A DNA stretch of 64,000 bases. It comes from Prescottella equi. GTDB lineage: Bacteria > Actinomycetota > Actinomycetes > Mycobacteriales > Mycobacteriaceae. The stretch spans positions 62,001 to 126,000 of the forward strand of contig NZ_JAIVAH010000011.1 in the NCBI RefSeq assembly GCF_020171745.1. Direction: 5' to 3'. A program made the translations under genes and the position numbers. Shown in pieces: positions 1 to 64,000 of the stretch. Positions within the stretch are counted from its first letter, which is position 1. Each line of letters starts with the position of its first letter. The notes under the pieces are model-generated. The model saw only the letters and a program-made list of their open reading frames with translations. It made no database searches and had not been told where the DNA came from.

Positions 1-428
1 ACGATGCGGGTGCCGGCGTCGACGAGGCGGCGCAGGATCGACTTCTCCGCGACGATCTCCGCGTAGAACGCGGCGTTGGCCGCAGTCGGCACCGTCTGGG
101 TGAGGGTGACCAGGTAGGGGGCGCCGCCGATACGGCGCAGTTCGCCACGACGGTCGAGTTCCGCGGACACCGTCACCGGGTCGGCGGGCTCACCGCGGCT
201 GTAGAGGTCGAGGATCGCGTCGTACACGGACTGATGCGCGGGACGGTAGAAGTCGCCGGGCCGCAGCACCTCGAGGACATCGGCGATCGCATCCTTGCTC
301 AGCAGCATGCCGCCGAGCACCGACTGCTCGGCGACCATGTCTTGCGGAGGCTGGCGACCGAACTCCTCGCTGGGTTCGTCGGGGGGTCCCGGGTACTCGG
401 AATGCCCTCGATCATCTACAACCGCCAA
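1..428 (-). CDS. dnaB: Replicative DNA helicase DnaB, N-terminal part (cut by window edge)
   Basis: The minus strand encodes the N-terminal domain of the replicative helicase, which unwinds DNA at the fork and binds primase. The product begins MAVVDD, followed by a short acidic/proline stretch and the DnaB hallmark around AEQSVLGGML, then GDFYRPAHQ and TAANAAFYAEIVAEK. This closely matches mycobacterial DnaB as I remember it. The RecA-like ATPase half lies beyond base 1, so catalytic motifs cannot be checked. I place the start at a TTG (428-426) because it gives the conserved MAVVDD start and has an AAGGA ribosome site 8 nt upstream. It follows the rplI operon after 511 bp. Confidence 0.9.
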   Translation of the reverse strand, partial: MAVVDDRGHSEYPGPPDEPSEEFGRQPPQDMVAEQSVLGGMLLSKDAIADVLEVLRPGDFYRPAHQSVYDAILDLYSRGEPADPVTVSAELDRRGELRRIGGAPYLVTLTQTVPTAANAAFYAEIVAEKSILRRLVDAGTRI

Positions 429-939
429 CGCGACCGTCCTTCCCCACGACGAGCCTGCGACGCCACTCGAACCGATGTCCGGGCGGCGTCCTGCACTCTC
501 TTTGTACTCGCGTCCCCCGACAAATCTCGGCCGCCCCGCGGGCGCCTCGAGAGACACGCTCGCAGCGACGTTAGGGCCCTCGAGGAGCCCACACCAAGCC
601 GGCCTGTGTACACAGCTGTGGATGAATTGGGGACGCGGGACTCTCGAGTGTTAACCGGCTGGGGAAAACTGGGGACAACCTGTGGATCGACGAACATCAC
701 ACTCAACAATCCGCAGGTAGACAGCCCTTTTTGTTTTCACACCCCTGTGGATTGAAATTCCCACGGCGTGTCGGCCGAGTTGACAAGCCGGGCGTGTTGG
801 GTAAACAAACGTCCAACGGAAGTATGACCCAGATCATAAAAGTGGCACCGGGTGGCGAATCTATCCACAAGCCGTCCCCAGCAACGCGAAGGGCCCCGCG
901 GACCGGAAGTCCGCGGGGCCCTTCGACCGAACGTGTCGA
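429..939. promoter_or_regulatory. 511-bp dnaB upstream region with DnaA-box-like sequences
   Basis: No open frame here looks like a real gene; M. tuberculosis has a hypothetical gene (Rv0057) at this place, but nothing comparable is visible. The stretch carries several DnaA-box-like 9-mers: TCATCCACA (minus, 617-625), TTGTCCCCA (minus, 670-678), CGATCCACA (minus, 681-689), CAATCCACA (minus, 746-754) and CTATCCACA (plus, 861-869). Two differ from TTATCCACA at one position, one differs from the mycobacterial form TTGTCCACA at one, and two differ at two. A T-rich run lies at 727-737. A strong hairpin at 888-924 closes the rplI operon. The dnaB promoter must lie here but I cannot place it. Confidence 0.5.
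888..924 (-). terminator. Strong hairpin terminator after rplI
   Basis: A perfect 16-bp stem (888-903 with 909-924) and a 5-nt loop (CGGAA) lies 16 bases past the rplI stop codon. Only a short run of T residues follows, as is common for actinobacterial hairpin terminators. It should end the rpsF-ssb-rpsR-rplI transcript and separate it from dnaB. Confidence 0.8.
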
Positions 940-1395
940 CTAGGCGGCGACGACGTTCAGGTGGAACTTGGCAGCAACCTCGGGGTGCAGGTTGACCACG
1001 ATCTGGTGCTTGCCGGTGGCCTTGATGTGGGCCTTCGGCAGCTCCAGGCTGCGCTTGTCGACGACCGGGCCGCCGGCAGCCTTGATGGCGCCTGCAACGT
1101 CGGCCGCGGTGACGGAACCGAACAGCTTGCCCGAGTCACCGGCGGTCTTCACCGACAGCGACACAGCCTCGAGGCCCTCGATGGCAGCCTTGAGCTCCTT
1201 GGCGTGGTCGAGGCCACGAACCGCGCGCGCTTCCTGCGCACGACGGATGCCCTCGACCTGCTTCTCGGCGCCACGGGTGGCAACGATGGCCAGGCCGCGG
1301 GGGAGCAGGTAGTTACGGCCGTAGCCGTCCTTGACCTCGACGGTGTCGCCAGGCGCACCGAGGTTGTCCACGTCAGCGGTGAGAATCAGCTTCAT
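940..1395 (-). CDS. rplI: 50S ribosomal protein L9 (bL9)
   Basis: This is the 151-residue L9 protein, which binds 23S rRNA through its N-terminal domain and projects a second domain from the ribosome by a long helix. The N-terminal signature is clear: [33 protein letters not shown] helical linker (about residues 45-75) and a C-terminal domain with GKLFGSVT and the IVVNLHPEV strand follow. Length is normal. It is the last gene of the rpsF-ssb-rpsR-rplI operon, 17 bases after rpsR, and ends at a strong terminator hairpin. Confidence 0.97.
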
Positions 1396-1412
1396 GTCGT
1401 CCCTCCCTTTCC

Positions 1413-1655
1413 TCAGCGAGCCGTCGAGACGTAAGGCAGCAGGGCGACCTCACGCGAGTTCTTCACGGCAACCGCGATGTCCCGCTGGTGCTGGACGCAG
1501 TTGCCGGTGACGCGGCGGGCGCGGATCTTGCCGCGGTCGCTGACGTACTTACGCAGCAGAGCCGTGTCCTTGTAGTCGATCTGCGTGTTCTTTTCCTTGC
1601 AGAACGTGCAGACCTTCTTCTTCATAACCTTGTCGCGCAGCGGCGGCTTCGGCAT
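1413..1655 (-). CDS. rpsR: 30S ribosomal protein S18 (bS18), zinc-binding form
   Basis: The 80-residue protein is S18, which pairs with S6 on the platform of the small subunit. It is the cysteine-containing (C+) form: Cys16 and Cys19 in a CxxC and Cys53/His56 in a CxxH are placed to hold zinc. In mycobacteria and streptomycetes a second, cysteine-free S18 often exists elsewhere and replaces this one under zinc starvation (known for the group; not visible here). It lies between ssb and rplI in the usual operon. Confidence 0.96.
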
Positions 1656-1694
1656 GTCTATCTCCGTTTTCTGGATGTTCCGATCGGGTACGGA

Positions 1695-2228
1695 TCAGAA
1701 CGGCGGTTCGTCGTCCGAGCCACGGGAGCCCCCGAAGGAGCCCGCCTGCGGCGCGCTGCCCCACGGATCTTCTCCGCCCGGGCTGCTGTTGTAGTTGGAC
1801 GCCGGACGTCCGCCGCCGGATCCGCCGGAAGAACCACCGAAGCCACCACCGCCACCGCCTCCGCGGTTGGCCTTGTTGACCTTGGCAGTGGCGTACTTGA
1901 GCGAGGGGCCGATCTCGTCGACCTCGAGCTCCACGACCGTGCGCTTCTCGCCCTCACGGGTCTCGTACGAGCGCTGCTTGAGCCGTCCGCTCACGATCAC
2001 TCGCGAGCCTCGGGTCAAGCTCTCCGCAACGTTCTCCGCAGCCTCACGCCAGATGTTGCAGCGCAAGAACAGCGCTTCGCCGTCCTTCCACTCGTTGGAC
2101 TGACGATCGAAGGTGCGGGGCGTGGACGCGACGGTGAAGTTCGCGACCGCGGCACCCGCGGGGGTGAAACGAAGCTCGGGATCAGCCGTCAGGTTTCCGA
2201 TGACGGTGATTACGGTGTCGCCTGCCAT
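1695..2228 (-). CDS. ssb: Single-stranded DNA-binding protein
   Basis: The 177-residue protein has an N-terminal OB fold (about residues 1-115; [52 protein letters not shown]), a glycine-rich flexible linker (about 122-165) and the acidic tip DDEPPF that recruits repair and replication proteins. This is the standard tetrameric bacterial SSB. An AGGAGG ribosome site precedes the ATG. It sits between rpsF and rpsR, the classic order, so its level is tied to ribosomal protein synthesis. Confidence 0.97.
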
Positions 2229-2319
2229 GTGGTTCCTCCTGCTGTATGTGGCGTTCCTGTTGGTCCGGAGCCTAGGTGCTGGTACTGACTACCAGCATCC
2301 GTGCCGGATCCGACGGGAA

Positions 2320-2607
2320 TCACTTGCCGTGGCGCAGGACCTTCGTACGAAGCACCGACTCGTTCAGACCCAGCTGACGGTCGAGCTCCTTGACGGTGGC
2401 CGGCTCGGCGGTGATATCGACGACCGCGTAGATGCCTTCGGCGTTCTTGGCGATCTCGAACGCGAGACGACGCTTGCCCCAGACATCGACCTTGTCGACA
2501 TTGCCGCCGTCCTTACGGACAACATTGAGGAACGTATCCAGCGACGGAGCGACAGTGCGCTCGTCCAGGCTGGGGTCGAGGATGACCATCAATTCGTAAT
2601 GACGCAT
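2320..2607 (-). CDS. rpsF: 30S ribosomal protein S6 (bS6)
   Basis: The 95-residue protein starts [19 protein letters not shown], the S6 signature, and carries the conserved [12 protein letters not shown] and GIYAVVDI segments. S6 binds S18 and helps form the platform of the small subunit. An AGGAGGTGA ribosome site lies just upstream of the ATG. It is the first gene of the rpsF-ssb-rpsR-rplI operon. The 5' leader contains a small perfect hairpin (2641-2659). Confidence 0.97.
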
Positions 2608-2640
2608 AAGACCTCATCACCTCCTATGGACTGTGAAACG

Positions 2641-2659
2641 GCCACGGACTGTCCGTGGC
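2641..2659 (-). promoter_or_regulatory. Hairpin in the rpsF leader
   Basis: A perfect 8-bp stem (2641-2648 with 2652-2659) and a 3-nt loop lies about 30 bases upstream of the rpsF start. In many bacteria the S6:S18 complex binds a structured rpsF leader and represses its own operon. Whether this hairpin is that element is inference; I could not confirm the conserved bulge. Confidence 0.35.
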
Positions 2660-2779
2660 AGGAGGGTCGTTGCGTCAGCAACCTTTGCAGGGTACACGAG
2701 TGCCGTCTGACCTGCGAAATTGACCCCGCAGTCGGATCCGGCCGGGTCTCGCCGATCCCACGGGTCCACGAGATCGCCC

Positions 2780-2785
2780 TACGCT
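2780..2785 (+). promoter_or_regulatory. -10 element TACGCT of a leaderless promoter
   Basis: TACGCT fits the TANNNT -10 pattern and ends 7 nt before the ATG at 2793. Transcription would then start at or next to the start codon. No ribosome-binding site precedes the gene, which agrees with a leaderless mRNA. Confidence 0.5.
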
Positions 2786-2792
2786 GGATTCC

Positions 2793-4172
2793 ATGCGGGC
2801 GACGGGGAACATCCGGGCCGGAGCAACAACGGTCACCGTCCTCACCGCCTGCCTGCTCACCCTGATGCTCGGCTACCTGGACAAGGCGCGCTGCATCGGC
2901 CCGCCGTTCGGCGCCGACGGCCGCAGCCTGATCTTCGACCGAATCAAGGACCGCGACGTCTGCTACTCCGACATCCAGCTCCTGTGGCTCGGCCGCGGCA
3001 TCGACCAGCACCTGTTCCCCTACACCGGCGGCATCACGCCGGACGGCCTGCTCACCGGCGGCACCGTCGAATACCCGGTGCTCAGCGGCCTGCTGATGTG
3101 GCTCGGGGCGATCGGCGCCCACACCGACGCCGAGTTCCTACAGCACTCGGTGCTGCTGCTGGCGCCGTTCGGGCTGGCGACGGCGTGGATGCTGAGCCGG
3201 CTCACCGGCCGCTCCGCGCTGCTGTGGGCGGCCACCCCGCCGCTGCTGCTGTACGCGTTCCACAACTGGGAGCTGCCCGTCGTCGCGACGTCGGTCGGGG
3301 CGATCGCGGTGATGGCGACGGACCGGTGGCCGATCCGCACCCGCGGGGTGCTGGCCGCGGTACTGCTCGGCGTCGGCTTCTGCCTCAAGCTCTATCCGGG
3401 CCTGTTCGTGTTGCCGCTCGCGCTGTACGTCCTCACCCGGGGACGGCCGCGCCACGCTCTCGACGTCCGTGGCGCCGCCGCGGTCCTCGGTGCCGCCGCG
3501 GCGACCGTGGTCGCGATCAACCTGCCGTTCGCGGTGCACGACTACGCCGGCTGGCGGGCGTCGTTCACGTTCCAGCAACTGCGCGAGGCCGACCTCACCA
3601 GCAACAGCATCTGGTACTGGGGACTGCGCCCGCTCATGGGCGCCGGCGACCGGGGGAGCGCGTCGTACCACGCACTGGTGGGCACACTGTCGCCACTGCT
3701 GCTCGCCGCCGCGCTGGCGCTCGCGTTGTGGCTGGGGTGGCGGCGGTACGCACGCGAGGGCGTCTATCCGTGGATCGGCGTGAGCGCGTCGATGCTGTGC
3801 GCCTTCGTCCTGCTGCACAAGGTGCACTCCCCGCAGTACACGCTGTGGCTGCTGCCGTTCCTGGTGCTGCTCCGCATCCCGTGGTCACTGGTCGGCACGT
3901 ACCTGGTCGCCGACGCCGTGCTCGGGATCGCGGTGTTCCGCTGGTTCGACGCCCTCGCCACCGACTCCGACGGCGAGGCCGCGAAGTTCCTCGTCGAACT
4001 CGGGGTATGGAGTCAGGCCGCGCTGCTGGTGGTGTTCTTCGTCCTGTTCACGCGGGCACCGCTGCGCCGGTACGCGGGCGGTACCCGCGCACCGGCCACG
4101 GCGGTCACCGTCAGCCGCACGGCGCCTCGTAGCGGACACCCGGTAGGTGCCGCCGCCACTCGTCCTCGGTGA
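2793..4172 (+). CDS. GT87 (DUF2029) polyprenol-phosphate-sugar-dependent glycosyltransferase-like membrane protein
   Basis: The 459-residue protein is a multi-pass membrane protein of the GT87/DUF2029 type. In mycolate bacteria such GT-C enzymes move mannose or arabinose from a polyprenyl-phosphate donor to envelope glycans such as phosphatidylinositol mannosides and lipoarabinomannan. Typical segments are an early periplasmic acidic loop (CYSDIQLLWLGRGID), the EYPVLSGLL motif, LGVGFCLKLYPGLF and LHKVHSPQYTLWLLPF near the C-terminus. The same motifs recur in the protein at 12173-13783, so the two are paralogues. It is divergent from rpsF, and its 3' end overlaps the convergent nSTAND gene by 62 bp. 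The exact acceptor is unknown. Confidence 0.85.
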   Translation: MRATGNIRAGATTVTVLTACLLTLMLGYLDKARCIGPPFGADGRSLIFDRIKDRDVCYSDIQLLWLGRGIDQHLFPYTGGITPDGLLTGGTVEYPVLSGLLMWLGAIGAHTDAEFLQHSVLLLAPFGLATAWMLSRLTGRSALLWAATPPLLLYAFHNWELPVVATSVGAIAVMATDRWPIRTRGVLAAVLLGVGFCLKLYPGLFVLPLALYVLTRGRPRHALDVRGAAAVLGAAAATVVAINLPFAVHDYAGWRASFTFQQLREADLTSNSIWYWGLRPLMGAGDRGSASYHALVGTLSPLLLAAALALALWLGWRRYAREGVYPWIGVSASMLCAFVLLHKVHSPQYTLWLLPFLVLLRIPWSLVGTYLVADAVLGIAVFRWFDALATDSDGEAAKFLVELGVWSQAALLVVFFVLFTRAPLRRYAGGTRAPATAVTVSRTAPRSGHPVGAAATRPR

Positions 4173-7100
4173 TCGCCGTTCCCGCGGTGCGGCACAGACG
4201 CTCCGCGACGGCGTCCGGGTCGGTTCCCCACAACCGCACCACCTTGTCGGGGCCGGAACCGGCGATGACCGCACCGTCGCGCCCGAAGGCCGCGTCGTTC
4301 ACGCGCGCACCGGACGCGGTGAGCACCGCGAACCGCGTCGGATCGGCGGGGTCGGAGGTGTCCCACACCAACAGCACACCGCCGCCCACACCGGCCGCCA
4401 ACCGGTCCCCGGACGGGCTGAAGCTCACCGAGTAGACAGCGTCCGCGGCGTCCGCGAGCCGGGCGAGTTCCCGCGGCGCGGCGGCGTCCGAGACATCCCA
4501 CAGACGCACCGTCCCGTCTGCGCTGCCCGCTGCGAGGGTGCGCCCGTCCGGGCTGAAAGCCAGTGCCTGCGCATAGTTCTCGAAGCCGTCGACGGTCACC
4601 AGCGGCTTCGGCTCCGCACCCGACACGTCCCACAGGTGTACGACGTTGTCGGCTGTCGCGATCCCGATACGGGTGCCGTCCGGACTGAACGCCAGCGCGA
4701 GCGGATAGTTGCGGGCGTCGATCGCCGCGACCTCACGCGGCGCCGACGGGTCGGTGACGTCGAGCAGTTTCACCAGCGGTGCGTCCTGCGCGGCGACCGC
4801 GAGCCGGGACTCGGCGGGATCGAACGTGACCGTCGCGGCGAGTCCGGCGACGACGCCGGTGGGTGCGCTCACCCGCCGCGGTGCGGCCGGTTCGGTCAGA
4901 TCCCACAGGTAGGCGCCACCGGCGCCGGTTCCGGCCGCCGCCAGCCGCCCGGATCGGCTCAGCGCGATGGCTCCGGTGAACACGTCACCCGGCTCGGGCC
5001 GCAGATCCGGAAGCGGCACAACATGATCGATGTCCCGAGTGTCCCACAGCCGATGAGCCGACCCCTTGCTGCCGACCCCCGCCATCAGGATCGCCCCGTC
5101 ACCGCCGAACTGGTTGACGAACACGGTGGAAGTGGCGCCCGGCAGCGCCGAACCGGGTAGCGGCCACACGTGCGTGATACCCGACGCCGCCGCCGACACC
5201 AGAACGCGATCGTCCGCACCGAACTGGAGCGAGGTCACCGGACTGGCACTCGGGAGCGTCTCGAGCAGCCGGTCGGACGTTGTGTCCCACAACCGGATCG
5301 AGTTGTCCGAACTCCCCGCCCCCAGGCGCGTGCCGTCGCGGCTGAAGGCGACGTCGTTGACGTAGCTCGTGAACCCGTCCAGTGCCGGTTTCGCCACCGG
5401 CGCAGAAGGATTCGTGAAGTCCCAGCGCTTGACGACGCGCCCGGAGGTGCCCGCAGCGAGCGTCGTGCCGTCTGGCGACCAGTCCAGATCGAGGATGCGG
5501 TCCGTCGTTCCGTCGGGAACGATCTCGAATACTCTCGCGGGCATCGTGTCCCACGCGGCGAGATCCCACACCCGCAGCGCCGACTGTCCGCCTCCGGTGG
5601 CCAGCCAGCGACCGTCCGGCGAGATCGCAGCGAAGGTCACGGAGTCGCCGGGCTGTTCCAGAGCCGGCCGCGCGACGGGACGTGCCGAATCGTCGACGTC
5701 CCACCGCAACACCCCCGACGCCGAGGTGCCGGCCACCAGGCGTCGGCCGTCCGCCGAGAACATCAGGTCCTGCACGACGTCGGAACCGTCGGAAAGGGTG
5801 GAGACACGTTGCGGGGCAGCGGGTTGCGAGATGTCCCACAGCGACGCCCCGTCACCGCCACCAGCGGCGAGCAGTGTCCCGTCCGGACTGAATGCCAGCG
5901 CGTACAGCGGTTGGGTCGTGCCGACCGGCAGCTCGGCGACCGGCGCGGACTCGGGGACCCCGTCGGACACGAGGTGCAGGCGCACGACACCGTCCGCACC
6001 CGCCACACCGAGCAGACGCCCCGTGGCGTCGATCCGTGACTTCGTGCCGCCGTTGGCCCCGACCAGCCGGGTGGGTGTGTGCACCGCCGTCGAATCCAGC
6101 AGCGCGGAACGGGCCTGCAGCGTCGGGGAGATCCGGTACGACACGAGCGCCAGCCGCGCCGCCAACGCCGGATCCTCGTCCCGCAGCTGCACGGCCTCGG
6201 TCGCCACCTGCCGTGACATCGCCTCGTCGCGTTGCCGCTCGGCGGCGGACCGTTCGACGAGCGCGGACACCGCCATCACCACCGCGAGGATCGACACCAC
6301 GACGAGCGCCGCGACGAACCGGCGCACCACGCGACCACGCCGCCGTGACGCCCGCTGCTCCTCGTCACGGCGAGCGACGCTGGTGGACAGGAAGTCCCGC
6401 TCCACCTCGTTGAGGTCGGGTTCGCGGCCGTCCGAGCCGAGCCAGTCCTCGACCAGCGCGAGCCGCCCCTCGCCGAGTAGGTCGCTGCGGTCGCGTCCGC
6501 TCTCCTCCCACACCTGCGACGCCTGCGTGAGGCGGCGGTGCACGATGAGGCCGGCGCGATCCCGGTCGATCCAGTCCCGCAGTCGCTGCCACGCCGACAG
6601 GAGCGCCTCGTGCGACACCTCGACCGTCTCCTCGTCGACGGTGAGGAGACGGCGCATCGCGAACGCGTCGATCACGGTGTTCACGTCGGCGACGTCGTCG
6701 CCGTGGAAGAGTTCGGCGCGGGGCGTGCGGCGCCGCGTCTGGGTGTCGTCGTCGACGTTGACCAGCCGCAGGAAGATGCGCCGGGCGAGCCGCTGCTGGT
6801 CCGCGGTGAGACCGGCGAAGACCTCCTCCGCACTCTGCTGCACCGCGCCGCCGATGCCGCCGGTCGCGTAGTAGTCGGCGACAGTGAGGGTCTTGCGCTC
6901 GGCGCGCTGCCAGGTTCCGAGGAGGGCGTGCGAGAGCAGCGGCAGCGAACCGGTGTCGTGTGGCCGGCGGGACGCCCGCGGCGCCAGATCGCCGAGCAGC
7001 ACCTGCACCAACTCGTCGGACACGGCCAGTTTCGCCTTGCCCGCCGGCTCGACGATCACCCGGCGCAACTGGTCGTCGGTGAGCGGACCGACCACCACCG

Positions 7101-7911
7101 GTCCCGCGTCGAGGGCCGGCAGCAGCACCGCCTCCCGGGCGGCCGACCCGTAGAAGTCCGCGCGCATCCCGAGCACCACGACGAGATCCGGATCCGCGGC
7201 GACCCGGGCCGCGAGCGAATCGAGGAATTCCTCGCGGATCGGCTCGGACACCTGCGTCCACAGTTCCTCGAACTGGTCGACGATCACCAGCGTCGGCGCC
7301 CCCGGTGGCGGGATCTCCGCCAGGCACCCGAGCGGATCGATGCCCGGGGTGAACACCCGGACGCGCCACGACACCGTCGCCGAGCCGGCCCGGCCGATCG
7401 ACGACGCGAGCCCCGCCCGCAACAGCGACGACTTCCCCGACCCCGACGGACCGAAGACCATCAGGATCCGGTCGTCGGCGCCCGCCGCCCGCTCGACCCG
7501 GGCCACCAGGGTGGCCGTCAGGTCCTCGCGCCCGAAGAACCATTCCGCGTCGTCCTCCCGGAACGCCTCGAGACCGCGGTACGGCGGGCGGGCGGCGATG
7601 CCGCGCCGGGCGTGGAGGCTCCGGACCCGGCGCACCGCATCGAGCCACGGCGCCTGGGCGGACTCGCCCGTCACCCCGCAGGCGTCCAGCACCGCGATGA
7701 ACATCCCCGTCCGGGCGGACGTCGGGAGGTGCTGGCCGGCGAACCAACCGGTGATGGTGCCGTGGATCCCGCCGGAACGGTCCACGACGTCCCGCACCGA
7801 CAGTCCGGCCGACGCCCGCAGGGCCGTCAACGCTGCAGCGAGCTCCTCGCGCGAACCGATCGCCCCCGGATCCACCCCTGTCGGCGACGTATCGTCATCA
7901 ATCGTCGTCAT
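4111..7911 (-). CDS. nSTAND1 NTPase with N-terminal HTH, one TM segment and C-terminal WD40 repeats
   Basis: A 1266-residue signalling-type protein. Residues 20-80 look like a helix-turn-helix region. The block at about 111-128 (YRGLEAFREDDAEWFFGRED) is the entry motif of the nSTAND1 family, followed by Walker A GPSGSGKS (154-161) and Walker B VIVDQFEELW (209-218). EVSHEALLSAW (431-441) lies in a winged-helix region. A single membrane segment spans about 532-552. The rest has about 12-14 WD40 repeats (FSPDG...LAAG...LWD), enough for two seven-bladed propellers, which topology suggests lie outside the membrane. STAND proteins are ligand-triggered ATPase switches, many of them in conflict and defence systems. 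The role here is unknown. A divergent small LuxR gene lies next to it. Confidence 0.88.
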   Translation of the reverse strand: MTTIDDDTSPTGVDPGAIGSREELAAALTALRASAGLSVRDVVDRSGGIHGTITGWFAGQHLPTSARTGMFIAVLDACGVTGESAQAPWLDAVRRVRSLHARRGIAARPPYRGLEAFREDDAEWFFGREDLTATLVARVERAAGADDRILMVFGPSGSGKSSLLRAGLASSIGRAGSATVSWRVRVFTPGIDPLGCLAEIPPPGAPTLVIVDQFEELWTQVSEPIREEFLDSLAARVAADPDLVVVLGMRADFYGSAAREAVLLPALDAGPVVVGPLTDDQLRRVIVEPAGKAKLAVSDELVQVLLGDLAPRASRRPHDTGSLPLLSHALLGTWQRAERKTLTVADYYATGGIGGAVQQSAEEVFAGLTADQQRLARRIFLRLVNVDDDTQTRRRTPRAELFHGDDVADVNTVIDAFAMRRLLTVDEETVEVSHEALLSAWQRLRDWIDRDRAGLIVHRRLTQASQVWEESGRDRSDLLGEGRLALVEDWLGSDGREPDLNEVERDFLSTSVARRDEEQRASRRRGRVVRRFVAALVVVSILAVVMAVSALVERSAAERQRDEAMSRQVATEAVQLRDEDPALAARLALVSYRISPTLQARSALLDSTAVHTPTRLVGANGGTKSRIDATGRLLGVAGADGVVRLHLVSDGVPESAPVAELPVGTTQPLYALAFSPDGTLLAAGGGDGASLWDISQPAAPQRVSTLSDGSDVVQDLMFSADGRRLVAGTSASGVLRWDVDDSARPVARPALEQPGDSVTFAAISPDGRWLATGGGQSALRVWDLAAWDTMPARVFEIVPDGTTDRILDLDWSPDGTTLAAGTSGRVVKRWDFTNPSAPVAKPALDGFTSYVNDVAFSRDGTRLGAGSSDNSIRLWDTTSDRLLETLPSASPVTSLQFGADDRVLVSAAASGITHVWPLPGSALPGATSTVFVNQFGGDGAILMAGVGSKGSAHRLWDTRDIDHVVPLPDLRPEPGDVFTGAIALSRSGRLAAAGTGAGGAYLWDLTEPAAPRRVSAPTGVVAGLAATVTFDPAESRLAVAAQDAPLVKLLDVTDPSAPREVAAIDARNYPLALAFSPDGTRIGIATADNVVHLWDVSGAEPKPLVTVDGFENYAQALAFSPDGRTLAAGSADGTVRLWDVSDAAAPRELARLADAADAVYSVSFSPSGDRLAAGVGGGVLLVWDTSDPADPTRFAVLTASGARVNDAAFGRDGAVIAGSGPDKVVRLWGTDPDAVAERLCRTAGTAITEDEWRRHLPGVRYEAPCG

Positions 7912-7919
7912 GAGCGGCG

Positions 7920-7925
7920 ACTATA
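7920..7925 (-). promoter_or_regulatory. -10 element TATAGT of a leaderless promoter
   Basis: On the minus strand TATAGT ends 8 nt before the ATG of the nSTAND gene, and no ribosome site is visible between them. This points to a leaderless or nearly leaderless transcript. No convincing -35 was found. Confidence 0.5.
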
Positions 7926-8068
7926 GATCGCCTGGTCAGCGCCGCGTGGCCGTACGGACTTCGTATCGGAACCTTTTTTCGCGGCCGATTTGCCCACCCG
8001 CGTGAACAAGATCATCCAGCAGTGTCGAACGGCACGTCGGGGTGCAGCGCGCGAGGGGAGTCGCAGGG

Positions 8069-8347
8069 ATGCACGCAACGGCGTCGGACCGGGGTGGGGA
8101 ATGGGACGGGGTACTGGTTCGCCGGCCGCTGCTGTCGAAGCGGGAAACCGAGGTCCTTCGGGTGTGGCTGCAGCACGATTCAAAGGCGGACGCCGCCCGC
8201 TGCCTCTACGTCACGGAGGCCACCGTCAACACGCACATCATCAGGATCCGCAACAAGTACGCCTCGGTGGACCGGCCGGCGCGGACGAAGATGGCGCTGC
8301 TCGCACGCGCCCTCCAGGACGGCCTGGTGAACCTCGACGACTGGTGA
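8069..8347 (+). CDS. Small LuxR/GerE-type helix-turn-helix protein
   Basis: A 92-residue protein made almost only of a LuxR-type DNA-binding domain: RPLLSKRETEVLRVWLQ, then DAARCLYVTEATVNTHIIRIRNKY, the usual scaffold and recognition helices. There is no receiver or sensor domain, so it resembles stand-alone response-type regulators. I prefer the ATG at 8069, preceded by a purine-rich AGGGGAG; an in-frame GTG at 8042 would add nine residues. It is divergent from the nSTAND/WD40 gene, so it may regulate that gene or share its signal (inference). Confidence 0.75.
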   Translation: MHATASDRGGEWDGVLVRRPLLSKRETEVLRVWLQHDSKADAARCLYVTEATVNTHIIRIRNKYASVDRPARTKMALLARALQDGLVNLDDW

Positions 8348-8380
8348 TCTCGGCGCGGGCCGTGTGGTGCACTGGACCAC

Positions 8381-8809
8381 GTGCACCGCACACCGGCACC
8401 GACGGCGCTTCGTCGCCTCGCCTCGCCCGCGGCCGTCGCGGCGGCCGCGGTCACGGTCTGCGGGGTCGTGGTGTGGGCCGATCCCACCACACCCGGCGGA
8501 CTCGTCCCGGTCTGCCCGACCAAGGCGCTCCTGGGGATCGACTGTCCACTCTGCGGCGGTTCGCGGATGCTGTACTCGCTGCTGCACCTCGACGTTCCGG
8601 GAGCGCTGCGCTACAACGCCGTCGGTGTCGTGGCACTCGTGCTCGTCGTCGCGTCTTACCTCACGTGGACGTGGGGACGACTGCGAGGACGCCGCATTCC
8701 GGAGTGGCACCAGCGCCGATGGGCACCGGCAGTCGCACTCGCGGTCACGCTCGTGTGGTTCGGCATCCGTAACATTCCGTTCGCGCCCTTCACATCCCTG
8801 CGAGTTTGA
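8381..8809 (+). CDS. DUF2752 membrane protein
   Basis: A 142-residue protein with about three membrane segments. The DUF2752 hallmark is present: a CP..A..GIDCPLCGGSR stretch (cysteines on both sides of a GID turn), followed by a helix with R and N (GALRYNAVGV). No function is established for the family. GTG start at 8381; no strong ribosome site. It lies 33 bases after the small LuxR gene on the same strand. Confidence 0.8.
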   Translation: MHRTPAPTALRRLASPAAVAAAAVTVCGVVVWADPTTPGGLVPVCPTKALLGIDCPLCGGSRMLYSLLHLDVPGALRYNAVGVVALVLVVASYLTWTWGRLRGRRIPEWHQRRWAPAVALAVTLVWFGIRNIPFAPFTSLRV

Positions 8810-8930
8810 ATTCCTCGACATCGGTGGTGTCGTCCGTTCGGACGACCCCGAACGGCTCCCGACCGGCAAACGGGGCGAGTAGTCTGATTCGTTCCCGCTC
8901 GCACTCCCATTCGCCACGAAGGGCCACTCG

Positions 8931-9686
8931 GTGACCGATCCGCACTCCCCGCCCCCGCCGTATCCGTACGACGGGACGTATCCGGCACAGCGGGCGCCGT
9001 ATGGCCCGCCCCGGCCGACCAACACGCTCGCGGTCCTCGCCCTCGTGTTCGGAATACTCGGCGGAATTCTCGCGATTCCGTTCGGCCACATCGCTCGCAG
9101 TCAGATCCGGAAGACCGGCGAAGAGGGCAGCGGGCTCGCGCTGGCCGGACTCATCCTCGGCTACATCTGGCTCGTCGCGTGGCTCCTCGCGGTGGCCGTC
9201 TTCGGGCTGTTCGTCTCGTGGATCAGCACCGCCACGGACGACCTTCCCCGCCAGTACGCCGACTACAACTACTCGGCGCCGACAACCCGAACCTACGCAT
9301 CCGCAACTCCGACAACACGATCCGTCCCGACCACCGCGCCCCGCACGTCGACGCTTTCCGCGTCCACCGTGTCGGGTGCCGACGGGCAGGGATTCCTTCC
9401 GGGCACCGGTCCGCGATGCAATTCGACCAATCCCGCTGTCGCGATAGGTCGGACGGCGAAGTCGCAGGTCGTCGTGTGCCAGACGGGCGCCGGCCGCTAC
9501 TACTACAAGGGACTGCGCACCAGCGACGGATCCACGATCGAAATCGACGACCCGACGCCGACCGGCGCCGGCTTCGTCGCGCTCAACGGCAAGGTCCGCT
9601 ACACGATCGACCCGAACTCCCTCGTCATCACCGAGGGCACCGGCGTCCTGGCAGACGAGCCGATGCTCGCGTTCTGGAGCAAGTGA
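8931..9686 (+). CDS. DUF4190 domain membrane protein with proline-rich N-terminus
   Basis: The 251-residue product has a short Pro/Tyr-rich cytoplasmic head (residues 1-28) and the two-helix DUF4190 unit (about 31-100) with its conserved loop GHIARSQIRKTGEEGSGLA between the helices. A Ser/Thr-rich external linker and a compact C-terminal domain (about 150-251) follow. DUF4190 proteins are common actinobacterial envelope proteins of unknown function. A GTG start is used. It is 36 bases upstream of the beta-propeller gene and probably co-transcribed with it. Confidence 0.75.
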   Translation: MTDPHSPPPPYPYDGTYPAQRAPYGPPRPTNTLAVLALVFGILGGILAIPFGHIARSQIRKTGEEGSGLALAGLILGYIWLVAWLLAVAVFGLFVSWISTATDDLPRQYADYNYSAPTTRTYASATPTTRSVPTTAPRTSTLSASTVSGADGQGFLPGTGPRCNSTNPAVAIGRTAKSQVVVCQTGAGRYYYKGLRTSDGSTIEIDDPTPTGAGFVALNGKVRYTIDPNSLVITEGTGVLADEPMLAFWSK

Positions 9687-9722
9687 CCCGCACCCGCACG
9701 ACCGACCCGACGGAGGCAGTCC

Positions 9723-12185
9723 ATGACCCGTGACGATCCGCGAAACGACACGTCGCCTGCGCCGCCCTCGTCGGGGATGCCGTTCGGACCTGCGGCTCCG
9801 GGCGTGCCTCCCGGCGCGCCCGTGTACCCGCCTCGTGCCGGAAGTTATCCGCCTCCGTACCCGCAGTCACCACCCCCGCCCCCGAACTACCTGCCGCCCC
9901 CACAGTTCGCGGTGCCACCACCACGTCGGCGACGCGGTCCGATCCTGGTCGCCGTGGCCGCGGCCGCCCTCGTCGTCGCCCTCGTCGCCGGTGGAACGTA
10001 CTGGGTCCTCACGAGGGACGGCGATACCCCCGAGCCGGTCGCGAAAGGCATGCTGCGCTATACCTTCCCGACACAGCCGACGCGTTCCTGGAGCATCTCA
10101 CCGACCGACGTCGGGGGTGTTCCCGGAGACGCGTTCTTCACACCGGTGTCGGGATCGGTCCAGTACTACGGCGCTGGGTTCGTCGACGTCGGGGACACGC
10201 TCGTCACCATGCGCGGACCGGTCCGGGCGAGGTCGGGGATGTCGTCCGGCGGGGATACCGCGATGATCGGCCTCGACTCCGAGTCGGGTGCAGTCCGCTG
10301 GACCCGACCGATGTCGGCACAATCGAGTTGCGACGATGCTCCTGTCGACGGCGTACTACCGTGTGTGATTCGCGGCGAACCGGGGGAGAATGCGCGTGTC
10401 GAATTCGTCGATCTCCGTTCCGGCGCCACCCGCAACGTCTTCGCGCCCGACTTCTCCGTCATCGACACGACGTCCGACGGGTCTACCGTGTTCGTAGCCG
10501 GATACGACGCGGCTCGCCGCTCGAGCGGCGGCGGATTCGTGCTGACCAGCGGATCGGCGACCGATCCGTCGAGTGCCTGGCAGGCCTGGCCAACGCTGCC
10601 GGAGTCGTGTACCTGGGGCGGCGGCGACCGACACTCGTTCGAGTTCCGACAGGGACGGCTGTTCTACAAGGCGTCACAGAACGCCTACGCCTTCGACGCG
10701 GCCACCGGAACGCTCCTCGGTGCCGGATCGTTCTGGGATTTCACCGGACTCGGCGCTGATCGATTCGCCGGATCCGTCTGCAACTCGACCCCCGACGAAG
10801 CAGTCGTCGCTGCCCTGGACAGCGCCGGGTCCGTCGTCTTCGAACAGTCCGGTCGGCTCCGGGGTCCGCATCAGACGTTCACCACTCTGGCGAACGTGCC
10901 TGTGTTCATTGACGATTCCGTCTACATGCCCGGCGACGGCAGCAGACTGTGGACCGCGCGCCGTGACTTGGATACGGCGTCGATCGTCGGCGATCGGGTG
11001 CTCGCCTTGAAGGGCACGACGGTAACAGCGCTCGCCTTGGACGACGGTGAAGAACTATGGAGCATCACCACGACGCCATCGAGCGGCCGCAGCTTCGAGA
11101 CCACCGACGGCAGGGTCGTGGTGACACGGAGCGAGGGAAGCCTGGACGCGTACGACCTCCGCGACGGCAGCCTCGCTTGGACACTGCCTGGCGACGTCGA
11201 CCTCATCGGAGCCGGCGGCAACAATCTCGTTGCTGCGACCGGTGATTCACTCACCGCCTACGCTCCCACCGGAGGCCCCGCGACGGTGCCGGGCGCGATC
11301 GGGACGGTCGCCGATTCCACTTCCGGCGGCTCCGGCGACCTGGTCACCAAGTGCGGCAGCAGGCCGGAACTGGAGCCGGTCTCGTTCCGGACAGATGCCG
11401 GCGGCCTGATCGTGGAGATGCGCGTCCGGGCCACGTGTCCGGGCGGGGACATCCTGTCCACCGACGCGATGCGGGTGACGGTTCGGGACAACGGAAGTCC
11501 CGTGGCGTCGTCGACATTCGACTTCTCGGCAACGCCGCTGACGTTGCCGCCGACGAATGGGGGCGGCACCGACTACGCGACCGCGCGACTCCGCTACCCG
11601 CTGGGCTCGTTCTGGCGACTGCCGGGCACGCTCGGTGACGGCAGGGGAGGTGTGAGCGGCAGCGGCGGCGGGGACATCCTCGTGGACTGCGAAGACGAGG
11701 GCACGTCGTCCGGTCCCACCACCGCGTCGGCCCCGTCCGGCACGTCGTCGCCGCTCACCTTCGAGGCGTCCACGACCGCGGCCGTCGGGGTCGATGCGGA
11801 ACGGGCGAGCCGGGACGCGCTGCGGGAGCAGGCCGATGCCGACGCCCCCTTCGTGCGGTCGGATCTCGCGGACCGCTGGGTGCCGCTGCTCAGTTCGAAG
11901 CAGCCGGGCCTGGTGGCCGACGGTCTCACGTGGAACAACGCGGAGATCCTGCGTGAGCATCTGGACCTGCGCCTGCGCTACCCGGAGGTGCGACTGATGT
12001 GGAGCGGCGACTGGAGCACCTTCACCGAGCGGGACTGGTGGGTGACCGCAGCCGGTGTCACGTTCCCGACGCCGGAGGGCGCCAACGCGTGGTGCGACTC
12101 GAAGGGGTTCGCGACCGAGCACTGCTTCGCGAAGCTGGTGAGCACCACCCACGGGGTGGACGGGAGCACGCGCTATCGCAAGTAG
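9723..12185 (+). CDS. Membrane-anchored PQQ-like beta-propeller protein with a conserved C-terminal domain
   Basis: An 820-residue protein. Residues 1-70 are Pro-rich and cytoplasmic; one membrane segment lies at about 74-96. A long external part carries PQQ/BamB-like propeller strands (GLDSESGAVRWTRPM, ALDDGEELWSITT, YDLRDGSLAWTLPG). After a low-complexity linker, residues about 700-820 form a separate domain with LSSKQPGL, LRLRYPEVRLMWSGDWSTF and WCDSKGF..EHCFAKLV. I recall this domain at the C-terminus of membrane Ser/Thr kinases and similar proteins of actinobacteria. Function is not known. AGG-rich ribosome site before the ATG. Its tail overlaps the convergent gene by 13 bp. Confidence 0.75.
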   Translation: MTRDDPRNDTSPAPPSSGMPFGPAAPGVPPGAPVYPPRAGSYPPPYPQSPPPPPNYLPPPQFAVPPPRRRRGPILVAVAAAALVVALVAGGTYWVLTRDGDTPEPVAKGMLRYTFPTQPTRSWSISPTDVGGVPGDAFFTPVSGSVQYYGAGFVDVGDTLVTMRGPVRARSGMSSGGDTAMIGLDSESGAVRWTRPMSAQSSCDDAPVDGVLPCVIRGEPGENARVEFVDLRSGATRNVFAPDFSVIDTTSDGSTVFVAGYDAARRSSGGGFVLTSGSATDPSSAWQAWPTLPESCTWGGGDRHSFEFRQGRLFYKASQNAYAFDAATGTLLGAGSFWDFTGLGADRFAGSVCNSTPDEAVVAALDSAGSVVFEQSGRLRGPHQTFTTLANVPVFIDDSVYMPGDGSRLWTARRDLDTASIVGDRVLALKGTTVTALALDDGEELWSITTTPSSGRSFETTDGRVVVTRSEGSLDAYDLRDGSLAWTLPGDVDLIGAGGNNLVAATGDSLTAYAPTGGPATVPGAIGTVADSTSGGSGDLVTKCGSRPELEPVSFRTDAGGLIVEMRVRATCPGGDILSTDAMRVTVRDNGSPVASSTFDFSATPLTLPPTNGGGTDYATARLRYPLGSFWRLPGTLGDGRGGVSGSGGGDILVDCEDEGTSSGPTTASAPSGTSSPLTFEASTTAAVGVDAERASRDALREQADADAPFVRSDLADRWVPLLSSKQPGLVADGLTWNNAEILREHLDLRLRYPEVRLMWSGDWSTFTERDWWVTAAGVTFPTPEGANAWCDSKGFATEHCFAKLVSTTHGVDGSTRYRK

Positions 12186-13783
12186 GCCGGTTCTTCGTCG
12201 GCCCGCACCGGCGGCACCTTCGGCCGCAGCCACGCCGGCAGCCACCGCGGGGGCGCGTCCTCGGCCTGGTCGAGGACGCCTCCCGCGGGGTCGTCGATGA
12301 ACCCGAACCGCACGAGGTCCTCGGTCGGCCGGTAGATCTGTCGTAGGACCAGCACGCACAGGGCGACGACGGCCAGGTCGCGCACGACGACGGCGCCGGT
12401 GAACCACTCCTCGGGCAGTCCCTTGTTGGAGACGCCGAGGTAGTACATCATCCGCGGCACCCACACGAGCGCGTCGATCGTCATCCAGGCCAGCAGGATC
12501 CGGCGGTGCGGCAGGGCGAGCACGGCGAGCGGCACCAGCCACAGCGAGTACTGCGGGCTCCATACCTTGTTGGTGAGCAGGAATCCGGCGACGAGCAGGA
12601 AGCACAGTTGCGCCACGCGCGGCCGACGCGGCGCGGTGAGCGCGACGTACCCGATGCCGACACAGACCGCGACGAACAGCAGCAGCGTCACGGCGTTCAG
12701 CACGGACGGTGATTCACCCGGCGCGAGCGGGCCGTCGAATCCGGTCCATCCGGTGAACGAGGCGATGACGTTGTAGATCGAGTCGGGGTCCGCGCCGCGT
12801 TCGGAGTTGAGCCGGAAGAATTCGGCCCACCCGCGTGGGAACAGCAGCGCGATCGGCAGATTCACCACCAGCCAGGCCGCCGCGGCCGCGAGCGTCGCCC
12901 GCGTCCAGTCGCGGATCTGCCCGGACCGCAGGCACAGCACCAGCAGCGGACCGAGCAGCATCAGCGGGAACAGCTTGGCGGCGCCGCCCAAGCCGAGCAG
13001 GATGCCCGCGAGCACCGGGCGTTTGCGCGCCCACGCCAGCAGGCCACCCATCGCGAACGCCGTCGCGAGCGGGTCGAAGTTGGTGAACGCGTGCACGATC
13101 ACCAGCGGTGAACACGCGACGAGGGCGGCGTCCCACACCCGTCTGCCGGCCAGCAGGGCACTCGCCCACACCGTCACCAGCCATGCCATCGCCAGACCGA
13201 ACGCGACGACGTTGAAGTAGATCGCGACCTGCAGGCCGCCGGGCAGCCAGGGCGTCGCGTCCCACGCCTTCGCGACCACCATCGAGCCGTACTGGTACAG
13301 CCCCGACAGCACCGGGTACTCCATGTACCGCTGCTGGATCGAGCCGTCGGATCTCGGCTCCTCCCACCACTTCTTGTAGGGGAAGGCGCCCTCGTCGAGG
13401 TGCTCGGCGCCGTACAGCGGGACGGTGTCGGAGTAACACATCGCGACGTACTGACGGTTGCCGCTCCAGTCCAGGCCGAGGACGCCGTTCTCGCCCACGG
13501 GGGCCTGCTGGATGCAACCCGCCTTGGTGAACCAGCCGAGGCTGAGGAAGACGACGGCCAGCAACAGGATCACCCGCATCGGGGTGAAGAAGCGGGTCCG
13601 TCCGATCAGCGCGTGCCGGCCCACCGGCCCGCCGATCGTCGCCGCCAACTTCGACGTCAGCGGATCCGTATGACCGGGAACGTCCCGCCAGTCGGCGGAA
13701 CGACGATCGGCGGCGAGTGGTGCCGGAGACACCAACTCGCCGCCGATCCTGTCCTCGGTGCTGCCCGCGGTAATGTCGGCCAC
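12173..13783 (-). CDS. GT87-type membrane glycosyltransferase, Rv0051 homologue
   Basis: The 536-residue multi-pass protein matches M. tuberculosis Rv0051 in sequence as I recall it (GGPVGRHALIGRTR, CYSDTVPLYGAE, RYMEYPVLSGLYQY, FTNFDPLATAFA, LLTNKVWSPQYSLWLVPLAVLALPHRR) and in position next to ponA1. It is of the GT-C/GT87 type that uses polyprenol-phosphate sugars for envelope glycans; donor and acceptor are not established. It follows ponA after 23 bases on the same strand, so it is probably in the DUF5318-ponA operon. It is a paralogue of the protein at 2793-4172. Confidence 0.9.
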   Translation of the reverse strand: MADITAGSTEDRIGGELVSPAPLAADRRSADWRDVPGHTDPLTSKLAATIGGPVGRHALIGRTRFFTPMRVILLLAVVFLSLGWFTKAGCIQQAPVGENGVLGLDWSGNRQYVAMCYSDTVPLYGAEHLDEGAFPYKKWWEEPRSDGSIQQRYMEYPVLSGLYQYGSMVVAKAWDATPWLPGGLQVAIYFNVVAFGLAMAWLVTVWASALLAGRRVWDAALVACSPLVIVHAFTNFDPLATAFAMGGLLAWARKRPVLAGILLGLGGAAKLFPLMLLGPLLVLCLRSGQIRDWTRATLAAAAAWLVVNLPIALLFPRGWAEFFRLNSERGADPDSIYNVIASFTGWTGFDGPLAPGESPSVLNAVTLLLFVAVCVGIGYVALTAPRRPRVAQLCFLLVAGFLLTNKVWSPQYSLWLVPLAVLALPHRRILLAWMTIDALVWVPRMMYYLGVSNKGLPEEWFTGAVVVRDLAVVALCVLVLRQIYRPTEDLVRFGFIDDPAGGVLDQAEDAPPRWLPAWLRPKVPPVRADEEPAYLR

Positions 13784-13806
13784 TCCGCGAGGCTACCGGG
13801 AATCCG

Positions 13807-16344
13807 CTATCCGGCGGGTACCGGCTGCGGCGCGGGCCGCTGCTGCCCCTGCGGAGCGTTTCCACCGGCGGCCGGCGGCTGCTCCTCCTCCGACGACGGC
13901 GCGTCCGGGGACTGCGTCGGCGACGATTCGGTGGACTGTCCCGGCTTGATGCCCGGGATCGGGATCGTCACACCGGGCAGGATCTCCACGTTGCTCGTGG
14001 TGATCTCGAGCGGCGGGCGCGTCGTCGTGGTCTCCGACGTGCTCGACGGGGCCTCGGTGGTCGTCTTCGGCGCTGCCGGGGCCGAGTACGCGGGCACACC
14101 CGCGACACCGGCGATCGGCTTCGGCGTCGGGAACTTCTCGACGTCGGTGCCCTTGAGCGCGCCGTCCATCGTGGCCTTCCAGATGTCCGACGGCAGACCC
14201 GAGCCGTAGATCATGCCGCCGTAGCTGTTCTCGAGCGGCAGACCCTGCTCGGTACCGACCCACACCGCAGTCGACAGCGACGGGGTGTAGCCGACCATCC
14301 AGGCGTCCTTGTTGGAGCCGGTGTCGCCGAGCTGCGCGGTGCCGGTCTTCGACGCCGACGGGCGTCCACCCGCGAGGCCGTGGCCGCGCGAGTACGCGGC
14401 GATCGGCGTCATCGCGGCGGTGGTGTTGTCGGCGACGGCCTCGTCGATGCGGTCCTCACCGACCGGGGTGCCACGGTCGAGCAGGACGGTGCCGTCGGCG
14501 GTGACGACCTTCTGCACGAAGTACGGCTGGTGGTACGTGCCCGATGCGGCCAGCGTGGCGTACGCGGACGCCATGTCGAGCGGCCGCGACTGGTACTGGC
14601 CCAGCACGATGCCGTTGTTGGGCCCGACACCGCCCGGCTCGGTGAGCGAGGGGCCCACACCCGGGATGTCCTCGGGGATGCCGGCCTTGTGGGCCATGTC
14701 GGCGATGGACTGCGGGCCGTCGTCGATAGACAGCATCTGGCGGTAGAAGCTCGTGTTGAGCGACCGCTTGAGCGCCTCGGCGATGGTGCACGTGCCGCAG
14801 GACTCGCCCTCGACGTTGCCGATCGAGATGCCGTTGATCGTGAGCGGGCCGCTGTCGTACATCTGCGAGAGCGGGACACCCTGGTCGAGTGCGGCCGCGA
14901 GGCCGAACACCTTGAACGACGAACCGGTCTGGAGACCGGCCTGCGCGAAGTCGTAGCCGGTGCCGTCCTGGCCGCCGTAGTAGGCGCGGACCGCGCCGCT
15001 GCGCGGATCGACCGACACGACGGCGGTCCGCAGCTCGGACGGCTCACCGTCCATGTAGGTCTCGACGGCGTCCAGCGCCGCCTGCTGCGCCTGCGGATCG
15101 ATCGTCGTGGTGATCTGCAGACCCTCGGTGTTGAGGTCCTGCTCGCTGATCCCCGACGCCGACAACTCCTGCAGCACCTGCTGCTTGATGAGGCCCTCGG
15201 GGCCGCCGCCGCCGGCGCCGTTGTCGACCTCGGCGGACGGAATGACCTGCGGGAACTGCGCCGCCGCGCGATCGGCCGAGTTGAGCGTGCCGCTGCCGAC
15301 CATGCCGTCGAGGACGTAGTTCCAGCGCGTCTGCGCGCCGGTCGGGTTGAACTCCGGATCGAGACCCGACGGCTGCTGGATCACTGCTGCCAGCACGGCG
15401 CCCTCGGAGACGGTCAGTTCCTCGACCGGCTTGCCGAAGTACGCCTGCGAGGCGGCTGCGATGCCGTACGCGCCGCGACCGAAGTAGATGGTGTTCAGGT
15501 AGGCGGCCAGGATCTCGTCCTTGGACCACTGCTTGGCCATCTTCGAGGAGATGACCAATTCCTTCATCTTGCGGGTGAGCGAACGCTCCGAACCGACCAG
15601 TGCGTTCTTGACGTACTGCTGCGTGATCGTGGATCCGCCGCCGGCGCTGTCGCGGCCGAGCACGTTGTCACGGGCGGCGCGCGCGAAGCCCGTCACCGAG
15701 AAGCCCGGGTTCGAGTAGAAGTCACGGTCCTCGGCCGCGAGCACGGCGTTGCGCACATGCACCGGGATCTGGTCGATCGTGACCTCGGTGCGGTTGCCCT
15801 CGGGCGGCACGACACGGGTGATCTCGGTGGTGCCGTCCGACGCGAGAATCGTCGCGACCTGGTTGGTCTTCATGTCACCGGGACGCGGGACGTCCGCGAA
15901 GATGTACGCGACCATGAAGCCGAGGATCGGCACGATCAGGCCGACGGCCACCACCGCGGCGGTGACGCGGCGGGCGATCTTCCACTTGCTCGACTTGGTC
16001 TTCTTCGGCCCCTTCGGCGGCTGACCGCCGGAACCCCCACCCGACTTGCGGGCGGTCGGCGGCGGGCCGGCCGGCGGGCGTCCGCCGGGTCCGCGGCCAC
16101 CACCACCGCCCTGGGCCGGACGCGGACCGCCCTGCGGAGGACGACCACCCTGCGGGGGGCGTCCGCCCTGCGGCTGCCGCGGTGCTGCGGGACGACCACC
16201 CGGCGGCGGGCCGGGGTTGCGGCGCGGCGCGGGGCCACCCACAGGTCGGCCGGGCTGCTGCCCGGCCGGTCGTCCACTCTGCTGCGGGCCGTTGGGACGT
16301 TTAGGTCCGTTGGCTCGACCCTGAGGGTTGTTGGGGGAACTCAC
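13807..16344 (-). CDS. ponA1: Class A penicillin-binding protein PonA1 (GT51 transglycosylase and transpeptidase)
   Basis: The 845-residue bifunctional enzyme polymerises lipid II and cross-links peptidoglycan on the outer face of the membrane. A Pro/Gly/Arg-rich cytoplasmic head (1-115) precedes one membrane helix (about 126-149). The GT51 domain shows EDRDFYSNPGFS with catalytic Glu205 and GGSTITQQYVKN (237-247). The transpeptidase domain has SSFK with nucleophile Ser475, SLN (528-530) and KTG (666-668). A Ser/Thr/Pro-rich tail contains the motif EILPGVTIPIPG. Synteny with DUF5318 and the Rv0051 homologue identifies it as the ponA1 orthologue. Two more PBPs of the same type are in this window. 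Confidence 0.95.
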   Translation of the reverse strand: MSSPNNPQGRANGPKRPNGPQQSGRPAGQQPGRPVGGPAPRRNPGPPPGGRPAAPRQPQGGRPPQGGRPPQGGPRPAQGGGGGRGPGGRPPAGPPPTARKSGGGSGGQPPKGPKKTKSSKWKIARRVTAAVVAVGLIVPILGFMVAYIFADVPRPGDMKTNQVATILASDGTTEITRVVPPEGNRTEVTIDQIPVHVRNAVLAAEDRDFYSNPGFSVTGFARAARDNVLGRDSAGGGSTITQQYVKNALVGSERSLTRKMKELVISSKMAKQWSKDEILAAYLNTIYFGRGAYGIAAASQAYFGKPVEELTVSEGAVLAAVIQQPSGLDPEFNPTGAQTRWNYVLDGMVGSGTLNSADRAAAQFPQVIPSAEVDNGAGGGGPEGLIKQQVLQELSASGISEQDLNTEGLQITTTIDPQAQQAALDAVETYMDGEPSELRTAVVSVDPRSGAVRAYYGGQDGTGYDFAQAGLQTGSSFKVFGLAAALDQGVPLSQMYDSGPLTINGISIGNVEGESCGTCTIAEALKRSLNTSFYRQMLSIDDGPQSIADMAHKAGIPEDIPGVGPSLTEPGGVGPNNGIVLGQYQSRPLDMASAYATLAASGTYHQPYFVQKVVTADGTVLLDRGTPVGEDRIDEAVADNTTAAMTPIAAYSRGHGLAGGRPSASKTGTAQLGDTGSNKDAWMVGYTPSLSTAVWVGTEQGLPLENSYGGMIYGSGLPSDIWKATMDGALKGTDVEKFPTPKPIAGVAGVPAYSAPAAPKTTTEAPSSTSETTTTRPPLEITTSNVEILPGVTIPIPGIKPGQSTESSPTQSPDAPSSEEEQPPAAGGNAPQGQQRPAPQPVPAG

Positions 16345-16419
16345 GTACGAATCTCCAGTAATCGGGTGACTGTGGGCAGTCCTCGGTTGCGTCGGTCGGT
16401 GGGCACAGCTGTCGGGTCC

Positions 16420-16839
16420 CTACTCGCTCGCGGTGCGGCGACGCGGGGACGAAGACCTCCGCGGCCGCTTCGGTGCAGGCACCGCACCGAGAACGTAGGA
16501 CTGGACCAAGTGGTTCCAGCTGCATGTGCGGCACACCTCGACGACGTGAACCGAGAACTCCTCCTCGGTCGCGGCCAGACGAACCAGTTCCTCGGGTGTC
16601 CGTGCCGAGCCCGACACCGGACCCAGCTTGTCGCCGAACACCCAAGATACGAGGGTCAACTCTTCTTTACGACAGATCGGGCACATCACCTCGCTGCGCC
16701 GGCCGTGGAACTTGGCCGCACGCAGCAGGTACGGGCTCGCATCACAGACCGCGCTGACGCCGGTCCGCCCCGAGTAGACCTCGGACAGCAGGGACCGGCG
16801 CTGCAGCGCGTAGTCCACGACCTGCCGCTGTATCCGCAC
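16420..16839 (-). CDS. DUF5318 zinc-ribbon protein (Rv0049 homologue)
   Basis: A 139-residue cytoplasmic protein with two CxxC pairs (CPIC near residue 53, CRTC near 103) that can hold a zinc ion. The segments RQVVDYALQRRSLL, SPYLLRAAKFHGRR and LVSWVFGDKLGPVSGSAR match the conserved actinobacterial family DUF5318, seen next to ponA1 in mycobacteria. I place the start at the GTG at 16839, because the homologous part begins VRIQRQVVDY; longer open frame upstream looks non-coding. Function unknown. It lies 75 bases upstream of ponA1 on the same strand. Confidence 0.85.
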   Translation of the reverse strand: MRIQRQVVDYALQRRSLLSEVYSGRTGVSAVCDASPYLLRAAKFHGRRSEVMCPICRKEELTLVSWVFGDKLGPVSGSARTPEELVRLAATEEEFSVHVVEVCRTCSWNHLVQSYVLGAVPAPKRPRRSSSPRRRTASE

Positions 16840-16974
16840 GGAGACCAGAGTACGTGCGTCCACCGTCAGCGGGGTGGGGCGGGAGTGACCGCACGTGGGG
16901 ACGAACACAAGGTCTTGACATGGCCCGGCCGCTGGGAGTCGGGCGGCGCCGCTGGCCCGAGTCGGACCGTTACT

Positions 16975-16980
16975 TAGACT
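16975..16980 (+). promoter_or_regulatory. -10 element TAGACT of a leaderless promoter
   Basis: TAGACT ends 7 nt before the ATG at 16988, with no ribosome site between, so the transcript probably starts at the start codon. A TTGACA at 16915-16920 is too far away to be its -35. Confidence 0.5.
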
Positions 16981-16987
16981 CACGACC

Positions 16988-17860
16988 ATGGCTGCGCAGG
17001 CTTCCTCGAATACACGCGCGCGCGATATCGATCGCGTGCAGACCTGCGGATTGCTCGACGCCGGATACAGCGAGGGCCAGCTCGACGCCGGAGAGTACGA
17101 CGCCCGCACCGCCGCCGCGATGAAGGCGAAGACACTCGGCGAACTCGATGCGTTGGTGTCCGATCTGCAGATTCCGGCGCACCTTGCCGAGATGGCGATC
17201 CGGGAGGCCACGGTGTCCCCACGGAACCGCCGTGGCCCGGCGATCGCCGCGGCCGTCGTGGGAGTAGCCGTCGTGATCGGTCTCGTGGCCGTCGTCACAC
17301 GTAGCGACGACGGAATCCCGCAGACGGACTCCGTTCAAGAGGTCGCCGCCGCCGAACAACCGGCACCGGCACCGATTCCGGGCGAGCCCGACGCGATCGT
17401 GGTCGACCCGGTCGACACGACGACCGCCGACGGGATCGAGGTATTCCTCCAGCAGTTCCAGAACAAGTTCGGGGATCAGATCGTCGACGAGCTGTACCTG
17501 AAGCAGCGTTACGCCCGCTTCAGTCGGATGCTTCCCGAGCAGTCGCATCGCGTCCAGCGTTGGGAGTACTACCGTGGTTTCAACCCGAGCGGGTCACCAT
17601 GGTCTCGTACCACCGACGCGACGGTCGACCTCGCCACGATCCGGCTCGACGGGCTCCGGAACCTGATCCGGGACGCTCCGTCCGTGGTGGGACTGCCGGG
17701 CGGCCGGATCGACTACATCATCGTCCGCCCCGACCCGATCACCGACGAACCCGAGATCCTGATCTACGTCGAGGACCCCGGACTGTTCTCCGAACATCTC
17801 TACGCGACGTTCGACGGGGTTGTCACCAGCACCTCCGCCCCGTCACGTGCGGACGGCTGA
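16988..17860 (+). CDS. DUF1707 membrane protein, first copy (Rv0048c-type)
   Basis: A 290-residue single-pass protein. Residues about 8-62 form a DUF1707 (SHOCT-like) unit: RARDIDRVQTCGLLDAGYSEGQLD ... MKAKTLGELDALVSDLQIP. A membrane helix lies at about 83-103, then a Pro-rich linker and an external domain of about 170 residues beginning with KFGDQIVDELYLKQRYARFSRMLP. Position next to DUF5318/ponA and padR/ino1 matches Rv0048c. It is the first gene of a two-gene unit that is repeated immediately downstream (18578-20010). Function unknown. Confidence 0.8.
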   Translation: MAAQASSNTRARDIDRVQTCGLLDAGYSEGQLDAGEYDARTAAAMKAKTLGELDALVSDLQIPAHLAEMAIREATVSPRNRRGPAIAAAVVGVAVVIGLVAVVTRSDDGIPQTDSVQEVAAAEQPAPAPIPGEPDAIVVDPVDTTTADGIEVFLQQFQNKFGDQIVDELYLKQRYARFSRMLPEQSHRVQRWEYYRGFNPSGSPWSRTTDATVDLATIRLDGLRNLIRDAPSVVGLPGGRIDYIIVRPDPITDEPEILIYVEDPGLFSEHLYATFDGVVTSTSAPSRADG

Positions 17861-17862
17861 CC

Positions 17863-18513
17863 GTGGCAAGCCCTGAGCGCAGGATTCCGCGCGAACGCGA
17901 GGACTCGGTCCCGCCGCCGCAGGGGCGGAACGTGCGCCGGATAGCCGCATTCGCCGCAGCGGCAGTCGCCGTGGCCGGGGGAATCGTCGTCACGACCGGC
18001 CCGTGGGGCGGCTCGACGGGCACCGACGGCGCGGCGAACTCCCCGAACTCCGCGCGCCTGACCACCGCCGCCGGGCTCGGCCGGCTGCTGGACGAGATCC
18101 AGCGGGAGTTCGGCGATTCCTCGGTCGACACCCTCAACGTGTATCCCGAGTACGCATCGATCAACCGTCCCGTTCCCGGAAAGCCCGGGATGTCGATCTC
18201 GTACCGGTACGAGGTCGACGACGGCGAGGCACTTTTCACGGAAGCCGGCACCCCTTCGCCGCGCAGCGGCAACGGACTGTCGATCGATCTGGCGCCCCTG
18301 CGCCCGAACGTATCCACCGTGATCGGCCTGCTCTACGGCGCCGACCGCACGCTCGCCGTCGCCGATCCGACGTCCACGCACATCTCGATCGAACAGGACG
18401 AGCACGGACCGACTGCCGGGATCTACCTGCGCAACGACGAGCAGGCTACGAGCGGGTTTCTGACCGTGGGTTTCGACGGTGAGGTCCGCAGAGTTCGCAG
18501 CGCCGACCAGTAG
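17863..18513 (+). CDS. Single-pass exported protein, partner of the first DUF1707 protein
   Basis: A 216-residue protein with a charged head (1-23), a membrane or signal helix (about 25-42) and one external domain: LTTAAGLGRLLDEIQREFGDSSVDTLNVYPEYASINRPVPG ... GFLTVGFDGEVRRV (shown in part). It has no DUF1707 unit, but the external domain resembles that of the upstream protein (KFGD/EFGD, VD.L, Y..F/S). I start it at the GTG at 17863, two bases after the upstream stop, so the two are translationally coupled. Its paralogue is at 19429-20010. Confidence 0.75.
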   Translation: MASPERRIPREREDSVPPPQGRNVRRIAAFAAAAVAVAGGIVVTTGPWGGSTGTDGAANSPNSARLTTAAGLGRLLDEIQREFGDSSVDTLNVYPEYASINRPVPGKPGMSISYRYEVDDGEALFTEAGTPSPRSGNGLSIDLAPLRPNVSTVIGLLYGADRTLAVADPTSTHISIEQDEHGPTAGIYLRNDEQATSGFLTVGFDGEVRRVRSADQ

Positions 18514-18565
18514 ACCCCGCAGCCGGATCCGCGGGCGCGGCCACGCAACATTCCGACCGGTTCCC

Positions 18566-18571
18566 TATGAT
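18566..18571 (+). promoter_or_regulatory. -10 element TATGAT of a leaderless promoter
   Basis: TATGAT is a near-perfect -10 box and ends 6 nt before the GTG at 18578. It supports both that start codon and an independent, leaderless promoter for the second DUF1707 unit. Confidence 0.55.
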
Positions 18572-18577
18572 CACCGC

Positions 18578-19432
18578 GTGCCAGAGCGAGCCCCCGCCAG
18601 AAAGCGCGCGCGCGACATCGATCGCGCGCAGACCTGCGCACTACTCGATGCCGGCTACGGCGACGGGCAGCTCGACCCGACCGAGTACCGGGCCCGAACC
18701 GCACGGGCCATGAAGGCCAAGACACTGGGGGAACTCGGCTCGCTCGTCACGGACCTGCAAATTCCCGAGCATCTCCTCGAAGCGGTGGCGGCACCGCAGT
18801 CGGCGCCGCGCCGGCAGATTCCGGGACGCGCCGTCGCGGCGGTCGCAATCGCGATCGCGATCGTCGCGGTCTGCGGGACCGTCGTCTACGTGTCTCGAGT
18901 AGACGCGGCCCAGGAGGTGGCCGTCGCAGCCGAACCGGCGCCGGCACCGCTCCCCGCGGCTGAACCTCAGCCGATCGTGGTCGAGTCACACGACCCGCGT
19001 TCACCCGAGGGGATCCGGCAGTTCCTGACTGCGTACAAGCAGAAGTTCGGTGACCTGCAGGTCGACCAGGTCACCTTCTACTCCACCTACGTGTTCTTCG
19101 GACGGGTGCTGCCGGACCTGCCGGGTCGCGTGCAGGATTGGAGCTTCCGCGGCGGCTTCTCGACGTCTCGGGAACCCGACAACCGCGCGTCGGACAAGGT
19201 CACGGTCGACCTGGCATACCTCGACGTCGACCGACTCACCGAGACGATCGCGGCCGGGCCGCGGCTGATCGGGCTCCTGTCAGCCGAATTGGGCCACATC
19301 TTCGTGCGCGCGGACTCGTCGGGCGGGGGCCTGGTCAGCATCCAGTTCGAGGATTCCGTCCGAGGAACCGGATCCGTGGACACGAGGCTCGACGGCTCGA
19401 TCGTCGACGTCTTCCCGGTCGGAGGACGGTGA
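18578..19432 (+). CDS. DUF1707 membrane protein, second copy
   Basis: A 284-residue paralogue of the protein at 16988-17860 with the same layout: DUF1707 unit (RARDIDRAQTCALLDAGYGDGQLD ... MKAKTLGELGSLVTDLQIP), membrane helix (about 84-105), Pro/Ala linker and an external domain starting near KFGDLQVDQVTFYSTYVFFGRVLP. The GTG start is fixed by the TATGAT box 6 nt upstream and by alignment with copy one. It overlaps the next gene by GTGA. The head is more conserved than the external domain, which suggests the copies have specialised. Confidence 0.8.
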   Translation: MPERAPARKRARDIDRAQTCALLDAGYGDGQLDPTEYRARTARAMKAKTLGELGSLVTDLQIPEHLLEAVAAPQSAPRRQIPGRAVAAVAIAIAIVAVCGTVVYVSRVDAAQEVAVAAEPAPAPLPAAEPQPIVVESHDPRSPEGIRQFLTAYKQKFGDLQVDQVTFYSTYVFFGRVLPDLPGRVQDWSFRGGFSTSREPDNRASDKVTVDLAYLDVDRLTETIAAGPRLIGLLSAELGHIFVRADSSGGGLVSIQFEDSVRGTGSVDTRLDGSIVDVFPVGGR

Positions 19433-20010
19433 CCGTGCCATCGACGCCGAGTACTCGCTGGGTCGTCGCGCTGTCGACGGTGGTCGTCGCGGCGTGCGGA
19501 TTCGTCGTCGTGGCCACCTCGACCCGCGACCACTACGAAACCGCATCGCCCAGGGCGGGCACCGACTTGATCACCGCAGCGGGACTAGGACGGATGCTCG
19601 ACGACATCGCCCGGCAACTGGGCGATTCGGAGGTCGACACCCTGACTATCCATCCCGACTACGCGTCGATCTCCCGTCCAGTGCCCGGTGCCCCCGGCAG
19701 CGAGCAGTCGTATCGGTACGAGGACGGGAAGCTCACCGACGAGGGAAGGTCGCCGGGTCGCACCGCCGGCGTGCCCGTCGACCTGGCTGACCTGCGGCCG
19801 AACGTTCCCCAGCTGATCGGGCTGTTCTACGGCGCCGATCGCACGATCGGCGTCGACGCACCCACCACGAGCTATCTGATCGCGGATCGCGACGAAAACA
19901 ACGGGCCGGTGGTGGGCATCTATCTGTCGAACGACAGGACGGGCGCGCAGGGCTTCATGACGGTCGGCTTCGACGGGGCCGTCCGCGAGGTCTATCGAGC
20001 CGACCGCTAG
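19429..20010 (+). CDS. Single-pass exported protein, partner of the second DUF1707 protein
   Basis: A 193-residue paralogue of the protein at 17863-18513: signal or membrane helix (about 10-26), then LITAAGLGRMLDDIARQLGDSEVDTL, YASISRPVPGAPG, LRPNVPQLIGLFYGADRTIGV and GFMTVGFDGAVREVY. The GTG at 19429 overlaps the upstream stop (GTGA); a GTG at 19435 is an alternative. It completes the second of two tandem gene pairs. Function unknown. Confidence 0.75.
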   Translation: MTVPSTPSTRWVVALSTVVVAACGFVVVATSTRDHYETASPRAGTDLITAAGLGRMLDDIARQLGDSEVDTLTIHPDYASISRPVPGAPGSEQSYRYEDGKLTDEGRSPGRTAGVPVDLADLRPNVPQLIGLFYGADRTIGVDAPTTSYLIADRDENNGPVVGIYLSNDRTGAQGFMTVGFDGAVREVYRADR

Positions 20011-20049
20011 GCCTCCTACCAGCCATTTTCGTACAACTGTGTGTTCGTA

Positions 20050-20066
20050 TATATCGGTGCGATATA
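20050..20066. promoter_or_regulatory. Perfect inverted repeat TATATCG-GTG-CGATATA, probable PadR operator
   Basis: Two 7-bp arms around a 3-bp centre lie 46 bases upstream of the padR start, and TATAGT (20063-20068) overlaps the right arm as a possible -10. PadR proteins usually bind such AT-rich dyads in front of their own gene, so this is likely the autoregulatory operator of the padR-ino1 operon (inference). Confidence 0.65.
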
Positions 20067-20111
20067 GTTGGCAATCGCATCTATCGGTTATGTTCGGGAC
20101 ACTCAGGGGGT

Positions 20112-20684
20112 GTGGTCTTGCTCGAGCTCGCGATTCTCGGGCTGCTCCTCGAGTCACCCATGCACGGCTACGAGCTACGTAAGCGGCTCACCGGCCTGCT
20201 CGGTGCGTTCCGCGCCTTCTCCTACGGCTCGCTCTACCCGACCCTGCGCCGCATGCAGGCAGACGGGTTGATCGCCGAGGACTCGGGCGAGGAAGGCACC
20301 GTGAAGCGTCGGGCACGCCGCGTGTACGAGCTCACCCCCGCTGGTCGGAAGCGTTTCTCCGAGCTGGTGGCGGACACGGGGCCCCAGAACTACACCGACG
20401 ACGGGTTCGGCGTGCACCTCGCCTTCTTCAGCCGCACCCCCGCCGAGGCGCGGATGCGGATCCTCGAAGGCAGGCGACGTCAGGTCGAGGAGCGTCGAGA
20501 AGGCCTCCGCGACGCCGTCGGGCGGGCCACCGGATCACTCGACCGATACACCCGCCAGCTCCACCAGCTCGGTCTCGAATCGAGCGAGCGCGAAGTGCGG
20601 TGGCTCAACGAGCTGATCGCCGCCGAACAATCATCAACAGCAGCAGCACTCCAGAAGAAAGAAGGAGAACCCGACCATGGGTGA
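20112..20684 (+). CDS. PadR-family transcriptional regulator (Rv0047c homologue)
   Basis: A 190-residue regulator. The winged helix (residues 1-90) has [42 protein letters not shown] and the wing [17 protein letters not shown], all typical of PadR. The C-terminal part (about 110-180) is a helical dimerisation domain with an Arg/Glu-rich coiled coil. It overlaps ino1 by 8 bases (ATGGGTGA), so the two are translationally coupled, as in M. tuberculosis. A perfect dyad upstream is the likely operator. It may tune inositol synthesis, but the ligand is unknown. Confidence 0.9.
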
Positions 20685-21771
20685 GAACAGCACCGCGGTG
20701 CGTGTAGCCATTGTGGGCGTGGGTAACTGTGCCTCGTCCCTGGTCCAGGGCGTGCAGTACTACAAGGACGCCGACGAGAACTCGACGGTCCCCGGCCTGA
20801 TGCACGTCACCTTCGGCCAGTACCACGTGCGCGACGTCCAGTTCGTCGCCGCGTTCGACGTCGACGCCAAGAAGGTCGGGTTCGACCTCTCCGAGGCCAT
20901 CAACGCCAGCGAGAACAACACCATCAAGATCGCCGACGTCCCGCCGCTGGACGTCCCGGTCCAGCGTGGCCCGACGCTCGACGGCATCGGCAAGTACTAC
21001 GCGCAGACCATCGAGGTCTCCGACGCCGAGCCCGTCGACGTCGTCCAGGCCCTCAAGGACGCCAAGGTCGACGTCCTCGTGTCCTACCTGCCGGTGGGCT
21101 CGGAAGAGGCCGACAAGTTCTATGCGCAGTGCTGCATCGACGCCGGCGTCGCGTTCGTCAACGCGCTGCCCGTCTTCATCGCCTCCGACCCGGAGTGGGC
21201 CGAGAAGTTCCGCGCGGCCGGTGTCCCGATCGTCGGCGACGACATCAAGAGCCAGGTCGGCGCCACCATCACCCACCGCGTGATGGCGAAGCTGTTCGAG
21301 GACCGCGGCGTGGTGCTGGACCGCACCTACCAGCTCAACGTCGGCGGCAACATGGACTTCAAGAACATGCTCGAGCGTGAGCGCCTGGAGTCCAAGAAGG
21401 TCTCGAAGACGCAGGCCGTGACCTCGAACCTCAACGGACCGCTGTCCGGCAAGGTCCACGACCGCAACGTCCACATCGGTCCCTCGGACTACGTCGAGTG
21501 GCTCGACGACCGCAAGTGGGCGTACGTCCGCCTCGAGGGTCGCGCGTTCGGTGACGCCCCGCTGAACCTGGAGTACAAGCTCGAGGTCTGGGACTCCCCG
21601 AACTCGGCCGGCATCATCATCGACGCCATCCGCGCCGCGAAGATCGCCAAGGACCGCGGCCTCGGTGGCCCGATCCTGCCGGCGTCGGCGTACCTGATGA
21701 AGTCCCCGCCGGTCCAGATGGCCGACGACAAGGCTCGCGCCGAGCTCGAGGCCTTCATCATCGAGGCCTGA
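20677..21771 (+). CDS. ino1: Inositol-3-phosphate synthase
   Basis: The 364-residue cytoplasmic enzyme makes myo-inositol-3-phosphate from glucose-6-phosphate with bound NAD. The product feeds phosphatidylinositol, its mannosides, lipoarabinomannan and mycothiol. The NAD-binding [12 protein letters not shown] (residues 14-25) is at the N-terminus; [41 protein letters not shown] and [11 protein letters not shown] are family signatures. Length matches the mycobacterial enzyme. A GAAGGAG ribosome site lies within the end of padR. A strong hairpin terminator follows 17 bases after the stop. Confidence 0.96.
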
Positions 21772-21788
21772 GTCTCCGCGTAAAACCT

Positions 21789-21827
21789 CCTGTGGCGGTG
21801 GTCGATTCATTCGACCACCGCCACAGG
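21789..21827 (+). terminator. Strong hairpin terminator after ino1
   Basis: A perfect 17-bp stem (21789-21805 with 21811-21827) and a 5-nt loop (TTCAT) lies right after ino1. It should end the padR-ino1 transcript. Confidence 0.85.
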
Positions 21828-21880
21828 TGTATTCGAGGAAGCTCCCCGGATAATCGGTGGTCGAGTGAATCCTCCGGTGC

Positions 21881-21886
21881 TACGGT
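21881..21886 (+). promoter_or_regulatory. -10 element TACGGT ahead of a leader peptide
   Basis: TACGGT fits TANNNT and ends 7 nt before a GTG at 21894 that opens a six-codon frame. Transcription starting here would give a leaderless leader peptide ahead of the ABC-F gene. Confidence 0.45.
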
Positions 21887-21893
21887 AATTTTC

Positions 21894-21914
21894 GTGGGCA
21901 CTCTGAATCAGTAG
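21894..21914 (+). CDS. Putative 6-codon leader peptide of the ABC-F gene
   Basis: GTG GGC ACT CTG AAT CAG and then a TAG stop: a minimal open frame whose GTG is 7 nt past a -10 box. It lies 138 bases upstream of the ABC-F start. Between them are two perfect 6-bp hairpins. Short leader peptides of this kind control antibiotic-resistance ABC-F genes in several bacteria by ribosome stalling. The assignment here is inference from layout only. Confidence 0.4.
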   Translation: MGTLNQ

Positions 21915-21972
21915 ATCGGGACGCCGCGTCGAGCTCGCTCCGCGGTGGGTCCTGAGCGCGCAGACATTTCCG

Positions 21973-22036
21973 CCCGGTTCGACCGGGTCGATTGCGCGAG
22001 GGCACCTTTCCCCGATCTCCCCGGATTCGTTCCGGG
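21973..22036 (+). promoter_or_regulatory. Two hairpins in the ABC-F leader (possible attenuator)
   Basis: Hairpin 1 is CCCGGT-TCG-ACCGGG (21973-21987). Hairpin 2 is CCCGGA-TTCGT-TCCGGG (22020-22036) and ends four bases before the AAGGAG ribosome site at 22040-22045. The two can also pair across each other (CCCGG with CCGGG), giving alternative folds as in an attenuator or ribosome-site sequestering switch. Confidence 0.4.
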
Positions 22037-22052
22037 TTCAAGGAGCACGCCC

Positions 22053-23659
22053 ATGCCCGTCTCCCAGTTCTCCCTGTTTTCCGTCTCGAAGCGGTACGGC
22101 GACCTTGTCGTCCTCGACGCCGTCGATCTCGCCATCCCGCCCGGGACGAAGGTCGGCGTCGTCGGTGACAACGGGTCCGGCAAGTCGACGCTGCTCGCCC
22201 TGCTCGCCGGCCACACACCCACCGAAAACGGCGAGGTGCGAGTCGTCGCTCCGGGCGGCATCGCGTATGCCGCACAGTCCCTGGATCTTCCGGCCGACGC
22301 GACGGTCCAGGCCGCGATCGACCACGTTCTCCGCGACCTCCGCGCCCTCGAGGCCCGGATCCGCCACCTCGAGCGGCGCTTGACCGATGCGTCCGCCGAC
22401 GACGTCGAGGGACTTCTGTCGGGGTACACGGACGCCACGGCGATCTTCGAAAGCCTGGACGGCTATACCGCCGACGAACGGGTCGATGCCGCCCTGCACG
22501 CCCTCGGTCTGCCGCATCTCGACCGATCCCGACGGGTCGGCACGCTGTCGGGTGGACAGCAGGCCAGACTCGCGCTGGCCGCCGCCCTGGCATCGAACGC
22601 CGAACTCCTGCTGCTGGACGAGCCGACGAACGATCTCGACGACGATGCCGTCGCCTGGCTCGAGCACGCCTGATCGACCACCGCGGCACGGTGGCGGCGG
22701 TGACCCACGATCGGGTGTTCCTCGACCGGTTGACGTCGGTGATCCTCGAGGTCGACGAACGCCGTGTGCGCCGCTACGGCGACGGCTACGACGGATATCT
22801 CGCAGCGAAGGCGACCGAGCGTCGGCGGCGACTTCGCGAGTACGAGGAGTGGAGACTCGAACTCGACCGCAGCGCCCGCCTCGTCGAGGCCAATGCATAT
22901 CGGCTCGCGGCGATCCCCCGCAGACAGGAGAAGGCGGGGTTCGGCCACGGCGCTTTCCGGGCCCGAAGCCGCGACCACGGTGCGATGGGCCGGATCCGCA
23001 ACGCGAAGGAGAGGATCGACCGCCTGACGACGAATACCGTTTCGCCACCGCCGGAACCCCTGCGGTTCACGCCGGCACTGGCCGCCTCCGACCCGTCACC
23101 CGACGGTCCGGCGGTGCGCCTGGACGACGTCCGCGTCGACACTCGGCTGACCATCCCCCGACTGGAGGTGCGGCACGGTGGCCGACTACTGGTGACGGGA
23201 CCGAACGGTTCCGGGAAGACGACCCTGCTGAATGTGATTGCGGGCGTGATCGTTCCCGACACCGGTTCGGTACGCGCGCCCGGACGGATCGGATATCTCA
23301 CGCAGACACCGCCCCGTCGGCCACCGGAGACGACGCTGCGGCGGGCGTATGCGGCCGAGTGCCGCACCGAGCCGGACGCCGCGGCGGCAGAACTGCTCTC
23401 GTTGGGGCTGTTTTGCCCCGAGGACCTGGACCGCCGGATCGGGGAACTGTCCTTCGGCCAGCGCCGACGCCTCGACGTGGCGCTGATGGCCACGTCGGGC
23501 GCCGACCTACTGCTACTGGACGAGCCCACCAATCACCTGGCACCGGCGCTGGTCGAGGAACTCGAGGAGGCGCTGCAAGCGTTCACCGGCACCGTCGTCC
23601 TGGTGACCCACGATCGGCGGATGCGACGCCGGTTCCGCGGGGACGTCCTCGGCCTGTAA
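22053..23659 (+). pseudogene. ABC-F family ATPase (ribosome protection type), interrupted by a frameshift
   Basis: One ABC-F gene split in two frames. Part one (22053-22673) has Walker A GDNGSGKS, signature LSGGQQAR and Walker B ELLLLDEPTNDLDDDAVAWLE, then stops at TGA 22671-22673. Part two runs on in the -1 frame to 23659: VAAVTHDRVFLDRL, the linker (about 22780-23100), a second Walker A GPNGSGKT, signature LSFGQRRR and LLLLDEPTNHL. One base is missing near 22665. ABC-F proteins act on the ribosome and some protect it from macrolides, lincosamides or pleuromutilins. ATG at 22053 with AAGGAG upstream. It may be a pseudogene, a sequencing error, or, less likely, a recoding site: no slippery heptamer is visible. 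Confidence 0.8.
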
Positions 23660-23671
23660 CGGGGTACGCCG

Positions 23672-24256
23672 TCACCAGGTGGGGGCGACGCCGTTCTTCC
23701 GCAGCCAGGCCTGCGGGTCGACCTGCCGGCCGCTGGGATTCCAGACCTCGAAGTGCAGGTGCGGTCCGGTGGACTGACCGCGGTTGCCGACCGTCGCGAT
23801 CTGCTGACCGGCCGCGACGCGCTGGCCCACGCTCACGACGTAGGTGTCGACGTGGCCGTACACGGTGATGGTGCCGTCGTCGTGCTGGACGCGCACCCAC
23901 TGCCCGAAGCCGGAGGCCGGGCCGGCCGAGATCACCTTGCCGGCTGCCGCCGAGTAGATCGGCGTGCCGATGCTCGCACCGATGTCGATGCCGTTGTGGT
24001 GGCTGTTTCCACGGGGCCCGTAGCTCGATGTCAGTACGCCTGAAACAGGCTGCACCACAGAGGAACTCGAACCGAGTCGGAGGACGGATCCGGCGGCCTG
24101 TGCGAACTGCGGCGCGGCGGACGCGGTAGCCACGCCGACCTGCGCACCACCGACGAGCAGGGATCCGGTGAGGGCGACTAGTGCCGCCGTCTTCAGTCGG
24201 CGACGGCGGCCGGGGTTGTGATGGGAGGGGTGCGATGACGTGTGGTTCTGGGCCAC
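23672..24256 (-). CDS. Secreted M23 (LytM-type) peptidase
   Basis: A 194-residue exported protein. The Arg/His-rich head and hydrophobic stretch (about 22-46) end in an alanine-rich signal cleavage region (ASAAPQ). The M23 domain (about 72-190) has the zinc ligands His and Asp in HHNGIDIG and the HLHFEV motif, so it is expected to be an active zinc endopeptidase that cuts peptidoglycan cross-bridges. GTG start. The long leader (about 170 bases) has a hairpin at 24283-24313; I do not see the conserved core of the c-di-AMP (ydaO) riboswitch that precedes some actinobacterial wall hydrolases. It is convergent with the ABC-F gene, 12 bases apart. Confidence 0.88.
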   Translation of the reverse strand: MAQNHTSSHPSHHNPGRRRRLKTAALVALTGSLLVGGAQVGVATASAAPQFAQAAGSVLRLGSSSSVVQPVSGVLTSSYGPRGNSHHNGIDIGASIGTPIYSAAAGKVISAGPASGFGQWVRVQHDDGTITVYGHVDTYVVSVGQRVAAGQQIATVGNRGQSTGPHLHFEVWNPSGRQVDPQAWLRKNGVAPTW

Positions 24257-24282
24257 GGTGTTACCTCATTTGTGCTGCTGAG

Positions 24283-24313
24283 CGGCCCGAGGAGTGCGCT
24301 CCTACGGGGCCCG
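24283..24313 (-). promoter_or_regulatory. Hairpin in the leader of the M23 peptidase gene
   Basis: GGAG-TGCG-CTCC (24291-24302) forms the tip of a longer imperfect stem with flanking CGGCCCGA and TACGGGGCCCG. It lies 27 bases upstream of the GTG start. It may control translation or transcription of the hydrolase; no known riboswitch class is recognised. Confidence 0.3.
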
Positions 24314-24432
24314 TCACAAAAGGGTAACGACTCTGTATCGATTCGTCGAGCGTTATCGAATATTTATCTCGATGCCCCACAAACCAACCGGTTCCGCGAA
24401 ACCCGCTGGTCAGGACCGATCTGGTGCGACGA

Positions 24433-25194
24433 CTACGCCATCCTGGACACCACCGAGAGCGGCAGCACCTTCATCGCCATCGACACCGGCAGCCACGGCC
24501 ACGCCGGGACGTACGCCTTGTTCGGTTCCTTCTCGATCGCGGCGGCCAGCGCTCGACAACCGGTCTCGGTGTCCACGATGAACGGCACCTTCTTCACCTT
24601 CTCGTTGATCTCCGAGCGGATGAAGCCGGGGAAGATGGTGCTGACGTCGATGCCGGTCTTCGCGAGATCCGCGCGCATGCCCTCACCGAGCGCCGCGACC
24701 GCCGCCTTCGACGCGGCGTAGGTGGTGAGGTTGCGCGGCATGCCCCGCATCGCGCTCACCGACGAGATCAGCACCACGTGGCCGGCGTTGCGCGGCCGGA
24801 AAAGCTCGAGCGCCGCCTCGCTCTGCGCGAGCGCGCCGAGGAAGTTGGTCCGGGCCGTCGCCGCGTTGGCATGAAAATAGCCGGTGCCCAACGGCTGTCC
24901 CTTGCCGAGGCCGGCGTTGACGATCACCCGGTCCAGGCCGCCGAGCTCCTCGTCGAAGTCGCGGAACACGTCGAACACCTGGTCGGCGACGTCCACGTCG
25001 AGCTTGCGGATCGCAACGGTGATGTTCGGATGCGCGGCGAGCAGTTCGCCGCGCAGTTCCTCGAGCCGGTCGGTGCGGCGGGCCGCGAGCGCGAGATTCC
25101 GCCCGCGCGCGGCGAATTCGCGGGCCATGCCGCGGCCGAGGCCCGAGCTGGCGCCGGTGATGAGGATGTTCTTTCGAGTTGCGCGGCTGCTCAC
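24433..25194 (-). CDS. Short-chain dehydrogenase/reductase (SDR)
   Basis: A 253-residue NAD(P)-dependent oxidoreductase of the classical SDR type: cofactor loop TGASSGLGRGMA (residues 14-25), NAG (about 91-93), catalytic Ser in LISSVSAMRGM and YAASK as the YxxxK pair. It overlaps the kinase-like gene by 4 bases (GTGA) and is the last gene of a three-gene operon with an acyl-CoA dehydrogenase. A role in oxidising or reducing a hydroxyacyl intermediate of the same pathway is plausible (inference). Confidence 0.9.
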   Translation of the reverse strand: MSSRATRKNILITGASSGLGRGMAREFAARGRNLALAARRTDRLEELRGELLAAHPNITVAIRKLDVDVADQVFDVFRDFDEELGGLDRVIVNAGLGKGQPLGTGYFHANAATARTNFLGALAQSEAALELFRPRNAGHVVLISSVSAMRGMPRNLTTYAASKAAVAALGEGMRADLAKTGIDVSTIFPGFIRSEINEKVKKVPFIVDTETGCRALAAAIEKEPNKAYVPAWPWLPVSMAMKVLPLSVVSRMA

Positions 25195-26258
25195 TGCTTG
25201 CCCTCCGTGTCGATCAGTTCGTTGCAGCGGGTGTCGAGGTATCCCACGGCGATCCAGAAGTGCTCGAACGCCGGGTTGGTGGTCTGCCCGTGGTGGAAGC
25301 GGTAGTAGATCTGCTGCGCGATCACCGCGAGCCGGAACAACCCGAACACCTCGTAGAAGCGCCAGTTGTCGATCGGCAGACCCGTTCGCTCGCCGTAGTA
25401 TTCGACGATCTCGCGGCGGGTGAGCATGCCCGGCAGGTCCGACGGCTGACGCTTGGTGGCCAGCATCATCGGGTGGTCGTCGGCCTGCACCCAGTAGGCC
25501 AGGCTCGATCCCAGATCCATCAGCGGGTCACCGACGGTCGCGAGTTCCCAGTCGAGCACGGCCCGCGGCCGCAGGTCGTCGCCGAGCACGACGTTGTCGA
25601 GCCGGAAGTCGCCGTGGATCACCGCCGATGCGACGTCCTCGGGCTGGTGGTCCGCGAGCCACCGTGTCACCCGCGCGAAGTCGGGAACGTTGTCGGTGCG
25701 GGCGGCCGCGTACCGCTTGGTCCATCCCGCGACCTGGCGGGCGACGTAGCCTGTGCCGCGGCCGAATTCGTCGAGACCCGAGCTCGCCGGGTCCACCCCG
25801 TGCAGTTCGATCAGCAGGTCGATCACCCGCAGGCAGAGCTCGCGGGTGTTCTCCGGGGTGAGCCCGAGTTCGGCCGGGGGAGCGGACCGCAGGATGGTGC
25901 CCTCGACGCGTTCCATGACGTAGAAGTCGCTGCCCAGCACAGACGGATCGGTGCACAGCCCCACCATGGCCGGCACGTGCGGGTACACCGGCGCGAGCAG
26001 CGACTGGATGCGGTACTCGCGGACCATGTCGTGTCCGGACGACGGCTTCGCGCCGGCCGGCGGACGGCGCAGCACCAGGTCGCGGTCCGGGTAGCGCAGC
26101 AGATACGTCAGGTTGGACGCACCGCCCGCGAACTGGCGGACGTCGGGAATGCCGTTCTCGTGCAGACCGTTTGCGCGGAGCCACTGCGCGACGGCATCGA
26201 CGTCGAAGGCGTCCTCGTCGCGGACGGTGCGGGCGTTGTCGGGCATCTGCGCCGTCAC
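25191..26258 (-). CDS. APH-fold phosphotransferase, ACAD10/11 kinase-domain type
   Basis: A 355-residue protein with the aminoglycoside-phosphotransferase fold: N-lobe FAGGASNLTYLL (43-54), the Brenner-type catalytic loop HGDFRLDN (215-222) and metal-binding DWE (236-238). This subgroup resembles the kinase domain fused to acyl-CoA dehydrogenase in eukaryotic ACAD10/ACAD11, not resistance enzymes. Those proteins phosphorylate a 4-hydroxyacyl-CoA so that the dehydrogenase domain can eliminate phosphate. Here the neighbouring gene supplies the dehydrogenase as a separate protein, with 4-base overlaps on both sides. Substrate inferred, not shown. Confidence 0.85.
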   Translation of the reverse strand: MTAQMPDNARTVRDEDAFDVDAVAQWLRANGLHENGIPDVRQFAGGASNLTYLLRYPDRDLVLRRPPAGAKPSSGHDMVREYRIQSLLAPVYPHVPAMVGLCTDPSVLGSDFYVMERVEGTILRSAPPAELGLTPENTRELCLRVIDLLIELHGVDPASSGLDEFGRGTGYVARQVAGWTKRYAAARTDNVPDFARVTRWLADHQPEDVASAVIHGDFRLDNVVLGDDLRPRAVLDWELATVGDPLMDLGSSLAYWVQADDHPMMLATKRQPSDLPGMLTRREIVEYYGERTGLPIDNWRFYEVFGLFRLAVIAQQIYYRFHHGQTTNPAFEHFWIAVGYLDTRCNELIDTEGKQ

Positions 26259-27487
26259 TGGTACCTACCCAACTCGAAGCGGGCCACCAGGCCCTGGTGC
26301 ACCTCGTCGGGGCCGTCGGCCAGCCGCAGGGCACGGGCCGCCGTCCAGGCGCCGGCGAGCGGGAAGTCGTCGGACAGTCCACCGCCGCCGTGGATCTGGA
26401 TCGCGAAGTCGATCACCTGCTGCGCCACCCGCGGGGCCGCGACCTTGATCTCCGACACCGCGGACCGGGCACCCGCGATGCCCTGGGTGTCGAGCAGCCA
26501 CGCGGTGTGGAGCACGAGGAGCCGCAACTGGTTGATCGCGATGCGCGCGTCGGCGACGCGTTCGCGGTTGCCGCCCAGGTTGATCAGCGGCTTACCGAAC
26601 GCGACGCGCTCGGTGCCGCGGCGGATCGCCAGCTCGAGCGCCGCCTCCGCGAGGCCGACCAGGCGCATGCAGTGGTGCACCCGGCCCGGACCGAGCCGGC
26701 CCTGCGCGATCTCGAATCCACGTCCGGGGCCGGCGACGATCGCGTCCAGCGGCAACCGGACCTTCGTGAACGACACCTCGCCGTGGCCGCCCGGCTCGTC
26801 GTAGAAGCCCATCGTCGAGAGCATCCGCTCGACCTTCACTCCGGGCGTGTCGATCGGGACCAGCACCATCGAATGCCGTTGATACCTGTGTGCTTCCGGG
26901 TCGGTGAGGCCCATGAAGATCAGCACCTTGCAGTCCGGGCTGCCGATGCCGGTGCTCCACCACTTGCGGCCGTTCAGGACCACCTCGTCGCCCTCGACGA
27001 CGGCGGTCGCCGCCATGTTGGTGGCGTCGGACGACGCGACGTCGGGCTCGGTCATACAGAACGCGGACCGGATCTCGCCGTCCAGCAACGGCTTCAGCCA
27101 GCGCTCCTTCTGCGCGGTGCTGCCGTAGTGGTAGAGCACCTCCATGTTCCCGGTGTCCGGGGCGTCGCAGTTGAAGACCGCGGAGACGAAGGGGGAGCGG
27201 CCCATCTCCTCGGCGAGCGGCGCGTACTCGACGTTGCTCAGGCCGGCGCCGAGTTCGGCGTCGGGCAGGAAGAGGTTCCACAGTCCCTGCGCCCGCGCCT
27301 TCGCCTGCAGCGCGCGGAACTCGTCGGAGACCTGCCACATCGCGGCGCCGGAGACGTCGGCGCGCTGCGCGAACGGAGCGACTCGCTCGGCCCGCAGCCG
27401 CGCCTCGACGGGCGCGACCTCGGTCGCGATGAACTCACGCAGTCGGTCCAGGTACTCCTGCGACCGCGCGCTCGGGGCGAAATCCAT
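26255..27487 (-). CDS. Acyl-CoA dehydrogenase (ACAD11-like)
   Basis: A 410-residue FAD enzyme. N-terminal helical domain (1-125), FCMTEPDVASSDATN and WWSTG in the FAD/substrate middle domain, and a C-terminal domain with LGPGRVHHCMRLVGLAE, RVAFGKPL and IHGGGGLSDDFPLA. These match the ACAD10/11-like group. I prefer the ATG at 27487, which has GAGG five bases upstream, over the GTG at 27502. First gene of the ACAD-kinase-SDR operon. A perfect 10-bp-arm dyad (27509-27529) sits just upstream, shared with the divergent TetR gene. Confidence 0.9.
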   Translation of the reverse strand: MDFAPSARSQEYLDRLREFIATEVAPVEARLRAERVAPFAQRADVSGAAMWQVSDEFRALQAKARAQGLWNLFLPDAELGAGLSNVEYAPLAEEMGRSPFVSAVFNCDAPDTGNMEVLYHYGSTAQKERWLKPLLDGEIRSAFCMTEPDVASSDATNMAATAVVEGDEVVLNGRKWWSTGIGSPDCKVLIFMGLTDPEAHRYQRHSMVLVPIDTPGVKVERMLSTMGFYDEPGGHGEVSFTKVRLPLDAIVAGPGRGFEIAQGRLGPGRVHHCMRLVGLAEAALELAIRRGTERVAFGKPLINLGGNRERVADARIAINQLRLLVLHTAWLLDTQGIAGARSAVSEIKVAAPRVAQQVIDFAIQIHGGGGLSDDFPLAGAWTAARALRLADGPDEVHQGLVARFELGRYQ

Positions 27488-27508
27488 GCCGGCCTCCGTC
27501 ACGTCGAC

Positions 27509-27529
27509 TAACTGAGCATTGCTCAGTTA
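27509..27529. promoter_or_regulatory. Perfect dyad TAACTGAGCA-T-TGCTCAGTTA (10-bp arms), probable TetR operator
   Basis: The 21-bp element lies between the divergent acyl-CoA dehydrogenase and TetR genes, 22 bases upstream of the former. A TAGACT -10 candidate for tetR lies at 27539-27544, so the dyad covers its -35 region. A TetR repressor bound here could shut both promoters. Confidence 0.75.
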
Positions 27530-27579
27530 ACCTAAACGTAGACTTGCCCCGCAATCAAGAACCTGGACGGTGTCATCTC

Positions 27580-28176
27580 GTGTCGATCGAAACTGCAGCT
27601 CCCCGGCGGCGGCTCCCGCCCGAGGAGCGCAAGCGTCAGCTCGTCGCGATCGGCCTGCAGGAACTGTCCACGCGTCCCATCCACGCACTGTCGATCGACC
27701 AGGTGGCCGAGAAGGCCGGGATCTCCCGCGGCCTGCTGTTCCGGTACTTCCCCACCAAGCAGGACTACTACGTCGCGGTCGTCGGCGCGGCGGCCCGACG
27801 CCTGCTGCGCGCCGCGGTGCCGGACGCGACCGACCCGACGGCCGATCAGCTGCGGGCCGTCGTGCTCGCCTTCGTCTCGTTCATCGACCGGCACGGCGAC
27901 AACTACCAGTCGTTCTTCCACGGCGGCTTCGGCGCCGACCCGCAGATCCGAGAGATCCGCGAGAACATGAAGAACACCATGGTCGAGCGCACCCTCGCGG
28001 CCACCGGCACCGAACCGTCGCCGGCCATGCGAATGCTGCTGCGCGCGTGGTGGTCGATGGTCGAGAGCCTCGCGATCGACCGCACCGCCGACCCGGTCTT
28101 CAGCGTCGACGACGTCGTCGACCACGCGTTGGCCGCCCTGCCCGTTCCGCTGAATCGCCCCGCATCGAGGCGGTGA
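27580..28176 (+). CDS. TetR-family transcriptional regulator
   Basis: A 198-residue regulator with the TetR helix-turn-helix at about 32-66 (IDQVAEKAGISRGLLFRYFPTKQDYYVAV) and a helical ligand domain. I start at the GTG at 27580 (GGACGG upstream); the frame is open from a TTG at 27544. It is divergent from the ACAD-kinase-SDR operon with a perfect dyad between them, so it most likely represses that operon and itself and responds to an acyl-CoA or hydroxy acid (inference). Confidence 0.88.
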   Translation: MSIETAAPRRRLPPEERKRQLVAIGLQELSTRPIHALSIDQVAEKAGISRGLLFRYFPTKQDYYVAVVGAAARRLLRAAVPDATDPTADQLRAVVLAFVSFIDRHGDNYQSFFHGGFGADPQIREIRENMKNTMVERTLAATGTEPSPAMRMLLRAWWSMVESLAIDRTADPVFSVDDVVDHALAALPVPLNRPASRR

Positions 28177-28177
28177 C

Positions 28178-28183
28178 TAGACT
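28178..28183 (+). promoter_or_regulatory. -10 element TAGACT of a leaderless promoter
   Basis: TAGACT ends 7 nt before the ATG at 28191, the same arrangement as at 16975. It supports that ATG as the start of the LAL regulator and an own promoter right after tetR. Confidence 0.45.
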
Positions 28184-28190
28184 CCACCGA

Positions 28191-30788
28191 ATGGTAGGTG
28201 GTCTGGGGCGGCACTGGGGTTATGTGCCATGGTTTTTGGTCGAGCCGCCGGAGCCGGTTCCAGGAACCCGCCCCCGACCGCGAATGCAGGCACTGTTCGA
28301 CACCGCGGTGACGCGGTCGCCGCTCACCCTGGTGGTGGCACCTCCGGGCTTCGGTAAGACCACCGCGCTCGCAGCGTGGGCCCGGACCACCACCCGACCG
28401 ATTGCCTGGCTGTCGATCACCCGGCACGACCGTGGGCCCGAACACTTCGCGGTGGGGCTGGTCACCGCGCTGCACCGGACGGCCGAGCGCTGCGGCGTCC
28501 CGGTGAGCGGCGGGTCCGCGGTGCAGGGCGACCTGCAGTCCGTGATCACGCATCTCGGGCAGGTCGCGAGGAGTCTGCCCGGGCCCGTCGTGGTGATCGT
28601 CGACGACGCCCATCTGGCCGACGCCGAGGACATCGTCGACGTCGTCGGCACGATCACCGAATTCGACTCCGGCAGTATTCGGTTCGTGCTCGTGGGCACC
28701 GGGGGGCTCGACACCCGGTTCAACCGACAGCTGATCGACGGGACGGCGACCCTGATGGGCTCGCGCGATCTCGCGTTGACGATCGAGGAGATCGCCGAGG
28801 CGATCGGCGAATCCGGTGCCGGGGTCTCTCAGCCCGCAACGGTGCATCGTCGGACGGGTGGCTGGCCGGTCGCCGTCCGGCTGGCACTGCTGAACCTCGA
28901 CGAGCGGGCACCGAACGACGCAGCCCTTCTCGCAGAGAGCTCTCGCGACTTGCTCACCGACTACATCTCCGACACCGTATTGAGCCACCTGCCAACGGAG
29001 TTGGCCGAGTTCGTCCTCGCCGCCACGACGTGCGACCGGATCGACACCGACCTCGCCGCCGTGCTGAGCGGCCACCCCCACAGCGCGGCGGCGCTGCTCG
29101 AGGAGTGCGTCCGTCGCGGGCTGTTCCTCGACCGGTACGTCGGCGCGGACGGCTGCACCGCGTACCGCTGGCACGACGTGTTCGCTCAGCACTGCCGGGT
29201 GGCGTTGCAGCGGCGGGACGCCGCACGCGCGGCGCAACTCGATCTCGCGGCCGCCGACTGGCTGGCCCCGAGATTCCCGATCGACGCGACGGTTCACGCG
29301 ATGCGCGCAGGTGTGCCGGGTCGCGCCGTCGAGATCATCCGCGAACACTGGTTGCGCCTGGTGATCGAGGCGCACGCTGCCGCCCTGAACGCACGGTGCG
29401 TGGCCCTGCCCCCAGAATTCGCGGACACCCCGGAGATGCTGCTGATCCGCGCGTGCTGCGTCGATGTCCTCGGCGATACCGCCGGTTCGGCGCTCCTCCT
29501 CGCCCGCGCCGATGCGGCGGCACCGAGCCACCCCGCTGCCGTTGCTCACTTCGAATCGAACCGAGCCTTCACCGACCTGTTCCTCGTGCACCGGGCTGCG
29601 GACCTGGAGGCGGCGGCCGACCGGGCGCGGGCGGCGCTCGGTACCGGAGATGCCGCGCACCACAGTCACGCTCACGCGGTGTTCCTGGTCGGCTGGACAG
29701 AACTGCGGCTACGCCGCGACCCCCGGGCGGCTGCACAACTCCTCACCTCCGCGAGGGACGAAGCCGAGCTGGCCGGCCACCACGTCCTCGCCCACCGGGC
29801 CGCCTCCAACCTGGCATTCGCACTCGCGTTCGGTGGGGATCTCGTGCGAGCGCAGGACACGCTCGATCTGGCCATGTCGACTGCCGCCGACGTGGGCACC
29901 GAGTGGCTCGCGTACGACGGCGGAATCGAGCTCTTCACACAGGGCTTCATCCATTACTGGCAGAACGAGCTCGACGCCGCGCAGGCCACCTTCCGCACAC
30001 TGTCACTCGCCCCCGGAGGCGACACCGCCTACACCGCGCTCGCACGCATCCTCTACGCGCTCACCGTGGCAGCAGCCCTCGACGTCACCGCAATCGACGA
30101 GGCAGCACATCTCCTGGGTGACGTCGTCGACGCCGAGGTTCACGGAGTGCCCTGGCAGATGTTCCGGACCGCCGCGGCCGCCAATCTCGCGGCCGCCGGT
30201 GGCGACAGCGAACGAGCCTGCAAGCTGCTCGACACCCTGGATTTCTCCCACAGCCTGCCGATGGCAACGGTCCTCGCGGCCGAGCTGTACCGGCGCGCGG
30301 GGCGCGTGGATGACGCCGCACGGTGCCTGAAGCGAATCGAGCAGCTGCCGATCTCGTACGTCAAGGTCGGTGGTCTCGTCACCGCCGCCCAGCTCAGCTG
30401 GAGCCGGGGGGCTGCGGAGCGCGCGCACCGACAGCTCGCGCGCGCCCTCGACATCGCGGAACCGCAACGGATCACCCAGCCGTTCGGACGGGTGGACGCC
30501 CACTTCCGTGCGCTCCTCACCGAACACGCCGGCAGGGGTACTCGACACGAACAGCTTCTGGCGTCGCTCCTCGCCCGTGCCGCACCATCCGCGGATCGCG
30601 AGCCGTCCGGCGTCCCTCTCACCCGGCGCGAACGCGAAATCCTTCGGTTCCTCGGCACCCACATGACCGCTGCCGAAATCGCCGCCGAACTATTCGTCTC
30701 CGTCAATACCGTTCGCACGCACCAACGTTCCATCTACCGCAAACTCGGGGTCACCAGCCGGCGGCAAGCCGTTCAGCTCCGCCAGTGA
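28191..30788 (+). CDS. Large LuxR-family (LAL/MalT-type) ATP-binding transcriptional regulator
   Basis: An 865-residue regulator. Walker A APPGFGKTT is at residues 50-58, Walker B VVVIVDDAHLAD near 130. A winged region with RRTGGWPVAVRLALL follows, then a long helical TPR-like middle part, and a LuxR/GerE domain at the C-terminus (about 800-865: LTRREREILRFL, ITAAEIAAELFVS-type helix, NTVRTHQRSIYRKLGV). MalT-like proteins integrate an inducer and ATP to activate transcription. An in-frame GTG at 28173 overlapping the tetR stop is an alternative start. The target may be the small ORF and SfLAP gene downstream (inference). Confidence 0.88.
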   Translation: MVGGLGRHWGYVPWFLVEPPEPVPGTRPRPRMQALFDTAVTRSPLTLVVAPPGFGKTTALAAWARTTTRPIAWLSITRHDRGPEHFAVGLVTALHRTAERCGVPVSGGSAVQGDLQSVITHLGQVARSLPGPVVVIVDDAHLADAEDIVDVVGTITEFDSGSIRFVLVGTGGLDTRFNRQLIDGTATLMGSRDLALTIEEIAEAIGESGAGVSQPATVHRRTGGWPVAVRLALLNLDERAPNDAALLAESSRDLLTDYISDTVLSHLPTELAEFVLAATTCDRIDTDLAAVLSGHPHSAAALLEECVRRGLFLDRYVGADGCTAYRWHDVFAQHCRVALQRRDAARAAQLDLAAADWLAPRFPIDATVHAMRAGVPGRAVEIIREHWLRLVIEAHAAALNARCVALPPEFADTPEMLLIRACCVDVLGDTAGSALLLARADAAAPSHPAAVAHFESNRAFTDLFLVHRAADLEAAADRARAALGTGDAAHHSHAHAVFLVGWTELRLRRDPRAAAQLLTSARDEAELAGHHVLAHRAASNLAFALAFGGDLVRAQDTLDLAMSTAADVGTEWLAYDGGIELFTQGFIHYWQNELDAAQATFRTLSLAPGGDTAYTALARILYALTVAAALDVTAIDEAAHLLGDVVDAEVHGVPWQMFRTAAAANLAAAGGDSERACKLLDTLDFSHSLPMATVLAAELYRRAGRVDDAARCLKRIEQLPISYVKVGGLVTAAQLSWSRGAAERAHRQLARALDIAEPQRITQPFGRVDAHFRALLTEHAGRGTRHEQLLASLLARAAPSADREPSGVPLTRREREILRFLGTHMTAAEIAAELFVSVNTVRTHQRSIYRKLGVTSRRQAVQLRQ

Positions 30789-30916
30789 TCGACGCACGGC
30801 GCCTAATCAATTGCGGATGATTCTCGATCCGATCGCTACCGATCGAAACGTACGGTGTGCGAGCCTTGCCGCCAGTCCCGTGCGCTCGAATCCCGTCGTC
30901 GAAACAGGAGTTCCCC

Positions 30917-31036
30917 ATGTCTCGGATCAAGCTGGACCCGAGCCTGACCGTCCCGGCCGCCGCCCAGCAGTTGCGTGGGAACGTCGCGGCGATCGTGTTG
31001 GCGCAGAACGCGCTCGGCTCCTCCCTCGGCTGCTGA
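30917..31036 (+). CDS. Small 39-residue protein ending in cysteine, unrecognised
   Basis: A complete short ORF with a textbook AGGAG ribosome site (30906-30910) six bases before its ATG. The peptide begins MSRIKLDP, has a helical Ala/Gln/Leu-rich middle and ends GSSLGC. Its codons are strongly G/C at the third position, like neighbouring real genes. It lies between the LAL regulator and the SfLAP membrane protein, and its stop is 14 bases before that start, so they are probably co-transcribed. I know no family for it. It could be a signalling or modified peptide, or a partner of the membrane protein. Confidence 0.65.
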   Translation: MSRIKLDPSLTVPAAAQQLRGNVAAIVLAQNALGSSLGC

Positions 31037-31050
31037 ACGCCCGATCTCGC

Positions 31051-31722
31051 ATGAACACTGCTGTCGGCGAACTGCTCCCACTGGCTGTCGCGATCGCGAT
31101 CAGCCCGGTACCGATCATCGCGACCACGCTGCTGCTGATGGGTCCGCGGGCCCGCGCCCTCGGTCCGTGCTTCCTCGCCGGCTGGGTGCTCGGCGTGCTC
31201 ACCAGCGTCGTCGTGTTCACACTGCTCGCGGGCGCCCTGCCCGAGTCGTCCGCATCCGGGAGCCGACCGGTGGTCGGAATCCTGCAGTTGCTCCTCGGCG
31301 CCGCGTTGCTGGCGATGGCCATGCGCCAGTGGCGGTCGAGGCCGCAGCCCGGCGACGAACAGAGCCTGCCGGCGTGGATGACGAAGATCGACACGATGCG
31401 CCCGGGCGCCGCGCTGGGAACGGCGGCGCTCCTCGCCGCCGTCAATCCGAAGAACCTGTTCCTCGCGATCGCCGCCGGATCGGTGCTCGGCACCTCCGGC
31501 CTCGGCGCCGACGCGGTCGCGATCTGCATCGGAATCTTCGTCGCCATCGCCTCCCTCATGATCGCGGTGCCGGTGATCGGATACCTGGTCGTCCCGGACC
31601 GGGCTGCACCGCTGCTCGATTCGATTCGCACGTGGCTGGCATCCAACAATGCCGCCATCATGACGGTGCTGTTGCTGATCCTCGGCACCAAGCTGGTCGG
31701 CAACGGAATCGGGGCGTTGTGA
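31051..31722 (+). CDS. SfLAP/GAP-family membrane protein (LysE-like exporter fold)
   Basis: A 223-residue protein with six predicted membrane helices. NTAVGELLPLAVAIAISPVPIIATTLLLM at the start, the loop LGTAALLAAVNPKNLFLAIAAG in the middle and a final helix near VLLLILGTKLVGNGI are typical of the sulfolipid/glycopeptidolipid-addressing (SfLAP, GAP) proteins of mycobacteria (segments described in part). These relate to LysE-type exporters and help move lipids to the surface. Substrate unknown here. ATG at 31051, 14 bases after the small ORF. Confidence 0.85.
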   Translation: MNTAVGELLPLAVAIAISPVPIIATTLLLMGPRARALGPCFLAGWVLGVLTSVVVFTLLAGALPESSASGSRPVVGILQLLLGAALLAMAMRQWRSRPQPGDEQSLPAWMTKIDTMRPGAALGTAALLAAVNPKNLFLAIAAGSVLGTSGLGADAVAICIGIFVAIASLMIAVPVIGYLVVPDRAAPLLDSIRTWLASNNAAIMTVLLLILGTKLVGNGIGAL

Positions 31723-31760
31723 CACAACCCGTTCCGGTGGTGACGCCCACACTGGTGTGA

Positions 31761-31775
31761 GACGCTCCGAGCGTC
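31761..31775. promoter_or_regulatory. Inverted repeat GACGCTC-C-GAGCGTC
   Basis: Two perfect 7-bp arms around one base lie 28 bases upstream of the DUF1254 gene. It could be an operator or a short terminator stem after the SfLAP gene; no T-run follows. Confidence 0.35.
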
Positions 31776-31803
31776 CGTTTCGTAACCGAATAGGAGATAT
31801 CCC

Positions 31804-32748
31804 TTGAGTATTCGCGTCAACGTAGACAACTTCGTCAGGGCCGAGACGGACCGCATGTTCGCCGATCTGCAGCGCGACGCCGGGGGCGTCAACCTGCTGC
31901 TGCACAATCGGGAGCCCGCCGCGATCGACCGTCAGACCGTGATCCGCCTCAACCGCGACACGCTGTACAGCTTCGCGGTGGTCGACCTGGCCGAGGGTGC
32001 GACGCTGACCCTGCCCGAGCACGGGGACCGGTACGTCTCGGCGATGGTGGTCAACCGGGACCACCTCGTCGGCGCCATCTACCACGACGCGGGCGAATAC
32101 AAGCTGACGGCTGAGGAATTCGGATCACCCGACGTCGTCGTCGCGGTGCGCACGCTGGCCGACCCCGCGAACCCTGCCGACCTCGACGCGGCCGCCGCGG
32201 TGCAGGACGGCATCTCGATCAGCGCCGGTTCCGCCCAGCCGTTCGTCGCGCCGGAGTACGACACCGCGAGCCTCGACGCCACGCGCACCGCCCTGCTGCA
32301 GCTGGCGGCCGGGCTGACCGGCTTCGACTCGATGTTCGGCAACCCCGACCAGGTCACCCCGGTGCGCCACCTGATCGGTACCGCCGCGGGATGGGGCGGG
32401 CTGCCGAGTACCGAGGCCACGTACATCGGGGTCGCCCCGGAGGCGACCACCGGGAACTACGAGCTGACCCTGAAGGACGTCCCGGTCGACGGATTCTGGT
32501 CCGTCTCGGTCTACAACGCGGCCGGGTTCTTCGAGCCGAACGATCGGAACGCTTACAGCGTCAACAACATCACCGGTATCGCCAACGAGGACGGCTCGGT
32601 CACGGTGCGGTTCGGTGAGTTCCCCGAGGGCACGCCGAACGCGATTCCCACCGCCGACGGCTGGAACTTCCTCGTCCGTCTGTACCGGCCGCGGGCTGCA
32701 GTGGCCGACGGCACGTGGCAACTTCCGGAGTTGCAGCCCGCCCGCTGA
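31804..32748 (+). CDS. DUF1254/DUF1214 domain protein
   Basis: A 314-residue protein with an N-terminal DUF1254 part (NRDTLYSFAVVDLAEGATLTLPE-type region, about 45-130) and a C-terminal DUF1214 part (NYELTLKDVPVDGFWSVSVYNA, about 215-310, ending in WNFLVRLYRP). No signal peptide is visible, unlike many Gram-negative members. The biochemical role is unknown. It starts with TTG at 31804; a good TAGGAGATAT ribosome site supports this start. Confidence 0.85.
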   Translation: MSIRVNVDNFVRAETDRMFADLQRDAGGVNLLLHNREPAAIDRQTVIRLNRDTLYSFAVVDLAEGATLTLPEHGDRYVSAMVVNRDHLVGAIYHDAGEYKLTAEEFGSPDVVVAVRTLADPANPADLDAAAAVQDGISISAGSAQPFVAPEYDTASLDATRTALLQLAAGLTGFDSMFGNPDQVTPVRHLIGTAAGWGGLPSTEATYIGVAPEATTGNYELTLKDVPVDGFWSVSVYNAAGFFEPNDRNAYSVNNITGIANEDGSVTVRFGEFPEGTPNAIPTADGWNFLVRLYRPRAAVADGTWQLPELQPAR

Positions 32749-32889
32749 CGTTCTCGCTGCACCCGCCTCCGGCCACCGGGCACCGTCCATTCGATTGTCG
32801 CCCGATTCACCTCGCGGTGGATCGGATTCACGCACACTGGAGTACGGCACCGGACGGCGCGGTCCGGGTGACGGCGGCTGGAGGCGGAC

Positions 32890-34464
32890 ATGCTGGGACT
32901 GTCGACCGCTCGACGATGGCGTGGTGCGCTCGTGGTCACGGCGGCCGTCGTCCTCCTGCCGTCCCAAGTCGTCGGCGCGCAGGGGCCGACGAATGCTGCC
33001 CCGACGGCTGCCCGGTCCACCCACGACATCGCCGACACCGCGGTCGCACGGGCGGCCTGCGGACCTGGATCCACTCCGGAAACTGGCCTACAGGGCGATG
33101 TTCCGGCCGCCGATCGGGACAGCGGCCGCAGCACTGCCGGCTACCGCTGCAACATCGAGCGCCTCGGTGGATACGCCGGGCGGGGTGGCGGCATCACCTC
33201 GACGAGCTACGCCCACTGCGCGTACGTGGGCAGTTTCTTCCCCGGCAACCTGCTCGGCCCGGCGCAGGGCGTCCAGGTGCTCGACGTCTCCGACCCGACG
33301 AACCCGGTCCTGACCGCGACCCTCACCGAGCCCGCGATGCTCGCCGGCACGTGGGAGAGCCTCAAGGTCAACTCTGCGCGAAAACTGCTGGTGGGCATGG
33401 GAGTACCTGCGCTCACCGGCGCCGGGTTACTGTCCGTCTACGACATCTCCGACTGCGCCCATCCCCGACTGCTCAACACCGGACCGGGCAGCGACCTACG
33501 TCTGCCGCTGCCCGTCACATCGCACGAGGGCGGGTTCTCCCCGGACGGCAACACCTACTGGGCGTCCGGCACCGCGCCGGGCATCGTCAGCGCGGTCGAT
33601 CTGACCGATCCGGCGAACCCCCGAGTCGTCTGGCAGGGCCTGCCCGGCCTGTCGATGCACGGGATCGGGGTGAGTCCGGACGGGAATCGGGTGTACCTGT
33701 CGAACATCCTCGGCGGTATCACCGTCCTCGATGCGTCGGCGGTCCAGCGTCGCGACCCGAATCCGCAGGTGCCGGTCGTCGCGGAACTGCACTGGACCGA
33801 CGGCTGGGCCACCCAACACAGCGTTCCCGTCAACTACGACGGTCGTCCCTACCTGTTCACGGTGGACGAGGCCGGTTCCGGCGGAGTGAAAGTCGTCGAT
33901 GTCGCCGACGACACCGCTCCCAGAGTCGTCAACTCGATCAAGCTCGAGGTGAACCTGCCGGAGCACCAGGACAGCATGCTCGCGTCCGCCTCCGGCGGAT
34001 CGCTGTTCGCCTACGACTCGCACTACTGCGCCGCCGATCGCCCGGTCGACCCGACGGCGCTCGCCTGCGGCTGGATCTCGTCCGGTATCAGGGTCTTCGA
34101 CGTCCGGGACCCGTTCGACGTCCGGGAGATCGCGTACTACAACCCGCCCGCGAAAAAGGGGCAGAACACCGAACTGTGGAACTCCCCGCACGCCCTCGCC
34201 TCGATCATCGGCGTACCGATCCTCGAGGCCGGCGCCGTCACGCAGGCCATCCAGCAGGGGGTGTTCGACCCCGCGGAGGCATTGAGCCCCCGCACCGGCA
34301 TGGTCGCGTTCGGTGACCTGTCCACCGACTGGTGCTTCTCACCGCCCGAGTGGCGTGGCAACGAACTGTGGGTCACATGCGCCGACAACGGATTCATGAC
34401 GTTGCGCCTGGATCCCGGCACGTACACGCCGCCCGCCGATCAGCGTTCGACCGTCGGCTCGTGA
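32890..34464 (+). CDS. Secreted LVIVD-repeat (beta-propeller-like) protein
   Basis: A 524-residue exported protein: signal peptide about 1-30 (ending VVGAQG), then an extended fold of LVIVD-type repeats (GVQVLDVSDPTNPVL, LLSVYDISDCAHPRLL, IVSAVDLTDPANPRVV, VKVVDVADDTAPRVV, IRVFDVRDPFDVREI). Such repeats form beta-propellers that act as surface or binding modules. Six or more cysteines suggest disulfides. GGAGG site before the ATG. It overlaps the next gene (DUF305) by GTGA; the two families are often neighbours. Confidence 0.85.
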   Translation: MLGLSTARRWRGALVVTAAVVLLPSQVVGAQGPTNAAPTAARSTHDIADTAVARAACGPGSTPETGLQGDVPAADRDSGRSTAGYRCNIERLGGYAGRGGGITSTSYAHCAYVGSFFPGNLLGPAQGVQVLDVSDPTNPVLTATLTEPAMLAGTWESLKVNSARKLLVGMGVPALTGAGLLSVYDISDCAHPRLLNTGPGSDLRLPLPVTSHEGGFSPDGNTYWASGTAPGIVSAVDLTDPANPRVVWQGLPGLSMHGIGVSPDGNRVYLSNILGGITVLDASAVQRRDPNPQVPVVAELHWTDGWATQHSVPVNYDGRPYLFTVDEAGSGGVKVVDVADDTAPRVVNSIKLEVNLPEHQDSMLASASGGSLFAYDSHYCAADRPVDPTALACGWISSGIRVFDVRDPFDVREIAYYNPPAKKGQNTELWNSPHALASIIGVPILEAGAVTQAIQQGVFDPAEALSPRTGMVAFGDLSTDWCFSPPEWRGNELWVTCADNGFMTLRLDPGTYTPPADQRSTVGS

Positions 34465-35135
34465 CCACGTCACCCGCGTGGATCCGGACGCTCGCGCTGG
34501 GCGCGTTGGTCCTACTGTCGATGGTGCTGGGTGCGGCGCTGCGGCCCCTCGTCGTGGCCGACGATCCGGAGCCGGCACCGGTGCTGGATCCCACCGAGAT
34601 CGCCTTCGTACAGGACATGGTGGCCCACCACGAGCAGGCACTGATCATGACGCAACAGCTCGATCCCGGCACCGATCCGGTGGTGAACCGACTGGCCCAG
34701 CAGATCCGGGACGGCCAGAACGCCGAGCTGGGCACGATGCTCGGCTGGCTGCGCCTGTCGGGTGTGACACCCACCAATCCGGAGCCGATGGCGTGGATGC
34801 AGGGGCCGCGCGCCGCCTTCGGACACGGACACCATGAGACGTCGGGTGCCGAAACGCGGGATCCGATGCCCGGCATGGCCACCCGCGCCGAGCTCGACGC
34901 CCTGGCCGCTGCGCGCGGACGCGACGCCGCTGTCCTCTTCCTGCAGCTGATGCAGCGCCACCACATCGGTGGCGTGACGATGGCTCAGGCCGCCGAGCAG
35001 CGACTGCCCGACGGCCCGGTCCGCCAGACCGCCCGCGAGATGGTCACCGAGCAGAGTCAGGAAGCCGGGACGATGGCGCTGATGCTGTCGCAGCTCGATG
35101 CGCCACTGCTCCCCGTGAACGCGGGCGGAGGCTAG
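34461..35135 (+). CDS. DUF305 protein, membrane-anchored
   Basis: A 224-residue protein with an N-terminal membrane or signal helix (about 7-28) and a helical DUF305 domain of two repeats: FVQDMVAHHEQALIMTQ and FLQLMQRHHIGGVTMAQ, each with the His-His pair, plus acidic and Met-rich segments. The fold is ferritin-like and metal binding (copper in some members) is suspected. The GTG at 34461 overlaps the stop of the LVIVD gene, so they are co-translated. It ends one base from the stop of the convergent gene. Confidence 0.85.
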   Translation: MTTSPAWIRTLALGALVLLSMVLGAALRPLVVADDPEPAPVLDPTEIAFVQDMVAHHEQALIMTQQLDPGTDPVVNRLAQQIRDGQNAELGTMLGWLRLSGVTPTNPEPMAWMQGPRAAFGHGHHETSGAETRDPMPGMATRAELDALAAARGRDAAVLFLQLMQRHHIGGVTMAQAAEQRLPDGPVRQTAREMVTEQSQEAGTMALMLSQLDAPLLPVNAGGG

Positions 35136-35136
35136 C

Positions 35137-36810
35137 TCAGCGCACCACCAGATCGGTGTCGGTGGCGCTCAACGTGATCGGCGCGATCCGCTCGCCGCGC
35201 ATCCAGTCCCGGACGAAGGCGTCGAGCGCCGGATCGGCGCCGCGCGCGTCGAACGCCGCCTGCGGGATCTCGATCGCCCCGACGAGATGCCGCGGCTGCG
35301 AATCCAGCCCGGCGCCCCGCGGGCCGAAGCGCAGGCCGTCGGCGGTGTGCACGAGCACCGGGATCGCGGTGCCGTCGGGTGCGGTGACGGTCGCACCACG
35401 TGTCGTGGCGACGGGGTCGAATCGCTCGACCGACAGCCGGTACCCGGACGGCCCGGCGTGCAGCCCCGCCTGGTCGAGCAGGCGCGGATCGACCAGCGTG
35501 TACGGCAGGCCGACGTCGAGCAGGAACTGCCCGTCGACGAGCGTGTCCCGCGCCGGCAACGATGCCGACAGGTTCCACGGCGCGGGCGGCGCCAGGGTCT
35601 CCGACGACCGGTCGTGCGGCGAATTCACCAGCGGTGCACCGGGCAGGTCGGCGCCGGTCGCGGTGAACTGCCAGGCGTCGGCGCCGAGGTCCTTGTGCCA
35701 GAAGCCCGTTGCACCGCCGCTGCGACCGGCGACCCGCAGTTCCCGGGCGCCCGGGCCGACGCCGGTCGAGTGCACACTGATCGCCGACGTGATCTCGCCC
35801 GGAATCTTGGGCTGGCGCACCCAGTCCTGCGCGGGCAACTGGATCGCGGCGGTGTCGCGGTCCAGCAACTCCGCGAACATGTTCGGCGCGGTGGGCTTGC
35901 CGGTCTGGTCGTCCCAGCTGTAGCGGAAGAAGACCGAATCCGAGCCGCCCGCGTCGAAGTCGAAGTTGCGGGTGTACATGTCGCCGAACTCGTTCGTCAC
36001 GAAGGTCGTCGACCCTGCGGACGACAACGCGACCGACCGGAACCGGCCGCCCAGCGGGCCACCGATCTCGTAACTCTGGTCGTTCGGCAGCCACGGGTCG
36101 GCGTACGTGATGCGGCTGCCGTCACCGGTCAACGACGGCACCATCGTCATCTTCCCGAGCCCGACGTAGTGGATCCGGCCCGCGGCGTCGGTGTAGGTCT
36201 GGTTGTCCCACGGCGACGACACACTGAGCGCCCACGTGCCCGGATCCCGGCCGGCCAGGCGCTGCCCCGACCCGGTCCACAGCGGTGCCCCGAACGCCGA
36301 CGTCCAGTTCCACAGCAGCGGCGAGTGCGTCACGTTGTCGAGCGTGTAGATCCACCCGTCGCCGTCCACCGCGACCAGTTCGTCGTCGTCGACGGAGATC
36401 CCCACCAGTCGGTTTCGCAGGCACTCCGGCAGCGGCGCGTACCGCCACGGCTCGACGTTCTCGCCGCCGGCCACCCGCGGGCGGGTGAGCAGGGCGCCGT
36501 CGACGAGCGCGAAGTCCCAGAAGCGGTTGAACTGCGTCGTCGGTGTGCGCAGCTCGACCGACCGGGGCGCGGCGACGCCGATCGCCTCGGGCAGCGTCGC
36601 GAGTCCGTCCCGCGCGCCCGTGGACGGCACCCCCGGCGGGAGCTGAGCCGTACCGAACGGCACGCACGACGCCGGGGCGGACGCCACCTCGGCCAGGGCC
36701 GGGGGAGCGGCGGTCACGAGCGTCGTCACCGCGGCAGCGCAGGCGAGCGTGGCACCGAGGCGGATCCGGGACGGTCTGCGGGGCTTGTCGCGATCACTCA
36801 CGCGCTCCAA
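35137..36810 (-). CDS. Secreted protein of unknown function, next to a PBP gene
   Basis: A 557-residue exported protein. After a basic head a signal peptide runs to about residue 41 (PPALAEV). The mature part is rich in Trp, Tyr and Asp motifs (GGPLGGRFRSVALS, TYTDAAGRIHYVGLGKM, FFRYSWDDQTG, DRDTAAIQLPAQDW) that suggest an all-beta fold. I do not recognise the family. TTG at 36810 and GTG at 36801 are both possible starts. It lies 61 bases downstream of the PBP gene 36872-39019 on the same strand, so a link to the cell wall is likely but unproven. Confidence 0.65.
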   Translation of the reverse strand: MERVSDRDKPRRPSRIRLGATLACAAAVTTLVTAAPPALAEVASAPASCVPFGTAQLPPGVPSTGARDGLATLPEAIGVAAPRSVELRTPTTQFNRFWDFALVDGALLTRPRVAGGENVEPWRYAPLPECLRNRLVGISVDDDELVAVDGDGWIYTLDNVTHSPLLWNWTSAFGAPLWTGSGQRLAGRDPGTWALSVSSPWDNQTYTDAAGRIHYVGLGKMTMVPSLTGDGSRITYADPWLPNDQSYEIGGPLGGRFRSVALSSAGSTTFVTNEFGDMYTRNFDFDAGGSDSVFFRYSWDDQTGKPTAPNMFAELLDRDTAAIQLPAQDWVRQPKIPGEITSAISVHSTGVGPGARELRVAGRSGGATGFWHKDLGADAWQFTATGADLPGAPLVNSPHDRSSETLAPPAPWNLSASLPARDTLVDGQFLLDVGLPYTLVDPRLLDQAGLHAGPSGYRLSVERFDPVATTRGATVTAPDGTAIPVLVHTADGLRFGPRGAGLDSQPRHLVGAIEIPQAAFDARGADPALDAFVRDWMRGERIAPITLSATDTDLVVR

Positions 36811-36871
36811 TATCCCTCAGGCCCGATCCGCTCCGGGGCAATACACCCACAGAATGTGACGCGTGCCCCGA

Positions 36872-39019
36872 CTACCCCGGCAACGTGATTTTGACGCCCG
36901 GAAGGATCTCGATGACGCGCGGCGCCGGCGGGGGCGGCAGCTGGGGTGCGGGGGCCGCGGGCGGTGCGGCCGGCGCGGGAGCACCCGACGAACTGGTCGT
37001 TCCGGACCCGGACCCCGACCCGACACCGGTGTAGGCCGGAACGCCGGCCTGGCCACCGATCGGAGCGGGCCACGGGAACTTCTCCACCGGGGCGTCCTCG
37101 AGCGCGCCGTCCATCGTCTTCTTCCAGATGTCCGACGGCAGCCCGGAGCCGTACACCAGACCGCCCCAGCTGTTCTCGATCGCCTTGGCGTCGGCCGTAC
37201 CGACCCACACCGCGGTGGACAGCTGCGGCGTGTAGCCCACCATCCACGCGTCCTTGTTCTTCCCGGTGTCCCCGAGCTGTGCGGTGCCGGTCTTCGACGC
37301 CGACGGGCGCCCACCGGCCAGCCCGTGGCTGCGCGAGTACGCCGCGATCGGCAGCATCGCCTGCGAGACGTTGTCGGCCACGGCCGCGTCCAACCTGCGC
37401 TCGCCCTCGGATGCGGGCCGGTCCAGCAGCACGTCACCGTCGGCGGTCACGACCTTCTGCACGAAGTAGGGCTTGTGGTACATGCCCGACGCCGCCAGCG
37501 TCGCGTAGGCCGACGCCATGTCGATCGGCCGGGTCAGATACTGCCCCAGCACGATTCCGTTCTCCGGCGATCCGCCCTCCTGGGTGAGAGTGGGGTACTG
37601 CCAGCCGGGGACGGTCTCCGGGATGCCCGCCTGATGGGCCGCGTCGGCGATCTTCTGCGCGCCGTCGTCCATCGCCAGCGTCAGCCGGTAGAAGCTGGTG
37701 TTGAGCGACCGCTTGAGCGCCTCGGCGATGGTGCACTTGCCGCACGACTCGCCCTCGACGTTGTTGATCGTCACGCCGTAGACCGACAGCGCGGAGCTGT
37801 CGAACGTCTGCGACAGCGGAATATCCTGCTGCAGTGCGGCAACCAGGCCGAACACCTTGAACGACGATCCGGTCTGCAGCGCGGCCTGCGCGAAGTCGAA
37901 GCCCTTGCCGTCGTCGCCGCCGTAGTAGGCCCGCACCGCACCCGACTTCGGGTCGATCGAGACGACCGCGGTGCGCAGGTTCTCGGGCTCGCCCTCGAAC
38001 GTGTCGGCCACGCCCTCGAGTGCCGCCTGCTGCGCCTTGGGGTCGATCGTCGTGGTGATCTGCAGGCCCTCGGTGTCGAGATCCTGTTCACTGATGCCGG
38101 ATTCGGCGAGCTCACGCAGGACCTGTGCGCGGATCAGCCCTTCCGGGCCGGGTGCGGCGCCCGCGTCGGCGTTGGGTGCAGTGGGCAGCGCGTTCGGGAA
38201 CGTCATCGACTGCCGCTCGGTCGACGCCAGCGCGGACATCGTCACCATGCCGTCGAGCACGTAGTTCCAGCGCGCCTGCAGCGCTTCCGGATTGGTCGTG
38301 GGGTCGAGGCTCGACGGGCTCTGGATCACCGCGGCGAGCACCGCACCCTCGGCGACCGTGAGGTCGGCGAGGGGCTTGCCGAAGTACGCGGTGGCGGCGG
38401 CCGAGATGCCGTACGCGCCGCGGCCGAAGTAGATGGTGTTGAGGTAGGCGGCGAGGATCTCGTCCTTGGACCATTCGCGCGCCATCTTCGACGAGATGAC
38501 GAGTTCCTTCATCTTGCGCGTCACCGACCGCTCGGAACCCACCAGCGTGTTCTTGACGTACTGCTGGGTGATGGTCGACCCGCCGCCGGCGCTGTCGCGG
38601 CCGAGCACGTTGTCGCGCGCAGCACGCGCAAAACCGGACACCGAGAAACCGGGGTTGGAGTAGAAGTCGCGGTCCTCGGCCGACAGCACGGCGTTGCGCA
38701 CGTGCCCGGGGATCTGGTCGATCGTGACCTCGGTGCGGTTGCCCTCGGGCGGCACCACGCGGGCGATCTCGGTGGTGCCGTCGGATGCGAGGATCGTCGA
38801 GACCTGGTTGGTGACCATGTCGCTGGGCCGCGGCACGTCGGCGTTCTTGTAGGCGACTCCGAAGGCCACCAGCGGCGTGGCGATCAGCAGCAGGACGACG
38901 ACCAGGCTCACATAGAGCGCGATCCGGCGGCCCTTCCGTCTGGGTTTACGACTCCGCGCCTTGGGCGCCGGGTCGGCCGTATGCCGCCCACCGGCACCAC
39001 CGGTATTGGTTGAATTCAC
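36872..39019 (-). CDS. Class A penicillin-binding protein, second PonA-type paralogue
   Basis: A 715-residue bifunctional transglycosylase/transpeptidase. A short basic head (1-32) and one membrane helix (about 33-56) precede the GT51 domain with EDRDFYSNPGFS (catalytic Glu115) and GGSTITQQYVKN. The transpeptidase has SSFK (Ser385), SLN and SKTGTAQLGD. No PASTA domain, so it is not PonA2-like; it aligns almost without gaps with PonA1 of 13807-16344 over the core. It ends in a Pro/Ala linker and the motif EILPGVKITLPG. A secreted protein follows downstream; a GntR-ABC operon is divergent upstream. Confidence 0.93.
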   Translation of the reverse strand: MNSTNTGGAGGRHTADPAPKARSRKPRRKGRRIALYVSLVVVLLLIATPLVAFGVAYKNADVPRPSDMVTNQVSTILASDGTTEIARVVPPEGNRTEVTIDQIPGHVRNAVLSAEDRDFYSNPGFSVSGFARAARDNVLGRDSAGGGSTITQQYVKNTLVGSERSVTRKMKELVISSKMAREWSKDEILAAYLNTIYFGRGAYGISAAATAYFGKPLADLTVAEGAVLAAVIQSPSSLDPTTNPEALQARWNYVLDGMVTMSALASTERQSMTFPNALPTAPNADAGAAPGPEGLIRAQVLRELAESGISEQDLDTEGLQITTTIDPKAQQAALEGVADTFEGEPENLRTAVVSIDPKSGAVRAYYGGDDGKGFDFAQAALQTGSSFKVFGLVAALQQDIPLSQTFDSSALSVYGVTINNVEGESCGKCTIAEALKRSLNTSFYRLTLAMDDGAQKIADAAHQAGIPETVPGWQYPTLTQEGGSPENGIVLGQYLTRPIDMASAYATLAASGMYHKPYFVQKVVTADGDVLLDRPASEGERRLDAAVADNVSQAMLPIAAYSRSHGLAGGRPSASKTGTAQLGDTGKNKDAWMVGYTPQLSTAVWVGTADAKAIENSWGGLVYGSGLPSDIWKKTMDGALEDAPVEKFPWPAPIGGQAGVPAYTGVGSGSGSGTTSSSGAPAPAAPPAAPAPQLPPPPAPRVIEILPGVKITLPG

Positions 39020-39183
39020 AATCGAACTTCCGTCTCAATCAGTGCACTGCTCACGAATTTTCGCACTGCTCAGCGGCTTCGAGCCGCATTTGCTGCGACA
39101 CGCAAAGACCACCCCGCAGTGCCCCGATGCCTCCCCGGACGTCCTCAACAGGTTGACAGCGCTCGCCCGTCCGTGCAACCTCT

Positions 39184-39207
39184 ATTTCACTAATGTTGTA
39201 GTGAAAT
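39184..39207. promoter_or_regulatory. Perfect dyad ATTTCACTA-(6 nt)-TAGTGAAAT, probable GntR operator
   Basis: Two 9-bp arms lie 9-33 bases upstream of the gntR start. YtrA-type GntR repressors bind such dyads at their own promoter. A TAATGT inside the centre could serve as the -10. Confidence 0.7.
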
Positions 39208-39216
39208 GGAGATTCG

Positions 39217-39612
39217 ATGGTCGAGTTCCACATCAACCGTCGCTCCGGGATCCCCGCCTACGTGCAGCTGGTCCTCCAGGTCAAGCAGGCATTGCGCCTC
39301 GGCGACCTGCAGACCGGCGACCAGCTGCCCACGGCCAAGGAGGTGGTCGGGGCCGTGACCGTCAACCCGAACACGGTGCTCAAGGCGTACCGGGAACTCG
39401 AGAACGAGGGGCTGGTGGAGGCGCGGCCGGGACTGGGGACGTTCGTCACCCAGTCGCTGGCCAAGCCGGGCATGGCCGAACGGGACGCCCTGCAGGCCAC
39501 GCTCGCGGACTGGGCGCGGCAGGGGGCTGCGGCCGGCCTGGACCGGTCCGATCTCGAGGCGCTCGTGGCGGCGGCACTGGACAACGAATTCGGCGGAGAG
39601 GCGAGGGAGTAG
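39217..39612 (+). CDS. GntR-family regulator, YtrA subfamily
   Basis: A 131-residue regulator: the GntR winged helix occupies residues 1-75 (FHINRRSGIPAYVQLVLQVKQAL, GDQLPTAKEVVGAVTVNPNTVLKAYRELENEGLVE in part, RPGLGTFVT), followed by a short helical tail only, as in YtrA. Such regulators control the ABC transporter genes they sit beside. It is two bases upstream of the ATPase gene, and a perfect dyad lies at its promoter. Confidence 0.9.
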   Translation: MVEFHINRRSGIPAYVQLVLQVKQALRLGDLQTGDQLPTAKEVVGAVTVNPNTVLKAYRELENEGLVEARPGLGTFVTQSLAKPGMAERDALQATLADWARQGAAAGLDRSDLEALVAAALDNEFGGEARE

Positions 39613-39614
39613 AG

Positions 39615-40475
39615 ATGAGCGACGCGACCACCGCAGCGCTGACGATGCGGAACGTGCACAAGCGGTTCCGCCGTACCGAGGCGCTGAACGGTTGTTCGTT
39701 CGACGTCGAGCGGGGCAGCATCACCGCGCTCGTCGGGGCCAACGGCGCCGGCAAGTCGACGTTGATGTCCCTCGCGGTCGGGCTGCTCGAGGCCGACTCC
39801 GGCGAGGTGACCGTCCTCGGACGCCGGCCCGACCGTCGGGGGATCTGCCCGGGGCTCGCGTACGTCGCGCAGCACAAGCCGCTGTACCGCGGGTTCTCCG
39901 TCGCCGACATCCTGCTGTTCGGCGAGAAGACCAACACGACATGGGACGGCGACTACGCCGCCCGCCTGGTGGCCGAGGCGCAGATCCCGCTGTCCGCGCG
40001 GGTGAAGACACTGTCCCCGGGCCATCGCACCCGCGTCGCCCTCGCGGTGGCGCTCGGCCGGCGACCCGAGGTCCTCCTACTCGACGAGCCGCTCGCGGAA
40101 CTCGACCCGGTCGCGCGGCGCTCCGTCGTACGCACGCTGATGGAGGACGCCGCCGAGCGAGGGACCACGATCGTGCTGTCGTCGCACGTGCTGTCCGAGG
40201 TCGCGGAGATCGCCGACCAGCTGATCATCCTCGGCGCCGGACGCGTCCGACTGTCGGGCGCGCTCGACGACCTGCTCGACGAGCATTACCTGCTCCGCGG
40301 CTCCGGCGACCCGCGCAGCGTCGTCGGCACCGGCTCGATCGTCGAGTCGCACCAGCGCACCCACCTGGTCCGCGGCCCGCGGCCCGACGCCGCCGACGGC
40401 TGGCGCACCGAGCCACCGAACCTCGACGACATCGTCCTGGCCTACCTGACCACGACCGACGAAGAGGCAGCATGA
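39615..40475 (+). CDS. ABC transporter ATP-binding protein (YtrB/drug-export type)
   Basis: A 286-residue ATPase: Walker A GANGAGKS (41-48), Q-loop VAQHKPLY, signature LSPGHRTRVALA (a variant of LSGGQ), Walker B VLLLDEPLAELDP and the H-loop SSHVLSE. ATG at 39615 has GGGAGTAGAG upstream. It overlaps the permease gene by 4 bases. Together with the GntR regulator it forms a YtrABC-like efflux or stress unit, probably responding to cell-wall-active compounds (inference from the family and from the adjacent PBP). Confidence 0.9.
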   Translation: MSDATTAALTMRNVHKRFRRTEALNGCSFDVERGSITALVGANGAGKSTLMSLAVGLLEADSGEVTVLGRRPDRRGICPGLAYVAQHKPLYRGFSVADILLFGEKTNTTWDGDYAARLVAEAQIPLSARVKTLSPGHRTRVALAVALGRRPEVLLLDEPLAELDPVARRSVVRTLMEDAAERGTTIVLSSHVLSEVAEIADQLIILGAGRVRLSGALDDLLDEHYLLRGSGDPRSVVGTGSIVESHQRTHLVRGPRPDAADGWRTEPPNLDDIVLAYLTTTDEEAA

Positions 40476-41530
40476 TCTGGGTTACCTGGCGGCAGTTCCG
40501 GACGACGATCCTCGCCGCGGTCGGGGCGATCCTGGCGCTCGCGGGCGTCGCGGCGATCTGCCGTTGGATCGCCGCCAGCAGCGAATCGACAGAACCACCC
40601 GAGTCCGCCCTCGGACCGGTGACCGGTAGCACCGCCGACATGTGGGCCGCGGGCGGACTGACCGCGATCACCCTCGCCGCCGCGGTGCTGCCCGTCGTGC
40701 TGGGCCTGCTGGTCGGCGTCACGGTGTTCTCGCGGGACATCGAACGTGGAACCCACGTGCTCGGTCTCTCCCAGTCGGTCAGCCGCGCGCGGTGGTACTG
40801 GACGCGGGTCCTGGTTGTGTTCGTTCCGATCACGATGGCAACCGCGATGCTCGGCGCCGTACTCGAATGGACCCGAGCATCCGGGATCACCGCCAACTAC
40901 GCCTACATCTCGCGCGTGACCTGGAGTGGATACTCGCGACTCACGTTCCCCCTCTTCCAGTCGTCCACTCTCACACTCGGCGCCTACGCGTTTCTCGCCC
41001 TGGTCGTCGGCGCTCTGGCCGCGCTCCTGCTGCGCAACACTTTGGGCGCAATGGCGGTCGCGCTAGTCGCGGTATCGGCACTGATGGTCGGGTTCCAGGT
41101 CGGGGCGCGACCCCACTACGCGACGCCCGCCGTCGATCAACGGGGTCTCGACGATCCGGGCCGTCCGCCCTTCTACTGGACCGGAGACGGCGGCGGTTGG
41201 ATCCTCCGGTCCGGCTACGTCGATCCAAACGGACGGAACGTCGACTTCGACTATTCGAAGTGCGGCCGAACTGGTCAGGATTTCGACTGGGACCAGCGCC
41301 CGAACGAGACGGCGACCGAGTACGAGGCGCGCGAGGCAACGATGATCGCCACTCAGGACCGCGAGCTCATTACGTGCCAGCGCGCCCAGGGGTTGGACCA
41401 CTACGAGACGCGCTATCACCCCGACAGCCTCTTCCGACGGTTCCAGCTGATCGAGTCCGCCCTGGCGCTGGCCTTGTCAGCACTGTTGATCATTCCCTCG
41501 ATGTGGGCGGTGCGCAGACTCCGTCCCTGA
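40472..41530 (+). CDS. ABC transporter permease
   Basis: A 352-residue membrane protein with about six helices: one at 9-30, four between about 55 and 205, and one at the C-terminus (about 325-345). A large external loop of about 110 residues sits before the last helix, rich in Asp/Tyr/Trp (FYWTGDGGGWILRSGYVDPNG). This layout fits ABC-2-like permeases paired with GntR-linked ATPases. ATG overlaps the ATPase stop (ATGA). A strong terminator follows. Confidence 0.85.
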   Translation: MIWVTWRQFRTTILAAVGAILALAGVAAICRWIAASSESTEPPESALGPVTGSTADMWAAGGLTAITLAAAVLPVVLGLLVGVTVFSRDIERGTHVLGLSQSVSRARWYWTRVLVVFVPITMATAMLGAVLEWTRASGITANYAYISRVTWSGYSRLTFPLFQSSTLTLGAYAFLALVVGALAALLLRNTLGAMAVALVAVSALMVGFQVGARPHYATPAVDQRGLDDPGRPPFYWTGDGGGWILRSGYVDPNGRNVDFDYSKCGRTGQDFDWDQRPNETATEYEAREATMIATQDRELITCQRAQGLDHYETRYHPDSLFRRFQLIESALALALSALLIIPSMWAVRRLRP

Positions 41531-41549
41531 CGGACCCGCCAGTCACCAT

Positions 41550-41587
41550 TCAAACGCTCGACACCGGTTTCGGTGTCGAGCGTTTGA
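41550..41587 (+). terminator. Strong hairpin terminator after the GntR-ABC operon
   Basis: A perfect 17-bp stem (41550-41566 with 41571-41587) and a GTTT loop lies 19 bases after the permease stop. Confidence 0.85.
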
Positions 41588-41897
41588 CGTTTTCCACTCG
41601 TTCAGCAATCTCGACAAATCGCCCAAGCCCGACCACTTGTGGCACTCAGGCGCTCAATAGCACTGGAAACAAACCGAATTCGCCGAGTAGGGCAACTCTC
41701 CGATCCCGGCCACAAGTGTCCCACTGAACGGGCATGTGACTGGCATCACGCTTTTCCGATCAGTGTGATGTGAGAGCGCCGTCGGCCGACCGAAGGTGCC
41801 AACGGCGGGAAACTGCGCACCCGCCGTCTCCGGAAACCTCACAGGGACCGAAACCTTTTGGTCCCGTTGCTTATTGGTGTCTGAAAGGATTCCACGG
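41588..41897. promoter_or_regulatory. 310-bp regulatory region upstream of the MFS gene
   Basis: No gene is visible. It contains a 10-bp inverted repeat with wide spacing (41634-41643 and 41709-41718, CACTTGTGGC/GCCACAAGTG), a CRP-like site (41735-41750) and a short stem GGGACC/GGTCCC (41844-41865). The MFS ribosome site AAAGGA lies at 41884-41889. The region is unusually long and structured for this genome, so the transporter is probably tightly regulated. Confidence 0.45.
41735..41750. promoter_or_regulatory. CRP/GlxR-like site TGTGACTGGCATCACG
   Basis: The site fits TGTGA-N6-TCACA at nine of ten defined positions. CRP-type regulators (Crp of mycobacteria, GlxR of corynebacteria) use this motif. 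It lies about 150 bases upstream of the MFS start. Confidence 0.5.
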
Positions 41898-43442
41898 ATG
41901 GTCACCACCCCGACCGGCGGCCCCGCGCCGTCGCCCACCGACCCGTCGGGTCGGACCCACGAGGAGGGCTGGAGCCTCCGCCTCGTCCTCTCGCTGCTGT
42001 CGATCGTGCTTCTGCTCGAGCTTCTCGCCGTCAGCTACATGATGATCTCGACGGCCCTGCCGGCGATCTCCATGCACTACCAGACCACCCAGGGTGCGTG
42101 GCTGCTCACAGCCTTCCTGCTGGTCGGCGCCATGGCCGCGCCGCTCATCGGCAAGCTCGCCGACATGTACGGCAAGCGCAAGATGCTGCTGGCCTGCGTC
42201 GGAATCTCGCTCGTCGGCTCGTTCCTCTCGGCCATCGCGACGTCGTACGCGATGATGATCGCCGGCCGCTGCCTGGCCGGTCTGATGGTGCCGACCCTGT
42301 TCCTCAGCTACTCGCTGATCCGGGACGTGTTCCCCAAGAAGACCGTTGCACTCGCCGTCAGCATCGCCACCAGCGGCATGGGCCTGATCGCGATCGCCGC
42401 GCCCTTCCTCACCGGTTGGCTGCTCGACGACTACGGCTTCCGCGCCATCTTCTGGTTCTTCGTGATCTGCCTCGTCGTGCTCGGCGGGCTGATCCAGCTC
42501 ACGACGCCCGAGTCCAACGTGCGACTGCGTTCGCGGATCGACCTCGTCGGCGCGATCCTGCTCGGCGGTGGCATCGCGGGCATCCTCATCGCGGTCAGCT
42601 TCGGCCCCTCGTGGGGCTGGACGGACGGCGGCACCCTCGCCTTCCTCCTCGGCGGCATCGTGCTGCTGATCGGCTGGGTGGTGTCCGCGCGGATGATCGC
42701 GGAACCGCTCATCGACCTCGACGTGCTCGGCAAGCGCCCCGTCCTGCTCACCACGATCAGCGCCGGTGTGGTCTACGGGTCCTCGGGCCTGTTCACCATC
42801 CTGCTGCCGATGATGGTCATGACCCCGGCCCTGTTCGGCCTGGGCTACGGCTTCGGCGTCGACGCGGAGGGCTTCGCGCTGTACCAGGTGCCGATCGGCG
42901 GCGCCGTGGTCCTCGGTGGTCTGCTCGTCGGCACGCTGGTGGGACGCAACATGCGTCCGCGGCCGCTGCTGGTGACCGGCCTGCTCCTCAACGCCGTCGC
43001 GTTCGCCCTGATCGCACAGACCCACGACACCAAGAGCATCGTCATGATCATCTGCGCGATCTTCGGTTTCGGCATGGGCATGGGCTACGCCTCGATCCCG
43101 AACCTGCTGATCGAGGCCGTGCCGCCGCAGCTGCAGGCCAGCTCCGCCTCCATGGTGGGCGTCTCGCAGTCGATCTTCCCGGCCGTGCTCCCCGTCGTCG
43201 CGTTCGCGGTGATGAACAACTCGCACATCGTCCAGTTCCCGCCGGAGATCCAGGCGACGCTGCAGGGCGCCGTCTTCTACGACAACGCCGGTTTCCAGGT
43301 GGCCTTCTGGATCGGCGCGGTCTTCGCCCTCGTCGGCGCCGTGGTCGCATTCCTGCTGCCGCGCAACATCGCCCAGATCGAGGTTCCGGCCTCGGCGACG
43401 GGCCGGACTACGGACGGCGACGAACTCGTCGCCGCCGGCTGA
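41898..43442 (+). CDS. MFS transporter, DHA2-like (14 TM)
   Basis: A 514-residue major facilitator protein with about 14 membrane helices. The motif A loop GKLADMYGKRKML follows helix 2 (about residues 83-95), and SYMMISTALPAIS in helix 1 is typical of the DHA2 drug:H+ antiporter group. An acidic/Pro-rich head (1-30) precedes helix 1. ATG at 41898 with AAAGGA eight bases upstream; frame open further upstream looks non-coding. Exports drugs or metabolites; substrate unknown. It is convergent with the third PBP gene. Confidence 0.9.
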   Translation: MVTTPTGGPAPSPTDPSGRTHEEGWSLRLVLSLLSIVLLLELLAVSYMMISTALPAISMHYQTTQGAWLLTAFLLVGAMAAPLIGKLADMYGKRKMLLACVGISLVGSFLSAIATSYAMMIAGRCLAGLMVPTLFLSYSLIRDVFPKKTVALAVSIATSGMGLIAIAAPFLTGWLLDDYGFRAIFWFFVICLVVLGGLIQLTTPESNVRLRSRIDLVGAILLGGGIAGILIAVSFGPSWGWTDGGTLAFLLGGIVLLIGWVVSARMIAEPLIDLDVLGKRPVLLTTISAGVVYGSSGLFTILLPMMVMTPALFGLGYGFGVDAEGFALYQVPIGGAVVLGGLLVGTLVGRNMRPRPLLVTGLLLNAVAFALIAQTHDTKSIVMIICAIFGFGMGMGYASIPNLLIEAVPPQLQASSASMVGVSQSIFPAVLPVVAFAVMNNSHIVQFPPEIQATLQGAVFYDNAGFQVAFWIGAVFALVGAVVAFLLPRNIAQIEVPASATGRTTDGDELVAAG

Positions 43443-43474
43443 CGATCACCGATCGACTACGTGTCGAGTGGAAT

Positions 43475-45763
43475 TCAGCCCGGTAGGGGGATCGTGACCC
43501 CCGGGAGGATCTGAATCCCCGGTGCCGGTGCGGGGGCCGGCGCCGGGGGTGGGGGAACGGGAGCAGGCGCCTGCGGCACTGGAGCAGGCGCCTGCTGCTG
43601 TTGCTGGGGCGCAGGCGCATTCCACTGCTGCTGCGGTGCACTCTGCTGCTGCGGGACCGGCGCCTGTTGCACCGGGGCCTGCGGATAGGTCTGCACAGGA
43701 GGCGTCCACGCGGGCGCCTCCTGTTGCTGCGTCTGTACCGATCGCTGCCGGGTCGGCGCCGACTCCGAGTACTGCTGCTCGGTGGTGGTCGATCCCCCGG
43801 TCGCGGCGGGCGCCCGACTCTGCTGGCCGCCGGACTGCGGGGCGGGCTGCGCGTTCTGGAACTGCTCGTTGGACGTACCGTTCAGCGCCCCGTCCATCGT
43901 CTCCTTCCAGATGTCCGACGGCAGTCCGGCGCCGTAGACCGCACCACCCCAACTGGTTTCGATGGCCTTCCCGTCCGCGGTCCCCACCCACACCGCGGTG
44001 GACAGCGACGGCGTGAAGCCGACCATCCACGCGTCCTTGTTCTCGCCGGTGTCGCCCAACTGGGTGGTTCCGGTCTTGGCGGCCGACACCCGCCCACCGG
44101 CGAGACCGTGATTGCGCGAGTACCCGGCGATCGGCACCATCGCCTGCGTGACCGTGTCCGCGATCGCCGGATCCAGCCGCTGCTCACCGTCGTTCGGCTC
44201 CCGGTCCAGCAGCACCCGCCCGTCGCCGTCGACCACCTTCTGCACGAGGAACGGCTCGTGGAACTTGCCCGACGCCGCGAGCGTCGCGTACGCCGACGCC
44301 ATGTCGATGGGCCGGGTCTGATACTGCCCCAGCACGATTCCGGTCTCGGGCGGACCGCCGGCCTGGGTCAGCGTCTCGTGGTCGAGGCCCGGGATCTGCT
44401 TCGGGATGCCGGCCTGGTGGGCGGCGTCGGCGATCTTCTGCGCGCCGTCCTCCATCGACATCGTCAGCCGGTAGTAACTGGTGTTGAGCGAACGTTTGAG
44501 GGCCTCGGCGAGGCTGCACGTTCCGCACGTCTCACCCTCGACGTTCTTGATGGTGAGGTCCCCGACCGTGAGCGGGGCACTGCTGTACTGCGCACTGAGC
44601 GGGATCTTGTCCTGCAGCGCCGCGATGGCCGCGAACACCTTGAACGACGACCCGGTCTGCAACGGCGCCTCCGCGAAGTCGTACCCGGTGCCGTCCGCGC
44701 CGCCGTAGTACGCGCGGATCGCCCCCGACCGCGGGTCGATCGACACCACCGACGCCCGCAACTGGTCCGGCTGCTTGTTCAGGGTGCGGTCGACGGCGTC
44801 GACGGCCGCCTGCTGGGCCTTCGCGTCGATCGTCGTGGTGATCTGCAGGCCGCCGGTGTTCAGGTCCTGCTCGCTGATGCCCGCCGCCTCGAGCTCCGCG
44901 GCCACCCGCGTCCGGATCAGACCCTCCGGCCCGGGGGCGACGTCGTCGGCGTCCGGAGGAGCGACCGGCAGCACCTCCGGGAACTCGGTGGCCGCCCGTT
45001 CGGTGGCGGCGAGGACACCCATCTCGACCATGCCGTCGAGCACGTAGTTCCAGCGCGCCCGCAGCCCGTCGAGGTTGGTCGCCGGATCGAGCAGCGACGG
45101 GCTCTGGATCACCGACGCCAGCACGGCGCCCTCGGCGAGCGTCAGCTCCTCGACCGGTTTGTCGAAGAACGCGCGCGAGCCCTGCGCGATCCCGTACGCG
45201 TTGCGTCCGAAGTAGATGGTGTTGAGGTAGGCGCCGAGGATCTCGTCCTTGGACCACTGCCGGGCCATCTTCGCCGACACCACCAACTCGCGCGTCTTGC
45301 GGACCACGTTGCGATCGGTGCCGACCAGCGCGTTCTTGACGTACTGCTGCGTGATCGTGGAGCCACCGCCCGCGCTCTCCCGGCCCAGCAGGTTGTCCCG
45401 GCCGGCCCGCAGAAAGCCCGAGATCGAGTACCCGGGATTGGAGTAGAAGTCGCGGTCCTCCGCCGAGAGGACGGCGTTGCGGACGGATCCGGGCACCGCC
45501 TCGAGCGGTACCTCCGTCCGGTTGCCCTCCGGCGGCACCACCTTCGCGACGACGCTGGTGCCGTCGGAGGCGAGGATCGTCGCCACCTGCGCCGGACGCA
45601 TCTCCGACGGGCTCGGCACGTCCGCCAGCACATAGGCGACGCCGAGCAGGACCAGCGGGACGATCACGACGGCGGCGACGATGCGCAGCACCGTCCTGCG
45701 GCGGGATCGCGGCGCACGCTGCCGCTCGGGTTTCTCGGGTGTCGGGCTGCTCGTGGAACTCAC
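43475..45763 (-). CDS. Class A penicillin-binding protein, third PonA-type paralogue
   Basis: A 762-residue bifunctional enzyme. Basic head, one membrane helix (about 24-47), GT51 domain (EDRDFYSNPGYS, GGSTITQQYVKN) and transpeptidase domain (TGSSFKVF, SLNTSYY, AKTGTTQLGD). The tail is a long Gln/Pro-rich, low-complexity stretch of about 110 residues ending in IQILPGVTIPLPG. I start it at the GTG at 45763 (GGAAG upstream), because frame further upstream has no similarity to the paralogues. It is divergent from an ECF sigma factor gene, which may control it (inference). Confidence 0.92.
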   Translation of the reverse strand: MSSTSSPTPEKPERQRAPRSRRRTVLRIVAAVVIVPLVLLGVAYVLADVPSPSEMRPAQVATILASDGTSVVAKVVPPEGNRTEVPLEAVPGSVRNAVLSAEDRDFYSNPGYSISGFLRAGRDNLLGRESAGGGSTITQQYVKNALVGTDRNVVRKTRELVVSAKMARQWSKDEILGAYLNTIYFGRNAYGIAQGSRAFFDKPVEELTLAEGAVLASVIQSPSLLDPATNLDGLRARWNYVLDGMVEMGVLAATERAATEFPEVLPVAPPDADDVAPGPEGLIRTRVAAELEAAGISEQDLNTGGLQITTTIDAKAQQAAVDAVDRTLNKQPDQLRASVVSIDPRSGAIRAYYGGADGTGYDFAEAPLQTGSSFKVFAAIAALQDKIPLSAQYSSAPLTVGDLTIKNVEGETCGTCSLAEALKRSLNTSYYRLTMSMEDGAQKIADAAHQAGIPKQIPGLDHETLTQAGGPPETGIVLGQYQTRPIDMASAYATLAASGKFHEPFLVQKVVDGDGRVLLDREPNDGEQRLDPAIADTVTQAMVPIAGYSRNHGLAGGRVSAAKTGTTQLGDTGENKDAWMVGFTPSLSTAVWVGTADGKAIETSWGGAVYGAGLPSDIWKETMDGALNGTSNEQFQNAQPAPQSGGQQSRAPAATGGSTTTEQQYSESAPTRQRSVQTQQQEAPAWTPPVQTYPQAPVQQAPVPQQQSAPQQQWNAPAPQQQQQAPAPVPQAPAPVPPPPAPAPAPAPGIQILPGVTIPLPG

Positions 45764-45979
45764 GCGCACTACTTCCGGTCCGAAATCGGCGATCCGGCCG
45801 CGCCCCCAACCGGGGTCGGGTCGGATCCGGTCGTCCCCCGATCGTCGCACCTCGAGGTCACGAGAGCATGTGATTGGGCGAGGTGCGAGGACGGAACCGG
45901 CATACCCGACGCCGGCCCCTGCTCCCCGCCCCTCCCTGCTCGGGTGTAAGGAATACCGACTGGCCGGACACTTCTTCGT

Positions 45980-46549
45980 ATGGGAGAGGAACAGCCGGGC
46001 CTGCCGGCATCGGGGGACGGCGCACGGTTCACCGAGCTGTGGGACGAATACGCGGGGCGGGTGTTCGCGTACGCCTGCCGACACGTGGATCATCACACCG
46101 CGCAGGAGGTGGTGGCGGAGACGTTCCTCGTGGCGTGGCGACGGCTGGCAGAAATGCCCGACCAGGCACTGCCGTGGCTGCTGGTGGTCGCGCGCAACAC
46201 CGTGTCGAACCACCGCCGCACCGATCGGCGCCGCGATGCGTTGACCGAGAAGATCGCGCGCATCGAACAGCTTTCCGAGGTGTCGCCGGCAGCCGACGTC
46301 GCGGTGACCGATCGAGCCGAGGTGCTCGCGGCGCTGGCGGCCCTCACCGAGACGGAACGCGAGTCGCTACTGCTCACCGCGTGGGACGGGCTGAGCGCCG
46401 CCGAAGCCGCGGAGGTCCTGGGGTGTTCCGCGGCGGCCATGCACGTTCGCCTGTTCCGTGCCCGACGCCGACTGCGCACCTCGACGCCCACCGAATCCGT
46501 CGCCCCGGTCCCGCTGCGGGCCGTCCCCGAGCCGAGGAGTCTCCGATGA
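45980..46549 (+). CDS. ECF RNA polymerase sigma factor
   Basis: A 189-residue extracytoplasmic-function sigma factor. Region 2 (about 17-85: FTELWDEYAGRVFAYA, AQEVVAETFLVAWRRL, LPWLLVVARN) and region 4 (about 115-165: LTETERESLLLTAWDGLSAAEAAEVLGCSAAAMHVRLFRAR in part) are complete, and there is no region 3. The stop overlaps the start of the next gene (ATGA), which encodes its probable anti-sigma factor. It is divergent from the third PBP gene. Confidence 0.93.
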   Translation: MGEEQPGLPASGDGARFTELWDEYAGRVFAYACRHVDHHTAQEVVAETFLVAWRRLAEMPDQALPWLLVVARNTVSNHRRTDRRRDALTEKIARIEQLSEVSPAADVAVTDRAEVLAALAALTETERESLLLTAWDGLSAAEAAEVLGCSAAAMHVRLFRARRRLRTSTPTESVAPVPLRAVPEPRSLR

Positions 46550-47307
46550 CGAAGGACCTGCTGAAGACGCTCGAAGCCATGCGGCCCGACCATGACGCGC
46601 TGTGGTCGGAGGATCTGCGGGCGGCGGCATGCGCACGCATCATGGCGACAGACGTCGAGCCGACGGCTCCCCGGGCCCGTTCCCGGCGGACGACCACCGT
46701 CGTCGCTGTCGCGGCGTTGGTCGCCGCGGGGGGAGTGGCAGCGTGCACCGCCACCGGACTGACGCCGCAGACGTTCGCCGACCACTTCGCACACTGGCGG
46801 GACGATCCGGCACCGGGCTGGGCGTCGGCCGACCCGGCCGCCGCCCAGCGGATCGGCTCCCTCCCCGGACCGGACGGCACCGTTTTCAGCGTCCTCGTGG
46901 CACGGGGTACCGGCGACCAGCGGTGCCTGGCCTCGGTGTTCGAGAGCCCCGAGAGCGCCGCGCAGCCCGGACCGTCGGAGTTCACCGACCTGGGTAGCCG
47001 CTGCAGGCGGGGACCCGAAGGTTTCGGCGATCTGGGCGACGGCGCCGGCTATTTCCCTGTCGAGTTCGGAGCCGGCGGCGGTGAGATTCTGCCGAATGCC
47101 GTGACCTTCGACGCGGCGGCAGGTCAGGCGGTGCGGGCCGACATTCGTCTCAGCACCGGGCAGGTGCTGCCCATGGTCCTCGCGGACGGCAGCTTCTTCG
47201 GCTGGTACCCGCTGCCGTCGACGCCCGGAAGCCCCCGCCCGGTTCTCACCGGTTACGCCGCCGACGGCACCGTCGTCGGAAGCCTCGAGATCGGGCCGGG
47301 CTTCTAG
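46546..47307 (+). CDS. Putative anti-sigma factor, single-pass membrane protein
   Basis: A 253-residue protein: cytoplasmic head (1-46) with LLKTLEAMRPDHDALWSEDLRAAACARI, one membrane helix (about 49-66, ending VAACTATG), and an external domain of about 185 residues (DHFAHWRDDPAPGW, FSVLVARGTGDQRCLASVF). No HxxxCxxC zinc motif of the ZAS family is seen. The role is inferred from overlap with the sigma gene (ATGA) and topology. The external domain may sense an envelope signal. A long inverted repeat follows after 9 bases. Confidence 0.7.
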   Translation: MTKDLLKTLEAMRPDHDALWSEDLRAAACARIMATDVEPTAPRARSRRTTTVVAVAALVAAGGVAACTATGLTPQTFADHFAHWRDDPAPGWASADPAAAQRIGSLPGPDGTVFSVLVARGTGDQRCLASVFESPESAAQPGPSEFTDLGSRCRRGPEGFGDLGDGAGYFPVEFGAGGGEILPNAVTFDAAAGQAVRADIRLSTGQVLPMVLADGSFFGWYPLPSTPGSPRPVLTGYAADGTVVGSLEIGPGF

Positions 47308-47316
47308 GTGGTCGGA

Positions 47317-47383
47317 CCCGCGTTTTGCGCACTTATCGCGAGGAATCGGCCTCGGAACGCGCGATAAGTGCGCAAAACGCGGG
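47317..47383. repeat. Long inverted repeat, copy 1 (24-bp arms, 19-nt loop)
   Basis: Perfect arms at 47317-47340 and 47360-47383 with core TTTTGCGCACTTATCGCG. It sits between convergent genes, 9 bases after the anti-sigma stop, and probably acts as a two-way terminator. The same 22-bp arm and the same 19-nt loop length recur at 57456-57518. Confidence 0.9.
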
Positions 47384-47415
47384 GGAGGAGGGGTGGTGGT
47401 GACGGTGGTGGGGCG

Positions 47416-47613
47416 TCAGGTGCGGCGGTGCAGAACGATCACGCCGCCGAGCGCCGCGACGCAGGCCAGCAGCACCAGGGACGCCGTCGCCGACGGCTCG
47501 CCGCGCACGATCGGGACGACGGCGGCGAGGAACGCCATGAACGTGAAGAACCCGAGTATGCCGATCAGCATCTCGAGGGGCTGACGGCCCCGCGGCGGCC
47601 TACCGGAGGGCAT
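47416..47613 (-). CDS. Small two-TM membrane protein at the end of the sugar ABC operon
   Basis: A 65-residue protein with two membrane helices (about 14-36 and 43-61) around a short PIVRGEPSATA loop. It starts one base after the stop of the SugB-like permease gene, so it is part of that operon. In Corynebacterium glutamicum a small membrane protein is encoded in the trehalose-uptake (tus) operon; this may be its counterpart (inference from size and context only). Confidence 0.7.
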   Translation of the reverse strand: MPSGRPPRGRQPLEMLIGILGFFTFMAFLAAVVPIVRGEPSATASLVLLACVAALGGVIVLHRRT

Positions 47614-47614
47614 G

Positions 47615-48577
47615 TCAGCTCTTCACGCCGCCCGCGGTGAGGCCCGAGACGATGCGACGCTGGAACACCAGCACCATGATCACCAGCGGGATCGTCACGA
47701 TCGTGCCGGCCGCCATGATCGCCGCGTACGGCTGCTCCCACGAGTTGGCGCCGGCGAAGCGGGCGATCGCGACCGTGACCGGTTCGGTCTTCTCCGTCGA
47801 CAGCAGGCTCGCGAGCATGAACTCGTTCCACGTCGCGATGAACGCGAGGATCGCGGTGGTGAACAGCGCGGGCGCGGCCAGCGGCAGGATCACCAGCCGG
47901 AACGCCTGGAACCGGGTGGCGCCGTCGATCCGGGCGGCCTCCTCGAGTTCCCACGGCAGATCCGACAGGAACGACGTCAGCGTGTAGATCGTCAACGGCA
48001 GCACGAACGAGATGTTCGGGATGATCAGCGCCTGGTACTGGCCGATCCAGCCGAAGTCGCCGAACAACTGGAACAGCGGCGTCATGAGCGCAACGGTCGG
48101 GAACATCGACGCGCCCAGGATGATGCCGGTGACGATGTACTTGCCGCGGAACTCGATCCGGGCGAGCGCGTACGACGCGAACACACCGAGCAGCAGGCCG
48201 ACGGCCGTCGTCACCACACCGATGATCAGGCTGTTGACGATGGCGCCGAGGAAGTCGTTGCCCTTGTCGGTCGACAGCGCGGCGCGGAAGTTGTCGAGCG
48301 TGACGTACGTGGGCCACGGCGTGGTGTCGAAGGTGTGATCGACCTGCCGGAACGCGGTGACGACCATCCAGTAGAACGGCGCCAGACCCCAGATCAGGAT
48401 GATCGCGACACCGAGGTAGGTGCGGGCCATCTTGCCGCGGTCGGTGCGCCGACGTGGCTTGGCGACGGCTTCCGGTTCCGACGGGGGAGCGACGCGTTCG
48501 GCGACGGCCGTCGGCACCGACGACGTGGGCGTCACCGCGTGGTCGTCGAGTTCGTCGGGCTTGCTGTGGCGGCCCAT
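47615..48577 (-). CDS. Sugar ABC transporter permease, SugB-like
   Basis: A 320-residue inner-membrane permease with a long polar head (1-45), six helices and the ATPase-contact EAA loop (EEAARIDGATRFQAFRLVILPLAAP, in part, about residue 212). It is of the MalG type that pairs with a MalF-type subunit; the latter is encoded immediately upstream with a 1-base overlap. The binding protein of the operon suggests trehalose or a related disaccharide. Confidence 0.88.
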   Translation of the reverse strand: MGRHSKPDELDDHAVTPTSSVPTAVAERVAPPSEPEAVAKPRRRTDRGKMARTYLGVAIILIWGLAPFYWMVVTAFRQVDHTFDTTPWPTYVTLDNFRAALSTDKGNDFLGAIVNSLIIGVVTTAVGLLLGVFASYALARIEFRGKYIVTGIILGASMFPTVALMTPLFQLFGDFGWIGQYQALIIPNISFVLPLTIYTLTSFLSDLPWELEEAARIDGATRFQAFRLVILPLAAPALFTTAILAFIATWNEFMLASLLSTEKTEPVTVAIARFAGANSWEQPYAAIMAAGTIVTIPLVIMVLVFQRRIVSGLTAGGVKS

Positions 48578-49668
48578 CAGCGATCAGCTCCCTTCCGCTG
48601 CTCGTCCTGGGTGCGCACGGCGTTGGCGCCGAGGAACTTCACCATCACGAACGCGACCGCGAAGATCAGCAGGAAGATCAATGTCGACAGCGCCGACGCG
48701 CTCTGGAAATTGCCCTGCCGGATGTCGGCCATCACCAGGATCGACAGCGTCGTGTTGGGCGTCGCGCCGGACGTGCCGGACAGGATCGCGGGCAGGTCGT
48801 ACATGCGCAGGACGTCGAGGGTGCGGAAAAGTACCGCAACCATGAGGGCGGGCTTGACCAGCGGCAACGTGATCCTGGTGAACCGCTGCCACGCGCTGGC
48901 GCCGTCGACCTTGGCGGCCTCGTAGACGTCCTGCGGAATCATCTGCAGGCCCGCGAGGATGAGCAGCGCCATGAACGGCGTCGTCTTCCACACGTCCGCG
49001 ATGATGACCGCGAACCGCGACGCCCACGGGTCGGTGGTCCACGCGATCGAGGTGCCGAGCAGCTTGTTGGCGATGCCGTTCTCGGCGAAGATGAAGAACC
49101 ACAGCTTCGCGGTGACCGCCGTCGGGATGGCCCACGGAATCAGCACGCTCGCGCGGAGGAGGGACCGACCCCAGAAGGTCTTACCCATGACCGTCGCCAT
49201 CCACAGACCGAGGAGCACCTCGATCGTGACCGTGACGACGGCGAAGAAGATCGTGACGCCCGCAGCGGACCAGAAGTCGTGCGCGAGGGTGCCGGGCGGG
49301 CAGGTTCCCGCGCCGCCACCGCAGTCCTGCACGAGCCACTGCAGGTAGTGCTTGAAGCCGGCGAACCCACCCTCGGTGAAGCGGCCGGTGTCGGGGTCGA
49401 TGCCCTTGTTCGCCTGGAACGACAGGTAGACGGCGCGCAACACCGGGTAGACGATGACGACGGCCAGGATCACCATCGTGGGGGCGATCAGCCAGATGGG
49501 CCGGAAGTCGCGCTTCTTGCGCGCAGCGACCGGCGCCGGTTCGTCATCGTGACCCGTGCGCGCCGTCCCGGGCCCGGGCCCGGAAGCGCGACCGCCGTGG
49601 TCGGGATCGTCGACCCCGACCACGGCGCGGGCCTCGTCTGCTCGCCTCAGCTCAGCAGAGTCAGCCAT
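48577..49668 (-). CDS. Sugar ABC transporter permease, SugA-like
   Basis: A 363-residue MalF-type permease: charged head (1-55), six helices, and the EAA loop EAAKVDGASAWQRFTRITLPL-type segment (near 265; shown in part). ADVWKTTPFMALLILAGL and VLFRTLDVLRMYDLP match mycobacterial SugA as I recall it. It lies 34 bases downstream of the binding-protein gene and overlaps the next permease gene. Confidence 0.88.
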   Translation of the reverse strand: MADSAELRRADEARAVVGVDDPDHGGRASGPGPGTARTGHDDEPAPVAARKKRDFRPIWLIAPTMVILAVVIVYPVLRAVYLSFQANKGIDPDTGRFTEGGFAGFKHYLQWLVQDCGGGAGTCPPGTLAHDFWSAAGVTIFFAVVTVTIEVLLGLWMATVMGKTFWGRSLLRASVLIPWAIPTAVTAKLWFFIFAENGIANKLLGTSIAWTTDPWASRFAVIIADVWKTTPFMALLILAGLQMIPQDVYEAAKVDGASAWQRFTRITLPLVKPALMVAVLFRTLDVLRMYDLPAILSGTSGATPNTTLSILVMADIRQGNFQSASALSTLIFLLIFAVAFVMVKFLGANAVRTQDEQRKGADR

Positions 49669-49702
49669 CGTGCGTTACCTGATCTCTCGTGTCTTGCGGT
49701 GA

Positions 49703-50986
49703 CTACTTGGCCGCGTTGTTGATCGCCGAGGCCATGTCGGTCGCCGCCTGGTCGACCGTCACCTTGCCGTTGAGGGCCGCGCTCGCGTTGTCCTGGATGG
49801 CCTTCGAGATCGCGGTGTAGTACGGCGTGACCGGACGCGGCTTGGCCGACTCGAGGGCCGCCTTCAGCGCCGGCAGGTACGGGTACTTCGCCTGCAGGGC
49901 CGCGTCGTCGTAGACCGACTTCAGGACCGGCGGGAACGCGGCATCCGCGAACGACATCTGGTTCTCGTCGTTCTGGACGAACGCGATGAAGTCACGCGCG
50001 GTCGCCTTGTTCTTCGAGAACACGTTGATGCCGTTGTTGTAGCCACCGACGGTGGACGCGCCGGCGCCGTTGGGTCCGACGATCGGGGCGACGGCGACGT
50101 TGCCCTTCACCTTCGAGCCGTCCTTCTCGGCGTTGTCCCACATGTACGGCCAGTTGTAGGCGTACATCGACTCGCCACCGACGAACGCGAGGTTGGTCTC
50201 CTCCTCGGTGAAACCGGTGGAGCGCTTCGCGATCTGGCCGGCCTGGTAGGCGTCGACCATGGCCTGCATGCCGGCCTTGGACTCCGGCGACGTGACCTCG
50301 GGGGTGCTGCCGTCGGCGCCGACGACCGAGCCGCCCCACGAGTTGATGAACTGCGTGGTGTTGGCGGTCAGGCCCTCGTACTGCTTGAGCTGCGTGACCA
50401 TGCAGTCCTGGACGCCCTTGTCCTTGGCGATCTGGCAGCTGTCGGTGAGCGCCTTCCAGTCCGCGGGAGCCGTCGGCGTCAGGTCGGTGCGGTAGTACAG
50501 CAGCTGCGCATTGGTGTTCTGCGGGGCCGCGTACAGCGTGCCGCGGTAGGTCGCGGACTCGACGGTCGCGGGCAGCAGCGGCGCGGTGTCGATCGCGAGA
50601 CCACCCTCGAGCGGCTGCAGCCAGCCGTTCGCGGCGAAGCCTGCGGTCCACACGACGTCGAGAGCCATCACGTCGTAGTCGGCGTTGCCGGCCTGCAGCG
50701 ACTGCTCGAGCTTGTTGCGCTGGTCGTCGGCCTCGCCCGGCAGCTCCTTGAGGGAGACCTGCTCGTCCGGGTGGGCCGCGTTCCACTTCTCGATCACCGG
50801 CTGCAGCTTGTCGGTGTCGTTCTTACCCATCGCGAACGAGATCGCACCGCGGCCGTCGAGGTTCTGCTTGACGGCGTCGTCAGCGCTGGCGCTGCCACCG
50901 TCGTCGCTCGAGCAACCGGCGAGTGCCAGCATCGCGACCGCCGAGGCCGCAATCGCAACCCGCGAGCGCGTGTTGAAAGAACGCAT
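49703..50986 (-). CDS. Sugar-binding lipoprotein, LpqY-like
   Basis: A 427-residue lipoprotein with lipobox LAGC (Cys25). It is a type-I family 1 solute-binding protein. The stretches DVMALDVVWTAGFAANGWLQPL and LYAAPQNTNAQLLYYRTDL parallel M. tuberculosis LpqY, the trehalose-binding protein of LpqY-SugABC that recovers trehalose released from mycolate transfer. Trehalose is thus the likely ligand, though maltose-type sugars cannot be excluded. A GGAAAGGTGG ribosome site precedes the ATG; a 12-bp palindrome lies at 51036-51047. Confidence 0.85.
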   Translation of the reverse strand: MRSFNTRSRVAIAASAVAMLALAGCSSDDGGSASADDAVKQNLDGRGAISFAMGKNDTDKLQPVIEKWNAAHPDEQVSLKELPGEADDQRNKLEQSLQAGNADYDVMALDVVWTAGFAANGWLQPLEGGLAIDTAPLLPATVESATYRGTLYAAPQNTNAQLLYYRTDLTPTAPADWKALTDSCQIAKDKGVQDCMVTQLKQYEGLTANTTQFINSWGGSVVGADGSTPEVTSPESKAGMQAMVDAYQAGQIAKRSTGFTEEETNLAFVGGESMYAYNWPYMWDNAEKDGSKVKGNVAVAPIVGPNGAGASTVGGYNNGINVFSKNKATARDFIAFVQNDENQMSFADAAFPPVLKSVYDDAALQAKYPYLPALKAALESAKPRPVTPYYTAISKAIQDNASAALNGKVTVDQAATDMASAINNAAK

Positions 50987-51035
50987 GGTCCACCTTTCCG
51001 ATAGACGTCTCCGACACCGTCCGGCTGCACCGTAA

Positions 51036-51047
51036 TGGTGCGCACCA
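51036..51047. promoter_or_regulatory. 12-bp palindrome TGGTGCGCACCA upstream of the binding-protein gene
   Basis: A perfect palindrome 50 bases upstream of the lipoprotein start, in the 146-bp gap to the ATPase gene. Possible operator for the importer genes; regulator unknown. Confidence 0.4.
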
Positions 51048-51132
51048 CCCGTGCCGAGGCATATGTCGCCGCTTACTTTGGCACGGAACGAGGCAAATTT
51101 CGGTCATTCCCCTCCGACTGGATCGGTCAGGG

Positions 51133-52215
51133 TTACCCGAGACGACGGCCGTCGGTCACCGAGAACAGGTGCACCTCGGACGGGTCGACGTGCAGGTTCA
51201 CCCGTTCTCCCCGCCGCGGAGGGTTGCGCCAGTCGGTTCGCGCGACCATCTGGTGCTCGCCGGCCCCGCCGACACCGGTCCGTCCGTACACATAGGCGTC
51301 GGATCCCAGTTCCTCGACGACGTCGACGTCCAGCGAGATACCGGTCGTGCCGGGCGACGGCTCGAGGTGCTCGGGGCGGATGCCGAGCACCACCTGGCCC
51401 TCCGGAATCTCGGCGATGGTTTCACGGGAAACCGGAATCACCGCGTCGCCGAGGGCGATACCGCCGTCGGTGACGGGCAGCGTCAGCATGTTCATCGACG
51501 GAGAGCCCATGAAGCCGGCGACGAACTGGTTGACCGGGCGGGCGTACAGCTCGCGCGGCGGCGCGCACTGCTGCAGGACGCCGTCCTTGAGCACCGCGAC
51601 CCGGTCGCCCATCGTCATGGCCTCCACCTGATCGTGCGTGACGTAGACGGTGGTGGTGCCGAGCCGGCGCTGCAGCTGCGCGATCTGGGTGCGGGTCTGC
51701 ACGCGCAGCTTCGCGTCGAGGTTCGACAGCGGCTCGTCCATGAGGAACACCTGCGGGCTGCGGACGATCGCCCGGCCCATCGCGACGCGCTGCCGCTGGC
51801 CACCGGAGAGGGCCTTGGGCTTGCGGTCGAGGTACGGCTCGAGGTCGAGCATCTTGGCCGCCTCCAGCACACGGCGCTTGATCTCGTCCTTCGGCGTCTT
51901 CGCGAGCTTGAGCGCGAAGCCCATGTTCTCCGCGACCGACATGTGCGGGTACAGCGCGTAGTTCTGGAACACCATCGCGATGTCGCGCTCCTTGGGCTCC
52001 TGCGCGGTGACGTCGCGGTCGCCGATGAGGATGCGGCCGTCGTACACCTCCTCGAGGCCCGCGAGCATGCGCAGCGACGTGGATTTGCCGCAGCCCGACG
52101 GGCCGACGAGCACGAGGAACTCGCCGTCCTCGATGTGCAGGTCCAGCTTGTCGACCGCAGGGGTCGTCGCGCCCGGGAACAGGCACGTGGTCTTGTCGAA
52201 AGTCACCGAAGCCAT
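51133..52215 (-). CDS. Sugar ABC importer ATPase, SugC/UgpC/MalK type
   Basis: A 360-residue ATPase: Walker A GPSGCGKS (38-45), signature LSGGQRQR (136-143), Walker B VFLMDEP (156-162), H-loop VTHDQ, and a C-terminal OB-fold regulatory domain (about 240-360) with [12 protein letters not shown]. The MalK-type tail marks an importer of di- or oligosaccharides. It lies first in the same-strand group ATPase-lipoprotein-permease-permease-small protein, a different order from lpqY-sugABC of mycobacteria. Confidence 0.9.
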
Positions 52216-52233
52216 GGTGAAACGATCCCTTCA

Positions 52234-52251
52234 CCGGCAGGAACGTGCCGG
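52234..52251. promoter_or_regulatory. Inverted repeat CCGGCA-(6)-TGCCGG upstream of the ATPase gene
   Basis: Two 6-bp arms 19 bases upstream of the SugC-like start. It may be an operator or a leader hairpin; it overlaps the expected 5' leader. Confidence 0.3.
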
Positions 52252-52316
52252 ACGATCCGAGTCAGGGTGCACGGGTGTGCGGGCCACAGCATAGGCGTCC
52301 GAAGTGCCCCGATCCA

Positions 52317-52799
52317 TCAACCGCGCACGGGTCGCAACCGCACGAAGTGGATGTGACGGCCCGCCTCGCGGAAGTCGTCCGGGCTGCCGTCGACGTCGAA
52401 GCCCATGCTCTTGCAGAGTCGGACGCCGACCCTCGGGTGCATGCTGCCGTAGTGCGCCATGAGGTCGCCGCCCTCCTCGGTGCCCAGGAAGTCGGCGTCG
52501 ACCTCGGATCTGCGGCGGCCCACCTGCACCCGGGCGCGGGGATGCGCCGTCAGGTTCCGGTACCAGTCCGACGTCGTCCCGTACCCGGCCGCGACGACCC
52601 AGCCGTCGGAGGTGTCGTCGTGGTCGACGACCTCGAGCACCACCTGACGGGTCTTGCCGCTGCGGCGCCCGACGTGTTCGAGGAGCAGGAACCGGTGCCC
52701 GAGCAGACCGCCGAGATGCCAGCGGTACAGCGTGACGGGCATGCGGAGGAACCAGCGCTTGACGCCGGTCGGCGGGCTCGGACGCTGCGTGATCCGCAT
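52317..52799 (-). CDS. F420-type deazaflavin-dependent nitroreductase-family protein (Ddn-like)
   Basis: A 160-residue single-domain protein of the split-barrel deazaflavin-dependent nitroreductase group: LLEHVGRRSGKTRQVVLEV, WVVAAGYGTTSDWYRNLTAHPRARVQV (in part) and FVRLRPV. These segments match the Ddn/FDOR-B family of mycobacteria, which reduce quinones or nitro compounds with F420H2. I take the ATG at 52799 as start; a TTG 21 bases upstream is possible. It is divergent from another F420-type enzyme gene. Confidence 0.85.
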   Translation of the reverse strand: MRITQRPSPPTGVKRWFLRMPVTLYRWHLGGLLGHRFLLLEHVGRRSGKTRQVVLEVVDHDDTSDGWVVAAGYGTTSDWYRNLTAHPRARVQVGRRRSEVDADFLGTEEGGDLMAHYGSMHPRVGVRLCKSMGFDVDGSPDDFREAGRHIHFVRLRPVRG

Positions 52800-52883
52800 G
52801 TGTTCAGTGTGCGCCCGCAACGTCGTGCGGCGGACCGATCACGGGGATAACGTGAGATGCAGTCCCGCCGCGAAGGAGTTTCC

Positions 52884-53678
52884 ATGACCCGCCCCGTGCG
52901 TATCGGCATCCAGTTGCAACCCCAGCACGCACCCGACTACGGCATGATCCGTGACGCCGTGCTGCGTGCCGAGGAGGCCGGCGCCGACGTCGTCTTCAAC
53001 TGGGACCACTTCTATCCCCTGTACGGCGATCAGGAGGGCGCACACTTCGAGTGCTGGACCATGCTCGGGGCGTGGGCCGAACAGACCGAGCGCGTCGAGA
53101 TCGGCGCGCTGGTGAGCTGCGCCGGGTACCGCAACCCGGACCTGCTGGCCGACATGGCCCGCACCGTCGACCACATCAGCGGCGGCCGGTTGATCCTCGG
53201 CATCGGCGCGGGCTGGTTCGAGAAGGACTACGACGCCTACGGCTACGAGTTCGGCACCCCCGGGTCCCGGATCAAGCTGTTGGGAGAGTACCTGCCGCGC
53301 ATCACCTCTCGGCTCGGCAAACTCAATCCGGCACCGACACGGGACATTCCGCTGATGATCGGCGGTAGCGGCGAGAAGAAGACCCTGCGGCTGGTCGCCG
53401 AGTACGCCGACATCTGGCACGGTTTCGGCGACCGCGACGAGTTCGTCCGCAAGTCCGGAATCCTCGGCGAGCACTGCGGCGACGTGCAGCGCGACCCGCA
53501 CGAGATCGAACGTTCGACGTGGTGGCACGGGGCGGACCAGGCCGCGGCCTACGTCGACGCGGGCGTCACGCTGTTCACGGTCAACGCGAGCGGCCCCGAC
53601 TACGACCTGACGACGCTGCGCGAGGCGATCGCGTGGCGCGACGAGCACACCCCACCGCAGCTGTCCGGGCTCGCGTAG
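52884..53678 (+). CDS. LLM-class F420-dependent oxidoreductase
   Basis: A 264-residue luciferase-like TIM-barrel enzyme: RIGIQLQPQ at the first strand, GADVVFNWDHFYPL, GALVSCAGYRNPDLLADMARTVDHISGGRLILGIGAGWFEKDY (in part), IPLMIGGSGEKKTLRLVAEYADIW. Members in actinobacteria use F420. Substrate unknown. AAGGAG site before the ATG at 52884. The facing gene is also of F420 type, with an 84-bp shared promoter region. Confidence 0.9.
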   Translation: MTRPVRIGIQLQPQHAPDYGMIRDAVLRAEEAGADVVFNWDHFYPLYGDQEGAHFECWTMLGAWAEQTERVEIGALVSCAGYRNPDLLADMARTVDHISGGRLILGIGAGWFEKDYDAYGYEFGTPGSRIKLLGEYLPRITSRLGKLNPAPTRDIPLMIGGSGEKKTLRLVAEYADIWHGFGDRDEFVRKSGILGEHCGDVQRDPHEIERSTWWHGADQAAAYVDAGVTLFTVNASGPDYDLTTLREAIAWRDEHTPPQLSGLA

Positions 53679-53690
53679 ACCGAGAATCCG

Positions 53691-55487
53691 ATGACCACCG
53701 CCGCCACCTCCCGATCCCGGGCGGTGGCGGTGCTGCTCGTAGTACTGCTGCCCTTCCTCGCGCTGGTCGCCTGCTCGTCGAGCACCGAGTCGACAGCCGA
53801 CCTGTGTGCCCCGCCCGGCGTCGACAGTGCCACCGCACTGCCCGGCAACCTGGACTCCGCAGCCGCGGCCGCCGCGGAGGACAAGTACACGACCCCGGAC
53901 ACGCTGCCGCTCAGCGCCATCGACACGTCGAAGCTGAACCTGGTGAAACCGGGAACGCTGACGGTCGGCACGCTGTCCGACGCGCCGCCCAGCATCTGCG
54001 TCAACTCGCAGAACGTCTTCACCGGCTTCGACAACGAGCTGCTGCGCGCCGTGGCGGCGCAATTGGGGCTGAAGGTCGAGTTCGTCGGTACCGACTTCGC
54101 GGGCCTGCTCGCCCAGGTGGCCGGGCATCGATTCGACGTCGGCTCGTCGTCGATCACCACCACGGACGCCCGACGCGACCTCGTCGGCTTCACCAACGGC
54201 TACGACTTCGGCTACTTCGCGTTGGTGGTACCGAACGGCAGTGCGATCCGGAGCTTCTCGGACCTGAACTCGTCGGTGCGGATCGGTGTCGTGCAGGGCA
54301 CCGTGCAGGACGACTACGTCGTCAACACACTCGGCCTCGACCCGGTGAAGTTCCCGGACTACAACACCGCGTACGCGAACCTGAAGACCGGCCAGATCGA
54401 CGCGTGGGTGGCGCCGTCGCAGCAGGCGCAGGGCGCGATCGCCGCGGGAGATCCGGCGTCGATCGTGCAGAACACGTTCAGCCTCAACAACTATGTCGGC
54501 TGGGCGGTGGCGAAGGATCACCAGCCGCTGATCGACGCGCTCAACTCGGGACTCGACGCGGTCGTCGCCGACGGCACCTGGGCGCGGCTGTACTCGGACT
54601 GGGTGCCGCGCGAGCTGCCCGCGGGCTGGAAACCGGGCAGCAAGGCCGCTCCCGAGCCGCAGCTGCCGGATTTCGCGGCCATCGCCGCGGCACAGGAACC
54701 ATCCGAACCGTCCACCGCGCAGCCGAAGTCGACGCTGCAGCAGCTGGGCGAGACGTTCTTCGACTGGGAGTTGTACAAGCGCGCGTTCCCGGACCTGCTG
54801 CGCACCGGCCTGCCGAACACCCTGATCCTGGCGCTGTCGTCGGGCATCGCCGGCACCGTGATCGGCATGCTGTTGGCGGTCGCGGGCATCTCCCGCACCC
54901 GCTGGCTGCGCTGGCCCGCCCGCGTCTACACCGACATCTTCCGCGGACTGCCCGCGGTGGTGATCATCCTCCTGGTCGGCCTGGGCGTGGGCCCGGTGGT
55001 CAAGGGGCTCACCGGCAGCAACCCGTACTGGCTGGGCGCCGCCGCGCTGTCGCTGCTCGCCGCCGCCTACATCGGTGAGATCTTCCGGTCCGGCATCCAG
55101 AGTGTGGAGCCGGGGCAGATGGAAGCGGCGCGGGCCCTGGGCTTCTCGTATCGCCGGTCGATGGCGCTGGTGGTGATCCCGCAGGGCGTGCGACGGGTGC
55201 TGCCGGCGTTGATGAACCAGTTCATCTCGCTCATCAAGGACTCGTCGCTGATCTACTTCCTCGGTCTGCTGGTGACGCAGCGGGAACTGTTCGCGGTCGG
55301 GCGGGACCTCAACGCGCAGACCGGAAACCTGTCGCCGCTGGTCGCGGCCGGGCTGTTCTACCTGGCCCTGACCATCCCGCTCACCCACCTGGTGAACTAC
55401 ATCGACCGCCGGCTGCGCACCGGGCGGGCCGACACGTCCGGCACGCTCGACGACCTCGAGCAGTCGATCGTCGTGGAAAGGGGCTGA
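53691..55487 (+). CDS. Amino-acid ABC transporter, fused binding protein and permease
   Basis: A 598-residue fusion. A lipobox LVAC (Cys28) anchors an SBP_bac_3 domain (about 75-310: LTVGTLSDAPPSICVN, FTGFDNELLRAVAAQLGLKVEF, SSITTTDARRDLVGFTNGY, in part), which is followed by a linker and a permease domain with the EAA loop QMEAARALGFSYRRSMALVVIPQ and about five helices (about 365-580). Tethered binding domains raise local substrate capture. Polar amino acids, such as glutamine, are the usual ligands. Co-transcribed with the ATPase gene three bases downstream. Confidence 0.9.
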   Translation: MTTAATSRSRAVAVLLVVLLPFLALVACSSSTESTADLCAPPGVDSATALPGNLDSAAAAAAEDKYTTPDTLPLSAIDTSKLNLVKPGTLTVGTLSDAPPSICVNSQNVFTGFDNELLRAVAAQLGLKVEFVGTDFAGLLAQVAGHRFDVGSSSITTTDARRDLVGFTNGYDFGYFALVVPNGSAIRSFSDLNSSVRIGVVQGTVQDDYVVNTLGLDPVKFPDYNTAYANLKTGQIDAWVAPSQQAQGAIAAGDPASIVQNTFSLNNYVGWAVAKDHQPLIDALNSGLDAVVADGTWARLYSDWVPRELPAGWKPGSKAAPEPQLPDFAAIAAAQEPSEPSTAQPKSTLQQLGETFFDWELYKRAFPDLLRTGLPNTLILALSSGIAGTVIGMLLAVAGISRTRWLRWPARVYTDIFRGLPAVVIILLVGLGVGPVVKGLTGSNPYWLGAAALSLLAAAYIGEIFRSGIQSVEPGQMEAARALGFSYRRSMALVVIPQGVRRVLPALMNQFISLIKDSSLIYFLGLLVTQRELFAVGRDLNAQTGNLSPLVAAGLFYLALTIPLTHLVNYIDRRLRTGRADTSGTLDDLEQSIVVERG

Positions 55488-55490
55488 CGC

Positions 55491-56222
55491 GTGGACGATT
55501 CCGTCTCCCTCACCGGCACCGGGCTGCACCTGGCGTTCGGGACCAACCGGGTGCTGCGCGGCGTGGACGTGCACGTCGACGCCGGCAAGACCGTCACGGT
55601 GATCGGTCCGTCGGGTTCCGGGAAGTCGACGCTGCTGCGCGTGCTCAACCGGCTGCACGAACCCGACGCCGGCGACGTCCTCCTCGACGGCCGGTCGGTG
55701 CTCGCGGACAACCCGGATCGGTTGCGGCAGCGAATCGGCATGGTGTTCCAGCACTTCAACCTGTTCCCGCACCGCACCGTCGCCGACAACATCGCGCTCG
55801 GGCCGCGCAAGCTGAAGAAGCTGTCCAAGGATGCGGCCCGTCGGCTGGCGCTGGAACAGCTCGAACTGGTGGGCCTGGCGCACAAGGCCGACTCGCGTCC
55901 GGGCAACCTGTCGGGCGGGCAGCAGCAGCGGGTCGCGATCGCCCGCGCGCTGGCGATGCAGCCGCAGGTGATGTTCTTCGACGAGGCGACGTCGGCGCTC
56001 GATCCGGAACTGGTCAAGGGCGTGCTGGCGCTCATGGCCGACCTGTCGACCACCGGGATGACGATGGTCGTGGTGACCCACGAGATGGGTTTCGCGCGGT
56101 CGGTGTCGGACACGGTGCTGTTCATGGACCGCGGCGTCGTGGTCGAGTCCGGCGTTCCCGATCAAATGTTCGATAACCCGGAAACCCCACGTCTGCAGGC
56201 GTTTCTGTCGGAAGTTCTCTAG
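55491..56222 (+). CDS. Amino-acid ABC transporter ATPase (GlnQ type)
   Basis: A 243-residue ATPase: Walker [10 protein letters not shown] (39-47), Q-loop [11 protein letters not shown], signature LSGGQQQR (140-147), Walker [14 protein letters not shown] and VTHEMGF. The FQHFNLFPH form is typical of polar amino-acid importers. GTG start three bases after the fused binding-protein/permease gene, with GGAAAGGGG upstream. Together the two genes make a complete two-gene importer. Confidence 0.93.
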
Positions 56223-56242
56223 AGTACTGCGCGGATGGGTTC

Positions 56243-57442
56243 GTGCATCGTGGTTCACCGGAGGTGCTTCCTGCCTGTCCGGGAGCCGCGCTCGGAGGAA
56301 GCGAGGCAGTTCTGAAACGCCTACTGAGATTCAGATGGTTGTTCGTCGCGGCGTTGTCGGCGGTGATGCTGACCAACTGTGGGGCCGGGAGCCCCATGGC
56401 GGCACCCGATCCCGCGTCCCCGGCGACCACGGGCCGCGTGACTGCGGCCGCGGACGGGCTGCGCCTGGACGGGCAGAAATGGTGGCCGGCCGGCTTCAAC
56501 GCCTACCAGTTGTCGACCAACTGGGGGATCAACCGCGGCTGCGGTGGCATGGTGAACCTGCCGGAGTTCTTCGACTCGCTGCCCCCGCACTCGCTGACGC
56601 GGTTCAACGCGTTCCAGGAACTGGCGATCAACAAGTTCACCGGGCAACTCGACTTCACCGCGATGGACGCGGTGTTCGCGGAGGCCGCGGCGCACGATCA
56701 GATGATCATCCCGGTGCTGGCCGCCCAGGACGGGGCGTGCGAGAGCGAGAAGTTCAAGGACCACGACTGGTTCACCGACGGCTGGAAGCACGAGACCGAG
56801 AACGGAACTCGGCTCACCTTCGAGAACTGGGTGAAGACCGCCGTCAACCGGTGGAAGGATTCCCCCGTCGTCGCGGCGTGGGAGCTGGTCGGCGAACCCG
56901 AGCCCAGCATCTGCCCCGGCGGCGACTGCCGCTGGGAGGTCCGCACCTGCCCCGACGACGCGGCCGAGGTGCTGCAGGACTTCATGGAGAACGCCGGTGA
57001 CCGGATCAAGGCCATTGCGCCGCAACAGCTGATCACCGCCGGACTCATCGGCGGCGGCCAGTGCGGCACCGGTGGCGACTTCTACCAGTACATCGCCGAA
57101 TCCGACAACGTCGACTTCGTGCAGTACCACGACTACGGCGCCGACGGTGTCCCGCTGCCGGGCGACCAGTGGAACGGCCTGGCCCGCCGCATCGACCAGG
57201 CCGAGGCGGCCGGTAAGCCGTTGCTGGTGGCCGAGATCGGCGAGTGGGCGGGCTCGTGCAAGCCGCTCGCGGACCGCGCGGCGAGCATCGGGCAGAAGAT
57301 CACCGGCCAGCGTGCCGCCGGTACCGCGGGCGCGCTGCTGTGGGCGTTCGTCCCGGACCCGCGGCCGAACGACTGCACGATGGACATCGGGTACGACGAT
57401 CCGTTGTTCCCCTTGATGGCCGGGTTCAACACCCTCGGCTGA
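56243..57442 (+). CDS. Exported GH5-like glycoside hydrolase
   Basis: An exported TIM-barrel protein of up to 399 residues with a signal segment (LKRLLRFRWLFVAALSAVM, from about residue 24) and a GH5-type layout: WWPAGFNAYQL, acid/base Glu in AWELVGEPEP (family NEP, here GEP), and nucleophile Glu in LLVAEIGEWA. Several cysteine pairs suggest disulfides. GH5 enzymes cut beta-1,4-linked glucans or mannans. The start is uncertain: the GTG at 56243 opens the frame, but a CTG at 56312 after GAGG would give a normal signal peptide. It neighbours a BcsA/BcsB-like glycan cluster, so trimming of that polymer is a fair guess. Confidence 0.75.
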   Translation: MHRGSPEVLPACPGAALGGSEAVLKRLLRFRWLFVAALSAVMLTNCGAGSPMAAPDPASPATTGRVTAAADGLRLDGQKWWPAGFNAYQLSTNWGINRGCGGMVNLPEFFDSLPPHSLTRFNAFQELAINKFTGQLDFTAMDAVFAEAAAHDQMIIPVLAAQDGACESEKFKDHDWFTDGWKHETENGTRLTFENWVKTAVNRWKDSPVVAAWELVGEPEPSICPGGDCRWEVRTCPDDAAEVLQDFMENAGDRIKAIAPQQLITAGLIGGGQCGTGGDFYQYIAESDNVDFVQYHDYGADGVPLPGDQWNGLARRIDQAEAAGKPLLVAEIGEWAGSCKPLADRAASIGQKITGQRAAGTAGALLWAFVPDPRPNDCTMDIGYDDPLFPLMAGFNTLG

Positions 57443-57455
57443 TGATCCCCACCCT

Positions 57456-57518
57456 CGCGTTTTGCGCACTTATCGCGCCGGCAGGCGCCGGAAGTCCGCG
57501 ATAAGTGCGCAAAACGCG
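57456..57518. repeat. Long inverted repeat, copy 2 (22-bp arms, 19-nt loop)
   Basis: Perfect arms at 57456-57477 and 57497-57518 share all 22 bp with the repeat at 47317-47383 (core TTTTGCGCACTTATCGCG); the loop is again 19 nt but of different sequence. It lies 13 bases after the GH5-like gene and just before the end of the convergent GT2 gene. Likely a bidirectional terminator or a mobile palindromic unit. Confidence 0.9.
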
Positions 57519-57523
57519 GGAGG

Positions 57524-59086
57524 TCAGGGGGCGGAGGTGACGGTCGCGGAGGGAGTCGCGGGCGCGGAAGCCGCCTCGGTCTCCGAGGGCGTTGCGGGCG
57601 CGGTAGGCGTTGCGGACTCGGCGGGGGTTGCGGGACTCGGCGTCCCGAGACCGTGGAAGGTCTTCTCCCAGTACGACGGGTTGCGAAGCAACTGCCAGCA
57701 ACCCTTGGCCGCAGCGATGCTCATCATCACCCAGTAGATCGGGACCGTCAGGCACGCGAGCAGCAGATGCGAGTTCCCGCTCTCGCGGCACCCGACGATG
57801 TTCATGTAGATCGCGGCGGCGTTGCCGAAGATCAGCGAGATCAGGGCGCCGTAGTACACCGCCGGCGGGAACACCTCGACGATCGCCGCGGGCTGGCCCA
57901 GCAGCCACGTGAGGGTGATGAACCAGAACACCAGATTGAGGCACGCGATGATCGGGGTACCCGCCAGCAGCAGCGTGAACCGGATGAAACTGATCGGCCC
58001 CAGCTTCCGCCATGCCTCGACCGGCCGACGCACGTGGACGAGCCACGACTGCAGATAGCCCTTGTACCAACGGGACCGCTGACGGATCCAGTTGATCGGG
58101 TCGCTGTTGGCCTCCTCGATCGTCGTCGAGTCCAGCACCGCCGTCGAGTAGCCCGACGCCGCGATCCGCACCCCGAGATCGGCGTCCTCGGTGACGTTGT
58201 GCGGGTCCCACGCCCCGATCTCGTCGAGGACCCAGCGCTGCAGATGATTCGACGTACCGCCCAACGGGATCGGCGACCGAGTCTTCATCAGCCCGGGCAG
58301 CAGGAAGTTGAACCAGACGGCGTACTCGGCGGTGAACCATCCGGTGAGGAGGTTCTGCCGGCCGTTGTCGTACGCGAGCTTGGCCTGCACGCACGCGACG
58401 TCGTCGGACTGGCGCCCGAACGCCACGACGACGCGGCGCAGCTGCAGCGGGTCGGGCTTGTCCTCGGCGTCGTAGATGGTGATGATCTCGCCGGTCGCGA
58501 AGTGCAGGCCGTAGTTGCACGCCTTCGGCTTGGTCCGCGGCTGGGCGGCGGGCACCAGGACGACCGTGACGATCTCACCGCCCGGCACCGAGATCGCGTC
58601 CTTCGCCGCCTCGACGGTGCCGTGGTCGTCCTCCTCGAGCAGCAGCAGCACCTGCAGCTTCTCGCGCGGGTACTCGAGCGCCGTCATGCCCGCGACAAGG
58701 TCGTAGATCACCTCGGTCTCGTCGTAGGCGGGGACCAGGATCGTGTACGCCGGCAGCTCGTCGTCCGAGATCGCGCGCGCCTCGTCGTCGGTGACGGTGA
58801 CGATGGCGTCCCGGTCGAGGCCGCGCGCGAAGATGATCAAACGGTCGACCATCGTCGCGACGTAGCCGACCGTGCACACGGCGGTCAGCACCGTGATCGT
58901 GACAATCGGGAAGAAGACGACCGCCACCGCGCCCAGGGCGGCGAGGACGATGCCGACGTTGCGCTGCCACGGCACGAACGCGACCGACGCCGACGCCAGC
59001 GGGTGCCGCTCGCGCAGGCCGTCGACGGCGTCGTGCAGCGCGGCCGCCTTGAAGGCGTCGGTGACGTGCGGGGCCTCGACGGTCAC
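57524..59086 (-). CDS. Processive family-2 glycosyltransferase (BcsA-like core, no PilZ)
   Basis: A 520-residue membrane synthase. Two N-terminal helices (about 43-90) precede the GT-A domain with YTILVPAYDETEV, DAED (206-209), TED (299-301, catalytic base) and QRSRW (336-340), the QxxRW mark of processive enzymes such as cellulose, chitin and hyaluronan synthases. Three or four C-terminal helices (about 360-475) and a Pro/Ala/Thr-rich tail follow. No PilZ domain, so c-di-GMP control of the BcsA kind is absent. GTG at 59086 overlaps the stop of the upstream gene (GTGA). Confidence 0.88.
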   Translation of the reverse strand: MTVEAPHVTDAFKAAALHDAVDGLRERHPLASASVAFVPWQRNVGIVLAALGAVAVVFFPIVTITVLTAVCTVGYVATMVDRLIIFARGLDRDAIVTVTDDEARAISDDELPAYTILVPAYDETEVIYDLVAGMTALEYPREKLQVLLLLEEDDHGTVEAAKDAISVPGGEIVTVVLVPAAQPRTKPKACNYGLHFATGEIITIYDAEDKPDPLQLRRVVVAFGRQSDDVACVQAKLAYDNGRQNLLTGWFTAEYAVWFNFLLPGLMKTRSPIPLGGTSNHLQRWVLDEIGAWDPHNVTEDADLGVRIAASGYSTAVLDSTTIEEANSDPINWIRQRSRWYKGYLQSWLVHVRRPVEAWRKLGPISFIRFTLLLAGTPIIACLNLVFWFITLTWLLGQPAAIVEVFPPAVYYGALISLIFGNAAAIYMNIVGCRESGNSHLLLACLTVPIYWVMMSIAAAKGCWQLLRNPSYWEKTFHGLGTPSPATPAESATPTAPATPSETEAASAPATPSATVTSAP

Positions 59087-60669
59087 GACTGTGTCGCCTT
59101 CCACTGCGCCTCGACGAACTGCGATCCGACGACGGTGAGCATGTCCTTGTCCTTGTACTGCGGTTGGTCGTCGACGGTCACCGAGTTGCCCCGGACGAGC
59201 ACGTTGAGCGTGTTCGTCACGTCCGATGCCATCGACGGGGTGGGCTCGGGGAAACGCGCGACGGGACGGTGGTCGTCGACGGTGATCATGTTGACGCGCT
59301 CGACCGTTCGGCCGCGGGTCCACGTGAACGACAGGATGCTCCACGTGAGCAGCAGGTCCTCGTCGACGACGGTGGTGAGTTCACCCTGCACGCCGTGACC
59401 CAGGTCGATCGGGATCGCGGGGGAGCGGCGGGTGTGGACGGACCGGTACAGCGTGTCCGCGGGGTAGACGTGCAGACTCGCGGGCCGGAGGGTGTCGAGC
59501 GTGTCGACCACGATGCGCCGGGGGCGTAGCTGCGCATCCCATTCGGGCACGCCCTCCTGCGCCAGCAGGACCTCCCGGGTCAGGGTCGCATAGCGACCGA
59601 AGAAGCGGTCGGCCCAGTCGAACTCGCGGCTGCTTTCGACGGACCAACCGGGCGGCAGCGCCGTCTGCTGTGTCGGCAGCGGGCCCACCGCCACGGCGGT
59701 CGTCGGCGGCGGGGGCAAGGGCAGGGAGCCCAGGACCGCGGCACACGCGACGACGACGAGACCCGACCGGAGCAGCCCCGTGCGAACGGCCGGAGTGCGC
59801 TGCGGGGCCACGGAGTACGCGGTTCGCCGGTCGTCGAAGTAGTAGCCGTACTGCAGGTACATCCCGATGCCGACGCCGAATGCCGCGACACCGGGCGGCA
59901 CGAACTGCACCACCAGACGTGGGGCGTGTGGGAAGAGGAACCAGATCACCGCCAGCATGGCCAGACCGAGTGCCACGGTGGACACCACACCGATCACCGC
60001 CCGCCGCCGGGAACGCCCGACGGCGATGCCGGTGGCGGCGGCCGCGAAGAACGTCAGCACGATGGCGACGTGGAAGGACTGCCCGCCCAGCGTGACGACC
60101 ATCATCCGGTACGGCAGCGGCGCGATCACCGCGAGCATCAGCCACACCGGCCAGAAGCGGCCCACCGGACGCAGCCCGAACATCAGCACGGCCGAGCTGA
60201 CGACGAAGAGCAGGCACACGAGCAGATCGATGCGCAGGAGACTGAACTGTTCCTCGTACCGCGGCACCAACAGCCACTGCATGACGAGCGCGAACACCAG
60301 CCCCATGCCGCCGACGATGCTGTCGATCTGCCGGTCGTGGATGGGCAGTTCGTTGCCCCGGCGCCGGGCGATGCCGAAGGCGGCGACCCCGGCGAGGAAC
60401 GGCATCACGAGGATGTAGCCGAGCGGATCACCGCCGCGGAGGTCGTCGACGGTGCGCAGGATCGACGGCCAGAACGCACCGAGCGTGCAGACCGCGATGA
60501 GGAGCCATCGGCCGGCGATCCGCACCGAGATCGACCGGTCCCGTAGGTGCGTGAAGAATCGTGCCGGGGCTTTCGCCGAGCTCTTCTTCGCGTCAACGGC
60601 ATTCGCGTCCAAGTCGCCGGCGTGGTCGTCGCCGGGAGGCGCCTCGATGCCGTTCGCGACATGCGTCAT
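59083..60669 (-). CDS. Multi-pass membrane protein with extracytoplasmic C-terminal domain, exosortase-like layout
   Basis: A 528-residue protein. A charged head (1-50) is followed by about eight helices to residue 330 (GGDPLGYILVMPFLAGVAAFGIARRR, LMLAVIAPLPYRMMVVTLGGQSF) and a soluble C-terminal domain (about 345-528: LPPGWSVESSREFDWADRFFGRY in part, IVVDTLDTLRPASLHVYPAD). The membrane part resembles exosortases and the tail EpsI-like proteins of EPS clusters, but I see no catalytic cysteine in the expected place, so this is a weak assignment. GGGGAGG site before the ATG. Overlaps the GT2 gene by 4 bases and must act with it. Confidence 0.6.
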   Translation of the reverse strand: MTHVANGIEAPPGDDHAGDLDANAVDAKKSSAKAPARFFTHLRDRSISVRIAGRWLLIAVCTLGAFWPSILRTVDDLRGGDPLGYILVMPFLAGVAAFGIARRRGNELPIHDRQIDSIVGGMGLVFALVMQWLLVPRYEEQFSLLRIDLLVCLLFVVSSAVLMFGLRPVGRFWPVWLMLAVIAPLPYRMMVVTLGGQSFHVAIVLTFFAAAATGIAVGRSRRRAVIGVVSTVALGLAMLAVIWFLFPHAPRLVVQFVPPGVAAFGVGIGMYLQYGYYFDDRRTAYSVAPQRTPAVRTGLLRSGLVVVACAAVLGSLPLPPPPTTAVAVGPLPTQQTALPPGWSVESSREFDWADRFFGRYATLTREVLLAQEGVPEWDAQLRPRRIVVDTLDTLRPASLHVYPADTLYRSVHTRRSPAIPIDLGHGVQGELTTVVDEDLLLTWSILSFTWTRGRTVERVNMITVDDHRPVARFPEPTPSMASDVTNTLNVLVRGNSVTVDDQPQYKDKDMLTVVGSQFVEAQWKATQS

Positions 60670-60947
60670 GGCGAAACCTCCCCGACGACCTACCCCAGAC
60701 TGACGGATTCACCATAGATTCCGACCGAGTTCGCCGCTCGGCGAGGGGTATTCGCCGACCGGTACTTGGACGCATGTTCAGCAAGCGATTGAGCGTTTGA
60801 CCGGCCATAGTGGTTAGATGCGTTCCGGCGACGGCCGCGCCACCGATCGCCCGACCGTGTCGGGCGGTGGAGGTGGGCAACGGGATTCGGCTCCCGTGCC
60901 CGTCCGCCGAGCCATCACGACACGGTCAGAGACGAATCGGGGATGAC
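60670..60947. promoter_or_regulatory. 278-bp divergent promoter region of the glycan cluster
   Basis: It separates the GT2 arm (minus) from the BcsB-like arm (plus). A possible plus-strand promoter is TTGAGC (60789-60794) with TTAGAT (60814-60819), spacing 19. No long dyad or riboswitch is evident. Confidence 0.3.
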
Positions 60948-62888
60948 ATGGGGAAGCCTTGCCACGTACGGCGATCGTGGGCAGCACTCGCGACCTGTGC
61001 ACTGGTGACGGTCGGTGCACTGACCCAGGCCGGAGCCGCATCCGCCCAGCCCTCCGAAGCGCCGGCGACTACCGGTCAGGCGGTTTCGTTCCGCGAGCTG
61101 GGCCGGCCCGTGGATCTGCGCATCCCCGTCGACACGACGGCGACGAATGTCACCGTCCCGGTTCCCGACGGGCTCACCGCCACGCAACTCACCGGAACCG
61201 TCGTCACCCCGACCGACTATCGCGAAGGTTGGCTCGAGGTCCAGTCCGAGGGGCGACTCGTCCAGCGGATCGACCTCCCCGGCGGCACCGCCGAACGCGG
61301 TGTCCCGCTCACGATCCCGCTCGAGGACCTGCGGGTGGTCGATCGGTCCGTCACGCTGCAGCTGGTCAGCCACTATCTGCCGCTCGACGAACGCTGCTAC
61401 GACCGCAGCCCTTTCGCGGCGATGACCCTGCGGGACACCTCGGTCGCCTATTCCGGCACCGAGCGCCAGCCGACCACGCCCGCCGAGTTCCTCCCGCCGA
61501 TGCTGCGCAAGGCGACGATCCACCTCACCGAGAGCAGCTCGACCGAACAGCAGAACGCCGCCCTGACGCTGAGCACCGCGCTCACCAACCACTACGGCAG
61601 TCAGCCGGCCCGAATCGAGCTGGCCGAACTGCGCACGTCCGCGCTGCCGGACGCCGTCCCTGCACCGTTCGAACGCAACATCGTGATCGGCGGTCCCGGT
61701 GAGGGAATCTCGCTGGAAGTCAGCCGCTCCGGGGCTGCGGTCCTGCGGATTCCCGGTGACGGGCCCGCCTTGGCTGCCCAGATGGACCTGCTGATCACCA
61801 ACCTGTCCGGCTACAGTTCCGCCAGCGCCTCCGTGCTGCCGCCCGAGCGGACGGTGCCCGAGATCGCGCAGGACGCGCTGTCGCTCTATCAGCTGGGCAT
61901 GGGCTCGCTGACCGCGACCGGGACGAACCACATCGAACTTCCGATCGCGATCGATCAGACGCAACTCGGGCGTCCGATCTCCAGTCTGTCCGCACACCTG
62001 CTCGGCACCTACGTGCCGCTGCCCGCGGCCCGTAGCGGGGTGCTGACGGTGAGCATGAACGGAATGCCGCTGACCAGTGCGCCGCTCGATTCGTCCGGCA
62101 AGTTCGACGTGATCGCCACGGTGCCCCGGCAGCTGCTTTCGCGTTACATGACGCTGACCGTCGCCATCGAGGTCACCGGCGAATTCCAGTGCGGCGCAAT
62201 CGACGAATCCTCGCTGACCGTCGATCCGCTCAGCACCATCACCTCGCAGCTGGCGTCGCCGCCGCTGCCCGGCGGCTTCGCGTCGCTGCCGCAGTCGTTG
62301 CTGCCGACGGTCGACGTCGGCCTCAGCAAGGGCGACTTCGCCGACCTGGTCCGCGCCGACAAGCTGCTGGTCCAGATGCAGCGGTCGAGCTACCTGCCCC
62401 TGCAACCGCGGATCCAACCCTTCGAGTCGGCCGTGTCCGGCCCCCTGCCCGCGGTTCTCGTCGCGGCGGACGGCTACGTGCCGGACACGATCGACGAACC
62501 CCTCGACTCCGCCGACCCGCCGGTGCTGGCGCTTCGCGGCGTCACGTCCAGCAGCGCCTTCGGCACCGTGCAGGTCGTCGAACAGCCGCGACGCACCGTC
62601 GTGCTGGCGTCGTCGACGGGCGATCCCGCGGACCTCGACGGGTTGCTGAACTGGCTGACCGCCGACACCGGTCGACTGCCGGGCCTCACCGGGGACGTGC
62701 TGATCGGACCCCGGGGTCAGGAGCCGTTCACGATCGGTGTGAAGGTCGCCGAGGTGACGCCGGACGCCACCAATGCCGCCGACAACGGACTCTCGGGCGC
62801 CGCGCTGGCCGCCGTGGCCGGCGTAACCGCGGCCGTGGCCGTCGTGGCGGTCGGTGTGACCCTGTGGCTGCGACGACGCCGCTCGTGA
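60948..62888 (+). CDS. BcsB-like exported glycan-synthase partner
   Basis: A 646-residue protein with a signal peptide (about 1-34, AGAASAQP), a large all-beta external part and one C-terminal membrane helix (about 618-642) ending in RRRRS. Repeated carbohydrate-binding and flavodoxin-like units similar to BcsB are suggested by RSVTLQLVSHYLPLDERCYDRSPF (in part), NHYGSQPARIELAEL, GPALAAQMDLLITNL and SFSMTLSVAIE-type strands. BcsB guides the growing polymer away from BcsA and activates it through its C-terminal anchor. It is divergent from the GT2 gene and overlaps the next gene by GTGA. Confidence 0.8.
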   Translation: MGKPCHVRRSWAALATCALVTVGALTQAGAASAQPSEAPATTGQAVSFRELGRPVDLRIPVDTTATNVTVPVPDGLTATQLTGTVVTPTDYREGWLEVQSEGRLVQRIDLPGGTAERGVPLTIPLEDLRVVDRSVTLQLVSHYLPLDERCYDRSPFAAMTLRDTSVAYSGTERQPTTPAEFLPPMLRKATIHLTESSSTEQQNAALTLSTALTNHYGSQPARIELAELRTSALPDAVPAPFERNIVIGGPGEGISLEVSRSGAAVLRIPGDGPALAAQMDLLITNLSGYSSASASVLPPERTVPEIAQDALSLYQLGMGSLTATGTNHIELPIAIDQTQLGRPISSLSAHLLGTYVPLPAARSGVLTVSMNGMPLTSAPLDSSGKFDVIATVPRQLLSRYMTLTVAIEVTGEFQCGAIDESSLTVDPLSTITSQLASPPLPGGFASLPQSLLPTVDVGLSKGDFADLVRADKLLVQMQRSSYLPLQPRIQPFESAVSGPLPAVLVAADGYVPDTIDEPLDSADPPVLALRGVTSSSAFGTVQVVEQPRRTVVLASSTGDPADLDGLLNWLTADTGRLPGLTGDVLIGPRGQEPFTIGVKVAEVTPDATNAADNGLSGAALAAVAGVTAAVAVVAVGVTLWLRRRRS

Positions 62889-64000
62889 CGGCCACCGCCC
62901 TCGAGGCACCGGCGCCCGCGCTGCCGGGTGAGCCGGCGGTCGCGGGGCGGACGAACCGTCGTCCGTGGTTGCTGTACACGGCGCTCTTCCTGGCGTACTG
63001 CGCCGCAGGGGTGTTGGTGAACGTCGGCATCGGCTTCATGTTCACCGATTCGATGTCGAGGGTCGCCGCGGTGTCGGGTGTGCTGCTGAGCCGGGATCCG
63101 CACCTGGCCGCGATCGGGTTCGTCTTCACCCCGCTCACGGCGGCCGCCCAGATGCCGATCACCTTCTTCGGTGAATGGTGGCCCGGTCTGCTGCGCTGGA
63201 ACCTGACCGCGGCCGTCGTGTCGGCGGCGTTCATGGCGGGCAACGTGATCCAGGTCCGCGGCATCGCCCGGGACCGCGGCTGCTCACAGATGCTCGTGGT
63301 GGTGCTGACCGCGCTGTTCGCACTCAACCCCATGATGATCATCTACGCCGCGAACGGGATGAGCGAGGCTCCGTTCCTGTTCTTCGTGTGCTGGGCGGTG
63401 CGCCGGCTGATCCGGTGGATGCGCTCCGACGGCGTCCACGACCTGATCACCGCCGGAATCGCGCTGGCGCTGGCATATCTGACCCGATACGACGCGATCG
63501 CGCCGATGATGGTCGCCGGCACACTCGTCGGCGCCGTGAGCCTGTGGCGACGACGCCGCACCCCGGCCGCGCACCGTACGGATCCGCTGTGGGCCGCGAC
63601 CGTCGACGCGGTACTCGTGATCGCGCCCGGTCTCGCCGCGTTCGGCGCGTGGTCGTTCACCAGTTGGCTCATCACCGGCGAAGCCTTCCAACAGTTCTCG
63701 TCGGTCTACGGCAACAGCGCGATCCTCGAGCAGTCGGGGACGCGCACGGCGACCGAGATCGAACGGATCACCTTCTCCCTCACCGAGATCATGGTCCTCG
63801 CCCCGGCGCTCCCGCTGCTCCTCGCCGTCGCGGCATGGTTCGCGTTCCGGCGGCGCGACGGGGCCATCCTGGTTCCGACGATGATCTTCGGCTCGATCCT
63901 GGGCACGCAGTCGCTTCTGTACCTGATGGATTCGACGTTCCCGTTCCTGCGCTTCTATATCACCGCGATTCCGTTCGCCTTCGTCCTCGTGGTGCTGCTC
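62885..64000 (+). CDS. GT-C-type multi-pass membrane protein (glycosyltransferase 39-like), cut by window edge
   Basis: An open frame starts with the GTG at 62885, overlapping the BcsB-like stop, and runs off the right edge without a stop (372 codons seen). After a Pro/Ala-rich head, a helix (about 29-50) leads to an external loop with FTDSMSRVAAV, the place where GT-C enzymes carry their catalytic Asp. More helices follow (MLVVVLTALFALNPMMIIYAANGMSEAPFLFF in part, ALALAYLTRYDAIAPMM). It resembles the GT39/ArnT-type families that use polyprenyl-phosphate sugars. It probably decorates or primes the cluster's glycan. The C-terminal part is not visible. Confidence 0.75.
   Translation, partial: MTATALEAPAPALPGEPAVAGRTNRRPWLLYTALFLAYCAAGVLVNVGIGFMFTDSMSRVAAVSGVLLSRDPHLAAIGFVFTPLTAAAQMPITFFGEWWPGLLRWNLTAAVVSAAFMAGNVIQVRGIARDRGCSQMLVVVLTALFALNPMMIIYAANGMSEAPFLFFVCWAVRRLIRWMRSDGVHDLITAGIALALAYLTRYDAIAPMMVAGTLVGAVSLWRRRRTPAAHRTDPLWAATVDAVLVIAPGLAAFGAWSFTSWLITGEAFQQFSSVYGNSAILEQSGTRTATEIERITFSLTEIMVLAPALPLLLAVAAWFAFRRRDGAILVPTMIFGSILGTQSLLYLMDSTFPFLRFYITAIPFAFVLVVLL

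Follow-up and report, generated by a model that had tools for sequence, protein, structure and literature searches.

The window, by which we mean the whole 64,000-nucleotide stretch of Prescottella equi DNA analysed here, contains towards its end a group of genes that the first-pass annotation had described as five open reading frames of a glycan synthesis system. All five were present as described when positions 56243-64000 were analysed for ORFs and profile matches, and the following features were delimited.

56243..57442, + strand: GH5-type hydrolase, exported or lipid-anchored, accessory (399 aa; convergent to the GT2 gene)
57456..57518, no strand: perfect inverted repeat with 22-nt arms and a 19-nt spacer, located between the ends of the convergent GH5 and GT2 genes
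57524..59086, - strand: processive-type GT2 (520 aa, GTG start; motifs DxD, TED and QRSRW)
59083..60669, - strand: XRT, an exosortase-related membrane protein (528 aa; homology to active exosortases)
60948..62888, + strand: BcsB-like exported protein with a C-terminal membrane anchor (646 aa from ATG; BcsB profile match)
62885..64000 in the window, continuing to 64612, + strand: GT-C (PMT/ArnT-like) multi-pass protein (575 aa in full)

The 4-base overlaps noted earlier inside both divergent arms were also found, the shared bases being GTGA at the GT2/XRT junction and at the BcsB-like/GT-C junction. For the GT2, the 520-aa reading from GTG was used, a longer reading of 606 aa being a mechanical ORF only; similarly, the 692-aa ORF of the BcsB-like protein begins upstream of the ATG that gives 646 aa.

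The GT2 had been proposed to be a processive QxxRW enzyme devoid of PilZ, and the sequence features behind this description held: QRSRW, of the QxxRW type associated with processive synthases, is present together with DxD and TED, and no Pfam match to PilZ was obtained at E<=1. The motifs are shared by nearly all 78 GT2 proteins of the relatives (QRSRW and TED in 76, DxD in 77), and the two lacking QRSRW are cut by contig ends. The protein matches PF13641 (E 1.2e-26, searched with the longer ORF), and the suggested comparison with BcsA revealed common core motifs, with BcsA structures as its best structural relatives in a PDB comparison (E 2e-9). The match to TIGR03030 (CelA; E 6.5e-18) covers only the catalytic domain and, at 64.1 bits, falls below the cut-off of 699.1. 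In a GT2 tree, which is unrooted and has an outgroup branch of 10, the groups cluster. Other actinobacteria have MshEN-GT2 proteins (L234, L238, L242, L243) with a GT2 that is 43-46% identical, but these differ by an N-terminal MshEN domain, which gave no match in the window GT2, and by having no XRT among the neighbours shown.

The second element of the locus, the BcsB-like protein, is hydrophobic near its N-terminus and again near its C-terminus (614-642), where a short tail rich in Arg follows. The window protein alone scores 16.6 bits against PF03170, below the cut-off of 21, and this model is matched at E<=0.1 by 12 of 42 relatives (best 1.8e-4). In a profile-profile comparison by hhalign, of the kind that had been suggested as a check, the family profile (71 sequences) aligned with eight BcsB sequences at 97.4% probability (E 1.1e-11, 537 columns) and a 42-sequence set at 91.7% (E 7.6e-7), against 0.1-0.4% for controls. 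A relationship with BcsB is thus supported at the level of profiles. No match was found for the family profile in the PDB, nor for the window BcsB in a plasmid search.

The locus therefore resembles the BcsA-BcsB systems of proteobacteria in the GT2 catalytic core with DxD, TED and QxxRW, in an exported BcsB partner with a C-terminal helix, and in a hydrolase that is adjacent in some loci. It differs from them by the lack of PilZ and the low TIGR03030 score of its GT2 (64 vs. 699), and by the addition of a GT-C and of the exosortase-derived protein XRT.

XRT comprises nine hydrophobic segments, by simple hydropathy, followed by about 205 residues. No match to PF09721 was found in a Pfam search with the window XRT alone or in a search of its own genome; the model does match 3 of 41 family members at E<=1 (best E 6e-6). 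Nevertheless, the family profile aligned over its full length with seven active actinobacterial exosortase fusions (L069, L070, L073, L074, L075, L194 and L195) at 99.9% (E 1e-34), as did the N half (99.4%) and the C half (98.7%) alone, whereas controls with GT-C, GT2, BcsB and swapped halves gave 0.1-0.5%. The exosortase-like nature assigned to this multi-pass protein in the first-pass annotation is consequently well founded, but not in the sense of a working enzyme. The Cys, Arg and His columns, which we take to be those of the exosortase catalytic residues, are all conserved in the seven active homologues; in the 90 aligned XRTs, the Cys column is invariably Gly, the Arg is never found, and His is kept in only 4. 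Moreover, the active-site loop is 17 residues long in 89 of the 90 XRTs, compared with 60-66 in the seven active exosortases. Because these catalytic residues are lost across the 90 aligned sequences, XRT is, judging from sequence, a catalytically dead exosortase and not a working one. An I-H-D-R motif is found in 74 of the 90 dead and in 5 of the 7 active sequences, and the I-H-D-R-Q-type loop of XRT is probably cytoplasmic. The XRT family profile had no match in the PDB, and the comparison with EpsI suggested earlier was negative, since no EpsI model matched the C-terminal domain.

It might be argued that XRT still processes protein tails with other residues, be it the tail at the C-terminus of the BcsB-like protein or that of another exported protein. 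The exosortase membrane body is indeed retained under selection, the BcsB-like protein does end in a helix and an Arg-rich tail, and some Cys occurs in 41 of the 90 dead sequences within the stretch that corresponds to residues 180-275 of the window XRT, though never in the catalytic column. Against this stand the emptied catalytic columns and shortened loop described above, as well as the tails themselves, which show by eye no visible shared motif. After the C-terminal anchor, the tail has a median of 6 residues (range 1-20, n=78), a length similar to that of BcsB-like proteins not accompanied by XRT and of eight proteobacterial BcsB proteins (4-14). A tail scan pointed tentatively in the same direction: in genomes with active exosortase fusions it detected seven tail proteins, all of <=36 residues and distributed over five of six genomes, whereas a loose tail pattern was present in 14 of 93 dead loci and never at <=36 residues, a limit that was set post hoc and leaves a thin margin. 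Altogether, residual processing seems very improbable. A variant in which dead XRT docks the BcsB tail as a held substrate was rejected on the same grounds, as tails are similarly short without XRT and in proteobacterial BcsB.

The active fusions have the membrane body and C-terminal domain of XRT and, in some of their loci, adjacent GT2, GT-C and GH5 genes. They differ by the intact catalytic residues, by the putative sorting-tail proteins present in five of six of their genomes and by the BcsB-like protein, for which no match was found in those genomes. Coupling of an exosortase-family protein to glycosyltransferases, as at the window locus, is also seen in the XrtG system of Gram-positives, which is described as consisting of XrtG, a CTERM protein and two glycosyltransferases (PMC12854382). 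The window XRT, by comparison, has no match to TIGR03110 (XrtG) and no active site, and the locus has a BcsB-like protein instead of a visible CTERM partner.

The gene-neighbourhood survey advised earlier showed that the core genes remain clustered in different genera, but that the GH5 gene is facultative. With XRT as the search key, and hence present by selection, 78 loci were recovered, containing GT2 in 78, the BcsB-like gene in 78, GT-C in 76 (both absences being contig ends) and GH5 in 39. The four-gene machine of GT2, XRT, BcsB-like protein and GT-C is common to Rhodococcus, Nocardia and mycobacterial relatives; among its carriers are the soil species R. ruber (L116) and R. wratislaviensis (L100). 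In the window's genus, XRT was found in 8 of 14 genomes, and the divergent XRT/BcsB layout, shared by the seven other fetched XRT genomes of the genus, was confined to it among the loci examined. Relative to the nearest relative, L096, dN/dS was 0.143 for XRT and 0.133-0.141 for its four neighbours; it was higher against the more distant L097 (XRT 0.28, GT-C 0.29, BcsB 0.37, GT2 0.15). The constant association of XRT, GT2 and the BcsB-like gene in all 78 loci, together with dN/dS values of 0.13-0.14 for all five genes against L096, indicates that the gene set is more than a chance assembly. In these surveys neighbour families were assigned by HMM and not by length, as the simple gene caller misplaces starts in GC-rich DNA and often gives ORFs that are too long; the GT2 of L077 and L078 and the XRT and BcsB of L080, missed by the caller, were recovered by genome search.

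Searching with BcsB as key gave 29 loci, 16 with XRT, and 15 of these 16 also with GT2. In the order sample, the BcsB-like gene adjoins all 16 dead-type XRT genes and GT2 is present in 15, the exception being a broken copy in G021. Since the remaining 13 of the 29 loci have neither XRT nor GT2 adjacent, BcsB-like proteins must be used in other ways as well. Nor is the pairing invariable: in one genome (G087, locus L071) a related GT2 accompanies the BcsB-like protein and XRT is missing, and at L228 a dead exosortase piece stands with GT2 and GT-C while BcsB is missing.

These counts bear on the simplest reading of the locus, a divergent cellulose synthase composed of BcsA/BcsB and a GH5 endoglucanase, in which XRT would be incidental. 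The relations of the GT2 and BcsB-like proteins and the neighbouring GH5 gene, whose Pfam family is named Cellulase, agree with it. The recurrence of XRT in the BcsB-keyed search does not, and nor does the hydrolase. The latter scores 22.1 bits against PF00150, under the cut-off of 23.5, and E218 and E331, which do not vary among the 19 aligned members, form a putative catalytic pair as read from their position. At E<=0.001 its family profile matched 15 different sequences of solved structure, 13 of which are named mannanase or mannosidase; the other two are 1uuq, named glucosidase and MAN5A, and 6t5o, a Glyco_hydro_42M protein. With no named cellulase among the 15, a cellulose synthase with an incidental XRT is quite improbable, and the hydrolase family points to a beta-mannan rather than cellulose as the candidate polymer.

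Alternatively, the GT2 could make a short lipid- or protein-linked glycan, with GT-C transferring sugars outside to proteins or polymer, the BcsB-like protein serving as scaffold and no long polymer being extruded. The GT-C has 10 hydrophobic segments by simple hydropathy, its window part scores 22.1 bits against PF02366 (cut-off 22.7) and 22.2 bits against PF13231 (cut-off 26.1), and its gene is conserved like the rest, as would suit such a role. BcsB-like paralogues without GT2 are likewise compatible with it, as is L228, where a DPM-like synthase and GtrA are fused to an exosortase-like piece, itself without Cys, beside GT2 and GT-C. Nevertheless, the motif of processive synthases in the GT2, its closest structural relationship with BcsA and the adjacent BcsB-type partner make a short glycan unlikely.

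Our preferred reading, to which we assign a probability of roughly 0.68, is that the cluster specifies a membrane machine for glycan synthesis and secretion, with the dead exosortase XRT now a structural component of a synthase of the BcsA/BcsB type. Homology supports it insofar as XRT is related to exosortases of actinobacteria whose genes adjoin the same kind of GT2 in several genomes. The GT2 would polymerise sugar from a nucleotide donor and, like BcsA, thread the polymer through a membrane channel of its own, and the BcsB-like protein, held outside by its C-terminal helix, would take it up. XRT would be the non-catalytic membrane subunit linking GT2 to BcsB through its external domain, perhaps contacting the GT2 via the I-H-D-R-Q-type loop. 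Finally, GT-C might attach side sugars on the outer side, where the polymer, perhaps a beta-mannan, might be trimmed or freed by the GH5-type hydrolase.

A more tentative extension, which we hold with less than even confidence, is that loss of the active-site loop and triad turned an exosortase into a permanent structural synthase subunit, with a BcsB-type partner replacing the sorting-tail proteins. One GT2 family would then work in two modes: its product would be a glycan perhaps linked to sorted proteins where the exosortase is active, and a freely extruded polymer, possibly beta-mannan, where it is dead.

The association of exosortases with exopolysaccharide genes is long-standing and has no known reason. 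That a dead enzyme is so widely retained next to its glycan synthase speaks for a role of the membrane body with the synthase that does not depend on protein cutting. This exosortase relative without an active site is the new point here. For Rhodococcus, Nocardia, Gordonia and environmental mycobacteria, the operon offers a concrete candidate of the BcsA/BcsB type; if the tentative extension above is correct, it would be a candidate source of matrix polysaccharide in the environmental mycobacteria, whose cellulose machinery is reported to be unknown.

Small genes beside the mycobacterial loci, considered as a possible gas-vesicle cluster, were dropped, their sequences being by eye those of ribosomal protein genes. 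The inverted repeat at 57456..57518 is possibly a bidirectional terminator or a dispersed element; its core was found again at 47329-47371 in the window, and similar DNA lies near the end of contig C6.

All five genes of the glycan synthesis system that the first-pass annotation had proposed, a BcsA/BcsB-like machinery with an exosortase-like partner, were confirmed at the positions it gave, with corrected limits where indicated:

56243-57442, + strand, GH5-like hydrolase (GH5)
57524-59086, - strand, QRSRW glycosyltransferase (GT2), corrected limits
59083-60669, - strand, exosortase-related multi-pass protein of 528 aa (XRT), corrected limits
60948-62888, + strand, exported, C-terminally anchored BcsB-like protein, corrected limits
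62885-64612, + strand, multi-pass glycosyltransferase (GT-C), last 612 bases beyond the window end

The 4-base overlaps reported for both arms were also found, each being a GTGA start/stop overlap (GT2/XRT and BcsB-like/GT-C). Genes located downstream of GT-C resemble short-chain dehydrogenase, transporter and oxygenase genes (sequences judged by eye) and are apparently unrelated to the cluster. The closest named relatives of XRT found were those of Rhodococcus sp. OK519 (87%) and Prescottella defluvii (70%).

An XRT-alignment scan over a named genome collection, with one genome per species (84,980 species), yielded 117 confirmed stretches, the best 80 of which were retained as 78 loci, all inspected; XRT being the search key, XRT-less occurrence of the other genes lies outside this count. 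The idea that the genes are kept together held for most of them: in these 78 loci (best 80 of 117 stretches), GT2 and the BcsB-like gene were always present and GT-C was found in 76 (in L136 and L169 the sequences stop too early), but GH5 was detected in 39. The commonest layout was BcsB-XRT-GT2-GT-C on a single strand, with GH5 on the opposite strand at one flank; nine loci carried two XRT copies, and in four further loci a single XRT preceded BcsB. Within the window's genus, XRT was present in 8 of 14 genomes, and the divergent layout was common to all seven fetched loci. According to record titles, the operon occurs in Rhodococcus, Rhodococcoides, Prescottella, Williamsia, Nocardia, Gordonia, Mycolicibacterium and other mycobacteria, with single records outside these genera from an Actinomycetota MAG and a Kitasatospora. 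The GT2 of the Kitasatospora operon (L110) clusters with Williamsia, and this operon represents either transfer or contamination.

A sample of 249 genomes of the order contained 29 loci with strong BcsB-like matches (E below 1e-29); an XRT match adjoined 16 of these loci and none adjoined the other 13. GT2 was also present in 15 of the 16 loci combining BcsB-like and XRT genes; in genome G021, the XRT and BcsB pieces were broken and no GT2 match was obtained, while G095, which holds one of the 13 XRT-less loci, has a complete second cluster a few kilobases away. Draws across the phylum (346 genomes) gave XRT-type matches in 8 and BcsB-like matches in 8. An rpsQ-like ribosomal protein gene flanked 26 of the 78 surveyed loci, an arylsulfatase-like gene 17, and both 14 (names assigned by eye); from these flanking genes, the operon is placed within the S10/spc ribosomal region in L118, L121, L123 and other mycobacterial loci. 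At a similar ribosomal site, L090 and L091 contain the BcsB-like gene without adjoining XRT, GT2 or GT-C.

Sequence comparisons indicate that XRT is a dead exosortase. Searched by itself, the window XRT gave no credible family match against profiles, and PF09721 was matched by 3 of 41 XRT relatives (best E 6e-6). Seven proteins of the same design were found in six other actinobacterial genomes; the four scanned all scored above the curated PF09721 and TIGR04178 cut-offs, and L066_10, a second-clade XRT scanned beside them, gave no match. When a profile of the 41 XRTs was compared with one of the seven active exosortases, the match reached 99.9% (E 1e-34, 467 columns; E 1.8e-49 in an earlier run with other settings), with 99.4% for the membrane half, 98.7% for the external half and 0.1-0.5% for controls. 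A joint alignment was then built from the seven active proteins and 90 XRTs, comprising that of the window, 83 of 87 survey XRTs (four were left out for length), five second-clade members and L196_5, which was counted as an XRT by operon position and has no XRT hit of its own. The catalytic Cys column was Gly in 90/90 XRTs, the Arg column contained Arg in 0/90, and the His column His in 4/90. Thus, the exosortase-like membrane part that had been annotated was supported by the profile match, but with Cys and Arg lost throughout it is predicted to be dead. The stretch after PLPY comprises 17 residues in 89 of the 90 XRTs and 21 in L160, compared with 60-66 in active exosortases. Counting against loss, 41/90 XRTs have a Cys elsewhere in the active-site region, and a C-[SAG]-G string is present somewhere in the sequence of 5/87 survey XRTs. 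XRT has about as many hydrophobic segments (9) as active exosortases (8-10), so the exosortase body has been retained and the active site removed. An I-H-D-R motif, present in 74/90 dead and 5/7 active sequences, would lie on the cytoplasmic side, judging by segment count.

XRT does not have the appearance of a gene in decay: dN/dS values, calculated with our own Nei-Gojobori-type script, were 0.143 for XRT and 0.133-0.141 for its four neighbours against L096, and 0.28 (XRT), 0.29 (GT-C), 0.37 (BcsB) and 0.15 (GT2) against L097. For the external domain, searches gave no match to EpsI models, so an EpsI-like name would apply by position only. A PF09721 search of the window's own genome gave no match at E<=0.001. 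The last 86 bases of another contig of this genome (C6; L030/L197) are identical to XRT positions 60036-60121, being either an assembly artefact or a partial copy.

The window BcsB-like protein scores under the PF03170 cut-off, and 12 of 42 relatives match this family at E<=0.1. The annotated relation to BcsB was nevertheless borne out by comparison with eight proteobacterial BcsB (97.4%, E 1.1e-11, 537 columns for 71 sequences; 91.7%, E 7.6e-7 for the narrow set of 42), with controls, reversed alignment included, at 0.1-0.4%. The top solved relatives of GT2 are BcsA proteins, and a search for PilZ found none, in agreement with the first reading. In wider GT2 kin from other families, XRT and BcsB neighbours are often absent. 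Four of five scanned GT2s of this kin (L234, L238, L242, L243) carry an N-terminal MshEN domain above cut-off; the window GT2 had no MshEN match. MshEN functions in cyclic di-GMP control, which suggests such control in the related group. In an unrooted tree, dead-type, active-type and most solo GT2s form separate groups.

In G044 (L069) and G155 (L070), GT2 and GT-C come after the active exosortase and GH5 is convergent; neighbouring exported proteins end in VPExP-helix-RRRR or similar. Cluster parts are split over broken contigs in G143 and G005, G560 shows the order GT-C, exosortase, GT2, and in G331 a tail protein lies immediately upstream of the exosortase. Altogether, seven tail proteins were found in 5 of the 6 active-exosortase genomes, and none in G560. 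No BcsB-like match was listed from these six genomes, whose presence in the draw is deduced from equal draws and three of which are incomplete (G005 and G155 86%, G143 88% complete). In 14/93 dead-type loci (some genomes twice), this tail scan picked out 17 proteins, 7 of them the BcsB-like protein itself; no flagged dead-type tail was 36 residues or shorter, a limit chosen post hoc with a thin margin (36 vs 38). Two exceptions to the association of dead exosortase with BcsB were observed: L228 (8305-10467), where one fusion joins a dead exosortase piece with a DPM-like synthase and GtrA, GT2 and GT-C adjoin it and BcsB is absent, and G087, with BcsB-like and a related GT2 and no XRT. Tails of the VP(E/D)xP-hydrophobic-RRRR type occur on exported proteins near active exosortases in L069, L070, L074, L075 and L195; in an NCBIfam scan of five such proteins, the tail was unmatched in four and gave a weak PTPA-CTERM match in one. 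These tails may represent a CTERM class that has no name yet and is served by its own type of exosortase.

Searched against solved structures, the GH5 family profile found 15 sequences at E<=0.001, 13 of them named mannanase or mannosidase, one with a glucosidase name plus MAN5A and one named Glyco_hydro_42M; none was a named cellulase. One active-type locus (L074) also contains a GH26 gene. These matches make a beta-mannan-like product a likelier candidate than cellulose. Taking as established the conserved gene set, the domain relations, the loss of exosortase catalytic residues and selection, GT2 would polymerise and extrude the polymer, the BcsB-like protein would serve in docking and XRT as a scaffold, GT-C might decorate the product, and GH5 might trim it.

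In a literature search with most subscription papers outside its reach, no paper combining exosortase and BcsB was found, nor any description of the operon in titles or abstract openings among the matches listed. In the portions available, one paper states that the mycobacterial cellulose machinery is unknown (PMC12167362), and another describes an XrtG set formed by a CTERM protein, XrtG and two glycosyltransferases (PMC12854382). Term searches of the accessible parts returned no exosortase in PMC12298843 and PMC12786566, and no BcsA in the former.

Finally, copies of a repeat sharing the core GCACTTATCGCG are arranged as inverted pairs at window positions 57456-57518 and 47329-47371, and similar DNA is present towards the end of contig C6. 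The repeat resembles a dispersed palindromic element.
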